A stretch of DNA of 42,070 nt from a virus, in IMG/VR virus record IMGVR_UViG_3300049847_000213, positions 1 through 42,070 of that record; one strand, 5' to 3'. Of the stretch, positions 1-42,070 are shown piece by piece (position 1 is the stretch's first letter; the number at the start of each line of letters is the position of its first letter). Under the pieces are notes generated by a model. The model was not told where the DNA came from, did not search any database, and was given only the letters and a program-made list of their open reading frames with translations. The position numbers were made by a program, and so were the translations under genes.

Positions 1-127
1 CTTAATAAGGATCTAGCGACTGTAGACACAAAGGCGGGGGATGATGAAAGACAAAAGGCGGGTGCGATCATTGAACAAATGATTGCAAAGCAGATCGTGG
101 TCGAATTAAAAAAGAAATATAACATCA
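1..127. repeat. Terminal overlap, copy 1 (identical to 41944-42070)
   Basis: An exact 127-base direct repeat of the right end of the window. It falls inside a gene and splits its frame seamlessly. A length of 127 equals a common de Bruijn k-mer size, so this is best read as an assembly overlap showing a circular or circularly permuted genome, not as a biological terminal repeat. Confidence 0.9.
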
Positions 128-132
128 AATAA
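1..132 (+). CDS. 3' part of a small unknown gene that starts at 41809 (split by the window ends)
   Basis: These bases are the last 43 codons and the TAA stop of the gene that begins at 41809. Bases 1-127 are identical to 41944-42070, so joining the ends restores one open frame of about 101 residues. The visible part is a charged, probably helical segment ending in a lysine-rich tail (VVELKKKYNIK). I do not recognise the family. The gene leads directly into the membrane-peptide gene at 134, whose ATG lies one base past the stop, so they are probably co-transcribed. Confidence 0.75.
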   Translation, partial: LNKDLATVDTKAGDDERQKAGAIIEQMIAKQIVVELKKKYNIK

Positions 133-133
133 T

Positions 134-238
134 ATGCACCCAGAGGATAAAGTCGCATCGTTGTTTATGTCAGGGTTTGCGCTCGCGTTCAGTATCTTGG
201 CTCTTATGTTTTCATTAGTGGCAGTGTTCTTAAATTAA
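134..238 (+). CDS. 34-residue single-helix membrane peptide
   Basis: A short polar start (MHPEDK) is followed by one hydrophobic stretch over residues 8-34 (FMSGFALAFSILALMFSLVA) that would span the membrane once. It starts one base after the stop of the previous gene and ends six bases before the next start. Tight packing between two real-looking genes, and a second one-helix gene right behind it, favour a true gene. Possible roles include superinfection exclusion or a small lysis-associated peptide, but nothing in the sequence decides this. Confidence 0.55.
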   Translation: MHPEDKVASLFMSGFALAFSILALMFSLVAVFLN

Positions 239-244
239 AAAAAT

Positions 245-418
245 ATGACAAAGCAAAAAATATATACTTGGTTTGGGTTTGTGAGTTTAATAGTTATTCC
301 TATTCTGATCGGACTCGCTTATTTTCAGCAGATGAAAATCGTATCACTTCAGGCGCACGTGTCGGCGGTGTCGGAGATGAATGCGGAGTGTTTTAGTACG
401 ATAATCAAAATACGATAA
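245..418 (+). CDS. 57-residue membrane-anchored protein
   Basis: The N-terminus (MTKQKIYTWF) leads into a hydrophobic helix at about residues 9-26 (GFVSLIVIPILIGLAYF). A polar tail of about 30 residues with one cysteine follows. The topology looks like a type II anchor with a short amphipathic tail. The ATG follows an A-rich leader, and its stop overlaps the next start as TAATG, which indicates translational coupling. The family is not recognised. Confidence 0.55.
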   Translation: MTKQKIYTWFGFVSLIVIPILIGLAYFQQMKIVSLQAHVSAVSEMNAECFSTIIKIR

Positions 419-600
419 TGGGTACTTATATATGTCCGATCAAAGACAAGTTAAAACCTAAAACACATGACGATTCTCATTGGGACGGCTCTAGTTATAC
501 TTGCCCAGTCTTGAGAGATGAAATGGAGAAAGCGCTCAATAAAGAGAATTGGAAGAGGTTGAAAAAATTATCAGAATTGGCGGTTGAATATTTTATTTAA
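418..600 (+). CDS. Small unknown protein, 60 aa
   Basis: The start overlaps the preceding stop by one base (TAATG). The protein is hydrophilic with two cysteines (near residues 6 and 29), several histidines and a charged C-terminal helix (residues 34-58). No known family is recognised. Two cysteines plus histidines would allow metal binding, but spacing alone does not establish it. Confidence 0.55.
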   Translation: MGTYICPIKDKLKPKTHDDSHWDGSSYTCPVLRDEMEKALNKENWKRLKKLSELAVEYFI

Positions 601-604
601 AGAT

Positions 605-967
605 ATGATAGAGACAAGCACATTAAAATACGAGCTTTATTGTAAGCATTGTGACGCACCAGTAGGCTATACGGACCATTTTTTTGAGGTAGGCGCTGTA
701 CTCAATGCGGAAAGATACATAATCGTTTTGCCGAATGGTGAAAAGGCAAAAAGTGGCGAAAAAATAAACTGCAAGTGTCCGGGCGGGTACGCACCAATTT
801 ATGGAATAAGTCAAAGGGAGAATCCTGACTGGTGCGAGCTTTGTGGGGGTACTGGCGAAATATCAACGGATGAGCAGGACGGCGAGGGTCACACAATGCG
901 TGGGGTCGGCACGCAGAAATGTATTTGTAGAGTAAAAGAACCAGAGTATGACAACCAAGAGCGATAA
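605..967 (+). CDS. Cysteine-rich zinc-ribbon-like protein, 120 aa
   Basis: Several cysteine pairs are visible: YCKHC near the N-terminus, a CKC pair in the middle, WCELCGGTG and a final CIC. The CELCGGTG element resembles half of a DnaJ-type zinc-binding repeat (CxxCxGxG). This suggests one or two zinc ribbons, used in phages for nucleic-acid or protein binding. I chose the ATG at 605 over an upstream TTG at 584 that would overlap the previous gene by 17 bases. The C-terminus overlaps the next gene by 20 bases. Confidence 0.65.
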   Translation: MIETSTLKYELYCKHCDAPVGYTDHFFEVGAVLNAERYIIVLPNGEKAKSGEKINCKCPGGYAPIYGISQRENPDWCELCGGTGEISTDEQDGEGHTMRGVGTQKCICRVKEPEYDNQER

Positions 968-1211
968 ATTAAAAGTGTTTTTGTTTCCGGGTTGGGTTCA
1001 CAGTGCTGACGGGGATGATCACTGGATCAGTGCGGCGAATCTAGCGAGGCTGTACGGTGTGAGGCAAGATGATGATGTTATTGTTTACAATAGCAAACAT
1101 CCTATGCATCGGCACCCTAAGAGGTATTTTCCCGAGCATATAAGACTTTATCCGCTAAGCAATGGCAAATATTATAACATCCATGTCGAATACAAAAATG
1201 ATGATCGGTAG
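948..1211 (+). CDS. Conserved-looking small phage protein, 87 aa
   Basis: A compact protein of mixed alpha/beta appearance with the segment WISAANLARLYGV near residue 26 and a histidine/arginine-rich run (HPMHRHPKRYFPEHIRLYPL). The fragment resembles short phage proteins of unknown function that carry a LARLYGV-type helix, but I cannot name a family. It overlaps genes on both sides by a few bases, consistent with a compact early operon. Confidence 0.6.
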   Translation: MTTKSDKLKVFLFPGWVHSADGDDHWISAANLARLYGVRQDDDVIVYNSKHPMHRHPKRYFPEHIRLYPLSNGKYYNIHVEYKNDDR

Positions 1212-1368
1212 GTTTTTTAAAACGGAGGAGGCTTTGATCGCTTACCTTAAGAGCGAGGAAAAGAAAAAGAGAAAGGCGGGGATCGTGGTGACGCAGAAAT
1301 ACTACGATCAATTTAAGGTGGTTGCGGGTGCGAACGGATTATTATTAACTGGCGAAAAATATGAGTGA
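1198..1368 (+). CDS. Small basic protein, about 56 aa
   Basis: I favour the ATG at 1198, preceded by an A-run like other starts here; ATGs at 1162 and 1183 in the same frame are alternatives with larger overlap. The sequence is basic (EEKKKRKAG) with a short strand-rich C-terminal half. It overlaps the upstream gene by 14 bases and the downstream start by 8. Function is unknown. Confidence 0.5.
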   Translation: MMIGRFFKTEEALIAYLKSEEKKKRKAGIVVTQKYYDQFKVVAGANGLLLTGEKYE

Positions 1369-1498
1369 AATAAAAATAACACCATCAGAAGTGAAAGAGG
1401 CAACGGCGGACGATGTGCGCCCGACATTCAAGATAGTTTGCACGGTCCTTTATTGTTTCATTTTTAGGAAATATTTAAAGATTACTTTCAGAAAGTAA
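1361..1498 (+). CDS. 45-residue protein with a basic hydrophobic tail
   Basis: The ATG at 1361 overlaps the end of the previous frame. The N-terminal half is acidic and polar. The C-terminal half (residues 23-45) mixes hydrophobic and basic residues (FKIVCTVLYCFIFRKYLK) and could associate peripherally with the membrane. It is the last gene of the leftmost operon, followed by about 100 noncoding bases with a promoter module. Confidence 0.45.
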   Translation: MSEIKITPSEVKEATADDVRPTFKIVCTVLYCFIFRKYLKITFRK

Positions 1499-1545
1499 AA
1501 AAATCACGGGGCATATCCCTCTAGAAAAAAATAAATAACCGATAG

Positions 1546-1567
1546 CTGTGGACAACCTAGCTTGGCA
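1546..1567 (+). repeat. 22-bp inverted repeat, left copy (partner 8779-8800)
   Basis: The 22 bases are the exact reverse complement of 8779-8800. The repeat contains the DnaA-box-like TGTGGACAA, the segment CCTAGC and the -35 element of promoter A. The two copies bracket the whole recombination/replication module (about 7.2 kb). Confidence 0.85.
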
Positions 1568-1590
1568 AGTGATGACATATCAATTATAAT
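1546..1590 (+). promoter_or_regulatory. Promoter module A: DnaA-box-like site plus sigma70-type promoter
   Basis: TGTGGACAA (1547-1555; reverse complement TTGTCCACA, a DnaA-box variant) is followed by TTGGCA at 1562-1567, a 17-base spacer containing GATGAC, and a perfect TATAAT at 1585-1590. The expected transcription start is about 1597, which is the ATG of the next gene, so that transcript would be leaderless or nearly so. GATAG occurs just upstream at 1541. Related arrangements recur at 6558, 8791, 14831 and 41421. Confidence 0.75.
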
Positions 1591-1596
1591 TACAGC

Positions 1597-1866
1597 ATGA
1601 TCAGAAAAACAAAAACAATAAAGATCAAAAAGTTAAATCCTGAGGAGTACTACTCTCTCACGGATCTTGCTCGAATGAATGCCTTTCCGTGGATTGGCTC
1701 TGACGATGTGAGACCTTACAGAAAGCTAGTGCTTTTAGATCGGGCGAAAAGTAATTATCTCAAGGGCTTGCTCACTGGCAAGGGTAAGAAAAAGAGATAC
1801 GTGTTTCTTGGTGCGAATATTATTAGCTTTATATCTATCGTGCGAGAGGGTTCGGTCAATCTTTAG
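1597..1866 (+). CDS. Putative helix-turn-helix DNA-binding protein, 89 aa
   Basis: A basic N-terminus leads into YYSLTDLARMNAFPWI (residues 18-33), which looks like the first helices of a winged helix-turn-helix. A basic segment (KGKKKRYVFLGANIISFI) resembles the wing and last helix of excisionase/helix-turn-helix-17 type domains. Such proteins bind DNA as small regulators. It is the first gene after promoter A, and its ATG coincides with the predicted transcript start. It sits directly ahead of recT, so it may regulate the early operon. The DNA-binding reading is inferred from pattern, not from a diagnostic motif. Confidence 0.5.
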   Translation: MIRKTKTIKIKKLNPEEYYSLTDLARMNAFPWIGSDDVRPYRKLVLLDRAKSNYLKGLLTGKGKKKRYVFLGANIISFISIVREGSVNL

Positions 1867-1888
1867 ATATAAATAATTAAAAGTTACA

Positions 1889-2791
1889 ATGTCAGACAAC
1901 AAAAATGAGGTGGGGTTTAGTTCGGAGAATGATTTAAAGGTTTTTTTAAATACAAATTATTTAAAACAAATCAAAAACTTTTTTGCAGATGAGGGTAAAG
2001 CATTAAAGTTTATGTCATCCGTGATTGCTGACACTCAGCGCAATCCGAAGCTTTTGGAGTGTACGAAAAGCTCTCTTATCAATTCGTATATGACAATGGC
2101 GCAGATGGGTTTCATGCCCTCTGGTGTATCAGGCGAGGCTTATGTTTTGCCCTACAATAACTCTAAAAAAGAGGGTGACAAATATGTCAAAGTTTTAGAG
2201 GCGCAATTCCAAATGGGCTATCAGGGTCTTGTGACACTTTTCTATCAGGCGGGTGTTGAAAAAATAAGCGCTGCTTTGGTCCGTGAAAAGGATCGGACAT
2301 CATTTGTGAATGGTGATCTTAGGCACGAGGTCGATATAACTCTTTCTAGCACAGAGAGGGGTAAGGCTGTGGGCGCGTATGTGATAGTGACTTTCAGAGG
2401 AAAAGAGAACGTAAAATATATGAACGGTAAGGATATTATTGACCACGCTAAAAGGTTTTCTAAATCTTACGATCCTACGGGCAAATACTCCCCGTGGAAT
2501 CCTGAAAACGACCCAGAGCATTGGATGTGGTTTAAGACCGTACTAAAACAATTCTCTAAGCTATTGCCTAAAAATGAAATAATCAATCGGGCAATCGCGG
2601 AGGACAACAAGGACTCGGTCATCGAGGAGGCGAAAAAACTTAGAGAAAATACCAATCTAAATATGGGTAACTTTTTAGCAGATGGCAAAACTAAACCAAA
2701 AGATGAAAAATCAAACAAAAAAGAGGAAAAAAACGCAGAGGATTTCTCTCAAGAAATCACATATCCCGAAGATCCAACGATCGAAGGATAA
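1889..2791 (+). CDS. recT: RecT-family single-strand annealing protein
   Basis: This 300-residue protein has the hallmarks of RecT: AYVLPYNN at residues 84-91, AQFQMGYQGLVTLFYQAG at 105-122, a GAYV strand at 162-165, and WMWFKTVLKQFSKLLPKN at 212-229. RecT proteins coat single-stranded DNA made by a partner 5'-3' exonuclease and anneal complementary strands during phage recombination and replication. The C-terminal 60 residues are a charged, probably disordered tail. The next gene, which overlaps it, encodes a RecB-like nuclease domain, the expected partner. The leader has no Shine-Dalgarno sequence. Confidence 0.93.
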   Translation: MSDNKNEVGFSSENDLKVFLNTNYLKQIKNFFADEGKALKFMSSVIADTQRNPKLLECTKSSLINSYMTMAQMGFMPSGVSGEAYVLPYNNSKKEGDKYVKVLEAQFQMGYQGLVTLFYQAGVEKISAALVREKDRTSFVNGDLRHEVDITLSSTERGKAVGAYVIVTFRGKENVKYMNGKDIIDHAKRFSKSYDPTGKYSPWNPENDPEHWMWFKTVLKQFSKLLPKNEIINRAIAEDNKDSVIEEAKKLRENTNLNMGNFLADGKTKPKDEKSNKKEEKNAEDFSQEITYPEDPTIEG

Positions 2792-4733
2792 TAAAGGGGA
2801 AATACAAGGCTTTCCTCTCGATCACTACAGCTATTCGTCATTCAATAAGTTTGCGACAAATCCGTTCATGTTTAAAGTGAACAACATTAACGGCGACTAC
2901 TTTGAAACAACATCGAAAGCAAAGAGTGTACTCGGTACCGCTTTGCACAAGGCTATGGAGGCATACTTTGGCGGTGGGGATCACTCCACGCCTGCAGATG
3001 ATGGCGAGGCGATAATGTACGCGCATCAGGTGGGGCTTGATTTTCTGAATGCTTATTCTGACGGACTCATTGAGTGGGATAACATCGTTCCGAATAGAGC
3101 AAAGTTTCAGGAAAGATATGCATCGTGTTTTTTCGGGTATATAAAAGAGCTTGGCTATGGCACAGAAATAAAAGAGATTTTGCTTGTCGAAAAAAGTTTG
3201 AAATATAAGGTTGAGGTTGATGGCAAAGTGTTGCCTGTTCCGCTTAAGGGAATACCTGACCTAGTGTACAGAGATGCTGAGGGTAGAATAAAAATCCGGG
3301 ACCACAAGTTTACAGGCAAGCATTCGGGGGAGGACGACATCGACCCTGCGAAATTAATTCAGGCAGCATTTAACTTTTTTCTTGTGTATGCAGAGCTTGG
3401 CGAACCGCCGTATTCGATAATGTTCTCTGAATATAAAACCACAGAAAATAAAGATAAGACCGCACCGCAGTGCCTAAATTACGAAATGATTTATGGCGAG
3501 ACACCGCTTTTGTTTGAGTTCTTTTATCGAATGTATGAGGACATCACTGATGCGTTGCTCGGTAAGCAAGTATACTTGCCAAACTTTAATGCGTTCTATG
3601 ACAAAGAAGTCGGCATACTCGCTTACATTCACAAGCTCGATGTTGACTCTGTTCGAGAGGCGGAATTTAAGAAAATGAATGTAGACAACATTACTGACTT
3701 TCTAAAAAAGAAAATACAAAAGCGAGGCGCTATGAAAAAGTACCTTGATGTTGTAGCGAATAAGTTTGTTTCTGCATCGACACTTAATTATGAAAATATG
3801 ACAATTCAAGAAAAAATAAAAGCAAAATTAGCGGAGCACGGACTCGGAGTCGAGTATCATTCTATGGTGGTCGGCAGTGCGATTACTCTTTATTGCTATG
3901 AGCCTTCAGTCGGTTTGAAAATGGGAAAGATTGCATCGTTCGTGAAAGATATTGAGCTTGCTACAAAGACTTCAGGCATTCGAATATTGGCGCCGATCGC
4001 TGACTCTGGTCTTATTGGTTTTGAAATCCCGAATAAGGTTAGAACATTCCCGACCGATATGCCAAAGGCAGAAGGATTTAATCTCGCTATCGGTGTCGAC
4101 ATTATGGGTCAGGTGGTGCGGATGGATATTCGAGAGGCGCCGCACATCCTCGTTGCGGGTAGCTCGGGATCTGGTAAGTCAGTATTTTTGCACTCTATCA
4201 TTCGACAGCTTATGACAATCAAAGGTGCGGAGCTACATCTTTTCGATCCGAAGAGAGTCGAGCTTAAAGAATACGAGGGGAGTGTCAGCGAGTATCAAAG
4301 CAATCATCGGGATATAACTATCTCTCTGTCTATGCTCGATAAAGAAATGGAAAAGAGATACGAATTGATGGAGAAAATGAAAATAAAAAATATTGCCGAG
4401 GTGTCGACTATTCCCTACAAGTTTGTGATCATCGATGAGTACGCGGATCTCGCTTTGAAAGAACAGACTGGGCAGTATGTGCAGTCACTCGCGCAAAAAG
4501 GGCGTGCCTGCGGTATCCACGTGATCATTGCAACACAGCGAGCGAGTACGAAAATAATATCGGGAGACATCAAGGTTAACTTCCCTACTAAGGTTGTACT
4601 CAAAATGAGCAAAGAGGTTGATTCACGGGTGATGCTCGATGAGGAGGGGGCAGAGAAATTGCTCGGTAAGGGGGATCTGCTATTCGTTGATGAGTCGGGC
4701 AAGACACAGAGATTACAAGGATTTAATATTTAA
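2682..4733 (+). CDS. Fusion of a RecB-like (PD-(D/E)xK) nuclease with an FtsK/SpoIIIE DNA translocase
   Basis: One open frame of 683 residues. The N-terminal half reads as a RecB-family nuclease: SYSSFNKFATNPF (50-62), GTALHKAME (85-93), GIPDLV with D193, and RDHKF with D207 and K209, followed by a Q-containing helix (LIQAAFNFFLVY). Residues 373-683 read as an FtsK motor: an alpha/beta-type segment (GIRILAPIADSGLIGFEIPN, 432-451), Walker A GSSGSGKS (493-500), Walker B FVIIDEYADL (581-590) and ATQR (617-620). No gamma (DNA-orienting) domain is present. An ATG at 3798 with an A-rich leader could also give the motor alone. Starts at 2682 or 2703 lie inside recT; no later start precedes the nuclease core. 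The likely role is processive end resection to feed RecT, or motor-driven DNA processing. Confidence 0.85.
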   Translation: MAKLNQKMKNQTKKRKKTQRISLKKSHIPKIQRSKDNKGEIQGFPLDHYSYSSFNKFATNPFMFKVNNINGDYFETTSKAKSVLGTALHKAMEAYFGGGDHSTPADDGEAIMYAHQVGLDFLNAYSDGLIEWDNIVPNRAKFQERYASCFFGYIKELGYGTEIKEILLVEKSLKYKVEVDGKVLPVPLKGIPDLVYRDAEGRIKIRDHKFTGKHSGEDDIDPAKLIQAAFNFFLVYAELGEPPYSIMFSEYKTTENKDKTAPQCLNYEMIYGETPLLFEFFYRMYEDITDALLGKQVYLPNFNAFYDKEVGILAYIHKLDVDSVREAEFKKMNVDNITDFLKKKIQKRGAMKKYLDVVANKFVSASTLNYENMTIQEKIKAKLAEHGLGVEYHSMVVGSAITLYCYEPSVGLKMGKIASFVKDIELATKTSGIRILAPIADSGLIGFEIPNKVRTFPTDMPKAEGFNLAIGVDIMGQVVRMDIREAPHILVAGSSGSGKSVFLHSIIRQLMTIKGAELHLFDPKRVELKEYEGSVSEYQSNHRDITISLSMLDKEMEKRYELMEKMKIKNIAEVSTIPYKFVIIDEYADLALKEQTGQYVQSLAQKGRACGIHVIIATQRASTKIISGDIKVNFPTKVVLKMSKEVDSRVMLDEEGAEKLLGKGDLLFVDESGKTQRLQGFNI

Positions 4734-4736
4734 AAT

Positions 4737-5243
4737 ATGAAAAAAGAATCAAAACCAAAATCAAAAAAGCTATTAGAGAACCCTGAGGATTTGAAAGTCG
4801 GCATCACTGCCCTCTTTAAGGTGGACGAAATCAAAATGAAAAATCTACGATGGAGTTTTAAAATCGCAGTGACAAAAATACTGCCTAAAACCTATCATGA
4901 TTATTCGTGCCGACTCTCTCTCGATGAGGAGCCTTACGACAAGAAAATAAAGCACGAGGAGAATCGCATCGAGGAGATAAAGCGGGACCAGTCGCTTTTC
5001 AAGGATAACGACCGATCTAAAATTGCCGACTGCAATACTGAGATTGTCGAAATTAGAAAGGAAATGCGGGAGATGAAAGTCACTTGCTACCCTATCGACT
5101 TTCATGGTCAAATTGAGGCATTGAAGTATAAGGACGGGGACACTCATTTGGTGGTAAAAATACCCGATGACGTAATTGAGGATTTGAACAAGCAAAAAAA
5201 TCTATTTCCACATTATAAGATTGAGCTAACACCAATAATTTAA
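4737..5243 (+). CDS. Unknown protein with a central coiled coil, 168 aa
   Basis: The start lies three bases after the nuclease-FtsK stop. A lysine-rich N-terminus precedes a beta-rich part (residues 15-60). A charged helix with coiled-coil character follows at about 65-110 (Glu/Lys/Arg/Ile rich), then a second beta-rich part. The close operon position suggests a part in recombination or replication, perhaps as an accessory single-stranded-DNA or nuclease factor. No family is recognised. Confidence 0.65.
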   Translation: MKKESKPKSKKLLENPEDLKVGITALFKVDEIKMKNLRWSFKIAVTKILPKTYHDYSCRLSLDEEPYDKKIKHEENRIEEIKRDQSLFKDNDRSKIADCNTEIVEIRKEMREMKVTCYPIDFHGQIEALKYKDGDTHLVVKIPDDVIEDLNKQKNLFPHYKIELTPII

Positions 5244-5247
5244 TTTT

Positions 5248-5541
5248 ATGGCACCAAAAGAAAAAACAAACGGAAAGAGCAATAAAACTTTAGTATCTAT
5301 CGCAGCCATTGAGGCGGTACTTTGTCGGGATCTCGGATCTCTCTGCATGGATAACGAACACGATCGGGCAAAGATGGCGTGGTGGATATTTGAGACTTTT
5401 TGTCAGGGCGATTACAGGGAAAACCTGCACGATATGGAGGTTGCGAATAGCACAAAGGAGATGAGGACTTTGAATCTTGGAGGAGGATCGGGGAAAGATG
5501 GAAACGCAAGGGGTGGGTCAGGTGGCGAGGGTGGTAAGTAA
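5248..5541 (+). CDS. Unknown protein with a glycine-rich tail, 97 aa
   Basis: Residues 15-65 form a helical-looking core (LVSIAAIEAVLCRDLGSLCM; AWWIFETFCQ). The last 25 residues are glycine-rich (LGGGSGKDGNARGGSGGEGG) and probably disordered. The gene lies four bases after its upstream neighbour in the recombination operon. A flexible tail on a small helical core is reminiscent of accessory single-stranded-DNA proteins, but no OB-fold signature is visible, so function stays open. Confidence 0.6.
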   Translation: MAPKEKTNGKSNKTLVSIAAIEAVLCRDLGSLCMDNEHDRAKMAWWIFETFCQGDYRENLHDMEVANSTKEMRTLNLGGGSGKDGNARGGSGGEGGK

Positions 5542-5562
5542 TTATTATTTAATATTTTTACT

Positions 5563-5886
5563 ATGGATATTTTAAAATTAAAAAGAGATGAGGTTATTGA
5601 TGCATTGAGAAAACACCTAGACCCGCAAGTCTTCAGGCACGCGCTTTCTTGGTCTACTCCACAGCTTAAAGCAACGCTCACTTTGTACGAATCAGGGGAG
5701 CAGTTTGAAAAAATGGCAGAGGAAAAAACTATAAATAAGTTTGTCGCCATAGATAGCGCCGAGGGTGAGGACAAGTCGGTCATTCTCTCAATCTCCGAGG
5801 GTGAGGTTGTGGATATGCGACAGAGTCAAAAGAATATGTTTCTTGATCGCCTCTTTAATAACGTATTGAGTAAGCTACAAAAATAA
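5563..5886 (+). CDS. Unknown small helical protein, 107 aa
   Basis: A mostly helical, charged protein whose first 50 residues include MDILKLKRDEVIDALRKHLD. There are no cysteines and no membrane segment. It sits in the recombination/replication operon, and its stop overlaps the next start (TAATG), so the two are probably translationally coupled. Function is not recognised. Confidence 0.6.
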   Translation: MDILKLKRDEVIDALRKHLDPQVFRHALSWSTPQLKATLTLYESGEQFEKMAEEKTINKFVAIDSAEGEDKSVILSISEGEVVDMRQSQKNMFLDRLFNNVLSKLQK

Positions 5887-6554
5887 TGACAGGCGAGATT
5901 CATTACCACAACGGGAAACTTGGATCTTTGGTTAAGCTCGTTTCTGCGATTATAAAAAAAGACCCTGCGATAGCGGATGACTTCGATCGTTTGAAAGCAA
6001 ACCTTTTCGCATCAATGCCAGAGCTTCAGAATCGTGAGCGGTGCGCGAATTGCGATGCATCTATGCGCGAGTACGTGTACACCTTTGATACTTGGGATGC
6101 CTTACTGCTCTTGAGTATGGCTCAGGAGGTCAAAAAATGGCAGGACGCGGGGCGTTCGTTCAATGATGCTAATCAGGTCAGGGTACCTGAATTAAACGTG
6201 CCACACTCGGTTAAATGCCGAACGACAAAGGCGTCTAAGTTAGGATTGGTTGCGCCAGTGCTCTATAAGGGTTCAAAGCACCGTATTCCGGGCGTGTGGC
6301 TGATCACGACTAGAGGTTGGGCCGCACTTCGAGGCGAGCGAGTACCTAAAAAAGTAAAGGTTTGGAGAAAGACAATCGAGGAGCGATTTGAGGATACGAT
6401 AACTATTCACGAGGCGCTTGAAAGTCATAAAAGATTTAGAGATGGTGTATTGGAGCGAGGAGGTAAATTAAAAAATCACGATTTGGGCGCTTTAAAAACT
6501 TATAACGCATCTGATTGGTACGATTTCGGTATTCACGAGGGTAAATTAATATAG
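5886..6554 (+). CDS. Putative zinc-binding / winged-helix protein, 222 aa
   Basis: A CANC pair near residue 52 and a further Cys (KCRTTKASKLGLV) suggest a metal site. The region from about 105 to 160 (SVKCRTTKASKLGLVAPVLY, then VWLITTRGWAALRGE) looks like a winged helix, with a helix, a turn rich in small residues and a Trp-containing recognition-like helix. I infer nucleic-acid binding. The gene closes the operon that began at 1597; promoter module B follows it. Confidence 0.55.
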   Translation: MTGEIHYHNGKLGSLVKLVSAIIKKDPAIADDFDRLKANLFASMPELQNRERCANCDASMREYVYTFDTWDALLLLSMAQEVKKWQDAGRSFNDANQVRVPELNVPHSVKCRTTKASKLGLVAPVLYKGSKHRIPGVWLITTRGWAALRGERVPKKVKVWRKTIEERFEDTITIHEALESHKRFRDGVLERGGKLKNHDLGALKTYNASDWYDFGIHEGKLI

Positions 6555-6557
6555 AGC

Positions 6558-6599
6558 TGTGGATAACCGTTGATGACATAGCATAGCAAATGCTATAAT
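6558..6599 (+). promoter_or_regulatory. Promoter module B with a perfect DnaA box and an operator-like dyad
   Basis: TGTGGATAA (6558-6566) is the exact reverse complement of the DnaA box TTATCCACA. It is followed by TTGATG (6570-6575), an 18-base spacer and TATAAT (6594-6599). The spacer and -10 contain a perfect inverted repeat, ATAGCA-AA-TGCTAT (6583-6596), placed where a repressor would block RNA polymerase. The next gene, at 6634, looks like a replication initiator, so initiation may be autoregulated through this site. Confidence 0.75.
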
Positions 6600-6633
6600 G
6601 TAGTTTAACAATAAAATAATTTAAATATAACAA

Positions 6634-7356
6634 ATGGGCTGCCACAGAATGTTCACTCAAAAAATTACCAACTCCGCACGGTTTTTGAAAATGTCACCCT
6701 CTGCTCAGTCGTTATATTTTCATTTAGGGATGCATGCCGATGATGATGGTGTTGTGGAGGCTTTCACAATTATGCAACTCATCAATGCTGCGGAGGACGA
6801 TTTTAAAATACTTGTGGCAAAGTCTTTTATAAAACCTTTGAATGACGATCTTGTGAGCTACATTCTTGATTGGAGAGAACACAATACAATCCGGGCGGAC
6901 CGCAAGATTGACTCTCGTTATAAAGACTTGCTCGTTCAGATTTTGCCTGACGTGGAATTGGTAAAAGCAAAACCGCGATCTGATGTTGAGGATAATAGCA
7001 CTCGTGTTGGGACCGATCAGCCGAGACTCGAGGACCCTAAAATAATAAAACATACGCCAGAGGATATGGAGTGCGTGGATCTGCTCGTTTCTCTTATTAA
7101 AAAGAATAATGAGGAGTGGGATATGAAAGGCAAGCCCGAGAAGTGGGCGGAGGATATAAATAAGTTATTCCGCATCGATGGGCGCTCTTATAAGCAAATC
7201 CAGTTTATGATCAGGTGGACCCAACAGGATCAATTTTGGTCGCAGAACATTTTATCAGCGAGCAAACTTCGGGAAAAGTTTAATGACTTAATCCCGAAAA
7301 TTAAAGCTCAAGCAAATAAACAAAAGGCTCACGAAAACAACACGGTCTTTTCATAA
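6634..7356 (+). CDS. Replisome-organiser-like replication protein (winged helix plus DnaD-like tail)
   Basis: The 240-residue protein has the N-terminal pattern of phage replication initiators: an ARFLKMSPSAQSLYFHLGMH segment (16-35), then ADDDGVV, a helix-loop-helix that resembles the DnaD/replisome-organiser winged helix, and ILDWREHNTIRADR. The C-terminal part ends in FWSQNILSASKLREKFNDL, typical of phage DnaD-like domains that contact DnaC-type loaders. It would bind the phage origin and recruit the host helicase. The start could be 6634 or the ATG at 6649. Its own promoter region holds a perfect DnaA box. Confidence 0.75.
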   Translation: MGCHRMFTQKITNSARFLKMSPSAQSLYFHLGMHADDDGVVEAFTIMQLINAAEDDFKILVAKSFIKPLNDDLVSYILDWREHNTIRADRKIDSRYKDLLVQILPDVELVKAKPRSDVEDNSTRVGTDQPRLEDPKIIKHTPEDMECVDLLVSLIKKNNEEWDMKGKPEKWAEDINKLFRIDGRSYKQIQFMIRWTQQDQFWSQNILSASKLREKFNDLIPKIKAQANKQKAHENNTVFS

Positions 7357-7361
7357 AAAAT

Positions 7362-7784
7362 ATGTCACTACTAAATTACACTACAAAAATAGAACCAGAG
7401 CAGACAATCGGCGAAATACAGCGGATGCTTTCAAAGCACGGGGTCATGGCGATGATGACCGAGTATGACGGGGCTTACGTGTCTGCAGTAAGTTTCAAGA
7501 TGAATATAAAGGGCAAGCCTATGTCATTTAAACTGCCTTGTAATTGGAGAGCGGTCCTCGAAATATTTAAAAACGATGCGGGGGCAAAGCGCAGGGGTTG
7601 CGTGAATGAAGAACAGGCTATCAGGACCGCGTGGCGAGTGATCAAAGTATGGATGGATTCACAGCTTGCTCTCGTTGAAATAAATATGGTCACGATCCCG
7701 CAGATATTCTTGCCTTACGCTATTATGAAAAATGGGAAAACTCTCGCAGAGCACGTTGAGGGGAGTGGTCTTTTACTTGAATAA
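7362..7784 (+). CDS. Conserved phage protein of unknown function, 140 aa
   Basis: Begins LNYTTKIEPEQTIGEIQRML and contains RTAWRVIKVWMDSQLALVE, then an IPQIFLPYAIMKNGKTLAEH stretch. This layout matches a widespread phage hypothetical protein found near replication genes, remembered by pattern and without a functional name. The N-terminal part looks alpha/beta and the C-terminal part amphipathic. It follows the replication protein by five bases and precedes another unknown gene by two. Confidence 0.7.
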   Translation: MSLLNYTTKIEPEQTIGEIQRMLSKHGVMAMMTEYDGAYVSAVSFKMNIKGKPMSFKLPCNWRAVLEIFKNDAGAKRRGCVNEEQAIRTAWRVIKVWMDSQLALVEINMVTIPQIFLPYAIMKNGKTLAEHVEGSGLLLE

Positions 7785-7786
7785 AT

Positions 7787-8149
7787 ATGTCAAAAAAATA
7801 CTTTAAAGTGATGCGCGGGTTTGGACAGGATGATTTTATTCCTATCGATGAGTCCGAATTGGCGAGCGCTTTGTTTGCTCACTACAAGGGCAAGGTCGCC
7901 TTTCTCAATCGCGGATCTATAAACGGCGCACACATCTCCGCAATAATGCCCGATTATGCCCGTGCGCTTGGCTACAACAGCAATTACAGGATGATGCCCG
8001 ATGATTGGGTCGATCTGGATCGCAAGGGTCTGAGGACCGCTTACGAGGATTGTTTATTGGAGGCTAAGCAGCTCGTTGAAATGGTCGAGAAAACGGGGAG
8101 AGTGGAATTATTAAAAGAGGGACTAAAACAAATAGGTGATGGAAACTAG
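7787..8149 (+). CDS. Unknown protein, 120 aa
   Basis: Mixed alpha/beta sequence with NGAHISAIMPDYARALGYN in the middle and a helical C-terminus. The first part (YFKVMRGFGQDDFIPIDESE) reads as strands. The protein has no cysteines and no membrane segment. It belongs to the operon running from 6634 to 8789 that ends in the RusA resolvase. No family recognised. Confidence 0.65.
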   Translation: MSKKYFKVMRGFGQDDFIPIDESELASALFAHYKGKVAFLNRGSINGAHISAIMPDYARALGYNSNYRMMPDDWVDLDRKGLRTAYEDCLLEAKQLVEMVEKTGRVELLKEGLKQIGDGN

Positions 8150-8357
8150 ATTTAATATAAATGGTCGGGAGGTTGTGAGAGAGGAGAAAGAGGATCGCGT
8201 TATCGTGAGCGATAAATGCTTTAATTGCCACCAAAAAGGAATAGTGGCGGTGCGAATGATTTTCGGTAAAAAAACGCAGAATAAAATAAATCTCTGCAAA
8301 AATACCGAGTGCTTTCGTTATGCGGAGAACGTACCTAACAATTGGGCAGAGTGTTGA
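8139..8357 (+). CDS. Small zinc-ribbon-like protein, 72 aa
   Basis: CFNC near residue 25 and CKNTEC near residue 55 form a plausible two-pair zinc ribbon (CxxC...CxxxxC) separated by a basic beta-hairpin-like stretch. I used the ATG at 8139; a GTG one codon upstream is less likely. It overlaps the previous gene by 11 bases. Such small ribbons often bind nucleic acid or a protein partner in phage replication modules. Confidence 0.6.
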   Translation: METRFNINGREVVREEKEDRVIVSDKCFNCHQKGIVAVRMIFGKKTQNKINLCKNTECFRYAENVPNNWAEC

Positions 8358-8369
8358 TATAATATAATA

Positions 8370-8789
8370 ATGAACATAAACGAAAGGATACACTTTTTAA
8401 TACCGGGCAATCAGGAGGATCTAAACGGCAATGCAATACCCTACACCCGAACGACTCAAGGGAGTAAGTGGAGTCCAAAATATCAGCGCTATGGTGCATG
8501 GAAAAACTACGTCATCAAGCACTCGAAACTCAAAGAGGGATTTGATAAGAAAGGCAAGCTTTTAAAGCCGATCGCAATCCCTGAAGGACACAAGGCGGTA
8601 ATGAATATAAAAGCTTTTTATACGGACCACACGCACCCTGACACTGACAATGTGTTTAAGGGAATCGCGGACGCTTTATTTCAAAACGATAAGAAATTGG
8701 CGGGAAGTTTTGACTTTTGGGTCAAGCCGAAAACGGGCGGAATCATCGAGGTTGAGATTTTTTTAATCAAAATTGAAATGCCAAGCTAG
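8370..8789 (+). CDS. rusA: RusA-type Holliday junction resolvase
   Basis: The key segment HTHPDTDNVFKGIADALF (residues 87-104) reproduces the RusA active-site spacing: D91, D93-N94 and K97 correspond to D70, D72-N73 and K76 of the E. coli enzyme. A further acidic residue lies at 107. The 139-residue length fits the family. RusA enzymes cut four-way junctions and resolve branched DNA before packaging. It closes the replication operon, and its last bases form part of the 22-bp inverted repeat. Confidence 0.88.
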   Translation: MNINERIHFLIPGNQEDLNGNAIPYTRTTQGSKWSPKYQRYGAWKNYVIKHSKLKEGFDKKGKLLKPIAIPEGHKAVMNIKAFYTDHTHPDTDNVFKGIADALFQNDKKLAGSFDFWVKPKTGGIIEVEIFLIKIEMPS

Positions 8790-8800
8790 GTTGTCCACAG
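8779..8800 (-). repeat. 22-bp inverted repeat, right copy (partner 1546-1567)
   Basis: Exact reverse complement of 1546-1567. Its first half overlaps the end of the RusA gene and its second half is the DnaA-box-like TTGTCCACA of promoter module C. Because part of it is coding, conservation over 22 bases is unlikely to be chance. Confidence 0.85.
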
Positions 8801-8836
8801 TCATCATTTGCTATCGCATAAATCGGGAGGTAAAAT
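8791..8836 (+). promoter_or_regulatory. Promoter module C, driving the structured RNA
   Basis: TTGTCCACA (8791-8799), GTCATC (8800-8805), TTGCTA (8808-8813), a 17-base spacer and TAAAAT (8831-8836). The predicted transcription start is about 8843, which is where the 19-bp closing helix of the RNA begins. TGCTATC overlaps the -35. The order DnaA-like box, GTCATC, TTGCTATC is shared with module D at 14831. Confidence 0.72.
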
Positions 8837-8842
8837 GTAATT

Positions 8843-9032
8843 AGTGAAGATAAATTGATGGGGAGCGTGAGAGATGTGACAAGTCTCGGAAACCTTCGCC
8901 CATAGAAAATAGATACCTGCGCTAGGGTTATGGGAGGCAGAAAAGTCTATAGCGGTAGGATCATACAGGTTGGGGCTGTCAACCTGATCATTGTATGATT
9001 CTCCCCATCAGTTTATCTTTTGTTTGTTTTTT
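8843..9032 (+). ncRNA. Highly structured noncoding RNA of about 175 nt, class unknown
   Basis: The core is closed by a continuous 19-bp helix, 8847-8865 with 9001-9019, containing one G-U pair (8855/9011). Inside are hairpin 1 (8869-8872/8884-8887) and hairpin 2 (8899-8904/8929-8934, extended by 8893-8895/8935-8937). Hairpin 3 is ATCATACA 8960-8967 with TGTATGAT 8992-8999, enclosing GGTTG/CAACC. CGCTA in the loop of hairpin 2 (8920-8924) can pair with TAGCG at 8950-8954, supported by CCT/AGG next to it, giving a possible pseudoknot. A T-rich tail (TTTTGTTTGTTTTTT) follows and a promoter lies just upstream. No reading frame fits. It does not match the tmRNA, RNase P, SRP or riboswitch signatures I know. 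Confidence 0.75.
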
Positions 9033-9107
9033 CTAGCACTCACTTTCGCATATAAAAAAGTAATTTGTTTTAGTGGATTTTACAAATTATAATCACCGAG
9101 TGCTAGA
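9032..9107 (+). promoter_or_regulatory. Promoter flanked by a 10-bp dyad, for the operon at 9149
   Basis: TTGTTT (9065-9070), a 17-base spacer and TATAAT (9088-9093) form a good promoter with a start near 9100. A perfect 10-bp inverted repeat, TCTAGCACTC (9032-9041) and GAGTGCTAGA (9098-9107), flanks it; the right arm covers the start point. TAATTTG/CAAATTA (9061-9067/9083-9089) forms an inner dyad. The design suggests a two-site operator, with DNA looping between arms 66 bp apart, or an RNA fold if read through. Confidence 0.6.
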
Positions 9108-9108
9108 G

Positions 9109-9125
9109 AAAGCCCGCAAGGCTTT
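9109..9125 (+). terminator. Short hairpin in the leader of the operon at 9149
   Basis: AAAGCC (9109-9114) pairs with GGCTTT (9120-9125) around a five-base loop. Only a weak T/A-rich run follows, so it may be an attenuator-like or mRNA-stabilising hairpin just after the predicted start at about 9100 instead of a full terminator. Confidence 0.4.
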
Positions 9126-9148
9126 ATTAATAGTTAATTATAAAAAGT

Positions 9149-9337
9149 ATGGGAGAACCAAAAATAAAAAAGTCGCTTTTCAAAGCGATCTTTAAGGTAA
9201 AGAATGAGGACGGTGGGGAAAGTCTAACGGAGGTTAATATCATCGCGTTGGATATGTCGGAGGCACTAAAGAAAAGTGCAGAAGTGGGTACGGCTGTGGT
9301 CAAGCTCGAGAGCGTGTGCGTAATTGACATAGAATAA
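9149..9337 (+). CDS. Small unknown protein, 62 aa
   Basis: The start follows the leader motif TAAAAAGT that also precedes several other genes here. The sequence reads as a beta-hairpin (FKAIFKVKNEDG), a strand, a helix (ALDMSEALKKSAEVG) and a final strand, a compact alpha/beta fold. It is the first gene of the operon running towards the methyltransferases. Function is unknown. Confidence 0.55.
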   Translation: MGEPKIKKSLFKAIFKVKNEDGGESLTEVNIIALDMSEALKKSAEVGTAVVKLESVCVIDIE

Positions 9338-9338
9338 T

Positions 9339-9563
9339 ATGTTAATTTTAGGAATCTTATCATTTTTCTTTATGATCATTTTTGCAGTCGGATTATTGTT
9401 CGGATTCATTGTGAGAAAAATTGCAAAGAAAAACGGGAGAGCACCGCGCATGGCTTTTTGGCTCGGTTTCTTTTTTACTTTCTTTGCTCTCATCGGGTAT
9501 CTTATTGCAGGTGAGACTGAAGAGAAAAAGGTCGCTCGAATTAAAAACGCAATGCAATCATAA
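9339..9563 (+). CDS. Small two-helix membrane protein, 74 aa
   Basis: Two hydrophobic segments at about residues 2-24 and 38-58 are separated by a basic loop (VRKIAKKNGRAPRM), and the protein ends in a charged tail. The loop charge places it on the cytoplasmic side, so both termini would be outside unless the N-terminus re-enters. The layout (NGR-proline followed by FWLGFFFTFFALIGY) resembles small cellular membrane proteins of unknown role. It may have been taken from a host and could affect superinfection. Confidence 0.6.
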   Translation: MLILGILSFFFMIIFAVGLLFGFIVRKIAKKNGRAPRMAFWLGFFFTFFALIGYLIAGETEEKKVARIKNAMQS

Positions 9564-9565
9564 AT

Positions 9566-10015
9566 ATGTCATCACAAAAATCAATAGTTAGAAAGGCAGT
9601 AAAAGCAAAAGCTAGACGAAAGGACTACGTGAAAAAACGAAATATGAATAATAATGTACCTACCACTGCGGAGGTCGTTAAGAAAGATATTTTTAAATCG
9701 GTTACAACCGTATTGCGAGACCCGAAGTCAAAAAAGACTCAGCACGTTGTGAGGAGACAGGTTGTCGGGACGAAAGATGTTATCAAAAAGGAGCCTAAGT
9801 ATTATAAAAAAGACGACACGAACAGACTCATTTCAATGGTAGCGTACCCGAATAGCCGAAAGTATAAAGTCGCAGTGGACCCTAGAGTAAGACTCGAAAC
9901 GCTTATAAAAAGGCGAATCGAAAAGACTGGTTTGGATCGTAAGTCTGCAGTGGCTCAGGTCATCAGACTCAATCCAAAGCTCGCAAAGAAAGTATCAAAA
10001 TTAATCGCTAAATAA
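9566..10015 (+). CDS. Strongly basic protein, 149 aa
   Basis: Lysine and arginine are abundant throughout, with an N-terminal run of basic repeats (VRKAVKAKARRKDYVKKRN) and a C-terminal helical part. No cysteines and no membrane segment are present. Such composition fits binding to DNA, RNA or a negatively charged surface, for example a nucleoid-associated or packaged internal protein. No family is recognised. It starts two bases after the previous stop. Confidence 0.6.
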   Translation: MSSQKSIVRKAVKAKARRKDYVKKRNMNNNVPTTAEVVKKDIFKSVTTVLRDPKSKKTQHVVRRQVVGTKDVIKKEPKYYKKDDTNRLISMVAYPNSRKYKVAVDPRVRLETLIKRRIEKTGLDRKSAVAQVIRLNPKLAKKVSKLIAK

Positions 10016-10025
10016 AAATAATTTT

Positions 10026-10511
10026 ATGGATAATATCGGAGACAGAAAAGAGGCGTATTTGTATTACCCGAGTGACAAGACTTTAAACTATCACGAGATT
10101 CTCGTGCAAAAGTTAAATTATTGGCGCTCACAACTCGTTGATCGTACTGCAAATTACCACGAGGCGGTTTCTCGTTTCGTTGCAGACCCTACGGGATCGG
10201 TCCCTACGGCAAGAGGTGAGGATATGTCGTTTGCTGACATCGTAGACGCTCGACTTGTTGCTCTGAAGGAGACAAAGAGCTTGGTAGTTATCGGAGAGAA
10301 AATGCTCGCAGAATTGGCGACAAGTCAGGATTGTATGTTTGATGTTTTTTTGAAAGATGAAGTATTGAAACCATCTACTCAGTGGCTCGCAATCGATAAG
10401 AAAGATTTAGAACCTGCGGACCCTGTAAAACCTGAAGTGAACGAGCCAGTCGCTGAACCTGAAGAGGAAAAAGGAACAGGTGCGATAAGTGAGGACGAGG
10501 GAAATAAATAA
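10026..10511 (+). CDS. Unknown acidic-tailed protein, 161 aa
   Basis: Residues 1-115 look helical and globular (AYLYYPSDKTLNYHEILVQK). The last 40 residues are proline- and glutamate-rich (PVKPEVNEPVAEPEEEKGTG) and probably disordered. It lies between the basic protein at 9566 and the methyltransferase. The opposite charge makes an interaction with the basic neighbour conceivable, but that is speculation. Confidence 0.55.
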   Translation: MDNIGDRKEAYLYYPSDKTLNYHEILVQKLNYWRSQLVDRTANYHEAVSRFVADPTGSVPTARGEDMSFADIVDARLVALKETKSLVVIGEKMLAELATSQDCMFDVFLKDEVLKPSTQWLAIDKKDLEPADPVKPEVNEPVAEPEEEKGTGAISEDEGNK

Positions 10512-10522
10512 TAAAAAACTAT

Positions 10523-11840
10523 ATGCCTGATCAAACAAAAAAAACGATGATGCCAATTGAAAAGCTGACGCTCTGGAAAAGAAACCCGAGAGTGTTGGAG
10601 GAGGATGGTAAAACACGACTCAAAAAACAACTTTTGAAGCTCGGACAATACAAGCCTTTGCTCGTTGTTTTAGAGGATGATCAGGCTATTGTTTTGGGTG
10701 GAAATATGCGACTCACTTGCATGCGCGAGCTTGCTCACGCGGGCAATAAAGATTTTAGTCAGGTGTGGGTTTCTATCATCAATGCACCCGATGAAAAATC
10801 AAAGCTTGAGTACGCGCTTTCGGACAATGACTCGGTTGGAAAATATGACGAGAAGGCTCTCGTTTCAATGGTTGCGGAGATTCCTGATTTTGACATGGAG
10901 GGCTATCACATCGATAGCGGCTACTCTATGGATCTTGAGGAACTTGCTGATAAATATCGGGAGACCGATGAGGACGATTTCGATGCTGATGCTGAGGCGG
11001 GTAAGATTGTAGACCCTATCTCAAAGCAAGGCACTATATGGCAATTGGGCGATCATCGTTTGATGTGTGGCTCTGCGACTTCACTCGAGGACGTTTCAAA
11101 ATTGCTAGGGGGGGGGGGCGAACAAGGTGGATATGGTTTTCACCGATCCGCCTTACAATGTGGACTATTCAGGTAAGGGTAAAAATACATCTAACAAAAT
11201 CCTTAATGACAATATGTCTGAGGATATTTTCAGGACTTTTCTTACGGATACTTTTGCATCTTATCGGACTGCGATGAAAGATGACGGTGCGATCTACGTG
11301 TGCTATGCATCGAGGACTCACCGGGAATTCGAGGACGCTTTGAATGCAAACGGATTCAAAGTAAAAGCTCAGATTATTTGGGTTAAAACTCAGGCATCAT
11401 TCGGATGGGCGGACTACCGTTGGAAACACGAGCCGATTCTTTATTGCTCGGTTGAAGGTAAAAAAGTGCCTTTCTATGGCGACCGAAAGCAGGTCACTGA
11501 ATGGGCGACAAAGCCTACAGACGCGGAGCTTTTGAGGGTTGCACGTCAGGCTCTCGAAGAGGAAAAAAGGGAGGGTACGACAGTGTGGAAATTATCACGT
11601 GAGCAGGGTTACTTACATCCAACTCAAAAGCCTTTAGAATTAATTGAGATTGCATTAAAAAACTCTACTCAGAAAGGTGACAAGGTCCTCGATCTATTCG
11701 GGGGATCGGGATCTACTTTGATGGCGTGTCAGCAAATGGAGCGCATAAACTTCACGATGGAATTGGACCCGAAATATGTTGATGTTGTGAAAGCTCGATG
11801 GGAAAAGTTTACAGGATTGGAGGCTATAAAACTCGCATAA
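10523..11840 (+). CDS. ParB-like domain plus adenine DNA methyltransferase, frame broken at an 11-G tract
   Basis: The first frame (from 10523) has a ParB/Srx-like domain: PIEKLTLWKRNPR, then IVLGGNMRLTCMREL. The second frame, ending at 11840, has the beta-class methyltransferase motifs TDPPYNVDY (motif IV), HPTQKPLELIEIAL and DLFGGSGSTLMACQQ (motif I). The frames part at a run of 11 Gs (11108-11118). With 10 Gs the frame reads LLGGGANKVDMVFTDPP and gives one 438-residue enzyme. As printed, translation stops at 11176 and the methylase is off. This fits either slipped-strand phase variation or an assembly error in the tract. The enzyme would methylate adenine (or N4-cytosine) in phage DNA, probably against host restriction. 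Confidence 0.85.
11108..11118. repeat. 11-G homopolymer inside the methyltransferase gene
   Basis: Eleven consecutive Gs interrupt an otherwise continuous coding frame exactly between the ParB-like domain and the catalytic DPPY motif. One base fewer restores the frame. Runs this long are prone both to replication slippage and to sequencing error. Confidence 0.9.
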
Positions 11841-12007
11841 TGGAGAAAAAAATAGACTTCACGAATACGGAAATATTAACCCATGCTCTCAATCTCTATG
11901 TTAGAGAAATGAAAAAGCAGCGCAAATATTTTCTCATCGATCGGGCTAAGGCTTTGATTAATCGTATAAAATCAAAAGAGAATGCAGAACAAACCGAATC
12001 CAAATAA
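11840..12007 (+). CDS. Small basic helical protein, 55 aa
   Basis: The ATG at 11840 overlaps the methyltransferase stop (TAATG), which decides the start over an upstream in-frame candidate at 11798. The product is helical and basic (LYVREMKKQRKYFLIDRAKA). Coupling to the methyltransferase suggests a shared role, but no function is recognised. Confidence 0.55.
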   Translation: MEKKIDFTNTEILTHALNLYVREMKKQRKYFLIDRAKALINRIKSKENAEQTESK

Positions 12008-12008
12008 A

Positions 12009-12176
12009 ATGATAAAAGTCGGATCAGTGGTCCGCTTTCATCACGTGGACACAAAATATAAAGTCACTAAAAAGGTGATCGGGTTTGCGGGCGATCACAT
12101 GGTGGAGCTTGAGAATATGCACGGTCAGTTTAATGTTGAGCTGTTTCAATTAGTAAATAATAAATATGTAAAATGA
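12009..12176 (+). CDS. Small SH3-like barrel protein candidate, 55 aa
   Basis: The ATG at 12009 lies one base after the previous stop and is preferred over 11982. The sequence is strand-rich: KVGSVVRFHHVDTKYKVTKK, a turn, then VELENMHGQFNVELFQLV. Alternating hydrophobics and turns suggest a small beta barrel of the kind seen in short phage proteins with KOW/SH3-like folds. Fold assignment is tentative. Confidence 0.5.
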   Translation: MIKVGSVVRFHHVDTKYKVTKKVIGFAGDHMVELENMHGQFNVELFQLVNNKYVK

Positions 12177-12547
12177 AAACATTTGGTCAAATAATTGTAG
12201 CGATTTTAGTGGTAGTATTTGTATTTTTTATGTTTTGGCTCTGTCTTATTGTGCCTTTCACTGGGTTCAATTACGAGACAGGAAGGGGTGAGCATACGGG
12301 ATATATTACTGCAGTGGAAAAGCACGGAATCTTTTTCAAGACAGGCACAGCGTATCTAAAGACCGACACTCAGTCATCTCAGGAGGACACTTATTGTGTT
12401 ATCGATCCTGAAATCTACACACAACTTCAGGACAGTAGCTCTAAAAAGCAGCATATAAATGCTTACTTTTATTCTGTGGTTTCTGCGGGAATAACGAAGT
12501 GTGATGGTGAGGGGCAAATAATTTATAAAGTGGTTTTAATTGATTAA
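12173..12547 (+). CDS. Membrane-anchored protein with an extracytoplasmic domain, 124 aa
   Basis: A hydrophobic helix (residues 5-28, including VAILVVVFVFFMFWLCLIVP) is followed by a roughly 95-residue strand-rich domain (GYITAVEKHGIFFKTGTAYL, SQEDTYCVID). The domain holds two cysteines (YCVID and TKCDG) that could form a disulfide outside the cell. This pattern recalls small membrane-tethered proteins of Patescibacteria and their phages. A signal anchor is more likely than a cleaved signal peptide. It overlaps the previous gene by four bases. Confidence 0.6.
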   Translation: MKTFGQIIVAILVVVFVFFMFWLCLIVPFTGFNYETGRGEHTGYITAVEKHGIFFKTGTAYLKTDTQSSQEDTYCVIDPEIYTQLQDSSSKKQHINAYFYSVVSAGITKCDGEGQIIYKVVLID

Positions 12548-12553
12548 ATATAT

Positions 12554-12736
12554 ATGAGACCAAGAGAAATAATCGAGGAAGAATTGAAGGCACAGAGTCC
12601 TGCCGTGAGGGATAAAATAGAGATCACTGAAGAGAACGCACTCAGATGTATGGTCGCTCAGAACAATACTCAGATAATTGTTGCAGAGCTTTTGTTGGAT
12701 ATAAGGGATTTGCTTAAGGAGGCAATCAATAAATAA
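12554..12736 (+). CDS. Small helical acidic protein, 60 aa
   Basis: Largely helical (PREIIEEELKAQSPAVRDKI, then IIVAELLLDIRDLLKEAINK), with one cysteine. It sits between the membrane protein and the C5 methyltransferase, three bases ahead of the latter. No family recognised. Confidence 0.5.
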   Translation: MRPREIIEEELKAQSPAVRDKIEITEENALRCMVAQNNTQIIVAELLLDIRDLLKEAINK

Positions 12737-12739
12737 TTT

Positions 12740-13774
12740 ATGGATGTCATTTCTCTTTTCGATGGTTGTTCATGCGCTCGGCTCGCTTTGAGTCGTGGCG
12801 GTTGGGCTGTAAAAAATTACTACGCATCAGAGATTGACCCGTATGCTATTCAAATATCTAAAAAGAATTACCCCGATATAAAACGGATCGGGGATGTGAG
12901 AAATGTTGAGGTAAAAAATAAGTTTCTATTTTTGCCTAGCAATTATGGATTTATAGGGGACATCGATCTGCTCATTAGTGGCTCGCCTTGTCAGGATCTC
13001 TCTATTGCAAAAAAAGGACGCAAGGGGTTAGAGGGCGAGCGCTCTGGTTTGTTTTGGGAGTATGTTCGAATATTGAAAGAGGTCAAACCGAGATATTTTG
13101 TTTTAGAAAATGTCGCATCAATGCCTGCAGAGGCAAAAGCGATTATAACAAAAACGCTCGGGGTTGAGCCTATTATGATCAATGCATCGCTTGTGTCGGC
13201 ACAGAATCGAAAGCGTTTGTTTTGGACGAATATTCCGGGCGTGACTCTCCCTGAAGATAAAGGCATCGTGCTTAAGGATATTTTACTCGATGGAAACACT
13301 GACGATCTTAAATCACTTTGTGTCACTGCCACCTACTACAAGAAAACAAAGGACGACTATGTCCGAAAAAGTATCGGGCAAATGGTCAGGATTGGCGATA
13401 TAGGCACGAATGCGCAGGCTCACAGGGTTTACTCGCCTGAGGGTAAAAGCGTGGCACTGAGCGCTCTGGGTGGCGGGCAAGGCGCAAAGACAGGACTGTA
13501 TCTAGTGCAGAAAGGGCGCGGAAAGAATAAAGGCGGGGATCATCACGAAAAAAGCCCGACTCTGACCTGCAATTCGTTTGAGCAAAACAATCACATTACT
13601 GACGGGGCAATGCTTAGAAAACTCCACCCGATCGAGTGTGAAAGACTGCAGGGAATGCCTGACAATTACACGGAGGGAGTATCAAATACGCAGAGGTATA
13701 AAATCTGCGGTAATGCGTTCAATGTCGATGTGGTGACGCATATATTATCGTTTATGAAGTTTTATCCAAAATGA
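12740..13774 (+). CDS. C5-cytosine DNA methyltransferase
   Basis: The motifs appear in family order: I (SLFDGCSCARLAL, 5-17), IV with the catalytic cysteine C84 (GSPCQDLS), VI (ENV, 123-125), VIII (QNRKRLFW, 155-162) and X (GNAFNVDVVTHIL near the C-terminus). The 344-residue length suits a single-specificity enzyme. The PCQDLS form and short target-recognition region resemble phage and DNMT3-like enzymes more than Dcm. It would methylate cytosine in phage DNA; no cognate endonuclease is visible, so protection against host restriction is the likely role. Confidence 0.92.
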   Translation: MDVISLFDGCSCARLALSRGGWAVKNYYASEIDPYAIQISKKNYPDIKRIGDVRNVEVKNKFLFLPSNYGFIGDIDLLISGSPCQDLSIAKKGRKGLEGERSGLFWEYVRILKEVKPRYFVLENVASMPAEAKAIITKTLGVEPIMINASLVSAQNRKRLFWTNIPGVTLPEDKGIVLKDILLDGNTDDLKSLCVTATYYKKTKDDYVRKSIGQMVRIGDIGTNAQAHRVYSPEGKSVALSALGGGQGAKTGLYLVQKGRGKNKGGDHHEKSPTLTCNSFEQNNHITDGAMLRKLHPIECERLQGMPDNYTEGVSNTQRYKICGNAFNVDVVTHILSFMKFYPK

Positions 13775-13947
13775 CAAAATCATACATAAAAAGACTGATT
13801 GAGCTTGGGGAACAACTGCAGGACCAACTCAATGCGGAGCAGGATGAGAACTTTGATTCAGTACCATTTGCCCTCGCTAATCAGGTAAATTATATCTGCG
13901 GTTTTATAAGCTCACTCAAAGAGAATGACAAAGAAAAAAAGAAATGA
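13771..13947 (+). CDS. Small unknown protein, 58 aa
   Basis: ATGA overlap with the methyltransferase stop indicates coupling. A helical acidic N-terminal part (RLIELGEQLQDQLNAEQDE) is followed by FALANQVNYICGFISSLK and a lysine-rich end. It overlaps the next gene by 23 bases. The family is unknown. Confidence 0.55.
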   Translation: MTKSYIKRLIELGEQLQDQLNAEQDENFDSVPFALANQVNYICGFISSLKENDKEKKK

Positions 13948-14143
13948 TTATTTAGATATAAAAATAAAGCCCGTACACTATTCGGATAAGGAATATTTAA
14001 GTTTAACGCCTAAGGAAATTGTGAGTGGTCGCAAACAAATAGTTAGTATGAAAGGGGAGATGTCGGCGGCGAGGGTTGCTCTTTTGCTGAAGGCTATCAC
14101 TCGGACATTTAAAATAAAAGATGTATGGAAAAAGGCAAAGTAA
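13925..14143 (+). CDS. Small basic unknown protein, 72 aa
   Basis: Basic throughout, with a lysine-rich start (MTKKKRNDYLDIKIK), a central helical segment and the helix AARVALLLKAITRTFKIK near the C-terminus. It overlaps neighbours on both sides. It could bind nucleic acid, but no motif shows it. Confidence 0.5.
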   Translation: MTKKKRNDYLDIKIKPVHYSDKEYLSLTPKEIVSGRKQIVSMKGEMSAARVALLLKAITRTFKIKDVWKKAK

Positions 14144-14331
14144 AAAAGAAACAAAACAAGCATAGAATACCCTACGAAACTTGGATAAACTCTCAGCTCT
14201 CGGTGGTGAGGCATTTCGGCTCGTGTATACTAAATGGCAAGAGGTACGTACTTGATTATGATAACTGTCGCACAAAGATAGATCCTGAGACTCAGCAGGA
14301 GAAATACTTTCCTGATTTGGTGGAGGAGTAG
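14125..14331 (+). CDS. Small unknown protein, 68 aa
   Basis: A lysine-rich N-terminus is followed by RIPYETWINSQLSVVRHFGS and a strand-turn pattern (LNGKRYVLDYDNCRTKIDPE). The product is the last gene of the accessory operon that began at 9149. Function not recognised. Confidence 0.5.
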   Translation: MEKGKVKKKQNKHRIPYETWINSQLSVVRHFGSCILNGKRYVLDYDNCRTKIDPETQQEKYFPDLVEE

Positions 14332-14403
14332 GGTGTAATAAATCTAGCTTGGGTTCGGCATCAGGGGTGACACCAAACCATTACAGGCTAATCAATAAAA
14401 AAT
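14332..14403 (+). other. Noncoding leader before the mini-gene at 14404
   Basis: About 70 bases without a frame. GGTGT (14334-14338) can pair with ACACC near 14370, making a loose hairpin, and CTAGCTTGG matches nine bases of the 1546-1567 repeat. I see no clear promoter here, so the mini-gene may be read from the upstream operon. Confidence 0.4.
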
Positions 14404-14463
14404 ATGTCACACGACAAACCAACACCAAAGCCTACACCAACAGAGGAAACTCCTGCGAAGTAG
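14404..14463 (+). CDS. 19-residue proline/threonine-rich peptide
   Basis: A short frame (MSHDKPTPKPTPTEETPAK) begins after an A-rich leader typical of this genome and ends ten bases before a strong terminator hairpin. Dedicated leader and terminator argue for a real mini-gene, but length alone makes it uncertain. The Pro-Thr repeats resemble the tail of the next mini-gene (14596). Confidence 0.4.
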   Translation: MSHDKPTPKPTPTEETPAK

Positions 14464-14472
14464 ATTGAAAAG

Positions 14473-14509
14473 AAAAAACCGCCTCGACATTTACGTTAGG
14501 CGGTTTTTT
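14473..14509 (+). terminator. Rho-independent terminator
   Basis: A 12-bp stem (AAAAAACCGCCT at 14473-14484 with AGGCGGTTTTTT at 14498-14509) encloses a 13-base loop and ends in six Ts. The flanking A and T runs would also allow termination from the other strand. Confidence 0.85.
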
Positions 14510-14562
14510 ACCGTTGTATAAATCACGGTGGGGATATTATATAATAAAGGCTGCTACACGGC

Positions 14563-14594
14563 ATCTACCCATAAACTCTGCAGTATCTACCCAT
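14563..14594 (+). repeat. Direct repeat ATCTACCCAT upstream of the gene at 14596
   Basis: Two perfect 10-base copies (14563-14572 and 14585-14594) lie 22 bp apart, about two helical turns, the second ending one base before the start codon. TATAAT-like sequence lies upstream near 14540. The layout suits binding of a regulator on one DNA face or translational control. Confidence 0.55.
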
Positions 14595-14595
14595 T

Positions 14596-14742
14596 ATGAA
14601 TAAACCGTTTGTTGTTTCGTATCTAACCCGAAGGCTGAAGGCGTGGAATAGTAACGCTGAGATAGAGAGGAGAAATGAGGATCTCAAGCGTAAAGTGACA
14701 CCTGTTACCACTACTACTCCACCCACTACGGGAAAGAAGTAA
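14596..14742 (+). CDS. 48-residue mini-protein with a Thr/Pro tail
   Basis: The ATG at 14596 gives a basic amphipathic helix (VVSYLTRRLKAWNSNAEIER) followed by a threonine/proline tail (TPVTTTTPPTTGKK). It has its own upstream repeats and a downstream terminator beginning five bases after the stop, so it forms a self-contained transcription unit. Function is unknown; a small inhibitor or adaptor protein is conceivable. Confidence 0.5.
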   Translation: MNKPFVVSYLTRRLKAWNSNAEIERRNEDLKRKVTPVTTTTPPTTGKK

Positions 14743-14747
14743 GCGAT

Positions 14748-14778
14748 GCTCGCCCTGTGCAAACGGGGCGGGCGTTTT
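14748..14778 (+). terminator. Rho-independent terminator
   Basis: GCTCGCCC (14748-14755) pairs with GGGCGGGC (14766-14773), with one G-U pair and a 10-base loop, followed by TTTTT after a G. It ends the mini-gene at 14596 and insulates the terminase promoter. Confidence 0.85.
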
Positions 14779-14830
14779 TATTTGGGTAAAAAGTCAAATA
14801 GTCAAAAACTCAATTTATTTGATTATTGTG

Positions 14831-14877
14831 TTATGCACCGTCATCCCTTGCTATCCATTGATTTATAATGATAAAAT
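14831..14877 (+). promoter_or_regulatory. Promoter module D, before the terminase operon
   Basis: TTATGCACC (14831-14839; one mismatch from the DnaA consensus TTATNCACA), GTCATC (14840-14845), TTGCTA (14848-14853), then TAAAAT (14872-14877) at an 18-base spacing. A TATAAT at 14864-14869 is an alternative -10 but lacks a good -35. The arrangement is the same as module C. The likely start codon of the next gene is at 14886. Confidence 0.65.
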
Positions 14878-14885
14878 ACAAAAAT

Positions 14886-15464
14886 ATGAGTGAAACAGCT
14901 ATCATCAAAAGTCAAAAAGCATTTAGGGTGGATACAAGTGTCTACAAAGAGGACGTTTTTAAAAAGTTTGTGCTTTTCTTTTCTCTACCTGATCCTGAAA
15001 AGTGTCAGATGTTTGGTGTAGAGAAGGACCCGATTACTGGTAAAGTAAAAGTACCGACTCAGCAGGATTTTGCTTTGAAGTATGGTCTAGCATTTGAAAC
15101 ATTGTCGCGTTGGAAAAATAGAAAAGATTTTATGGATGCGGTTAACATGGTCCGTAGACAGTGGGGGCGTGAGCGCACTTCGAATGTTATGGCATCGCTC
15201 TACAATCGTTGTTTGAAATACGGCATGGCATACGACATCGAAACCTACCTTGCTTATTTTGATAACTGGAGCCGTACGCAAGTGGTCAAACACGTGCAGG
15301 AGAAGTTTGATGTGGATGATATAAGAACTATTATTAATTCATTGCCTGAGGGCGCACAAAAAGATGCATACGAAAAGCTCGGACAAGTCATTGCAATTGC
15401 AGAAAGTGTTGGAGAAAACACGAAGAGTGAAAGAGATGCTACTGGTGAATCCGCAGACAATTAG
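14886..15464 (+). CDS. terS: Terminase small subunit
   Basis: A 192-residue protein with a helix-turn-helix at about residues 55-85 (TQQDFALKYGLAFETLSRWK), the DNA-recognition feature of small terminase subunits. A helical oligomerisation region follows. It lies directly before, and overlaps by 29 bases, the large subunit. It would recognise the packaging site and load the motor. I chose the ATG at 14886, not 14868, because it follows the A-rich leader and lies beyond the predicted -10 element. Confidence 0.82.
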   Translation: MSETAIIKSQKAFRVDTSVYKEDVFKKFVLFFSLPDPEKCQMFGVEKDPITGKVKVPTQQDFALKYGLAFETLSRWKNRKDFMDAVNMVRRQWGRERTSNVMASLYNRCLKYGMAYDIETYLAYFDNWSRTQVVKHVQEKFDVDDIRTIINSLPEGAQKDAYEKLGQVIAIAESVGENTKSERDATGESADN

Positions 15465-16986
15465 GGAGCGCTTTGGCAACAAGCCGATCACTCTCATGCG
15501 GTTAGTCAGTCCCTCTGTGAAGTTTCCTAAAAAGCTTAGGATGATTTTCTCGTACCTTTGGCTACAGCGTGGTCCTGATAATAAAAAAGCAAATCGTTTC
15601 ATCATCAAGGGTCCGCGAGGAGGTGGTAAAACTCTGCTCGTTGGGGCTGTGGGCTTTGCTAGGTGGCTTTTGCAGTGTAAGTCTGCGGTTGCGATGGGAG
15701 GGTCTATGACGCAGGCACAGAACGTGTATAACTACTTTGCCGGGCATTGCTATGCTCATCACTCTATCACTGAGGGCTTGCCGAAAGAGCCTACTATGCA
15801 CCTTACCGAAAGCGACAAGGGTAATTATTTTAAAGCGGTTGCTGCCTCTCCGAAACAGATTCGAGGTCCGCACCCTGATGATCTCTACATCGATGAGGCG
15901 TGCGAGGCTAAAGACGAGATTATTATGTCAGCGTTGCCGATGGTGTCGTCATCTCCCGATCCTCTCGTGGTGATGACTTCTACTTTTCATAAAATATTCG
16001 GATACTTTCAGGAGACTTGGGACGATGCATTAAAGCTCGGGTACACTCGTTTGTCGTGGGATATTTTTGATGTGTGCAGAACATTCAGCCTTGATATTTT
16101 TGACGACCCTGATCTTAATCGGGATATTCCTGATTTGGATCAGCTAAAGAAAAGAGTCGGTAATCGGCGCGGTGATCCTGAAGGGTGGGTGCGAATAGAA
16201 AACATAATACAGGCGTGGAGAGAAAAACCATCACTCGATTGGTTTGATGTTGAGTACATGGGAACGCGCCCTAGTGCATCTGGGCTTGTGAATGACCCTG
16301 CCGATGTTGATGCCTGCACGATTGTGGATCTCAAAGGTTATGGGTATAAAAAAGGTGCGACTGTCATTGGTGGTTTGGACTGGGGATACTCTGGTATGAC
16401 GGCTTGGGTTAATTTAATGCAGCATACGAATGAAACAAAAATACAAATCAACAACCGCAACTATTCACAGGTGGCTCTTGATGTTATAATAAAAGACATA
16501 GTAGAAGACGTTGAGAAGTACGGCATCGAATATATTTATGCCGACTCCGCAGGAAAGTTTGAGAACGTTGCATTGCAAAATGCACTCACAAATAAATTCA
16601 GGCGAACAGATTTTAAATGCGTAGTTATCGAAGTAGTTTTTTCAAAAGAAAAGTTTGGAACGGCGGGACCTGATGGAGCGATGTCAATGTTTGGAAATTA
16701 TCGCGCTCACATTCAGAGACACAAGCTAAAGATTCCTAAGACTCAGCCTGAGGCAATATGGCAACACAAACGATACAAGTATCAAAAGAATAGTGATAAG
16801 CCTGAGAAAAAAGACGATCACATTCCTGATGCTACGATGTGTTGTTTGAAACACTGGGAGCTTGGCAGACATTCGTATGGTATTCCGAAAGGAAACTTAA
16901 AGGAGGAGGTCGCAGAGTATCGGGGCGAGGAGGTCGTTGATGACTACTCCCCATTCACTGCCGGGCTAATGGATGAAATATTTTAA
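15436..16986 (+). CDS. terL: Terminase large subunit
   Basis: A 516-residue packaging motor. The ATPase shows Walker A GPRGGGKT (about 59-66) and Walker B LYIDEA (about 149-154). The C-terminal RNase H-like nuclease shows GGLDWGYSG (about 312), YADSAG (about 367) and DHIPDATMCC (about 460), which carry the metal-binding acidic residues. It cuts concatemeric DNA and pumps it into the prohead. The ATG at 15436 is preferred over a candidate at 15364 lying deep inside the small-subunit gene; it is preceded by GAAAGAG, one of the few purine-rich, Shine-Dalgarno-like leaders here. Confidence 0.93.
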   Translation: MLLVNPQTIRERFGNKPITLMRLVSPSVKFPKKLRMIFSYLWLQRGPDNKKANRFIIKGPRGGGKTLLVGAVGFARWLLQCKSAVAMGGSMTQAQNVYNYFAGHCYAHHSITEGLPKEPTMHLTESDKGNYFKAVAASPKQIRGPHPDDLYIDEACEAKDEIIMSALPMVSSSPDPLVVMTSTFHKIFGYFQETWDDALKLGYTRLSWDIFDVCRTFSLDIFDDPDLNRDIPDLDQLKKRVGNRRGDPEGWVRIENIIQAWREKPSLDWFDVEYMGTRPSASGLVNDPADVDACTIVDLKGYGYKKGATVIGGLDWGYSGMTAWVNLMQHTNETKIQINNRNYSQVALDVIIKDIVEDVEKYGIEYIYADSAGKFENVALQNALTNKFRRTDFKCVVIEVVFSKEKFGTAGPDGAMSMFGNYRAHIQRHKLKIPKTQPEAIWQHKRYKYQKNSDKPEKKDDHIPDATMCCLKHWELGRHSYGIPKGNLKEEVAEYRGEEVVDDYSPFTAGLMDEIF

Positions 16987-17009
16987 AAAAAGATATATAA
17001 TATTCTTAA

Positions 17010-19490
17010 ATGAAAAAGACTCCAAAAAAAGCTATCGCACAAAACTCCACCGAACTTTTTACCGATGAAAGTAAAAAGAAACCTAGCGACAAAAAAAGAA
17101 AAATAAAAGCGGGCGAGAGTACGCTCGAGGTTGGCGATACTGGTAACGAAATGTATGCGGGTATTTCTTACGATGAGTATGCACCGAAACTTCGAGGACT
17201 TGAGGGAATAAAAATATATGACGAAATGCGCAGGTCTGACGGAACGGTCAAGGCTGCGGTCCTTTCTGTTTCTCTACCGATCATGCGTGCTAACTGGTAT
17301 ATAAAACCTGCGAGCGAGGAACAGTCTGACAAAGATGTTGCCGACTTTGTTTCAAAGGCTTTGTTTGAATTGCAAACTATCACTTGGGCGGATCTACTCA
17401 GGCAATCTCTTTTGATGTTGCCTTTCGGTGTGATGGTGTTCGAGAAAGTTTTTGACATTGTTTCGGTTGATGGTGCTGATCGTGTTATTTGGAAAAAGCT
17501 CGCGCCTCGATTGCCGAAATCTATTCAGACTTGGCAATTAAAAAATGGCGAGGCAGGTGTTCAGCAAAGAATGGCGAATGGAAACATTGTCGAGATACCG
17601 ATGGATAAACTTTTGGTATTCACTCACGAGCGCGAGGGAGACAACCTTGAGGGTAATTCTATTATTCGTGCGGCTTACAAGCATTGGCACTTTAAAAATA
17701 CTTTTTATAAAATTGATGCGATCGCTTTCGAACGTCAGGGTCTTGGTATGCCGTATGCAAAACTCCCACAAGTCTACAGTGAGGCGGACCGTGCTAAGGC
17801 TGAGGTCATCTTAAAGAATATGCGTGCCAACGATAAAGGTTTCGTCATTGAGCCTTTTGACTGGGAGATCGGCTTTAAGGATATGATGGCGCGTACTACT
17901 CGTGACCCTGAGAAATCTATCGGTCATCACAATCGTGAAATCACAAAGTCTGTACTCGCTCAGTTTCTCGAGCTTGGTGCAACTGATTCGGGATCTCGTG
18001 CGCTCTCTCAGGACCAAACAAAACTATTTTTACAATCTCTCGAGGCGGTTGCCGGGAATGTTGCCGACACAATAAATAAATATGCTATCAAAGAACTTGT
18101 CGATATGAACTTCGGAAATGTCGAGGATTATCCTGAGCTTTGTTTTGCAAATATTCAAGAGAAAGATGTTAAAGCAATTGCGGATACTTACAAGACTCTC
18201 ACTGATGCGGGTGGTGTTCACACTGACCCTGCGGACGAGCAACACTTCAGAGAAATGTTGGGCTTGCCTGAGCGTACAGAGGAATACATCGAGGAGCCTG
18301 ATGAGGCTACGGATGACGAACTTGAGGACGATCTCATTGATGAGGTTGGAATGTCTGAGCACAAAGGTGCTATTAAAAAAAAAGTCTATCCCACAATCAC
18401 GGAGGTAAAGAATGCAATAAATGCAAGCACTAGCTCTCTAGGTCTTGGTCACCGAATGGCTTTCCTAAAAAGAAACGTTGGGGCTTTTTCTCTTTTCAAT
18501 ACATCTCACAAGCACTATGCTTTCTTTAATCTAATTCGCTCTGAGCTTGAAATACAATTTAAAGAATGCCGAAAGACGGCGTTTGCTGAAGGCGATAATT
18601 TCAAGAGCTTTCGTGCTATGACGTTCGCGGAGAAAAAAGTTAATTTTGATTCAATAGAAAAAAACCTTGATAAGTTTGAGGGGTCATTCGACAAACAAAC
18701 ACAAGCCCTTTTGAATGCAGAGCGCGAGCGATATATGGCTGCTCTCGCTAAAGCCGTTAACGCGGGCGACAAGGATGCTATCAAAGCCGAGACTCTCAAG
18801 GCTCAGGATGAATATGCAAAAATCATAAAGGATGCGATGCGTGATTCTTATGAGTTTGGTAAAAAGAATGCTGCGGTTGAAATCAATCAGAAGGCACCTG
18901 CAAGCTCTCGGGAAATATTAAATCAAATCGACATCCAAGCGAACGCTATTGCCGAGATGCACATTGCGGACATTTCAAACAGTGCAAAGACGGCTCTCGT
19001 TGAGTCATTGAATAAAGGCAACAGCAACGCCGCATCAATCGCAACTGCTGACGCAATTATGGCGGATCGTATTCTCACTCTCACTCGGGATACTTCACGA
19101 ATTGTGATGTCGGCGTATGTAAACTTTGGGCGTGATTCTGTGTTCGAGAATTACAAGGATAAGATCTACGCAATGCAACGATCAGAGCTTTTGGATTTGC
19201 GTACTTGTAACTATTGCCTCTCTGTCGATGGACGTGTGGTTTCTAAAAATGATAGCTACACTAAAAATACTATTTTCCATTCTAGCTGTCGTGGTATTTG
19301 GGTTACGATCCTAATGGATGAGGCGGAGCTACCAAGTATCGGCGGGATTCCTAAATCTCTACGTGATCGTTTCGGTGATGCAGTGAATGATTTGATACAG
19401 CCTAAAAATGCAAATACAAAAAGTAATGCGGCTGCGAAAGAGGAGGAGCGAAGAGCAAAGCGTGACGCTAATAGAAAAAAGAAAAAATAA
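17010..19490 (+). CDS. Portal protein fused to a MuF-like head morphogenesis domain
   Basis: Residues about 45-430 match a Mu gp29-like (DUF935) portal: GIKIYDEMRRSDGTVKAAVL near 70, LLMLPFGVMVFEKVFD near 135, and a long helical barrel region. The C-terminal part (about 640-790) carries the MuF pattern RTCNYCLSVDGRVV followed by FHSSCRGIWV, a cysteine/histidine site. Residues 460-640 link the two. In Mu these are separate genes (gp29, gp30); here they form one 826-residue chain. The portal forms the dodecameric DNA gate, and MuF-like domains are needed for head assembly and may be injected. Confidence 0.85.
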   Translation: MKKTPKKAIAQNSTELFTDESKKKPSDKKRKIKAGESTLEVGDTGNEMYAGISYDEYAPKLRGLEGIKIYDEMRRSDGTVKAAVLSVSLPIMRANWYIKPASEEQSDKDVADFVSKALFELQTITWADLLRQSLLMLPFGVMVFEKVFDIVSVDGADRVIWKKLAPRLPKSIQTWQLKNGEAGVQQRMANGNIVEIPMDKLLVFTHEREGDNLEGNSIIRAAYKHWHFKNTFYKIDAIAFERQGLGMPYAKLPQVYSEADRAKAEVILKNMRANDKGFVIEPFDWEIGFKDMMARTTRDPEKSIGHHNREITKSVLAQFLELGATDSGSRALSQDQTKLFLQSLEAVAGNVADTINKYAIKELVDMNFGNVEDYPELCFANIQEKDVKAIADTYKTLTDAGGVHTDPADEQHFREMLGLPERTEEYIEEPDEATDDELEDDLIDEVGMSEHKGAIKKKVYPTITEVKNAINASTSSLGLGHRMAFLKRNVGAFSLFNTSHKHYAFFNLIRSELEIQFKECRKTAFAEGDNFKSFRAMTFAEKKVNFDSIEKNLDKFEGSFDKQTQALLNAERERYMAALAKAVNAGDKDAIKAETLKAQDEYAKIIKDAMRDSYEFGKKNAAVEINQKAPASSREILNQIDIQANAIAEMHIADISNSAKTALVESLNKGNSNAASIATADAIMADRILTLTRDTSRIVMSAYVNFGRDSVFENYKDKIYAMQRSELLDLRTCNYCLSVDGRVVSKNDSYTKNTIFHSSCRGIWVTILMDEAELPSIGGIPKSLRDRFGDAVNDLIQPKNANTKSNAAAKEEERRAKRDANRKKKK

Positions 19491-19491
19491 A

Positions 19492-19752
19492 ATGAGACTC
19501 ACTGACTTAAATCCACAATGGTATATCGGTCCTGACTTTCAAAAGTATTTGGAGTTTGATTGCCCGAAGTGTATGCCCTCTGGTAATTGTATTCTCTGCA
19601 TTCCTAAATCTCCGGGTGTTGCTGACAATGGTGCAAAGTGGGATATATCGAGTGATGACTTTGCCACGCTGACAGTTTCTCCGAGCATTTTTCATCATTG
19701 CAAAAGTGAGGCACACTTTTTTGTTAGAGATGGAGAGATACAAATGTGTTAG
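19492..19752 (+). CDS. DUF6527-like small protein, 86 aa
   Basis: The ATG at 19492, one base after the portal stop, fits the usual A-rich leader. FDCPKC (near 20), GNCILCIP, a WDISSDDFATLTVSPSIF stretch and HFFVRDGEIQMC match the DUF6527 layout as I remember it, with cysteine pairs for zinc and the conserved LSPSI...FIRDG segment. The function of the family is not established; members occur in phage head modules and near ubiquitin-like modification genes. Here it lies between portal-MuF and the prohead protease. Confidence 0.65.
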   Translation: MRLTDLNPQWYIGPDFQKYLEFDCPKCMPSGNCILCIPKSPGVADNGAKWDISSDDFATLTVSPSIFHHCKSEAHFFVRDGEIQMC

Positions 19753-19805
19753 GTTATACACAAGAGAAATAGCACTTTATCAATTTTTAATTTATAATTA
19801 TTTTC

Positions 19806-21140
19806 ATGAATAAGAAAATGCAGGAGACTAATAAGCAGATTGCATTTCCTATCTCCCTCTTTGCTGAGGGTAAGGATGTTGAACCGCAATCGCTGGCTAG
19901 GGAAATCCACATAGTACCTACGGGGAAGTGGAGCCATCCTTACTACGGCGAATTTGAGATCACTCCTAAGATGATCAGTCAGATGTGTGCGTATTTTAAA
20001 GAGGGAGTCCGCAAGGATATTCCGATCACTCCGGGACATGACAACGGAATGAGTGGGGGCGAATTGCCTGCAGTCGGTTGGTTTAAAGAGCTGATCGATA
20101 AAGGTGTTCAGGGTTTGTATGCTTGGGTTGAGTGGACAGCGGAGGGTGAGAAGTTATTGCGAGAGAAAGCTTTTAAATATTTTTCAGCAGAGATATCGTG
20201 GAACTACTACGATTCCGAGCTTGATATAAAAAGAGATGTTTTGCTCGTTGGTGGCGCACTCACAAATAAGCCGTTTTTTAAGCAGCTTGATTTGGACCCA
20301 GCCGCAGGCTTTAGTGAGAAAGATAAAGATAAAGTCACTTTCTCATTTGAGGTAAAAGAAATTATTAATCAGTTTAATGAAACAAATATCATGGATCTAA
20401 AAACAATTTTGGCGAAAAAGGTGGAGGAATTGTCTGCTGAGGAAAAGGCTTACGTGGTAGAACACAAGAGCGAACTTTCAGCGGAGGAAGCTGAAGCTTT
20501 TAAGAGCGTAGTCGGCGAGACTGCAAAGGAGGAAACTCCTGAGGAGAAAACCGCGCGCGAAGCAAAAGAGAAAGAGGATGCAGATGCAAAGGCGAAAGCC
20601 GACACTGAGGCTGCGAATGTTGCGGCGGGCTTAAACCCTGACGGAACAGCGAAAGTTACTGATGTTAGTGCATCAGAAAAAGGTAAGAAGGTAGAATTGT
20701 CAGAGGCAGAACACATCGCCCTAAAAAAGCGTGCTGATGCGTATGACACAATGTTTGCTGAGGTTGAGAAAAACAAAGTTAACACTCTTGTCGGTAAGCT
20801 CGTGCTTTCTGAATCTAACAAGGCAGGACGATTCGCAATCGCGCAAAAAGGTGCGGTGGAATCTTTCGTTAAAACTCTTTCTGAGACTCAGAGAGATCAG
20901 CTTGTTAATCTCGTTAATGCGATGCCAAAGAAAGAGATGGACTTTAGTGAGAAAGGTGATGCAGGTTCTGAAGTTTCAACTGGCGCGAATGCAATCGCTG
21001 CGAAAGCAGACGAAATGGCAAAGGCTAAGGTTAAGGCATCAGAGGGTAAGCTAAAATACTCAGACGCTTTGAAGCAAGTATTTGCTGAAAACCCACAGAT
21101 GAATGCGGACTACGAGGCATCATCTGAAGAAGTAAAGTAA
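19806..21140 (+). CDS. Mu gpI-like prohead protease with C-terminal scaffold
   Basis: The N-terminal 175 residues resemble Mu gpI: WSHPYYGEFEITPKMISQM, PITPGHDNG with the catalytic-type histidine, VGWFKELIDKG, and FKYFSAEIS, then GALTNKPFFK. The C-terminal part is long, Ala/Glu/Lys-rich and helical, as expected of a scaffold. An ATG at 20391 (IMDLKTILAKK, residue 196) could start the scaffold alone, as Mu makes gpZ from within I. The protease matures the prohead and removes the scaffold. Confidence 0.82.
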   Translation: MNKKMQETNKQIAFPISLFAEGKDVEPQSLAREIHIVPTGKWSHPYYGEFEITPKMISQMCAYFKEGVRKDIPITPGHDNGMSGGELPAVGWFKELIDKGVQGLYAWVEWTAEGEKLLREKAFKYFSAEISWNYYDSELDIKRDVLLVGGALTNKPFFKQLDLDPAAGFSEKDKDKVTFSFEVKEIINQFNETNIMDLKTILAKKVEELSAEEKAYVVEHKSELSAEEAEAFKSVVGETAKEETPEEKTAREAKEKEDADAKAKADTEAANVAAGLNPDGTAKVTDVSASEKGKKVELSEAEHIALKKRADAYDTMFAEVEKNKVNTLVGKLVLSESNKAGRFAIAQKGAVESFVKTLSETQRDQLVNLVNAMPKKEMDFSEKGDAGSEVSTGANAIAAKADEMAKAKVKASEGKLKYSDALKQVFAENPQMNADYEASSEEVK

Positions 21141-21171
21141 GAATAATTTAATCATTTAATTTTAAACATTT

Positions 21172-21546
21172 ATGTCACAATTTGTAAAATCATTCACAAA
21201 GACATTGGTAGCCGCTGCGGACCTTTCTGCGAGCATTGGCTATATCGTAAAGCTCGATACTAACGGTGATGTCGTTCTAGCTGCTGCGGCAACTGACAAC
21301 ATTATTGGAGTGGTTGAGAACAACGATGGAGCTTCAGGAGCAGGGGTTGTGTACCAGTTTCTTGGTACTGTAAAAGTAAAGCTTGGGGGTACGGTTTCTA
21401 TCGGTGCTTGGGTTACTGCAGACTCTGCAGGTAAGGGAGTCGCTACAACAACTGATAAAGACGTTGCGATCGGTCGTGCATTAGAGGCGGGTGTGTCAGG
21501 AGATCTCATCGAGGTTCAGCTTGGAATCCACAAGCTTTCTATCTAG
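21172..21546 (+). CDS. Capsid decoration (cement) protein, DUF2190-like
   Basis: A small 124-residue, glycine/valine-rich beta protein with the typical sequence style of DUF2190 cement proteins: AADLSASIGYIVKLDTNGDV, NIIGVVENNDG, GGTVSIGAWVTAD, and AIGRALEAG. Such proteins bind the outside of the expanded shell and stabilise it. Its place between protease/scaffold and major capsid protein matches many Mu-like heads. Confidence 0.8.
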   Translation: MSQFVKSFTKTLVAAADLSASIGYIVKLDTNGDVVLAAAATDNIIGVVENNDGASGAGVVYQFLGTVKVKLGGTVSIGAWVTADSAGKGVATTTDKDVAIGRALEAGVSGDLIEVQLGIHKLSI

Positions 21547-21593
21547 TAGGTTTCGTTTCTCTTTAATCATTTTAACTTTAATCTTAATTATTT

Positions 21594-22523
21594 ATGGCAA
21601 ACAAATATCTTGGGGTAGACCCAATGTTGACAAATGTGGCAATCGCTTACGAGAACGATGCCTACATCGCGGATCAGATTTTCCCTGCTTTCAAAGTGGC
21701 TAAGCAATCAGGAAAGCACTTCGTTTACAATCAGGCTAGATTCCGTGTGAACGATTCTCTAAGAGGTACAGGATCTCCGTCAAACGAGGTTACTCTCTCT
21801 CTTACAGTAGGTTCAGCATACTTTGCGGACGACCACGCACTTAGTATGAACGTGTCGGATGAAGACGTTGATAACGCGATCACACCGACTGATCCTTTCG
21901 TGGACGCGACAGAGTTTCTTATGGATCAGCACATGGTTTCTCGAGAAGTGGAGCTTGCAGCAATGCTCGCGGACACTGGTACTATGACTCAGAACACGAC
22001 TCTCTCTGGTACATCTCAATGGTCAGACTTTAACAACTCCGACCCGATTGCAAACATCGAGACTGCAAAGCAAACAATCCACGCATCGATTCACAAGATG
22101 CCTAATACACTTATTCTCGGTAAGCAAGTGTATGACAAACTAAAGCACCACCCTGCAGTGCTAGAGAGAATCAAATATTCTCAAAAGGGTATTATCACTG
22201 CTGATCTACTTGCATCTCTTTTCGAAGTAGAACGAGTGCTAATCGGAGGCGCAGGAAAGACTACATCTGCGGAGGGACAGACAGAGACTACAGGATACAT
22301 TTGGGGCAAGCACGCGATTCTTGCTTATGTAGCGCCTAGTGTTAAGCCTAAAATCTTGACTCTTGGTCTTACATACACTTGGAAGACAATGAAAACTGAG
22401 AGACTTAGAAGCTCAGTCGAAGAGGATAAGAAAGTCACAAAGGTTCGAATCGGTGACTGGTACTACGATCAGAAACTTGTTTCTGCTCTCGCAGGATACC
22501 TTGTAAAGAACGCGGTAGCTTAA
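21594..22523 (+). CDS. Major capsid protein
   Basis: A 309-residue protein immediately after the cement protein. Recognisable features are YIADQIFPAFKVAKQSGKHF near the N-terminus, the central DEDVDNAITPTDPFVDATEF, and a C-terminal KVRIGDWYYDQKLVSALAGY typical of Mu gpT / HK97-fold shells in this gene order. It assembles the icosahedral head. A strong hairpin follows the gene, consistent with an abundant, stabilised transcript. The start follows an AT-rich leader without Shine-Dalgarno. Confidence 0.85.
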   Translation: MANKYLGVDPMLTNVAIAYENDAYIADQIFPAFKVAKQSGKHFVYNQARFRVNDSLRGTGSPSNEVTLSLTVGSAYFADDHALSMNVSDEDVDNAITPTDPFVDATEFLMDQHMVSREVELAAMLADTGTMTQNTTLSGTSQWSDFNNSDPIANIETAKQTIHASIHKMPNTLILGKQVYDKLKHHPAVLERIKYSQKGIITADLLASLFEVERVLIGGAGKTTSAEGQTETTGYIWGKHAILAYVAPSVKPKILTLGLTYTWKTMKTERLRSSVEEDKKVTKVRIGDWYYDQKLVSALAGYLVKNAVA

Positions 22524-22536
22524 TATTATCAACGAA

Positions 22537-22565
22537 AAGGGAGGGGGCATTCTGCCCTCTCCCTT
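22537..22565 (+). terminator. Hairpin after the major capsid gene
   Basis: A 13-bp stem with one G-U pair (22537-22549 with 22553-22565) around a three-base loop. No T-run follows, so it probably acts as a 3' mRNA stabiliser or partial terminator that sets capsid expression apart from downstream genes. Confidence 0.6.
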
Positions 22566-22587
22566 AGGTCCTTAATCTAAAAAACAC

Positions 22588-23121
22588 ATGGCAGAAATAA
22601 TAAGAAAAGATGTACCGATTGCTGCACCTGCGTTTCAGATTCCACGTAAAAGTGGAACCCCTGTACCGTATGTAGGTAATCAGGTAAAGCAGATCGCAAT
22701 GGCAACATTCGATCCGTCTGGTGTTACTGGCGATAGAACTATCGCGGCTCACGGTCTTGGTGTTTATATTCCAATCAATGCGATCATCACTCAGGTTTGG
22801 TACGATGTTGTAACTACTCTCACTTCGGCAACGGATGCGGGTACTCTAGCATTGCACCTACAGTCTGCAGGTGACTTGGTTGCTGCGATTGCAATCTCTG
22901 ACGCTACGAACGTGTGGGATGCAGGTATGCACGGATCTAAGATCGGCTATCCAAACTTCGGTGCGGACGCTGCTCACGATTCTGCGGTTGAGGTTGCGGC
23001 TCTCTTTGCTGCTACATTTGTGAAAATGACAGCGGAAAGAGAAATCACTGCTACAGTCGCTGTTGAGGCACTGACAGCAGGTAAAGTAAACGTATTCGTA
23101 GAATATGTTTTGAGTGCTTAA
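22588..23121 (+). CDS. Putative virion structural protein, 177 aa
   Basis: A beta-rich protein with the pattern TIAAHGLGVYIPINAIITQV, WYDVVTTLTSATDAGTLALH and AIAISDATNVWDAG. This resembles a phage head-associated protein often seen just after the capsid gene in uncultured phages. It has no membrane segment. The role is probably virion stability or decoration. Confidence 0.6.
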   Translation: MAEIIRKDVPIAAPAFQIPRKSGTPVPYVGNQVKQIAMATFDPSGVTGDRTIAAHGLGVYIPINAIITQVWYDVVTTLTSATDAGTLALHLQSAGDLVAAIAISDATNVWDAGMHGSKIGYPNFGADAAHDSAVEVAALFAATFVKMTAEREITATVAVEALTAGKVNVFVEYVLSA

Positions 23122-23142
23122 TAGTTAAAAATAAAAAGTTAT

Positions 23143-23532
23143 ATGTCTTACATTGCAAAATCAAATATTATTCACAACGGAGTTTCTTATGTTCGGGGAC
23201 AAGAGGTCACTGACCTTTCAGAATCTGAAGCACGGAGACTCTGCGCTGACGGTGTACTTGCGAACTCTGAAAAGGGCGAGGAAGTAATCGTTGAGCCTAA
23301 GGTTGAGGATAAAACTCCATCTACGGATGAAGAGAAAAAAGACGAGGACGGTGACGATGATTTAGATTCAGATGATGACGATTTCATTCCTGAAGGGTTT
23401 GAGAATCACGTTGTCACTGAGCAAGATTTACTCGATAATCCAGATCTCGCTGAAAAAGGCACAAAGGTTGGAGACACTATCCAACGAGCAAAGGTGGAGC
23501 CAGAGGGTGCTGACCTTTCAGGGAATCTGTAA
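23143..23532 (+). CDS. Small head-module protein with an acidic tail, 129 aa
   Basis: The first 50 residues (KSNIIHNGVSYVRGQEVTDL, then SESEARRLCADGV) resemble the short domain of phage proteins that sit after the capsid gene. The middle is extremely acidic (DEDGDDDLDSDDDDF) and disordered. Such proteins may neutralise or contact positively charged head parts. The leader AAAAAGTTAT before the ATG recurs elsewhere in this genome. Confidence 0.6.
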   Translation: MSYIAKSNIIHNGVSYVRGQEVTDLSESEARRLCADGVLANSEKGEEVIVEPKVEDKTPSTDEEKKDEDGDDDLDSDDDDFIPEGFENHVVTEQDLLDNPDLAEKGTKVGDTIQRAKVEPEGADLSGNL

Positions 23533-23540
23533 AAACAACA

Positions 23541-24092
23541 ATGTTTAAATTAAAAAAATTGTTAGGTATCGCATTTGCGTTCGCTATCTTTTTAGCGAGC
23601 GCGGGTGTGGCGAGTGCTAATCCGTCCTATGTGGGTCCAACAGTGCAGACTGCGAGTGCTACGACATCGCCTGCATTTATGACTCCGGGAACGGCTACGA
23701 GTACTCTCTCATTCGATGCATATAATCCTACAACAAACACTTTCGTTGCTGACAAACTCGCTTTGCTTATGCAATTCACAGGGTCATCAACTGCGAGTAT
23801 TCTCGGTGTAAACTTCGAATATTCACAGGACGGGATTGATTGGTATAAGAATACTATCGTCAATGCGGAGTCGGTTTCTACAACTTCACCAGTGCTTTCA
23901 TTGAATACGCCTACATCGATGTCTTGGGCTTTCGCATCTACTACTTTAAATGGTGCGGCGGGAACAAGTGCGATCGCTACTCGTATCGTGTCAGTACCTA
24001 TCTACACTCGGTTTGTTCGTGCGGTCACTACATTGACTGGTGCGAATGGGGCGTTTTGGGGACAATTCATTCCTATAAAGGAATTGAAATAA
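23541..24092 (+). CDS. Secreted-looking protein with a Sec signal peptide, 183 aa
   Basis: The N-terminus is a textbook signal peptide: a basic start (MFKLKK), a hydrophobic core (LLGIAFAFAIFLASAGV) and an ASA cleavage site before NPS, at about residue 28. The mature part is Ala/Thr/Ser-rich and beta-like (ASATTSPAFMTPGTATST). It is placed between head and fibre genes, where a cytoplasmic virion protein would be expected. It could be displayed on the host or incorporated late, or may have been taken from a host surface protein. A hairpin follows. Confidence 0.65.
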   Translation: MFKLKKLLGIAFAFAIFLASAGVASANPSYVGPTVQTASATTSPAFMTPGTATSTLSFDAYNPTTNTFVADKLALLMQFTGSSTASILGVNFEYSQDGIDWYKNTIVNAESVSTTSPVLSLNTPTSMSWAFASTTLNGAAGTSAIATRIVSVPIYTRFVRAVTTLTGANGAFWGQFIPIKELK

Positions 24093-24112
24093 GTCATTGT
24101 GATTTTACTCTG

Positions 24113-24144
24113 ATTTGGTAGGGACATTTATGTCCTTACCAAAT
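24113..24144 (+). terminator. Hairpin with a 15-bp stem
   Basis: The stem from 24113 to 24127 pairs with 24130 to 24144 with one G-U pair and a very tight loop. Only TTAGTG follows, so it may be a weak terminator or mRNA boundary. A TATAAT at 24157-24162 lies just before the next ATG. Confidence 0.6.
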
Positions 24145-24168
24145 TAGTGATAAAATTATAATAATCAC

Positions 24169-24744
24169 ATGCCTTTAGACCCAACACGCAATTTTGCAAA
24201 AGTAACAGTCGACTCCATTGGCTACGATGCCGATGATGTTCTGATTACCCTCTCTGCAGGACATGGGGCTAGGCTACCAAATCCTGACGATGACGGGGCT
24301 TTTAATCTCGTTTGGTGGAATGATACCGACTATGGCGATCCTACTGATGATCCTTATGTTGAGATTGTGCGCTGTACGGATCGTGCCACTGATGTTTTGA
24401 CGGTCACACGCGCGCGCGAAAATACTTCGGGGAGTGCGAAAAATATTGCCGCAAAAACTTACCGCATGATTTTGGCAATGACTAAAAAAATGATTGATGA
24501 CATCGAGGCTCTCGCACCGAAAATAATTACTGAAAAAATTGTCACTGGGAAAACTCAAAGCGGGAATGATGTTGTTATTAATTTGTCGACTGCACTATCT
24601 CAGAGCTACTCCACTATTTTGCTTGTATCTCGTGGAGGTCAGATACAAACACCTACCACTGACTGGTCGCAAAGCGGTAACAATATCACTGTGTTTAATG
24701 CAGACGTGTCGGAGCCGTTTCTTATTCAGTACATTTATTCGTGA
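24169..24744 (+). CDS. Putative tail-fibre or baseplate-associated protein, 191 aa
   Basis: Contains LDPTRNFAKVTVDSIGYDAD, DDDGAFNLVWWNDTDYGDP, then VLTVTRARENTSGSAKNIAA and KTYRMILAMTKKMIDDI. This pattern is common in uncultured phage structural proteins next to fibre genes. The last part is strand-rich and may trimerise or attach a receptor-binding domain. It immediately precedes the giant fibre gene. Confidence 0.6.
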   Translation: MPLDPTRNFAKVTVDSIGYDADDVLITLSAGHGARLPNPDDDGAFNLVWWNDTDYGDPTDDPYVEIVRCTDRATDVLTVTRARENTSGSAKNIAAKTYRMILAMTKKMIDDIEALAPKIITEKIVTGKTQSGNDVVINLSTALSQSYSTILLVSRGGQIQTPTTDWSQSGNNITVFNADVSEPFLIQYIYS

Positions 24745-24761
24745 TATAATTTATTTTAACT

Positions 24762-27700
24762 ATGAGAAAAAAACTAATTGCTTTTATACTCGCGACCGCT
24801 TTAGCTCTCCCTCTTATTGCTCAGGGTGCTGCGTTTAAAACAAATCAAATAATCGACCCTGTTGGTGCGGGTGTTGTTTTTTCAAATGGGGTCGGGACTT
24901 CTACTCTCTACACTGTCGCAACTTCATCGCTTGGACTCATCACTACGAATGTGGCGGAGGGTACTAATCTATATTGGACAAACTCTCGCTTTGATACTCG
25001 ATTCGCTTTAAAAACAACGGACGATCTCACTCAGGGATCTACAAATAAATACTATGCGACTTCTCTTTTCAACACTGATTTTGCTACAAAAAGCACGAGT
25101 AATTTAACTGAGGGTAGCAATCTTTATTTTACGAATGCTCGGGCTATCTCTGCTCTCACAGGTCAAAACCTTTCAATCTTTGCGGGCTTTGGTACGCAGT
25201 TTTACAATTTCTTTCACGCTACTACAACGGACGCCTTGAGTGAGGGATCTAGCAATCTATACTTCACAAATGCCCGCGTGAATTCGTATATTTCTGCCTC
25301 TACAACGATTCCAAAGACCTACTCGGCAAATACATGGACTGGGCTAAATACTTTCACTGGCGGGGTTACTATCGGCTCTCTCAATGGTCCTCTGCAGGCG
25401 AATAACGGGGTGGTTTCGGCTACTACTTCGATTGGTATTCGTTATGGTGGCACTGGCACAACTTCTCCGCCTACCTACGGGCAAATGCTCATCGGCAATA
25501 GTGCGGGTGGTTATGACTATGTCGCATCAAGCACTCTCGGAGGCGGTGGGGGTGGTATGGCAATCGGAGGATCTATAACTTCGGCGACTGCAGGATCTAT
25601 TTTGTTCGCGGGTCCTTCAGGAGTTTTGGCACAAGACAATTCAAATCTCTTTTTCAATAGTACAAACAGAAGGCTTGGTATTCAGGTAGCATCGCCTCTC
25701 GCCTCTCTGCACGTGGATGCAATTTATGGGGACTCGGTTGATGCGCCTGCATCACTCGGTGCGGTCCTCACTTTAGATACTGCGATTGATCGTCCTACGA
25801 GCGTTTCGGCTACTCAGATAGACGCACCTACTAACCCAAGCATTGGGGTTTCTCTCACTCAAATTGATTATGTAAATGGTGGGTCTACTTCACAAAATAC
25901 TGGTGCATCAGGCTATACCGCAAACTGCCAACAAATTGATTATCGAATTTACGGGTTTAGAAATGTGAATGGTGTTCGGGTGGTAAATCCAAATTATTAC
26001 AGCACTTCATTTACTGATACAATCTGCGATTTCTCTACTCCTTTCGGCGTGGATATTTCTAGTATCGCTACATCGCTCGGGAATGTTGACGGATACATTA
26101 TTGAAAGACAGGAGGCGGGAGGTGGATTTAATAATGCGGTAGATATTGGACTCACATCGTCTTATACTGATTCAGCTTTCTCAAACACTGATATTTTCGA
26201 AGTATCCGCATACGCAGAAAGCGGAGCATCTTGGTACGGGTTTGTCGGTCAGTATGTAAATATAAACGGCACATCCTATCGATCGAGCTACGCAACAAAT
26301 AGCACGGCTGACTCGAATCAAGGTCAGTATTTAGCTCTTACTATTTCAGGGTGGAGTTTGACAAATGACGGTTTTATTGTTCAGCACCACAATGGATATT
26401 ATTTCGATATTGGTGGCAACACAACATATTATGATTGGGGTCAAACTGCAGGATCATTGGGTGGGGATTATGGCACTTTTTCAAGTATAGCTTTTCCGGG
26501 ATTTAATACTTCGATCACTGCATCAAGTGGTCTTACACCAGATGCGATTGCTTACGGTGGAGGTTCGTTTACGGCTGACGGTTCTACTTGGACCATTGAG
26601 ATTTGGGATTACAGAACAAACCCAGTAGATGGATTGAAATACTATGTAGGTTCTCCTGCCGGGACTTCTTACGGAGGGGATGATAGCAGTTTCAATCCAA
26701 TGACATTCAACGGAAACTTCACCCCGAGTGACGGCACAGGTGCGGTGGTAAAACTATTACAGAACGGTACGGTTGTTGCGGCTACTGATGTTGGGGCGGG
26801 AACATCTTGGTCTTTCAGCTCACCATCATCTGATATAACTACATCTCTATCAATCGGATCATACACAGGTATTACTCGTGATTTTTCTACTTATGGTTTT
26901 GTAACATCTCCATCTACAAAATACAGTGTACTTCACAGGGACAATTCTTTTACTGACACAAATCCTGCAGACGGGTATCTCGTTCAGCTTACTATTTCGG
27001 GCGCAGGATCAGCAACGGGAGAAAAAACTTTGCAGACAATAAACGGGTCAAATACTCACGTCACTGCAGTCACTGGCACAGGGACTTTTTATCTCGTGTC
27101 AGGTGGTACTGATGGAGATTTAACAATCACTCCGAGTACTTCAGGATTCTTGGCGAACGGGTCCAACTTGAGTAAAACCTACCACGCATTCTCTACAAAA
27201 AGTATCAGCGGGACCACTGTCTATTCTGCAACTTATGCGAGTGCCACTACAACCGATCCAAACGATGGGCTTTATTACAATGTGGACCTTACGATCGGAT
27301 CTGTTTCGGGTGCTACTTACCGAATAAATAAAGTGGGTGTTGGGTGGGAGGATTCGGCATCAACATCTTTCACTGATTCAACTGTAAAAACTTGGGCGGG
27401 GTCATCTACAATCACACCTACACAATCACTCGGTAACACAGCAATATTTGATCGTGCGAATGCCTCTGATACTTCTCTCTCAAACGTTCTTATTAGAAAT
27501 ACAACAAATAATGCTTTCTCAACTTTCTTGGAGTTTCAGGGATTACAAGGCGGATCTAGTTATACTTCGCTTGGGAAAATAGGATTTAAATCGAGCGGTA
27601 ATTTGGCTATCGTTTCAAATGGTGCGGTAGGCTCGGGTGCTATTGATTTCGGTCCTCTTACTACCCCGTATGTTAGGTTTGGTGGAGGGTCAGGTACTGC

Positions 27701-29231
27701 GGGTAATATATTTAACGTTCAGGCTAGTGCCTCTCGAGATACTACATTTCTCGCGGGAACAAGTGGAACTCTCGCAATATTTGATACAGCACTCAATACT
27801 GTTTTATTTGGAAAAACTTATGGCTCTTGGAATTACGACCCTACTGCTGCGGTTGGTATTCAACCGAAAGATACAGGCGATGTGGGGCTTGTTATTTACC
27901 CTGCTCCGGGCGCGGGGAATACACAACCAGTATTTCTCGTAAAAAATAGCTCAGCGACACAGCTTGCGGGAATCGATACGATCGGCTCGGGATGGTTTGG
28001 TACTTCAGCAAGTAGTGATGCTCGATTAACTCTCGGATCGCCAAATAGTAGCCTAGCAAACTTGCGATTTACGAGTGGTGCAAATATGCCATCTACGCCA
28101 GTGACTGGTGGGGTTTCAATGTCAACTTTTGAGGCACCATATGCAACGGACGGAGCTTTGTATTTCACAAATAATTCGAGTGTGACAAGGAGAATACAAA
28201 CGGCTCTTTCAACAGGAGAAAGTGCGAGATTTATTTATGTCGATGGGTTCGGAAACATGACGACTCTAAATAACCCTATTCAATTTGCATCAGGTATCAT
28301 CACTTTCAGCTCTGCGCAAACTGTACTTTTTCAAAATGGGTATTCAGTAGGATCAGGAAAAGATGTGGTGATGGGGTCAGGCGCTCGTTTCATTGGAGGA
28401 CTTAGAATGCTCTACGCATCTCGAAGTACTACAGGTTCATTGAATGTTACAAACAACTCGCCTTTTACAACATTCACAGGATCTACTGCATCGCAGACTC
28501 TTACTCTGCCAACCGCCGCATCTATCAGTGGAACAGTGTTTGAAATAGCGAATGTGGCAACGGTGAGCGTGACGGTAAATACCACATCATCTCAAACTAT
28601 AAATCTCGGAACGGGTACTGTCACTTCTCTAGTACTTCAGCCGGGCGATCGCATAAAGTTTATCGCTAACGCATCATCAGGTTGGGAGGCGACTTGGGTT
28701 CAGAATATTACTACGGTCGCGCGTGGGGGTACGGGAGTATCTAGCTTTGCACAAGGTTGGTTAAGCTCTGACGGTACTTCTCTCACAGCATCAACTTCAC
28801 CAACAGTAAATTACATCACTGCCACATCTACGACTGCCACATCTACTCTGCAGAATACTCAGGTTAATCAATTGAAAGTCGGTACTCTCTCGGGCTTTGT
28901 GAAAGCGGTTAGTGGTTATCTCACTACGGCTCTCGTAAACCTTACAAGCGATGTTACAGGCACATTGCCAGTGGCAAACGGTGGAACGGGTCAGACTACG
29001 CCTGTGGTGGTGTCAGGAGCGTTCTCACAAGTGGGTACTGCGACTACGGTATTTACGGTCACGATCGGGGCGACTCAGGCGAACACAAACTATGAAGTGA
29101 ATGTCACACCTACATCTATTCTTTCGGCAGCATATTTCTACGTGAATAATAAAACTACTACGACTTTCGATGTGGTGTATCTCGCAGGGCTTACTGGTAC
29201 GGTCACATTCGATTGGGCATTATTTAATTAA
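24762..29231 (+). CDS. Giant tail fibre / surface adhesin with a signal-peptide-like N-terminus, 1489 aa
   Basis: By far the longest gene. It begins with a Sec-like signal (MRKKLIAFILATALALPLIA, then QGAA). Four NLYFTNAR-type repeats follow at about 24950-25290 (EGTNLYWTNSRFD, GSTNKYYATSLFN, EGSNLYFTNARA, EGSSNLYFTNARV). GGTG motifs appear near both ends (RYGGTGTTSPPTYGQ, ARGGTGVSSFAQGW, VANGGTGQTT). The middle (about residues 320-900) consists of beta-sandwich-like segments with recurring SYxATY...DGxYY patterns. The C-terminus carries an ATSTTATST run. It is most likely a receptor-binding fibre for long-range host attachment. The signal peptide is unexpected for a virion protein. Confidence 0.75.
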   Translation: MRKKLIAFILATALALPLIAQGAAFKTNQIIDPVGAGVVFSNGVGTSTLYTVATSSLGLITTNVAEGTNLYWTNSRFDTRFALKTTDDLTQGSTNKYYATSLFNTDFATKSTSNLTEGSNLYFTNARAISALTGQNLSIFAGFGTQFYNFFHATTTDALSEGSSNLYFTNARVNSYISASTTIPKTYSANTWTGLNTFTGGVTIGSLNGPLQANNGVVSATTSIGIRYGGTGTTSPPTYGQMLIGNSAGGYDYVASSTLGGGGGGMAIGGSITSATAGSILFAGPSGVLAQDNSNLFFNSTNRRLGIQVASPLASLHVDAIYGDSVDAPASLGAVLTLDTAIDRPTSVSATQIDAPTNPSIGVSLTQIDYVNGGSTSQNTGASGYTANCQQIDYRIYGFRNVNGVRVVNPNYYSTSFTDTICDFSTPFGVDISSIATSLGNVDGYIIERQEAGGGFNNAVDIGLTSSYTDSAFSNTDIFEVSAYAESGASWYGFVGQYVNINGTSYRSSYATNSTADSNQGQYLALTISGWSLTNDGFIVQHHNGYYFDIGGNTTYYDWGQTAGSLGGDYGTFSSIAFPGFNTSITASSGLTPDAIAYGGGSFTADGSTWTIEIWDYRTNPVDGLKYYVGSPAGTSYGGDDSSFNPMTFNGNFTPSDGTGAVVKLLQNGTVVAATDVGAGTSWSFSSPSSDITTSLSIGSYTGITRDFSTYGFVTSPSTKYSVLHRDNSFTDTNPADGYLVQLTISGAGSATGEKTLQTINGSNTHVTAVTGTGTFYLVSGGTDGDLTITPSTSGFLANGSNLSKTYHAFSTKSISGTTVYSATYASATTTDPNDGLYYNVDLTIGSVSGATYRINKVGVGWEDSASTSFTDSTVKTWAGSSTITPTQSLGNTAIFDRANASDTSLSNVLIRNTTNNAFSTFLEFQGLQGGSSYTSLGKIGFKSSGNLAIVSNGAVGSGAIDFGPLTTPYVRFGGGSGTAGNIFNVQASASRDTTFLAGTSGTLAIFDTALNTVLFGKTYGSWNYDPTAAVGIQPKDTGDVGLVIYPAPGAGNTQPVFLVKNSSATQLAGIDTIGSGWFGTSASSDARLTLGSPNSSLANLRFTSGANMPSTPVTGGVSMSTFEAPYATDGALYFTNNSSVTRRIQTALSTGESARFIYVDGFGNMTTLNNPIQFASGIITFSSAQTVLFQNGYSVGSGKDVVMGSGARFIGGLRMLYASRSTTGSLNVTNNSPFTTFTGSTASQTLTLPTAASISGTVFEIANVATVSVTVNTTSSQTINLGTGTVTSLVLQPGDRIKFIANASSGWEATWVQNITTVARGGTGVSSFAQGWLSSDGTSLTASTSPTVNYITATSTTATSTLQNTQVNQLKVGTLSGFVKAVSGYLTTALVNLTSDVTGTLPVANGGTGQTTPVVVSGAFSQVGTATTVFTVTIGATQANTNYEVNVTPTSILSAAYFYVNNKTTTTFDVVYLAGLTGTVTFDWALFN

Positions 29232-29242
29232 AAAATAGATCT

Positions 29243-29656
29243 ATGCTTTATGGTGGAAACTTTGGGCGGACAACTTACGGCGGAATTATAAGGCGTGTAA
29301 CAAGCGCCTTTGCTGCCGTTTTCAGAAAGGCTCGGGGTATCATTCTCTCGCTCGCGCGGGATAAAAATATTCTACTCACAAAGCGAAAGGGTACCGTCCT
29401 GAAATCAAAGAGTGAAATTGGAGTTATAAAAACCCGTGATCGTGCTGTCATTCTCGCAAGTAAAAACGATCAAGGTATTGCTCTCGGGACTGGTAGAAAA
29501 AGTATCACAATCCATTCAACTTCTAATTCTGGGAAAATTAGAAATAGATTAGAAGTTAAAACCCTTACTATTAAAAGCAATAAAAATATACTCAGGACCA
29601 ATCGCCGACCTGTTATCACCAAGTCCACAGGCAGAGTGAATCCGAGTGTGTTATAA
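29243..29656 (+). CDS. Basic beta-rich protein, 137 aa
   Basis: A lysine/arginine-rich protein with many short strands separated by basic turns (VLKSKSEIGVIKTRDRAVIL, then ITIHSTSNSGKIRNRL). It starts LYGGNFGRTTYGGI. The repeating strand-turn rhythm suggests a solenoid or fibre tip segment. It lies between the giant fibre and the head-tail connector, so a fibre-associated or structural role is likely. Not recognised. Confidence 0.5.
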   Translation: MLYGGNFGRTTYGGIIRRVTSAFAAVFRKARGIILSLARDKNILLTKRKGTVLKSKSEIGVIKTRDRAVILASKNDQGIALGTGRKSITIHSTSNSGKIRNRLEVKTLTIKSNKNILRTNRRPVITKSTGRVNPSVL

Positions 29657-29667
29657 TTTATTTCAAC

Positions 29668-30582
29668 ATGGCAAAGCAATTTTATGCACCTACAGAAGAT
29701 TTTATAAAAATAGAGCGTGGCGTTTTAGATGCCGATGCTACTGCAGGTTCTAATGTGTCGCTCACTCTTATTTCGAATCAAGGTTTTACAAATCTTGATT
29801 ATGTTTGTATTGGATATGAGGGTAACGAATTGGCGGAGCTTGAGCAGGTAAACCAAGCGGTCACTGCGGGGACTTCTATTCGTGTTGCTACTCTAAAGTT
29901 CAATCACAAAAAGGGCGAGCCTATCACTATTTACAGATACAACAAAAGGAAGTTTTACGGTGCGGTTTCTGCAGGCGGTTCGTATGTTGAGCTTACTTCT
30001 GAAGGGTCGCCGAAAGACATTCAGGTTGATGACCCAATGGGTACGCTTATCGAATATGCCGGGACTACATACAATTATTTTAAATCGATCTATTACAATT
30101 CTCAGACTACTGAAGCTACGGATATTAATGACTCCGACGAGGTTGCGGGCGATGAATCTTTGCGGTATGCCACTATCTACGGAATTAAAAAGCACGCGGG
30201 ACTCGCGGGCAATCCTTACTATTCTGATGGACGCATCGAGGACAAAAGAAAAAACGCAGAAAACGAAATCAATTCAATGATAATGAATCGGTATACTCTA
30301 CCGCTTACTGAAGTGCCACCAATTCTAAATCAAATCTGCGAGCTACTTGCTGCGGGCTATATTGATTTTGAAGAATTCGGAAAAGACGGCGAAGGTGTGA
30401 AATGGTTAGGCGAGGCTCGGGCTTTGCTTAAATCAATTCAGAAAGGCACACAGCGATTGATTGGTGCTGACAGTCTAGAGCTTGCCACAAACACTAAGGT
30501 CGGCGTGCTTAGTGGTTATCCTGACGCATCTGCGGACGGTACTGCAGAGGACAGGATCTTTCGAATTACTGATAAGTTTTAA
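29668..30582 (+). CDS. Head-tail connector with a Mu gp36-like (DUF1320) C-terminal domain, 304 aa
   Basis: The C-terminal region (about 165-270), with IYGIKKHAGLAGNPYYSDGR and a four-helix pattern ending in PPILNQICELLAAGYIDFEE, matches the Mu gp36/DUF1320 head-completion fold. The N-terminal 140 residues form an added beta-rich domain (GYEGNELAELEQVNQAVTAG). The combination suggests an adaptor that docks under the portal. The gpG-like gene follows after six bases, as in Mu-type heads. Confidence 0.75.
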   Translation: MAKQFYAPTEDFIKIERGVLDADATAGSNVSLTLISNQGFTNLDYVCIGYEGNELAELEQVNQAVTAGTSIRVATLKFNHKKGEPITIYRYNKRKFYGAVSAGGSYVELTSEGSPKDIQVDDPMGTLIEYAGTTYNYFKSIYYNSQTTEATDINDSDEVAGDESLRYATIYGIKKHAGLAGNPYYSDGRIEDKRKNAENEINSMIMNRYTLPLTEVPPILNQICELLAAGYIDFEEFGKDGEGVKWLGEARALLKSIQKGTQRLIGADSLELATNTKVGVLSGYPDASADGTAEDRIFRITDKF

Positions 30583-30587
30583 AAGCC

Positions 30588-31034
30588 ATGAGCTTTTATA
30601 TTCAATGGAGTATCGAGGGCGAAAAGCAGCTATCCCGAGTGCTTAATGGTTTGGTCAGTGATATAAAAAATCTACAATCCCCTTTTGCCGAAATTGCAAA
30701 AAAATTGGTTAGGACTTATTCGGGTGATGTGTTTTCTTCTCAAGGTCAGGCAATCAATGAAAGGTGGGCGAGGCTATCTCCCTACACAGTGGCACAAAAG
30801 GCTCGCAACAATTACCCCGCCGATCCTCTTATTCGAACGGGTACGATGCGAAAATCTTTCAGGAGTGTCGTTACAACTGACAGTGCAACAATTTATAACA
30901 CCGCCGAATATTTCAAGTATCATCAATCGAATCAAACAAGAAAAAAATTACCTCGTCGTGTTATGATGAAATTAGCAGAGGAGCAAAAGACAATGGTCGT
31001 GCGAACATTTCAAAAATACTTATTTCAAAAATAA
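30588..31034 (+). CDS. Virion morphogenesis / tail completion protein (Mu gpG-like), 148 aa
   Basis: The segment QAINERWARLSPYTVAQKAR, followed by LIRTGTMRKSFRSVV and YNTAEYFKYHQ, then KLPRRVMMKLAEEQ, is the hallmark of the phage virion-morphogenesis family: a conserved arginine-rich helix, then a strand pair and HQ/RxxM motif. These proteins join head and tail. The order connector, gpG-like, tail terminator supports this. Confidence 0.82.
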   Translation: MSFYIQWSIEGEKQLSRVLNGLVSDIKNLQSPFAEIAKKLVRTYSGDVFSSQGQAINERWARLSPYTVAQKARNNYPADPLIRTGTMRKSFRSVVTTDSATIYNTAEYFKYHQSNQTRKKLPRRVMMKLAEEQKTMVVRTFQKYLFQK

Positions 31035-31037
31035 TTT

Positions 31038-31532
31038 ATGTATAACGATCCAATAATAGAAAAATATATAGAATTAATTAAAGAGAAAGCGGGAGTATTC
31101 AAGGTTTACTATCAAGGTGAGCCTACTCGAATCCCGACTGTGAATCTCCCTTGTTTAATTATTTCTAAAACGGGAACGACTGCAGGCGTGCATACAAACT
31201 CGGAGGATCAGCATTTGGTTTCACTTTCTCTCACGGTTGTCACGGATATTCGGCAGGAGTTATCCACAAGCGAAAATGACGAGACTGTCATCGCGGGCAT
31301 TGCAAGACTCTATCAAATTATGGAGGGACGAAATGCGGACTACACACTCAAGCCTGACAGTATTCTTGATATTTTAAGGTCAAATATAGCTATTGCGGGC
31401 GGAAATCTACGGACCCAACTCGGGGACTCTATCGCCATTGACTATGGGGAAACATTGCAGAATCGGGAACCTGCGGAGTGGCGTATCCAAGCGAAGATAA
31501 ACCTTGTAGCATTCTTTGACCAAGTGCGATAG
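31038..31532 (+). CDS. Tail terminator / tail completion protein, 164 aa
   Basis: Mixed alpha/beta protein with PCLIISKTGTTAGVHTNSED, a strand-rich core (HLVSLSLTVVTDIRQEL) and a helix with ARLYQIMEG. Position between the gpG-like and tail tube genes and the length match tail terminators such as lambda gpU-like proteins. The assignment rests mostly on context. Confidence 0.6.
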   Translation: MYNDPIIEKYIELIKEKAGVFKVYYQGEPTRIPTVNLPCLIISKTGTTAGVHTNSEDQHLVSLSLTVVTDIRQELSTSENDETVIAGIARLYQIMEGRNADYTLKPDSILDILRSNIAIAGGNLRTQLGDSIAIDYGETLQNREPAEWRIQAKINLVAFFDQVR

Positions 31533-31543
31533 AATATTACTAT

Positions 31544-31720
31544 ATGAAAGTAACAAGCAAAAAAGAAATATTTTTCAACAAACTCAATTGGGGAATTATG
31601 AAAGGCGAAGTTAAAGAATTGCCTGCAGACAAAGATGCGCAAGCAATAATTTTGGCTCACCCTAGCATCTCTCTTGCTGATAAAACTGCGGGACACTCTA
31701 CTGCAGAAAAAAATAAATAA
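31544..31720 (+). CDS. Small unknown tail-module protein, 58 aa
   Basis: A short frame starting at 31544, MKVTSKKEIFFNKLNWGIMK, with a beta-hairpin-like start and a polar tail. It lies between tail terminator and tail tube with tight spacing. Such small genes are common there; function unknown. Confidence 0.5.
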   Translation: MKVTSKKEIFFNKLNWGIMKGEVKELPADKDAQAIILAHPSISLADKTAGHSTAEKNK

Positions 31721-31745
31721 TTTTATAAATTAATTTTTTAATAAA

Positions 31746-32750
31746 ATGGCTAAAACATCAGGTACAGAAGTAAACATAGGAATAGGAATCGAAAGTCTTG
31801 CGGCTCCGGGTACTGCGGTTGCGGAGGCGTATTTCATTCCATGGTCAGAATTCTCACTGCAATCTGTCGCGGAAAAAGATACATTCAAATCATCTCGAGG
31901 TCTTAGAAATGAGGTATCGAATAGTATGATCAAGCGTAAATACTCAAAAGGATCTATCGGCTTTGTGCCGAATGTGGAGGTGATGCCTTTCTTGCTTTCT
32001 CTCGCTCTTGGATCTGTTTCGTCATCATCTGTTTCTGACTCTGCATACACTCACACTTTCGCTGTTCAAAATACGAACGTTAGTGTAAGGACTGCAACTA
32101 TCACAGTCGAGCAAGGTGGAGTGGAAACAGCACAGTATACAAACTGCGTATGTAACTCTCTCAATCTTGAAGTTTCTGACAGCTATGCGAAAGTGGTCGC
32201 TGAATTTATCGGAAAGTTTGGAACAACTGACACCATCTCTGAATCTTTTTCTAAAGAGACAGAATTCGCCTACCACCAAATGACAGCGAAGTTCGGTACA
32301 TCATTCTCAAACGCTGCAGGAAACTCTGCGACTCCTCTCAAATCTTTTTCTCTAAATATCAACAACAACATTCTTGAGGACGAGGCGTTTCTCTCAGGTT
32401 CAAATGGAGTGGTTACAGGCGGTCTTATTCCGGGCAGACTTTCAATCTCTGGATCTTACTCTCTACACTTTGCGGACACTACAGAGCTTGCAAAATATCG
32501 AGCGAACACAAAAAATGCTCTTATTGTTACATTCACAGGAGAGCTTATCGGAGCGTCATCTCTCGAGCTTATAACATTCAAACTCGGAAAACTTATACTT
32601 ACTGCACCGCCTCTTGAATACAACATCGATGGTCTTACAGTGCTTAATCAGGAGTTTACAGTCGAGTGGGATACTACCGACTATGAAATCTCAGCTATCG
32701 TGGTAAACGATCAAGCTAACGGTTCAGGTACTAGATACAACCCTGCTTAG
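31746..32750 (+). CDS. Major tail tube protein, 334 aa
   Basis: The start GTEVNIGIGIESLAAPGTAV, then YFIPWSEFSLQSVAEKD and KRKYSKGSIGFVPNVEVMPF, fits phage tail tube proteins of about this size. The C-terminal half has EFTVEWDTTDYEISAIVVND and GGLIPGRLSISGSYSLHFAD, giving a two-domain beta fold. It polymerises around the tape measure. It directly precedes the frameshifted chaperones, the usual siphovirus order. Confidence 0.82.
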   Translation: MAKTSGTEVNIGIGIESLAAPGTAVAEAYFIPWSEFSLQSVAEKDTFKSSRGLRNEVSNSMIKRKYSKGSIGFVPNVEVMPFLLSLALGSVSSSSVSDSAYTHTFAVQNTNVSVRTATITVEQGGVETAQYTNCVCNSLNLEVSDSYAKVVAEFIGKFGTTDTISESFSKETEFAYHQMTAKFGTSFSNAAGNSATPLKSFSLNINNNILEDEAFLSGSNGVVTGGLIPGRLSISGSYSLHFADTTELAKYRANTKNALIVTFTGELIGASSLELITFKLGKLILTAPPLEYNIDGLTVLNQEFTVEWDTTDYEISAIVVNDQANGSGTRYNPA

Positions 32751-32787
32751 GATTCAAATTAAAAAGTTATAAATAATAAAAAGTTAT

Positions 32788-33081
32788 ATGGAAAATAAAA
32801 CAAGAGAAACAAAAGAAATCACAACAACGGGAGGACACAAGGTCACCCTGCTTACTTACATCACTGGGCGTGAGGCGAGAGAAATCAACTCGTCACGCGA
32901 GGACGCTGATGCATCTTTTACAAAACCTACCGATGTCGCTTTCGGCATCGTTATTAAATCGCTTGATGATTCCTCTGAAGACATTGTCAATCGAGTACTC
33001 GATCTTAAATTAGAGGACTTCACTGACGTGAGCAATGCGCTTGCGGAGGTTATGGACCCAAAAAAAAAATCAGGGATATAG
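32788..33081 (+). CDS. Tail assembly chaperone (lambda gpG-like)
   Basis: A 97-residue protein following the tail tube gene and preceding the tape measure. It has a beta-rich start (TKEITTTGGHKVTLLTYITG), a helical end and a run PKKK encoded by an A-tract. The frame stops a few codons after that tract. In this family the short form coats the tape measure; a longer form arises by frameshift at the A-tract. Confidence 0.75.
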   Translation: MENKTRETKEITTTGGHKVTLLTYITGREAREINSSREDADASFTKPTDVAFGIVIKSLDDSSEDIVNRVLDLKLEDFTDVSNALAEVMDPKKKSGI

Positions 33082-33254
33082 CCGCAAGCTATATGTCGGG
33101 GATGATAAAGGGGGACATGGTCATCGCTTGCCTTTGCGAAAAGATGGGGTGGGATTATTACACCTATTTGGATCAACCTGTTTGGTTTGTTGAGCTTTTA
33201 ATCCAAAAGCTAGAAATTGACAATAAAAAACAGGCGCAGGCGAATAGAAAATAA
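32788..33254 (+). CDS. Frameshifted tail assembly chaperone (lambda gpGT-like)
   Basis: A -1 slip on the A-run at 33060-33069 leads from the short chaperone into a second frame ending with the stop at 33252-33254. That frame continues RDIAASYMSGMIKGDMVIA and ends in a charged tail before the tape measure gene. The fused product is about 155 residues. The frame has no start codon with a suitable leader of its own, and the spacing is that of the G/GT pair of long-tailed phages. Confidence 0.8.
33060..33069 (+). other. Programmed -1 frameshift site (10-A slippery run)
   Basis: Ten As directly after a proline codon, read AAA-AAA-AAA in the zero frame. A slip by -1 joins the chaperone to the downstream frame whose first codon past the run is ATC at 33069. 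Position and direction match the known tail-chaperone frameshift. Confidence 0.8.
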
Positions 33255-33268
33255 TTTAAATAAATATC

Positions 33269-35194
33269 ATGTTCGGATCAGACCAAGCTCTCACAATAGT
33301 AATTAAGGCAGTAGACAATGCGAGCGCTGTTATAAAGCGGGTCAGTGATTCTGTTGCAAGTGCTACGTTTGATTTTGAAAAAGCAACGGTCGCCTCTCAA
33401 AAGTTTGCGGTGGGTCTTGGTGCTGTCGCTACGGGTGTTGGAGCGTTTCTTTATCAAGGTATTCAGGTTGCTGCGAATCTTGAAACTCAAAGACAGGGTT
33501 TTATTACATTGCTCGGGTCCACTGAAAAGGCGGACGCAGCTCTCAAAAAAATAAAACAGGATGCTGCTACTACTCCTTTCGAATTGCCGGGACTTATTTC
33601 TGCGAACCAGTTACTTACATCGGTTACTAAAGACGCGGATCGCTCTGAGCGATTCCTTTTGAATATTGGTAAAGCGTTGGCGGCGATGGGTAAGGGACAA
33701 CCTGAGCTTGATCGTATTATCGTTAACCTACAGCAAATCGGTGCGGTGGGTAAGGCATCAATGCTCGACTTGAAACAGTTTGCCTTTGCGGGTATCCCTA
33801 TTTTCGATATGCTTAAAAAGTCTATGGCGGACACGGGAGGCGTGATCGTAGACAACTCTAAAAAAATAAATAAAAACAGCGATGATCTTTCAAAGCTTCA
33901 GGAGCAATTAAAAGTCGCAACTCTACGACAAAAAGAATTCACTGACAAAACTTCTAAATCCACAAAAGTCGCACAAGGTTTTAAAATCGACAATCTAAAA
34001 AAACAAATTGCGGACGTCACTGGCTCTCTTGGAAAATTAAATAGTGCCAATGGTATGGTCATTAAAAGCGAGGGCGATCTGCAGGCAAAGATTGAGGACG
34101 GTCTTATTACTTTCGAGATGCTCGAGGATCTTTTCAATAAAGCGGGAGAGGGTTCGGGTCAGTTTGCTCGTGCCTTTATCGATCAGGCGGGAACATTCAA
34201 TCAGCTCTTTTCTAACATGAAAGATACGATAAATATCTTTATGGCGGACTTCGTAAAATCTACGGGGGTATTCGATTATGTAAAATCAAAGCTCGGGGAA
34301 TTCGTGGAATTCATGAATAAAAATAAGGACGGCATCATCGCTTTCTTTAATGCTTTAGGCTCTAAGGAGAATCAGACAGCTCTGATAATGGTGGCGGGTG
34401 CTATCGCGGGCGCTCTTGTGCCTGCGTTTATTGCTCTTGGCATTGCGATAGGTGGCGCATTGATGCCATTGCTACCATTTATGGTCGGCGGGGCTGTCAT
34501 CGCGGGAATATTGGCAGTCACGGGGGGTGTGCAGGGTCTTTTGGATATCATTGATGAAAAGACGGGCTTGATTACCCTATTTCAGTGGGCTTGGGATCAA
34601 GTTAGTACAACTTTCACCGAGACTCTTTTACCTGCACTTCAGCAACTTTGGGACGCTTTAAAACCGCTTGAGCCATTGCTCGGGGTAATCGGAAAAATAA
34701 TCGGTGGTGTCCTTTTGGTTGCTATCTACGGTGTTGTTATGGCAATCACTGGGTGGGTTCAAATACTCACAGCTATCATCGCTTTAGGTACTGAATTCTA
34801 CGCCACCATTACGGAGATGTTTGTTAAACCGATCGAGGCTTTTATCGGTGTGGTGAAGACTGCCGTTGAGTGGGTTTCTAGGCTAATTGAGAAAATGGAT
34901 ATTGTTGGAATGGGTAAATCTGTCACAAAAAAAATCGGTAATATGTTAGGGTTCGAGCACGGGGGAACGGTGCCGGGCGCTGTCGGTCAGGCGGTCCCTA
35001 TTATTGCTCACGGTCAGGAGCGTATCATCCCTGCAGGGCAAGCGAGCAAAGGAGATGGTGGAGGTGGCATGAGCTTTAGTATTGTCATAAATAATCCCGT
35101 TGTAAGGAGTCAGAGCGATCTAAACGATATGCGATCTCAAATGAATGATGTTATGCGGGATCTTATCAGAGTGCATAAACTTCAAACAATCTAA
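33269..35194 (+). CDS. Tape measure protein, 641 aa
   Basis: The N-terminal segment ALTIVIKAVDNASAVIKRVS and TPFELPGLISANQLLTSVTK are typical of tape measures. A long helical middle includes coiled-coil-like stretches (residues 190-250), and hydrophobic helices appear at about 370-430 and 480-520. The protein sets tail length and is ejected with DNA. At about 0.15 nm per residue it would specify a tail of roughly 95 nm (a rule-of-thumb estimate). Its stop overlaps the next start (TAATG). Confidence 0.88.
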   Translation: MFGSDQALTIVIKAVDNASAVIKRVSDSVASATFDFEKATVASQKFAVGLGAVATGVGAFLYQGIQVAANLETQRQGFITLLGSTEKADAALKKIKQDAATTPFELPGLISANQLLTSVTKDADRSERFLLNIGKALAAMGKGQPELDRIIVNLQQIGAVGKASMLDLKQFAFAGIPIFDMLKKSMADTGGVIVDNSKKINKNSDDLSKLQEQLKVATLRQKEFTDKTSKSTKVAQGFKIDNLKKQIADVTGSLGKLNSANGMVIKSEGDLQAKIEDGLITFEMLEDLFNKAGEGSGQFARAFIDQAGTFNQLFSNMKDTINIFMADFVKSTGVFDYVKSKLGEFVEFMNKNKDGIIAFFNALGSKENQTALIMVAGAIAGALVPAFIALGIAIGGALMPLLPFMVGGAVIAGILAVTGGVQGLLDIIDEKTGLITLFQWAWDQVSTTFTETLLPALQQLWDALKPLEPLLGVIGKIIGGVLLVAIYGVVMAITGWVQILTAIIALGTEFYATITEMFVKPIEAFIGVVKTAVEWVSRLIEKMDIVGMGKSVTKKIGNMLGFEHGGTVPGAVGQAVPIIAHGQERIIPAGQASKGDGGGGMSFSIVINNPVVRSQSDLNDMRSQMNDVMRDLIRVHKLQTI

Positions 35195-36666
35195 TGGCTA
35201 AGACTCTCACATTGGCGGGGGTCAACTTCCTGCCACAATTAAAAACTGCATCGGCTCACATTCGAGAAATCATACAGAATAAATCTAATGTGATGAATTG
35301 CGAAATTGTCGCAAAGTCGGGGCAGAGTAAACCGCAGGAGGGATCTGAGATTGTCTACAAAGACGGCTCTCGGTTTCTTTTTGGTGGGTTTGTTTCAATG
35401 ATAAAGCCGAGAGAAATCGGCGAGGGTTCTATGTTTATTTTTGATGTTGAGGCATCTGACTACAGTTATATTTTTGGATCTAAAATTGCCCGCCGTGCCT
35501 ACACAAATAAAACTTTAAATTATATTGTTTTGGATTTGATGAGCGAGTATGTCGATGCATCGTACGGTTTTGATGTTACGAATGTGGCAACTGGTCCGAC
35601 TATTGATGCTATAACTTTTGACCATATCTCGGTGCGAAAATGTTTTGAAAAATTGCAAAAGCTCACGGGCTATGTCTGGTATGTTGATTATGAAAAAAAG
35701 CTATTTTTTACAGCTCAGTCTGCAGACCCTGCACCTGAGCAATTAACCGATTCAACCGCAAACATGATGGATATTGCGATCACTTACGATACTTCACAGT
35801 GTCGAAATAGCGTGATCGTTATCGGCTCTGAGGATGGAGAGCAGTCGGCAGCATACAACGAGGAGACCTTTGTTGGTGATGGTGAAACGCGCGCATGGGA
35901 GCTTGAGGACAAGCCTTCTGAAATTATTTTTATGAAAATTGACGGCGTGGTTCAGCAATATTCCCTCGATGTAAACGAACGCGACACGGATACTTTTGTC
36001 TACTCTTTTGAGGGCGCGTCTTTTCGTTTGACTGACGCACAGACAACCCCTACGGGAGCGAACACGATTGTGGTGCGCTACTATCCTCGAATACCTATAA
36101 TCGTTCAGAAAAAAGACAGTGCGAGCATAGCCTTTTTTGCTGCTCTCGATGGTGGTGATGGTGTTATGGAATACACGGTTAAAGAAACATCTATCACTTC
36201 AAAGGCTACAGCAATCGATCGCGCACTTCAGGAGCTTGATGAGTTTTCTATGCCTTTGGTAAACGGACAGTTTACAACACGCACAGGGCTTTTGTCGGGC
36301 GGTTCTGTTTTCTCTCCGGGACAGGTTCTCACAGTGAATCTGCCTACTCACGGAATCTCTAGCGACTCCGCTTTTCTCATTCAAGAGGTGAATATTGACA
36401 TCGCAGAGGACGGCACAAATACAGAATATATTTATACCGTTCGTTTTGGTGGCAAGCTCGTGGGTGTTCAGGAGTTTCTCGAGTCGCTCGTGCCTGATGG
36501 TGGAGAGGTTTCGAATCAGGATAGAATATTAACGATCGAGCAATTAACTGACGTCGAGGAAATGGAGGACGAGGCACCAGTGCATACAATTTTCACTCCC
36601 CCATTTAAATACGGACCTAGCGGTTCGCCAGTCGGTAGGTGGGGGTTGTCGGAGTGGTTTTCTTAA
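35194..36666 (+). CDS. Tail hub / baseplate protein, 490 aa
   Basis: It follows the tape measure by overlap. Features include DGSRFLFGGFVSMIKPREIG, then FDHISVRKCFEKLQKLTGYV and WYVDYEKKLFFTA, and a late segment GQFTTRTGLLSGGSVFSPGQ. The pattern corresponds to hub proteins with a gp27-like beta-domain ring found after the tape measure in siphoviruses. It would join the tube tip to fibres. Confidence 0.7.
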   Translation: MAKTLTLAGVNFLPQLKTASAHIREIIQNKSNVMNCEIVAKSGQSKPQEGSEIVYKDGSRFLFGGFVSMIKPREIGEGSMFIFDVEASDYSYIFGSKIARRAYTNKTLNYIVLDLMSEYVDASYGFDVTNVATGPTIDAITFDHISVRKCFEKLQKLTGYVWYVDYEKKLFFTAQSADPAPEQLTDSTANMMDIAITYDTSQCRNSVIVIGSEDGEQSAAYNEETFVGDGETRAWELEDKPSEIIFMKIDGVVQQYSLDVNERDTDTFVYSFEGASFRLTDAQTTPTGANTIVVRYYPRIPIIVQKKDSASIAFFAALDGGDGVMEYTVKETSITSKATAIDRALQELDEFSMPLVNGQFTTRTGLLSGGSVFSPGQVLTVNLPTHGISSDSAFLIQEVNIDIAEDGTNTEYIYTVRFGGKLVGVQEFLESLVPDGGEVSNQDRILTIEQLTDVEEMEDEAPVHTIFTPPFKYGPSGSPVGRWGLSEWFS

Positions 36667-36686
36667 TAAAATAATTTTTAAATAAC

Positions 36687-37271
36687 ATGAGTGATGCAGT
36701 AATAAAAAAATTGACAGACGGTGAGGGTGTGGAGGGTATTCTCACTTTCACAAATTATGAATTAGACCCGAAGTGCGCACGAGCTGTACAGCTTGATGCT
36801 ATTTTAAGAAATGCGGTAAATATTCCTAAATTAATTTTTGATGAAATGATCGCAGAGCTTAGATCGCTTTGTCGTGTTCGTGTTTTTCATACAAAAAACA
36901 GAGTACTGCTCGCTGCTCGTTCTATGCAGGCGGGACGCCTTGTCGGGGTAACTACTTATTCAGGTGAAGTAAATTATGGATGTCTTGGCACAGGATCTAC
37001 TGCAGTCGATGATGCCGATGTGGATCTCGATACTGAAGTAAAAAGAAAGCTCTACGCATCTCGGACTCAAACCGACGACTCAGTGTCGCTTGATTTTTAT
37101 TATTCTAAATCTGACACGAACGGAACCTATGAAGAGTTCGGACTTGTTATCGATGGGACTGCGACTGTGGATACTGGACTTTTATTTAACCGTGCGCTCA
37201 CTGGCGGTTGGGTAAAAACATCACTCGAGGCGATGACTGTTTCTATACAAATAAATGTAAACGCAGTATAA
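36687..37271 (+). CDS. Tail-tip structural protein, 194 aa
   Basis: The helical N-terminal part is followed by a strand-rich C-terminal half (YGCLGTGSTAVDDADVDLDT, then EEFGLVIDGTATVDTGLLFN). The GTGSTAVDDADVDLDTE stretch is a familiar element of phage tail proteins of unknown role. It lies between hub and glycine-rich fibre. Confidence 0.6.
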   Translation: MSDAVIKKLTDGEGVEGILTFTNYELDPKCARAVQLDAILRNAVNIPKLIFDEMIAELRSLCRVRVFHTKNRVLLAARSMQAGRLVGVTTYSGEVNYGCLGTGSTAVDDADVDLDTEVKRKLYASRTQTDDSVSLDFYYSKSDTNGTYEEFGLVIDGTATVDTGLLFNRALTGGWVKTSLEAMTVSIQINVNAV

Positions 37272-37283
37272 TATTTTATAATT

Positions 37284-38570
37284 ATGATAAAAGATGCACA
37301 GGATATTCTAGCCACCGATTTTATTAAAACCGTAGTAGCGGGAGAAGCACTGACGGCGAATGATGCATGTTATATCGATGCATCTGATGGCAAGGCGTAC
37401 AAGACTGATTCTGATGTATCTACAAAGGTTGGTTTCGTAGGTTTTGCACAGGAGAATGCATCCTCAGGAGCAAATGTTAATTTAATCCATTCGGGACAAA
37501 TGACGGGATTGTCTGGTATGACAATTGGTGCGATTTATTATTTGAGCGGTACTGCAGGAGCGATCACATCCACAGCACCATCGAACGCTATTCGAGTCGG
37601 TGTCGCACTTTCCGCTAGTGTATTAAAAATTGATAAAAATAATCGTATCTTTTCAACTTTTGGTGGTGACGGATCTGATGGCGCACTCGTTATAACTTCA
37701 GGTACTACAACAATTAACCTTGCGGGGGCACAGGTGGTAACAAAAAACTACTCATCTATTTCTATCACTGGGTCGGGTAAATTAGCATTTTCAAATCCAC
37801 ATGCTAACGGTACCGTTATTGTTTTAAAATGTTCAGGCGATGTGACTTTGACATCATCGGCATCGCCAAATATTGATGCAAGTAATTGTGGTGCAGATGG
37901 TAGTGCGGGTGGTACTCGTTCATCAACGGGTGGATCTACTGATTCATCCGATGCTAGTGATGGTACTTCGTTTACAGGACTCACAACGGATGGAGGGCAT
38001 TCAACTGCTACGGGTACAGGGCACGAGGGAGGTGTTGCTGCGGTCTATGCTTATTTATCGGCACTTGATTCTAATTATCTTTTATTTCAAAAATACACAA
38101 AAGTAAAAGTCGGAGGTGGTGGATCGGGAGGACGAGGTACATATTCATCGGGTGGGTCGGGTTCTGTAATCGGAGGGACAGGAGGTAAGGGAGGAGGTGC
38201 TTTGATTATTGAGGTTGCAGGATTTATAAATATGACCGCTACCAACTCAATTTCTGTAGGTGGTAGTGTTGGTGCAGTCGGCTCGATTACTGGTTCACCG
38301 AGTGCGTATTGTGCAGGAGGTGGAGGTGGTGGCGCAGGGGGTACTTTATATTTAATTTACAACTATCTCACATCAATTTCAGGTGGTATTACGGTTACAG
38401 GTGGAGCGGGTGGAGCGAGTGTTGGTACCGCTATAACAGGGCGAGGAGGAAATGGAGGAGGGGCTATTGCTGCAGGTAGTGGTGGTTCTGATGGACAAAC
38501 AGTAAACGCCGTTGGAGGATCTGGTGCCGATGGTAATTCACTTGTCATTAAAAATACAAACTTCTTTTAA
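37284..38570 (+). CDS. Glycine-rich tail fibre, 428 aa
   Basis: Residues 1-110 resemble a DUF2190-like module (VAGEALTANDACYIDASDGK, GFVGFAQENASSGANV). The remainder is dominated by glycine-rich sequence (GGGGSGGRGTYSSGGSGSVI, GGGGGGAGGTLYL). Such regions pack as polyglycine-type helices in fibre tips and can bind host receptors. It is probably the second receptor-binding protein, at the tail tip, besides the giant fibre at 24762. Confidence 0.7.
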   Translation: MIKDAQDILATDFIKTVVAGEALTANDACYIDASDGKAYKTDSDVSTKVGFVGFAQENASSGANVNLIHSGQMTGLSGMTIGAIYYLSGTAGAITSTAPSNAIRVGVALSASVLKIDKNNRIFSTFGGDGSDGALVITSGTTTINLAGAQVVTKNYSSISITGSGKLAFSNPHANGTVIVLKCSGDVTLTSSASPNIDASNCGADGSAGGTRSSTGGSTDSSDASDGTSFTGLTTDGGHSTATGTGHEGGVAAVYAYLSALDSNYLLFQKYTKVKVGGGGSGGRGTYSSGGSGSVIGGTGGKGGGALIIEVAGFINMTATNSISVGGSVGAVGSITGSPSAYCAGGGGGGAGGTLYLIYNYLTSISGGITVTGGAGGASVGTAITGRGGNGGGAIAAGSGGSDGQTVNAVGGSGADGNSLVIKNTNFF

Positions 38571-38574
38571 TTTT

Positions 38575-39027
38575 ATGGACAAACACCTAGACATAATTCC
38601 GTACTCATTTAGCACGATTGGGAGCGTTTGCTCTAACATAATTTATAAATGCATGGCTGCTATCATTTATGTTTTTTATAGCTTTTTTTTCGACCCAACA
38701 CAGGAGAAAGCACTCATCGCTATTGCAGTTTTAATTATATTCGATTTTATCACTGGCTTTTGGTCCGCAAAAGTTTCGGGCGAGGAAATTAAATCGGGCA
38801 AGGTTTTTCGCTCTGCCACAAAATCAGTAATTTATTTTCTATTCATTTCTGCGGCGCATATTGCGGGCGTGGCTTTCCCTTTTATAAAAGATATCTCAGG
38901 CTCTACGGTCATAGCTTTTCTCGCACTCACCGAGCTTATTTCTATCATGGAAAATATCGGCAAAATGGGCTTTGCAATTCCTAAAAAAATGCTTAATAAA
39001 TTACAAGATATTCGCGATGATAAATAA
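38575..39027 (+). CDS. Phage holin (toxin-secretion/lysis holin family), 150 aa
   Basis: Three to four hydrophobic segments, with the family pattern DFITGFWSAKVSGEEIKSGK and LTELISIMENIGKMGFAIPK. The ATG at 38575 follows TTTT and is preferred over an in-frame candidate inside the fibre gene. Holins of this kind form membrane holes that release the endolysin, encoded in the next gene, which overlaps by 11 bases. Confidence 0.82.
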   Translation: MDKHLDIIPYSFSTIGSVCSNIIYKCMAAIIYVFYSFFFDPTQEKALIAIAVLIIFDFITGFWSAKVSGEEIKSGKVFRSATKSVIYFLFISAAHIAGVAFPFIKDISGSTVIAFLALTELISIMENIGKMGFAIPKKMLNKLQDIRDDK

Positions 39028-40474
39028 CCTTTTAAATAAATTGTTTGGTATCGAACCGTTGCGAGGAACGGGAGCTTTTGCGAATCCTTTTGATTACCGA
39101 GACATCACACTCGCCTCTTTGGGTGGTCCTACTTCAGCACCTGATTCGTTTAAAGAATCGGAGATGTATTTGAAAGCTCTTGAGGTCCTCGATCAGATGC
39201 AGGTCGGGGCTTGCGTGCCTCATGCGATCGCCGAGCTTTTGATGCTTTATATTTTTAAGGTGACGGGTAAAATCGTACAACTCTCTCCTCGATTCGTTTA
39301 TAAGCTCTGCAAAATGCTCGATGGGATTCCTGATATGTCCGGGACCTTTCCTCGAGTGGGCGCTTTGGTCTTTGTAAAAATCGGATGTGCGGTCATTGAA
39401 TTAATTAAAAATGACACTTCCCTTTCTGAAAAACTTTATATTGATTTTGAAATTACCGACGAGATGCTTGATAGCGCTCATCAGCATAAAATGCCGGGCT
39501 TTGCCGTTGTGTACGCTGAAATCGAATCTATCAAATTAGCAATCTCTCAGAACGGTGCGGTCACGGGATCTACTCAGTGTGGTGACTGGACTGCTCTGCC
39601 TGTTAGACCTATGCCATCGAGGGGCTTTCACTACACACTCTGGTACGGCTATGAAAAACTTTCAAACGGAGATTATAAAATCTTTTTCAAAAACTCATGG
39701 GGCAAGGGTTGGCTCGCTAAATTAAAAAAATGGCTCTTTGGGGGCTATGGATATTTTCTCTGGTCGGAGTACAAGGACTACGTTCGTGATATAATTGTTT
39801 TCACAGAGATACCTAAAACATTTTTGGATATAATAAAAATTATGCCATACAGATTTTCAAAAGAATTAAAATTAGGCGACACTCATCCTGATGTCAAAGA
39901 GCTTCAGAAAATGCTTAATGCATCACCTGACACTATGATCGTTCTCGAGGGTGCAGGATCTCCGGGCGAGGAGACAAGCTACTTCGGTATGAAAACTCGG
40001 GACGCTCTCATCAAGTGGCAGGTCAAAAAAGGCATCAGTCCACAATCGGGTTATTTTGGTCCGATCTCTATCCGAAAAGCTAACGAGCGCATCGGTACTT
40101 CAGGCAGTAAGATTCGACTTTGGGCTTTGGCTATTCAGTCACACGAGGGCTACTATGCGGGGTCACGGTCATTCAGAAATAAGAATCCGGGTAACATTCG
40201 CTACTCTGGTCTTTTCACAAGTTTGGCGATCGGAAAGGACTCATCGGGCTTTTGCGTGTTCGAGACCTACGAGAAAGGGCTTGACGCTCTTGAAATCTTG
40301 CTCACACGGGCGTGTTCGGGGCTTAGTTCGGTATATTCACCTAATGACACCCTACTATCGTTCTACGAGAAGTATGCGCCGTCTAGCGATGGTAATCATC
40401 CGCTTTCTTATGCGACTGCGGTGGCAAACAAGATCGGCGTGCCTATCGGGACCAAAATCAAGGAGCTATTGTAA
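39017..40474 (+). CDS. Three-domain endolysin: papain-like peptidase, peptidoglycan-binding, lysozyme-like
   Basis: The start at 39017 overlaps the holin stop. Residues 20-270 show a papain-like (C1A) cysteine peptidase: Q60 and C66 (LDQMQVGACVPHA, with the papain Q-to-C spacing of six), H205 (GFHYTLWYGY) and N226 (KIFFKNSWGKGW). Residues 286-357 match a PG_binding_1 domain (LGDTHPDVKELQKML, YFGMKTRDALIKWQ). Residues 366-485 read as a lysozyme/transglycosylase-like domain with E377 (SHEGYY) and KNPGNIRYSG. Joining a protease to a wall-binding and a muramidase-like domain is unusual. The peptidase could cut cross-bridge peptides or a surface protein layer. Confidence 0.82.
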   Translation: MINNLLNKLFGIEPLRGTGAFANPFDYRDITLASLGGPTSAPDSFKESEMYLKALEVLDQMQVGACVPHAIAELLMLYIFKVTGKIVQLSPRFVYKLCKMLDGIPDMSGTFPRVGALVFVKIGCAVIELIKNDTSLSEKLYIDFEITDEMLDSAHQHKMPGFAVVYAEIESIKLAISQNGAVTGSTQCGDWTALPVRPMPSRGFHYTLWYGYEKLSNGDYKIFFKNSWGKGWLAKLKKWLFGGYGYFLWSEYKDYVRDIIVFTEIPKTFLDIIKIMPYRFSKELKLGDTHPDVKELQKMLNASPDTMIVLEGAGSPGEETSYFGMKTRDALIKWQVKKGISPQSGYFGPISIRKANERIGTSGSKIRLWALAIQSHEGYYAGSRSFRNKNPGNIRYSGLFTSLAIGKDSSGFCVFETYEKGLDALEILLTRACSGLSSVYSPNDTLLSFYEKYAPSSDGNHPLSYATAVANKIGVPIGTKIKELL

Positions 40475-40580
40475 CATCACACAACTTGTGATAGACTTGT
40501 CAATAAGGAAACGGAGATTTAGATTCTGAAGTTTCCACATGTCTTACAAAAGACCGTCAAATCATATATGACTTTCAAAG

Positions 40581-40608
40581 GCTCTCGCTTAAAAGGTGGG
40601 GGCTTTTT
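40581..40608 (+). terminator. Rho-independent terminator after the lysis genes
   Basis: A 10-bp stem with several G-U pairs (40581-40590 with 40594-40603), a three-base A loop and a five-T tail. It ends the late operon. Confidence 0.7.
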
Positions 40609-40656
40609 GTATGTATTTATATTCCCTTTACTTCTATTAACTTTACTTATATTACG

Positions 40657-40687
40657 CCGTCCACGGACAGACAGTGGACCGTCCACG
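40657..40687 (+). repeat. GTCCAC/GTGGAC cluster with mutually exclusive dyads
   Basis: CCGTCCACG occurs twice (40657-40665 and 40679-40687) with GTGGAC (40674-40679) between. The middle element can pair with either flank: GTCCAC 40659-40664 with a nine-base loop, or GTCCAC 40681-40686 with a one-base spacer. It could be a protein-binding array or a two-state RNA element. Confidence 0.65.
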
Positions 40688-40694
40688 ACATTTC

Positions 40695-40704
40695 GGGGGG
40701 GGGG
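40695..40704. repeat. 10-G homopolymer in the intergenic region
   Basis: Ten consecutive Gs, 30 bases upstream of a TATAAT. The only other such run in the genome lies in the methyltransferase. A changing length would move the GTCCAC cluster relative to the promoter. Confidence 0.85.
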
Positions 40705-40770
40705 TTGGGATAGTAATCAGTGATATTCAGTAGTATAATATTTTACATTATTATTAATATGTAAAAATAT

Positions 40771-41064
40771 ATGATTGAAGCATTAGGATCAATTTTTATT
40801 CTCGCAGTTTTAATTGAGGCAATTGTCGAGTATTTTGTTGTTGGCGCTTTAGGTGAAAGGACTTATTTAATTCGATATGTTGCAGCATTGATTGGGATCA
40901 TTTTGTGTCTTGTCTACAATGCGGATCTATTCCGTGCGGCTGGCATTCTCTCGACAGTGCCTTTCGTTGGAAATGTTTTGACGGGACTTATTGTAAGTAG
41001 AGGATCAAATTACTTGAATGATTTTATTTCAAAAATCAGAGTAATGGCAAAAAAGGAGGACTAA
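40771..41064 (+). CDS. Small membrane protein, probable second holin or related, 97 aa
   Basis: Two to three hydrophobic helices (GSIFILAVLIEAIVEYFVVG; AALIGIILCLVYNADLF; FVGNVLTGLIVSRG). The SRGSNYLNDFISK ending resembles small phage proteins annotated as putative holins. It is separated from the main lysis genes by a terminator, so it may be expressed at another time, or act as an antiholin or superinfection factor. Confidence 0.6.
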   Translation: MIEALGSIFILAVLIEAIVEYFVVGALGERTYLIRYVAALIGIILCLVYNADLFRAAGILSTVPFVGNVLTGLIVSRGSNYLNDFISKIRVMAKKED

Positions 41065-41070
41065 TCTTTT

Positions 41071-41236
41071 TAGACTCCCCTACGCATCCTCTAATAGGGT
41101 TAGTAACTTTCCCCGAATACTTTATACTTTCTTTGTTGCAGGTATATAGCTTTGGCGGATGCATCGGGGAGTCTATGACTCCGGGTGCAATTCGACCGTA
41201 AAATGCACACTCGAAAGGGTGTGCATTTTGCTTTTT
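41071..41236 (+). ncRNA. Candidate structured RNA with competing helices, ending in a terminator
   Basis: TAGACTCCCC (41071-41080) pairs perfectly with GGGGAGTCTA (41166-41175). After a 3x3 internal loop, GCATCC (41084-41089) pairs with GGATGC (41157-41162), giving 16 bp in all around a 67-base apical region. GGAGTC (41168-41173) can instead pair with GACTCC (41177-41182), so the long stem and the local hairpin exclude each other. A strong terminator follows at 41200. This is the layout of a regulatory leader or attenuator, but no promoter was found just upstream, and the gene after it is 270 bases away. Confidence 0.55.
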
Positions 41237-41237
41237 T
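41200..41237 (+). terminator. Strong rho-independent terminator
   Basis: AAAATGCACAC (41200-41210) pairs with GTGTGCATTTT (41219-41229) around an eight-base loop, followed by GC and six Ts. TATAAT at 41237-41242 begins in the T-run. Confidence 0.88.
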
Positions 41238-41248
41238 ATAATATAATA

Positions 41249-41321
41249 ATTAAAGCTCACTCTTTCGGTTTCCTTAGTGAGATGCCCGTTATCCGCCGAA
41301 CGATATGGGCATTTTCTTTTT
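41249..41321 (+). ncRNA. Possible small RNA of about 70 nt
   Basis: A TATAAT (41237-41242) is followed by CTCACT...AGTGAG (41256-41261/41276-41281), then a terminator-type hairpin, ATGCCC/GGGCAT (41282-41287/41307-41312) with an inner TATC/GATA, and TTTTCTTTTT. Nothing in it codes for protein. The lack of a clear -35 makes a separate transcript uncertain. Confidence 0.4.
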
Positions 41322-41322
41322 C
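41282..41322 (+). terminator. Second terminator of the series
   Basis: ATGCCC pairs with GGGCAT, extended inside by TATC/GATA across a small internal loop, with a T-rich tail interrupted by one C. Confidence 0.75.
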
Positions 41323-41379
41323 TTGTGATATGCTTAAAGTCCTGATGAGTGGTATACATCGGGTTCATATTTTTGGCTG

Positions 41380-41405
41380 AAAGCCCGCTTAACTGCGGGT
41401 TTTTT
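41380..41405 (+). terminator. Third terminator of the series
   Basis: AAAGCCCGC (41380-41388) pairs with GCGGGTTTT (41395-41403), with one G-U pair and a six-base loop, running into six Ts. Confidence 0.85.
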
Positions 41406-41420
41406 GCTATTTGGGGTGGG

Positions 41421-41474
41421 AGTGGATAACTCGCTTGTGCTATCACTTGACATCAAACGCTATCGAGGTAAACT
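41421..41474 (+). promoter_or_regulatory. Promoter module E, before the leftmost small-gene operon
   Basis: AGTGGATAA (41421-41429; reverse complement one base from the DnaA box), TGCTATC (41438-41444), TTGACA (41447-41452, perfect -35), CGCTATC (41458-41464) and TAAACT (41469-41474, 16-base spacer). Two copies of the GCTATC element flank the -35, suggesting an operator. The gene at 41507 follows. Confidence 0.65.
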
Positions 41475-41506
41475 TAAGATATTAAGAAAAGTTAATATAA
41501 AAAGTT

Positions 41507-41758
41507 ATGGAAAATCCAAAAGAATATTTTAGCAACGAAAAGTGTTCAGTCGTCCTAAACAAAGACAAAACATTCTCAGGGACTGATCGTACGGACTACG
41601 CAAACGGCACAAGGTTTTACACTCGCAACATTCGGTCTTGGAAAAAGGGTCTAGCTATTCTCGTTGAAAAGTTTACAGAAAATACAACGATGTATCAGGC
41701 TATGAATATGTTGAGTGAGGTCGGACTCAATCCACGAAGTTATTGTTCAGTAGATTAA
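41507..41758 (+). CDS. Small unknown protein, 83 aa
   Basis: The start follows TAAAAAGTT, a leader motif repeated before 41809, 23143 and 32788. The product has a strand-rich first half (CSVVLNKDKTFSGTDRTDYA, RFYTRNIRSW) and a helical C-terminal part (LAILVEKFTENTTMYQAMNM). The first gene after promoter E, so presumably early. No family recognised. Confidence 0.55.
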   Translation: MENPKEYFSNEKCSVVLNKDKTFSGTDRTDYANGTRFYTRNIRSWKKGLAILVEKFTENTTMYQAMNMLSEVGLNPRSYCSVD

Positions 41759-41774
41759 TATTTTTAAAATAATC

Positions 41775-41794
41775 GGGGGATGGAAACGTCCCCC
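41775..41794 (+). promoter_or_regulatory. G-rich hairpin between two small genes
   Basis: GGGGGA (41775-41780) pairs with TCCCCC (41789-41794) around an eight-base loop; no T-run follows. It may separate expression of the genes at 41507 and 41809 or stabilise the upstream mRNA. Confidence 0.5.
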
Positions 41795-41808
41795 ACAAAT
41801 AAAAAGTT

Positions 41809-42070
41809 ATGACAACAAACGAAAGAATCAAGGGGAGTATAAAAAAGAATGTGGCTCGTTTAATCCCTGACGCAGCAAAGGAATACACCGATCAGCAAAT
41901 AGAAGTAGACCTTTTGCGTATGGGCTGTGAGATGGTTGATATGCTTAATAAGGATCTAGCGACTGTAGACACAAAGGCGGGGGATGATGAAAGACAAAAG
42001 GCGGGTGCGATCATTGAACAAATGATTGCAAAGCAGATCGTGGTCGAATTAAAAAAGAAATATAACATCA
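41809..42070 (+). CDS. 5' part of a small unknown gene continuing at base 1
   Basis: The start follows TAAAAAGTT. The protein opens MTTNERIKGSIKKNVARLIP and has a helical, charged sequence; over the junction it totals about 101 residues. The last 127 bases are repeated at the window start. Position in the earliest-looking operon, beside membrane peptides, gives no clear function. Confidence 0.7.
   Translation, partial: MTTNERIKGSIKKNVARLIPDAAKEYTDQQIEVDLLRMGCEMVDMLNKDLATVDTKAGDDERQKAGAIIEQMIAKQIVVELKKKYNI
41944..42070. repeat. Terminal overlap, copy 2 (identical to 1-127)
   Basis: Exact copy of the window start. Removing one copy gives a circular map of 41943 bp. Confidence 0.9.

Follow-up and report, generated by a model that had tools for sequence, protein, structure and literature searches.

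A PD-(D/E)XK nuclease fused to an FtsK motor, a candidate exonuclease partner of RecT/Bet annealing proteins in phages probably infecting Patescibacteria

Directly overlapping recT in a phage genome lies a single gene that joins a RecB/RecE-type nuclease to the alpha and beta domains of an FtsK/SpoIIIE motor, and an identical architecture, again in one frame, is present in 50 further viral contigs at 30-62% identity, making 51 in all. The fusion is real, neither an assembly error nor unique to one genome. We consider it probable that the protein serves as an ATP-powered exonuclease partner of a phage single-strand annealing protein (SSAP), in the position otherwise held by RecE, YqaJ or lambda exonuclease. 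More tentatively, it may represent a resection machine that arose once, built on an FtsK ring and not on an SF1 motor, in which tethered RecE-like nucleases would pass single-stranded DNA straight to RecT or Bet; this machine could have spread through diverse phages, probably of Patescibacteria, while swapping its annealing partner, with a host lineage later keeping the nuclease and losing the motor.

The stretch analysed here, which we call the window, is the entire IMG/VR virus record IMGVR_UViG_3300049847_000213 (42,070 bases), and its head and tail genes are of the siphovirus type (large terminase, portal, major head protein and tape measure). Table 1 collects the features under study. The window also contains two DNA methyltransferase genes (11127-11840 and 12740-13774; N6_N4_Mtase; PHROG 116) and, between the head and tail genes, a 1489-aa open reading frame (24762-29231) with no match in Pfam or PHROG.

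Table 1 Features of the fusion gene and its surroundings in the window.
Feature	Position	Strand	Basis or remark
RecT single-strand annealing protein, 300 aa	1889..2791	+	Pfam RecT 7e-28, PHROG 148 2e-49, TIGR00616 8.7e-31
Nuclease-FtsK fusion gene, 683 aa	2682..4733	+	Single open frame; 110-base start overlap with recT
Variable N-terminal extension, often Lys/Arg-rich, over recT end	2682..2810	+	Residues 1-43
PD-(D/E)XK nuclease domain (H89, D193, D207, K209, Q227)	2811..3581	+	Residues 44-300; PDDEXK_1, model, fold matches
Nuclease-motor linker, partly low confidence	3582..3791	+	Residues 301-370; pLDDT <50 at 348-368
FtsK alpha domain	3792..4034	+	Residues 371-451; Pfam FtsK_alpha
Internal ATG (Met373), unsupported as a second start	3798..3800	+	Homologue conservation; upstream sequence
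FtsK beta (RecA-like) motor domain, no gamma	4077..4730	+	Residues 466-683; Pfam FtsK_SpoIIIE; 2iut fold match
Walker A GSSGSGKS (493-500)	4158..4181	+	G493, G496, G498, K499, S500 in 46/46
Walker B FVIIDEYADL (D585/E586)	4422..4451	+	D585, E586 in 46/46
DnaD/O-like helicase loader (replication setting)	6634..7356	+	PHROG 8489 4.3e-47
RusA-like Holliday junction resolvase (recombination setting)	8370..8789	+	PHROG 6537 3.4e-16
Large terminase	15364-16986		

As the initial annotation had it, the gene is one unbroken frame without a stop; there is no sign of a lost stop at the junction between nuclease and motor, and the frame is continuous in the homologues too. Both halves match their own Pfam profiles, each far above the cut-off: PDDEXK_1 (1.2e-10, residues 49-230), FtsK_alpha (4.8e-13, residues 371-451) and FtsK_SpoIIIE (1.4e-25, from residue 466). 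The residues originally named in the RecB-type nuclease (D193, D207-x-K209 and Q227) and in the motor (GSSGSGKS, FVIIDEYADL and ATQR, the last at 617-620) are correctly placed, while H89 of the nuclease motif had been overlooked. The N-terminal extension, which differs in length among homologues, carries 15 Lys/Arg vs. two Asp/Glu and is modelled at pLDDT <50 over residues 1-25, and the length of the linker varies by clade. A motor-only form had also been envisaged, starting at the internal ATG. We reject a conserved internal start at this codon, as the position is Met in just 20 of 46 homologues and is not preceded by a Shine-Dalgarno-like sequence.

Structure prediction agrees with the profile matches. 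The AlphaFold2 model of the whole chain has a mean pLDDT of 77.6, with a weak linker at residues 348-368, and the predicted motor superposes on FtsK (2iut) with a Z-score of 34.6 over 312 residues. Alpha and beta domains, Walker A and B motifs and a sensor Gln place this half in the FtsK/SpoIIIE family. It differs from cellular FtsK chromosome translocases in that the nuclease replaces the N-terminal membrane domain and there is no gamma domain for KOPS or XerCD. The structure matches listed for the whole model were motors, so the nuclease was folded and searched separately. This separate model (pLDDT 92.3, pTM 0.89) is closest to AdnA (Z 16.4), followed by E. coli RecE (Z 15.8; 3h4r, 198 residues, 18% identity), AddB (Z 13.9) and Dna2 (Z 13.6), and the H...D...D-x-K...Q motif together with a RecB/RecE-type fold identifies a RecB-type PDDEXK_1 enzyme. 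Across the nuclease half, cysteine occurs in at most 11 of 43 sequences at any column; a cluster of the Cas4/AddB Fe-S type, with its four conserved cysteines around the nuclease core, is unlikely because no conserved cysteine set exists.

An initial scan of viruses with the window protein as sole query, which reaches close relatives only, gave no match. The first two further copies came from a RecT search of viral contigs and the rest from profile searches with the fusion, which yielded 46 contigs including the window (a few cut at the contig end); five more were retrieved when the nuclease half was the sole query. Two of the 43 fullest copies can share as little as 30% identity. H89, D193, D207 and K209 are retained in all copies covering them and Q227 in 43 of 45; K499, D585, E586, R608 and Q619 are present in 46 of 46, leaving the catalytic residues of both halves intact. 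All 43 full copies stop 3-9 residues past an RLQG motif and thus have no gamma domain, bearing out its absence as first noted. In a tree of the motor halves, those of 44 fusions are set apart together by one branch (SH-aLRT 99), a topology consistent with a single origin of this half. The nuclease is absent from the loci of all 122 other FtsK homologues examined (42 from phages and 80 cellular).

We also asked whether the two halves occur as separate genes, as the initial annotation had allowed. Every homologue found is one frame: a nuclease-only scan of viruses gave 20 loci, none split into separate genes (new loci were checked directly), and every nuclease relative in viral contigs is fused, including those from the nuclease-only search. 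In GenBank phages the fusion was not found, the FtsK half alone giving matches of about 35% and the nuclease half two weak ones. An artefactual origin, whether from a lost stop running two genes together, from misassembly or from chance, has practically no probability left, since no point in its favour was found and a single unbroken frame recurs in 51 contigs down to 30% identity.

The most consistent feature of the gene is its neighbour. Upstream of the fusion, and on its strand, 44 of the 46 contigs encode an SSAP, the remaining two being truncated there by the contig edge. The five contigs retrieved last, with the nuclease half, have an SSAP as well (5/5), giving 49 of 51 in all. The chain of queries began at RecT and could favour RecT-linked members, a point against the exonuclease-partner reading, although contigs added later came from searches with the fusion or the nuclease half alone. 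The same models detect no SSAP near unfused FtsK controls (0/34 phage and 0/80 cellular, 0/114 together). The link between fusion and RecT proposed from the window alone is supported. In 28 contigs of the 46-contig set the fusion overlaps the SSAP gene or lies within 20 bases of it. Counting against the exonuclease-partner reading, 16 of the 44 contigs that have the SSAP upstream show 0.2-2.4 kb of intervening DNA. The SSAP position is occupied by at least three divergent types of RecT/Bet while the fusion persists (PHROG 148 RecT; PHROG 2449/Bet-like; PHROG 561/4171 RecT; Bet-like PHROG 252/2780). One locus (L285:1425-3892) has the reverse order, with a Bet-like annealing protein downstream of the fusion. 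Immediately downstream of the fusion, L063:8100-8432 and L011:8917-9246 encode a small protein containing the helix-turn-helix of DnaA domain IV (Bac_DnaA_C).

An exonuclease other than the fusion is not recognisable in these genomes. YqaJ is absent from all 48 fusion-bearing records searched for it, and in the 39 records with a PDDEXK_1 match the profile hits once per record, always the fusion, with no second nuclease of this family. The strongest argument for an exonuclease role of the fusion comes from a related phage-like contig in a Patescibacteria bin (G219:C2), which has six recognisable proteins in common with the window at up to 39% identity. One of its genes is 38% identical to the RusA-like resolvase, and its RecT gene is followed by one for a YqaJ exonuclease, i.e. 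the slot appears to have been exchanged. The same contig encodes a 591-aa open reading frame that, from reading of its sequence, is a putative HerA-type ATPase (G219:C2:19644-21419; L264/L265).

How might such an enzyme work? In the mechanism that we infer, from its activity and hexameric state to the direction of pumping, the strand polarity and the hand-over to RecT, the FtsK alpha/beta part would form a hexameric ring on linear dsDNA ends arising from phage replication or breaks and, having no gamma domain, would require no orienting DNA sequence. ATP hydrolysis would pull the duplex through the ring toward its N-terminal (alpha) face; nuclease domains of the RecE/AdnA type, held there by flexible tethers, may cut and leave long single-stranded tails for a RecT or Bet-like protein to coat and anneal. 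SpoIIIE exports DNA toward its N-terminal side, and pumping toward N-terminal nucleases is proposed by analogy with SpoIIIE and HerA-NurA. Two further considerations weigh against this reading. Phage SSAP partners normally work independently of ATP, which leaves the benefit of a motor unaccounted for. In addition, the nearest biochemical analogue, HerA-NurA of T. kodakarensis, cuts both strands and leaves no 3' overhangs (PMC12977600), so that a pump-nuclease need not resect.

The latter result makes a two-strand shredder the main rival: the fusion would processively degrade dsDNA, destroying DNA of the host or of competing phages and recycling nucleotides. HerA-NurA follows the same logic of a hexameric FtsK/HerA-family pump with a nuclease that cuts both strands exonucleolytically (PMC12977600), the defence protein DndH combines FtsK/HerA domains with a restriction nuclease (PMC10853773), and models of the defence ATPases SspH and mad8 match the motor half of the fusion. 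We nevertheless regard this as unlikely, given the constant pairing with several types of annealing protein, the presence of an SSAP with no other recognised exonuclease, and YqaJ in the same slot of the related phage. Of the roles suggested in the initial annotation, resection, specifically for an SSAP, has the strongest backing from gene context; removal of host DNA stays tenable, and dimer or concatemer handling gained no specific support. For the last of these, the pump would move replicated phage DNA while the nuclease trims its ends before packaging. The FtsK family is known for handling chromosome dimers, and many phages carry unfused FtsK-like genes; on the other hand, a gamma domain is missing from every full copy, the window has its own large terminase, and the fusion gene sits among recombination and replication genes, away from those for packaging, all of which makes the role improbable. 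We give similarly little weight to a motor that remodels or clears duplex (protein removal, annealing or branch migration) beside a nuclease working as a conventional exonuclease of the RecE kind. FtsK motors translocate rapidly along dsDNA (PMC7321959), and motorless relatives of the nuclease on Patescibacteria chromosomes keep all catalytic residues, indicating that it can exist alone; however, all viral relatives found are fused and the Walker residues are invariant, which argues that both activities are selected together.

These chromosomal relatives bear on the hosts of the phages. Searched with a profile of the nuclease half, 3 of 380 Patescibacteria genomes and 17 of 197 genomes from a single order contain stand-alone relatives about 275-300 aa long; at 1e-15 the profile has no match among 249 Pseudomonadota, 249 Bacillota or 198 Bacteroidota genomes, the phyla being those in the record titles of the central genomes. 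In a rooted tree, for which the outgroup is distant, 18 cellular nuclease genes are nested within the viral nucleases (supports 93/97 and 89/97). The Patescibacteria nucleases in question (L227-L229, L235-L249), close relatives of the viral half, are 275-300 aa long and chromosomal, with their catalytic residues kept. Such nesting suggests that they were acquired from a phage and that the motor was lost, and we tentatively view these proteins as host-captured, nuclease-only descendants of the phage enzyme on the strength of the tree. RecT is present in 7 of the 380 Patescibacteria genomes, in none with an adjacent fusion. The hosts are likely Patescibacteria, as we infer from the stand-alone relatives and from G219:C2. 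No full-length fusion was found in the cellular genomes searched; a general scan of cellular contigs was filled with ordinary FtsK genes and is uninformative on fusions.

SSAP-paired exonucleases are usually seen as small and ATP-independent, and resection powered by a motor is ascribed to SF1 helicase-nucleases. If the proposed role is correct, a hexameric dsDNA pump acts at the exonuclease step of SSAP recombination, raising the question as to how a ring that holds duplex yields single strands for RecT. The fusion offers a compact, one-gene test system, may supply useful recombineering pairs, and bears on Patescibacteria phages, whose biology is poorly known.

Compared with known systems, the fusion and its SSAP probably represent a variant SSAP-exonuclease module of what are probably phages of Patescibacteria, and an FtsK-nuclease fusion with RecT/Bet is apparently undescribed. 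FtsK/HerA-nuclease pairs are known from defence and archaeal repair, and none with RecT/Bet in phages was found in the literature covered, to which subscription papers and preprints did not belong; the original claim of novelty for RecT systems therefore holds for this literature, with a prior description still possible. RecE, Red alpha and YqaJ are stand-alone, ATP-independent exonucleases. As in RecE-RecT, Red alpha-beta and YqaJ-RecT, an exonuclease gene adjoins a RecT/Bet family gene and the nuclease fold matches RecE, but here the nuclease shares its polypeptide with an FtsK alpha/beta motor. With AdnAB, AddAB and RecBCD the fusion shares a RecB-family nuclease, closest to the AdnA fold, and an ATP motor for DNA ends; it differs in having a predicted hexamer-forming FtsK-family dsDNA translocase in place of an SF1 helicase (the Pfam motor match is of FtsK type only) and in having no conserved Fe-S cysteines in the nuclease half. 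HerA-NurA likewise combines an FtsK/HerA superfamily pump with a nuclease acting on DNA ends (PMC12977600, PMC9960219), as separate proteins with a HAS-barrel ATPase and another kind of nuclease in the NurA subunit, whereas the fusion carries a PDDEXK_1 nuclease of the RecB family and a true FtsK motor with an alpha domain on one chain. DndH-type defence proteins, in which FtsK/HerA domains are joined to a nuclease (PMC10853773), and SspH ('HerA-FtsK capture') also hold nuclease and ATPase in one polypeptide; these are large, multi-domain proteins with restriction-type nucleases in Dnd/Ssp operons, unlike the 683-aa, two-domain phage protein beside RecT, which matches SspH in its motor half only. 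Finally, UvrD-Cas4 helicase-nuclease fusions (pfam12705) similarly unite a PDDEXK_1 family nuclease with a motor and have a single origin (PMC5704561), with the difference that their partner is an SF1 helicase and their context is defence.
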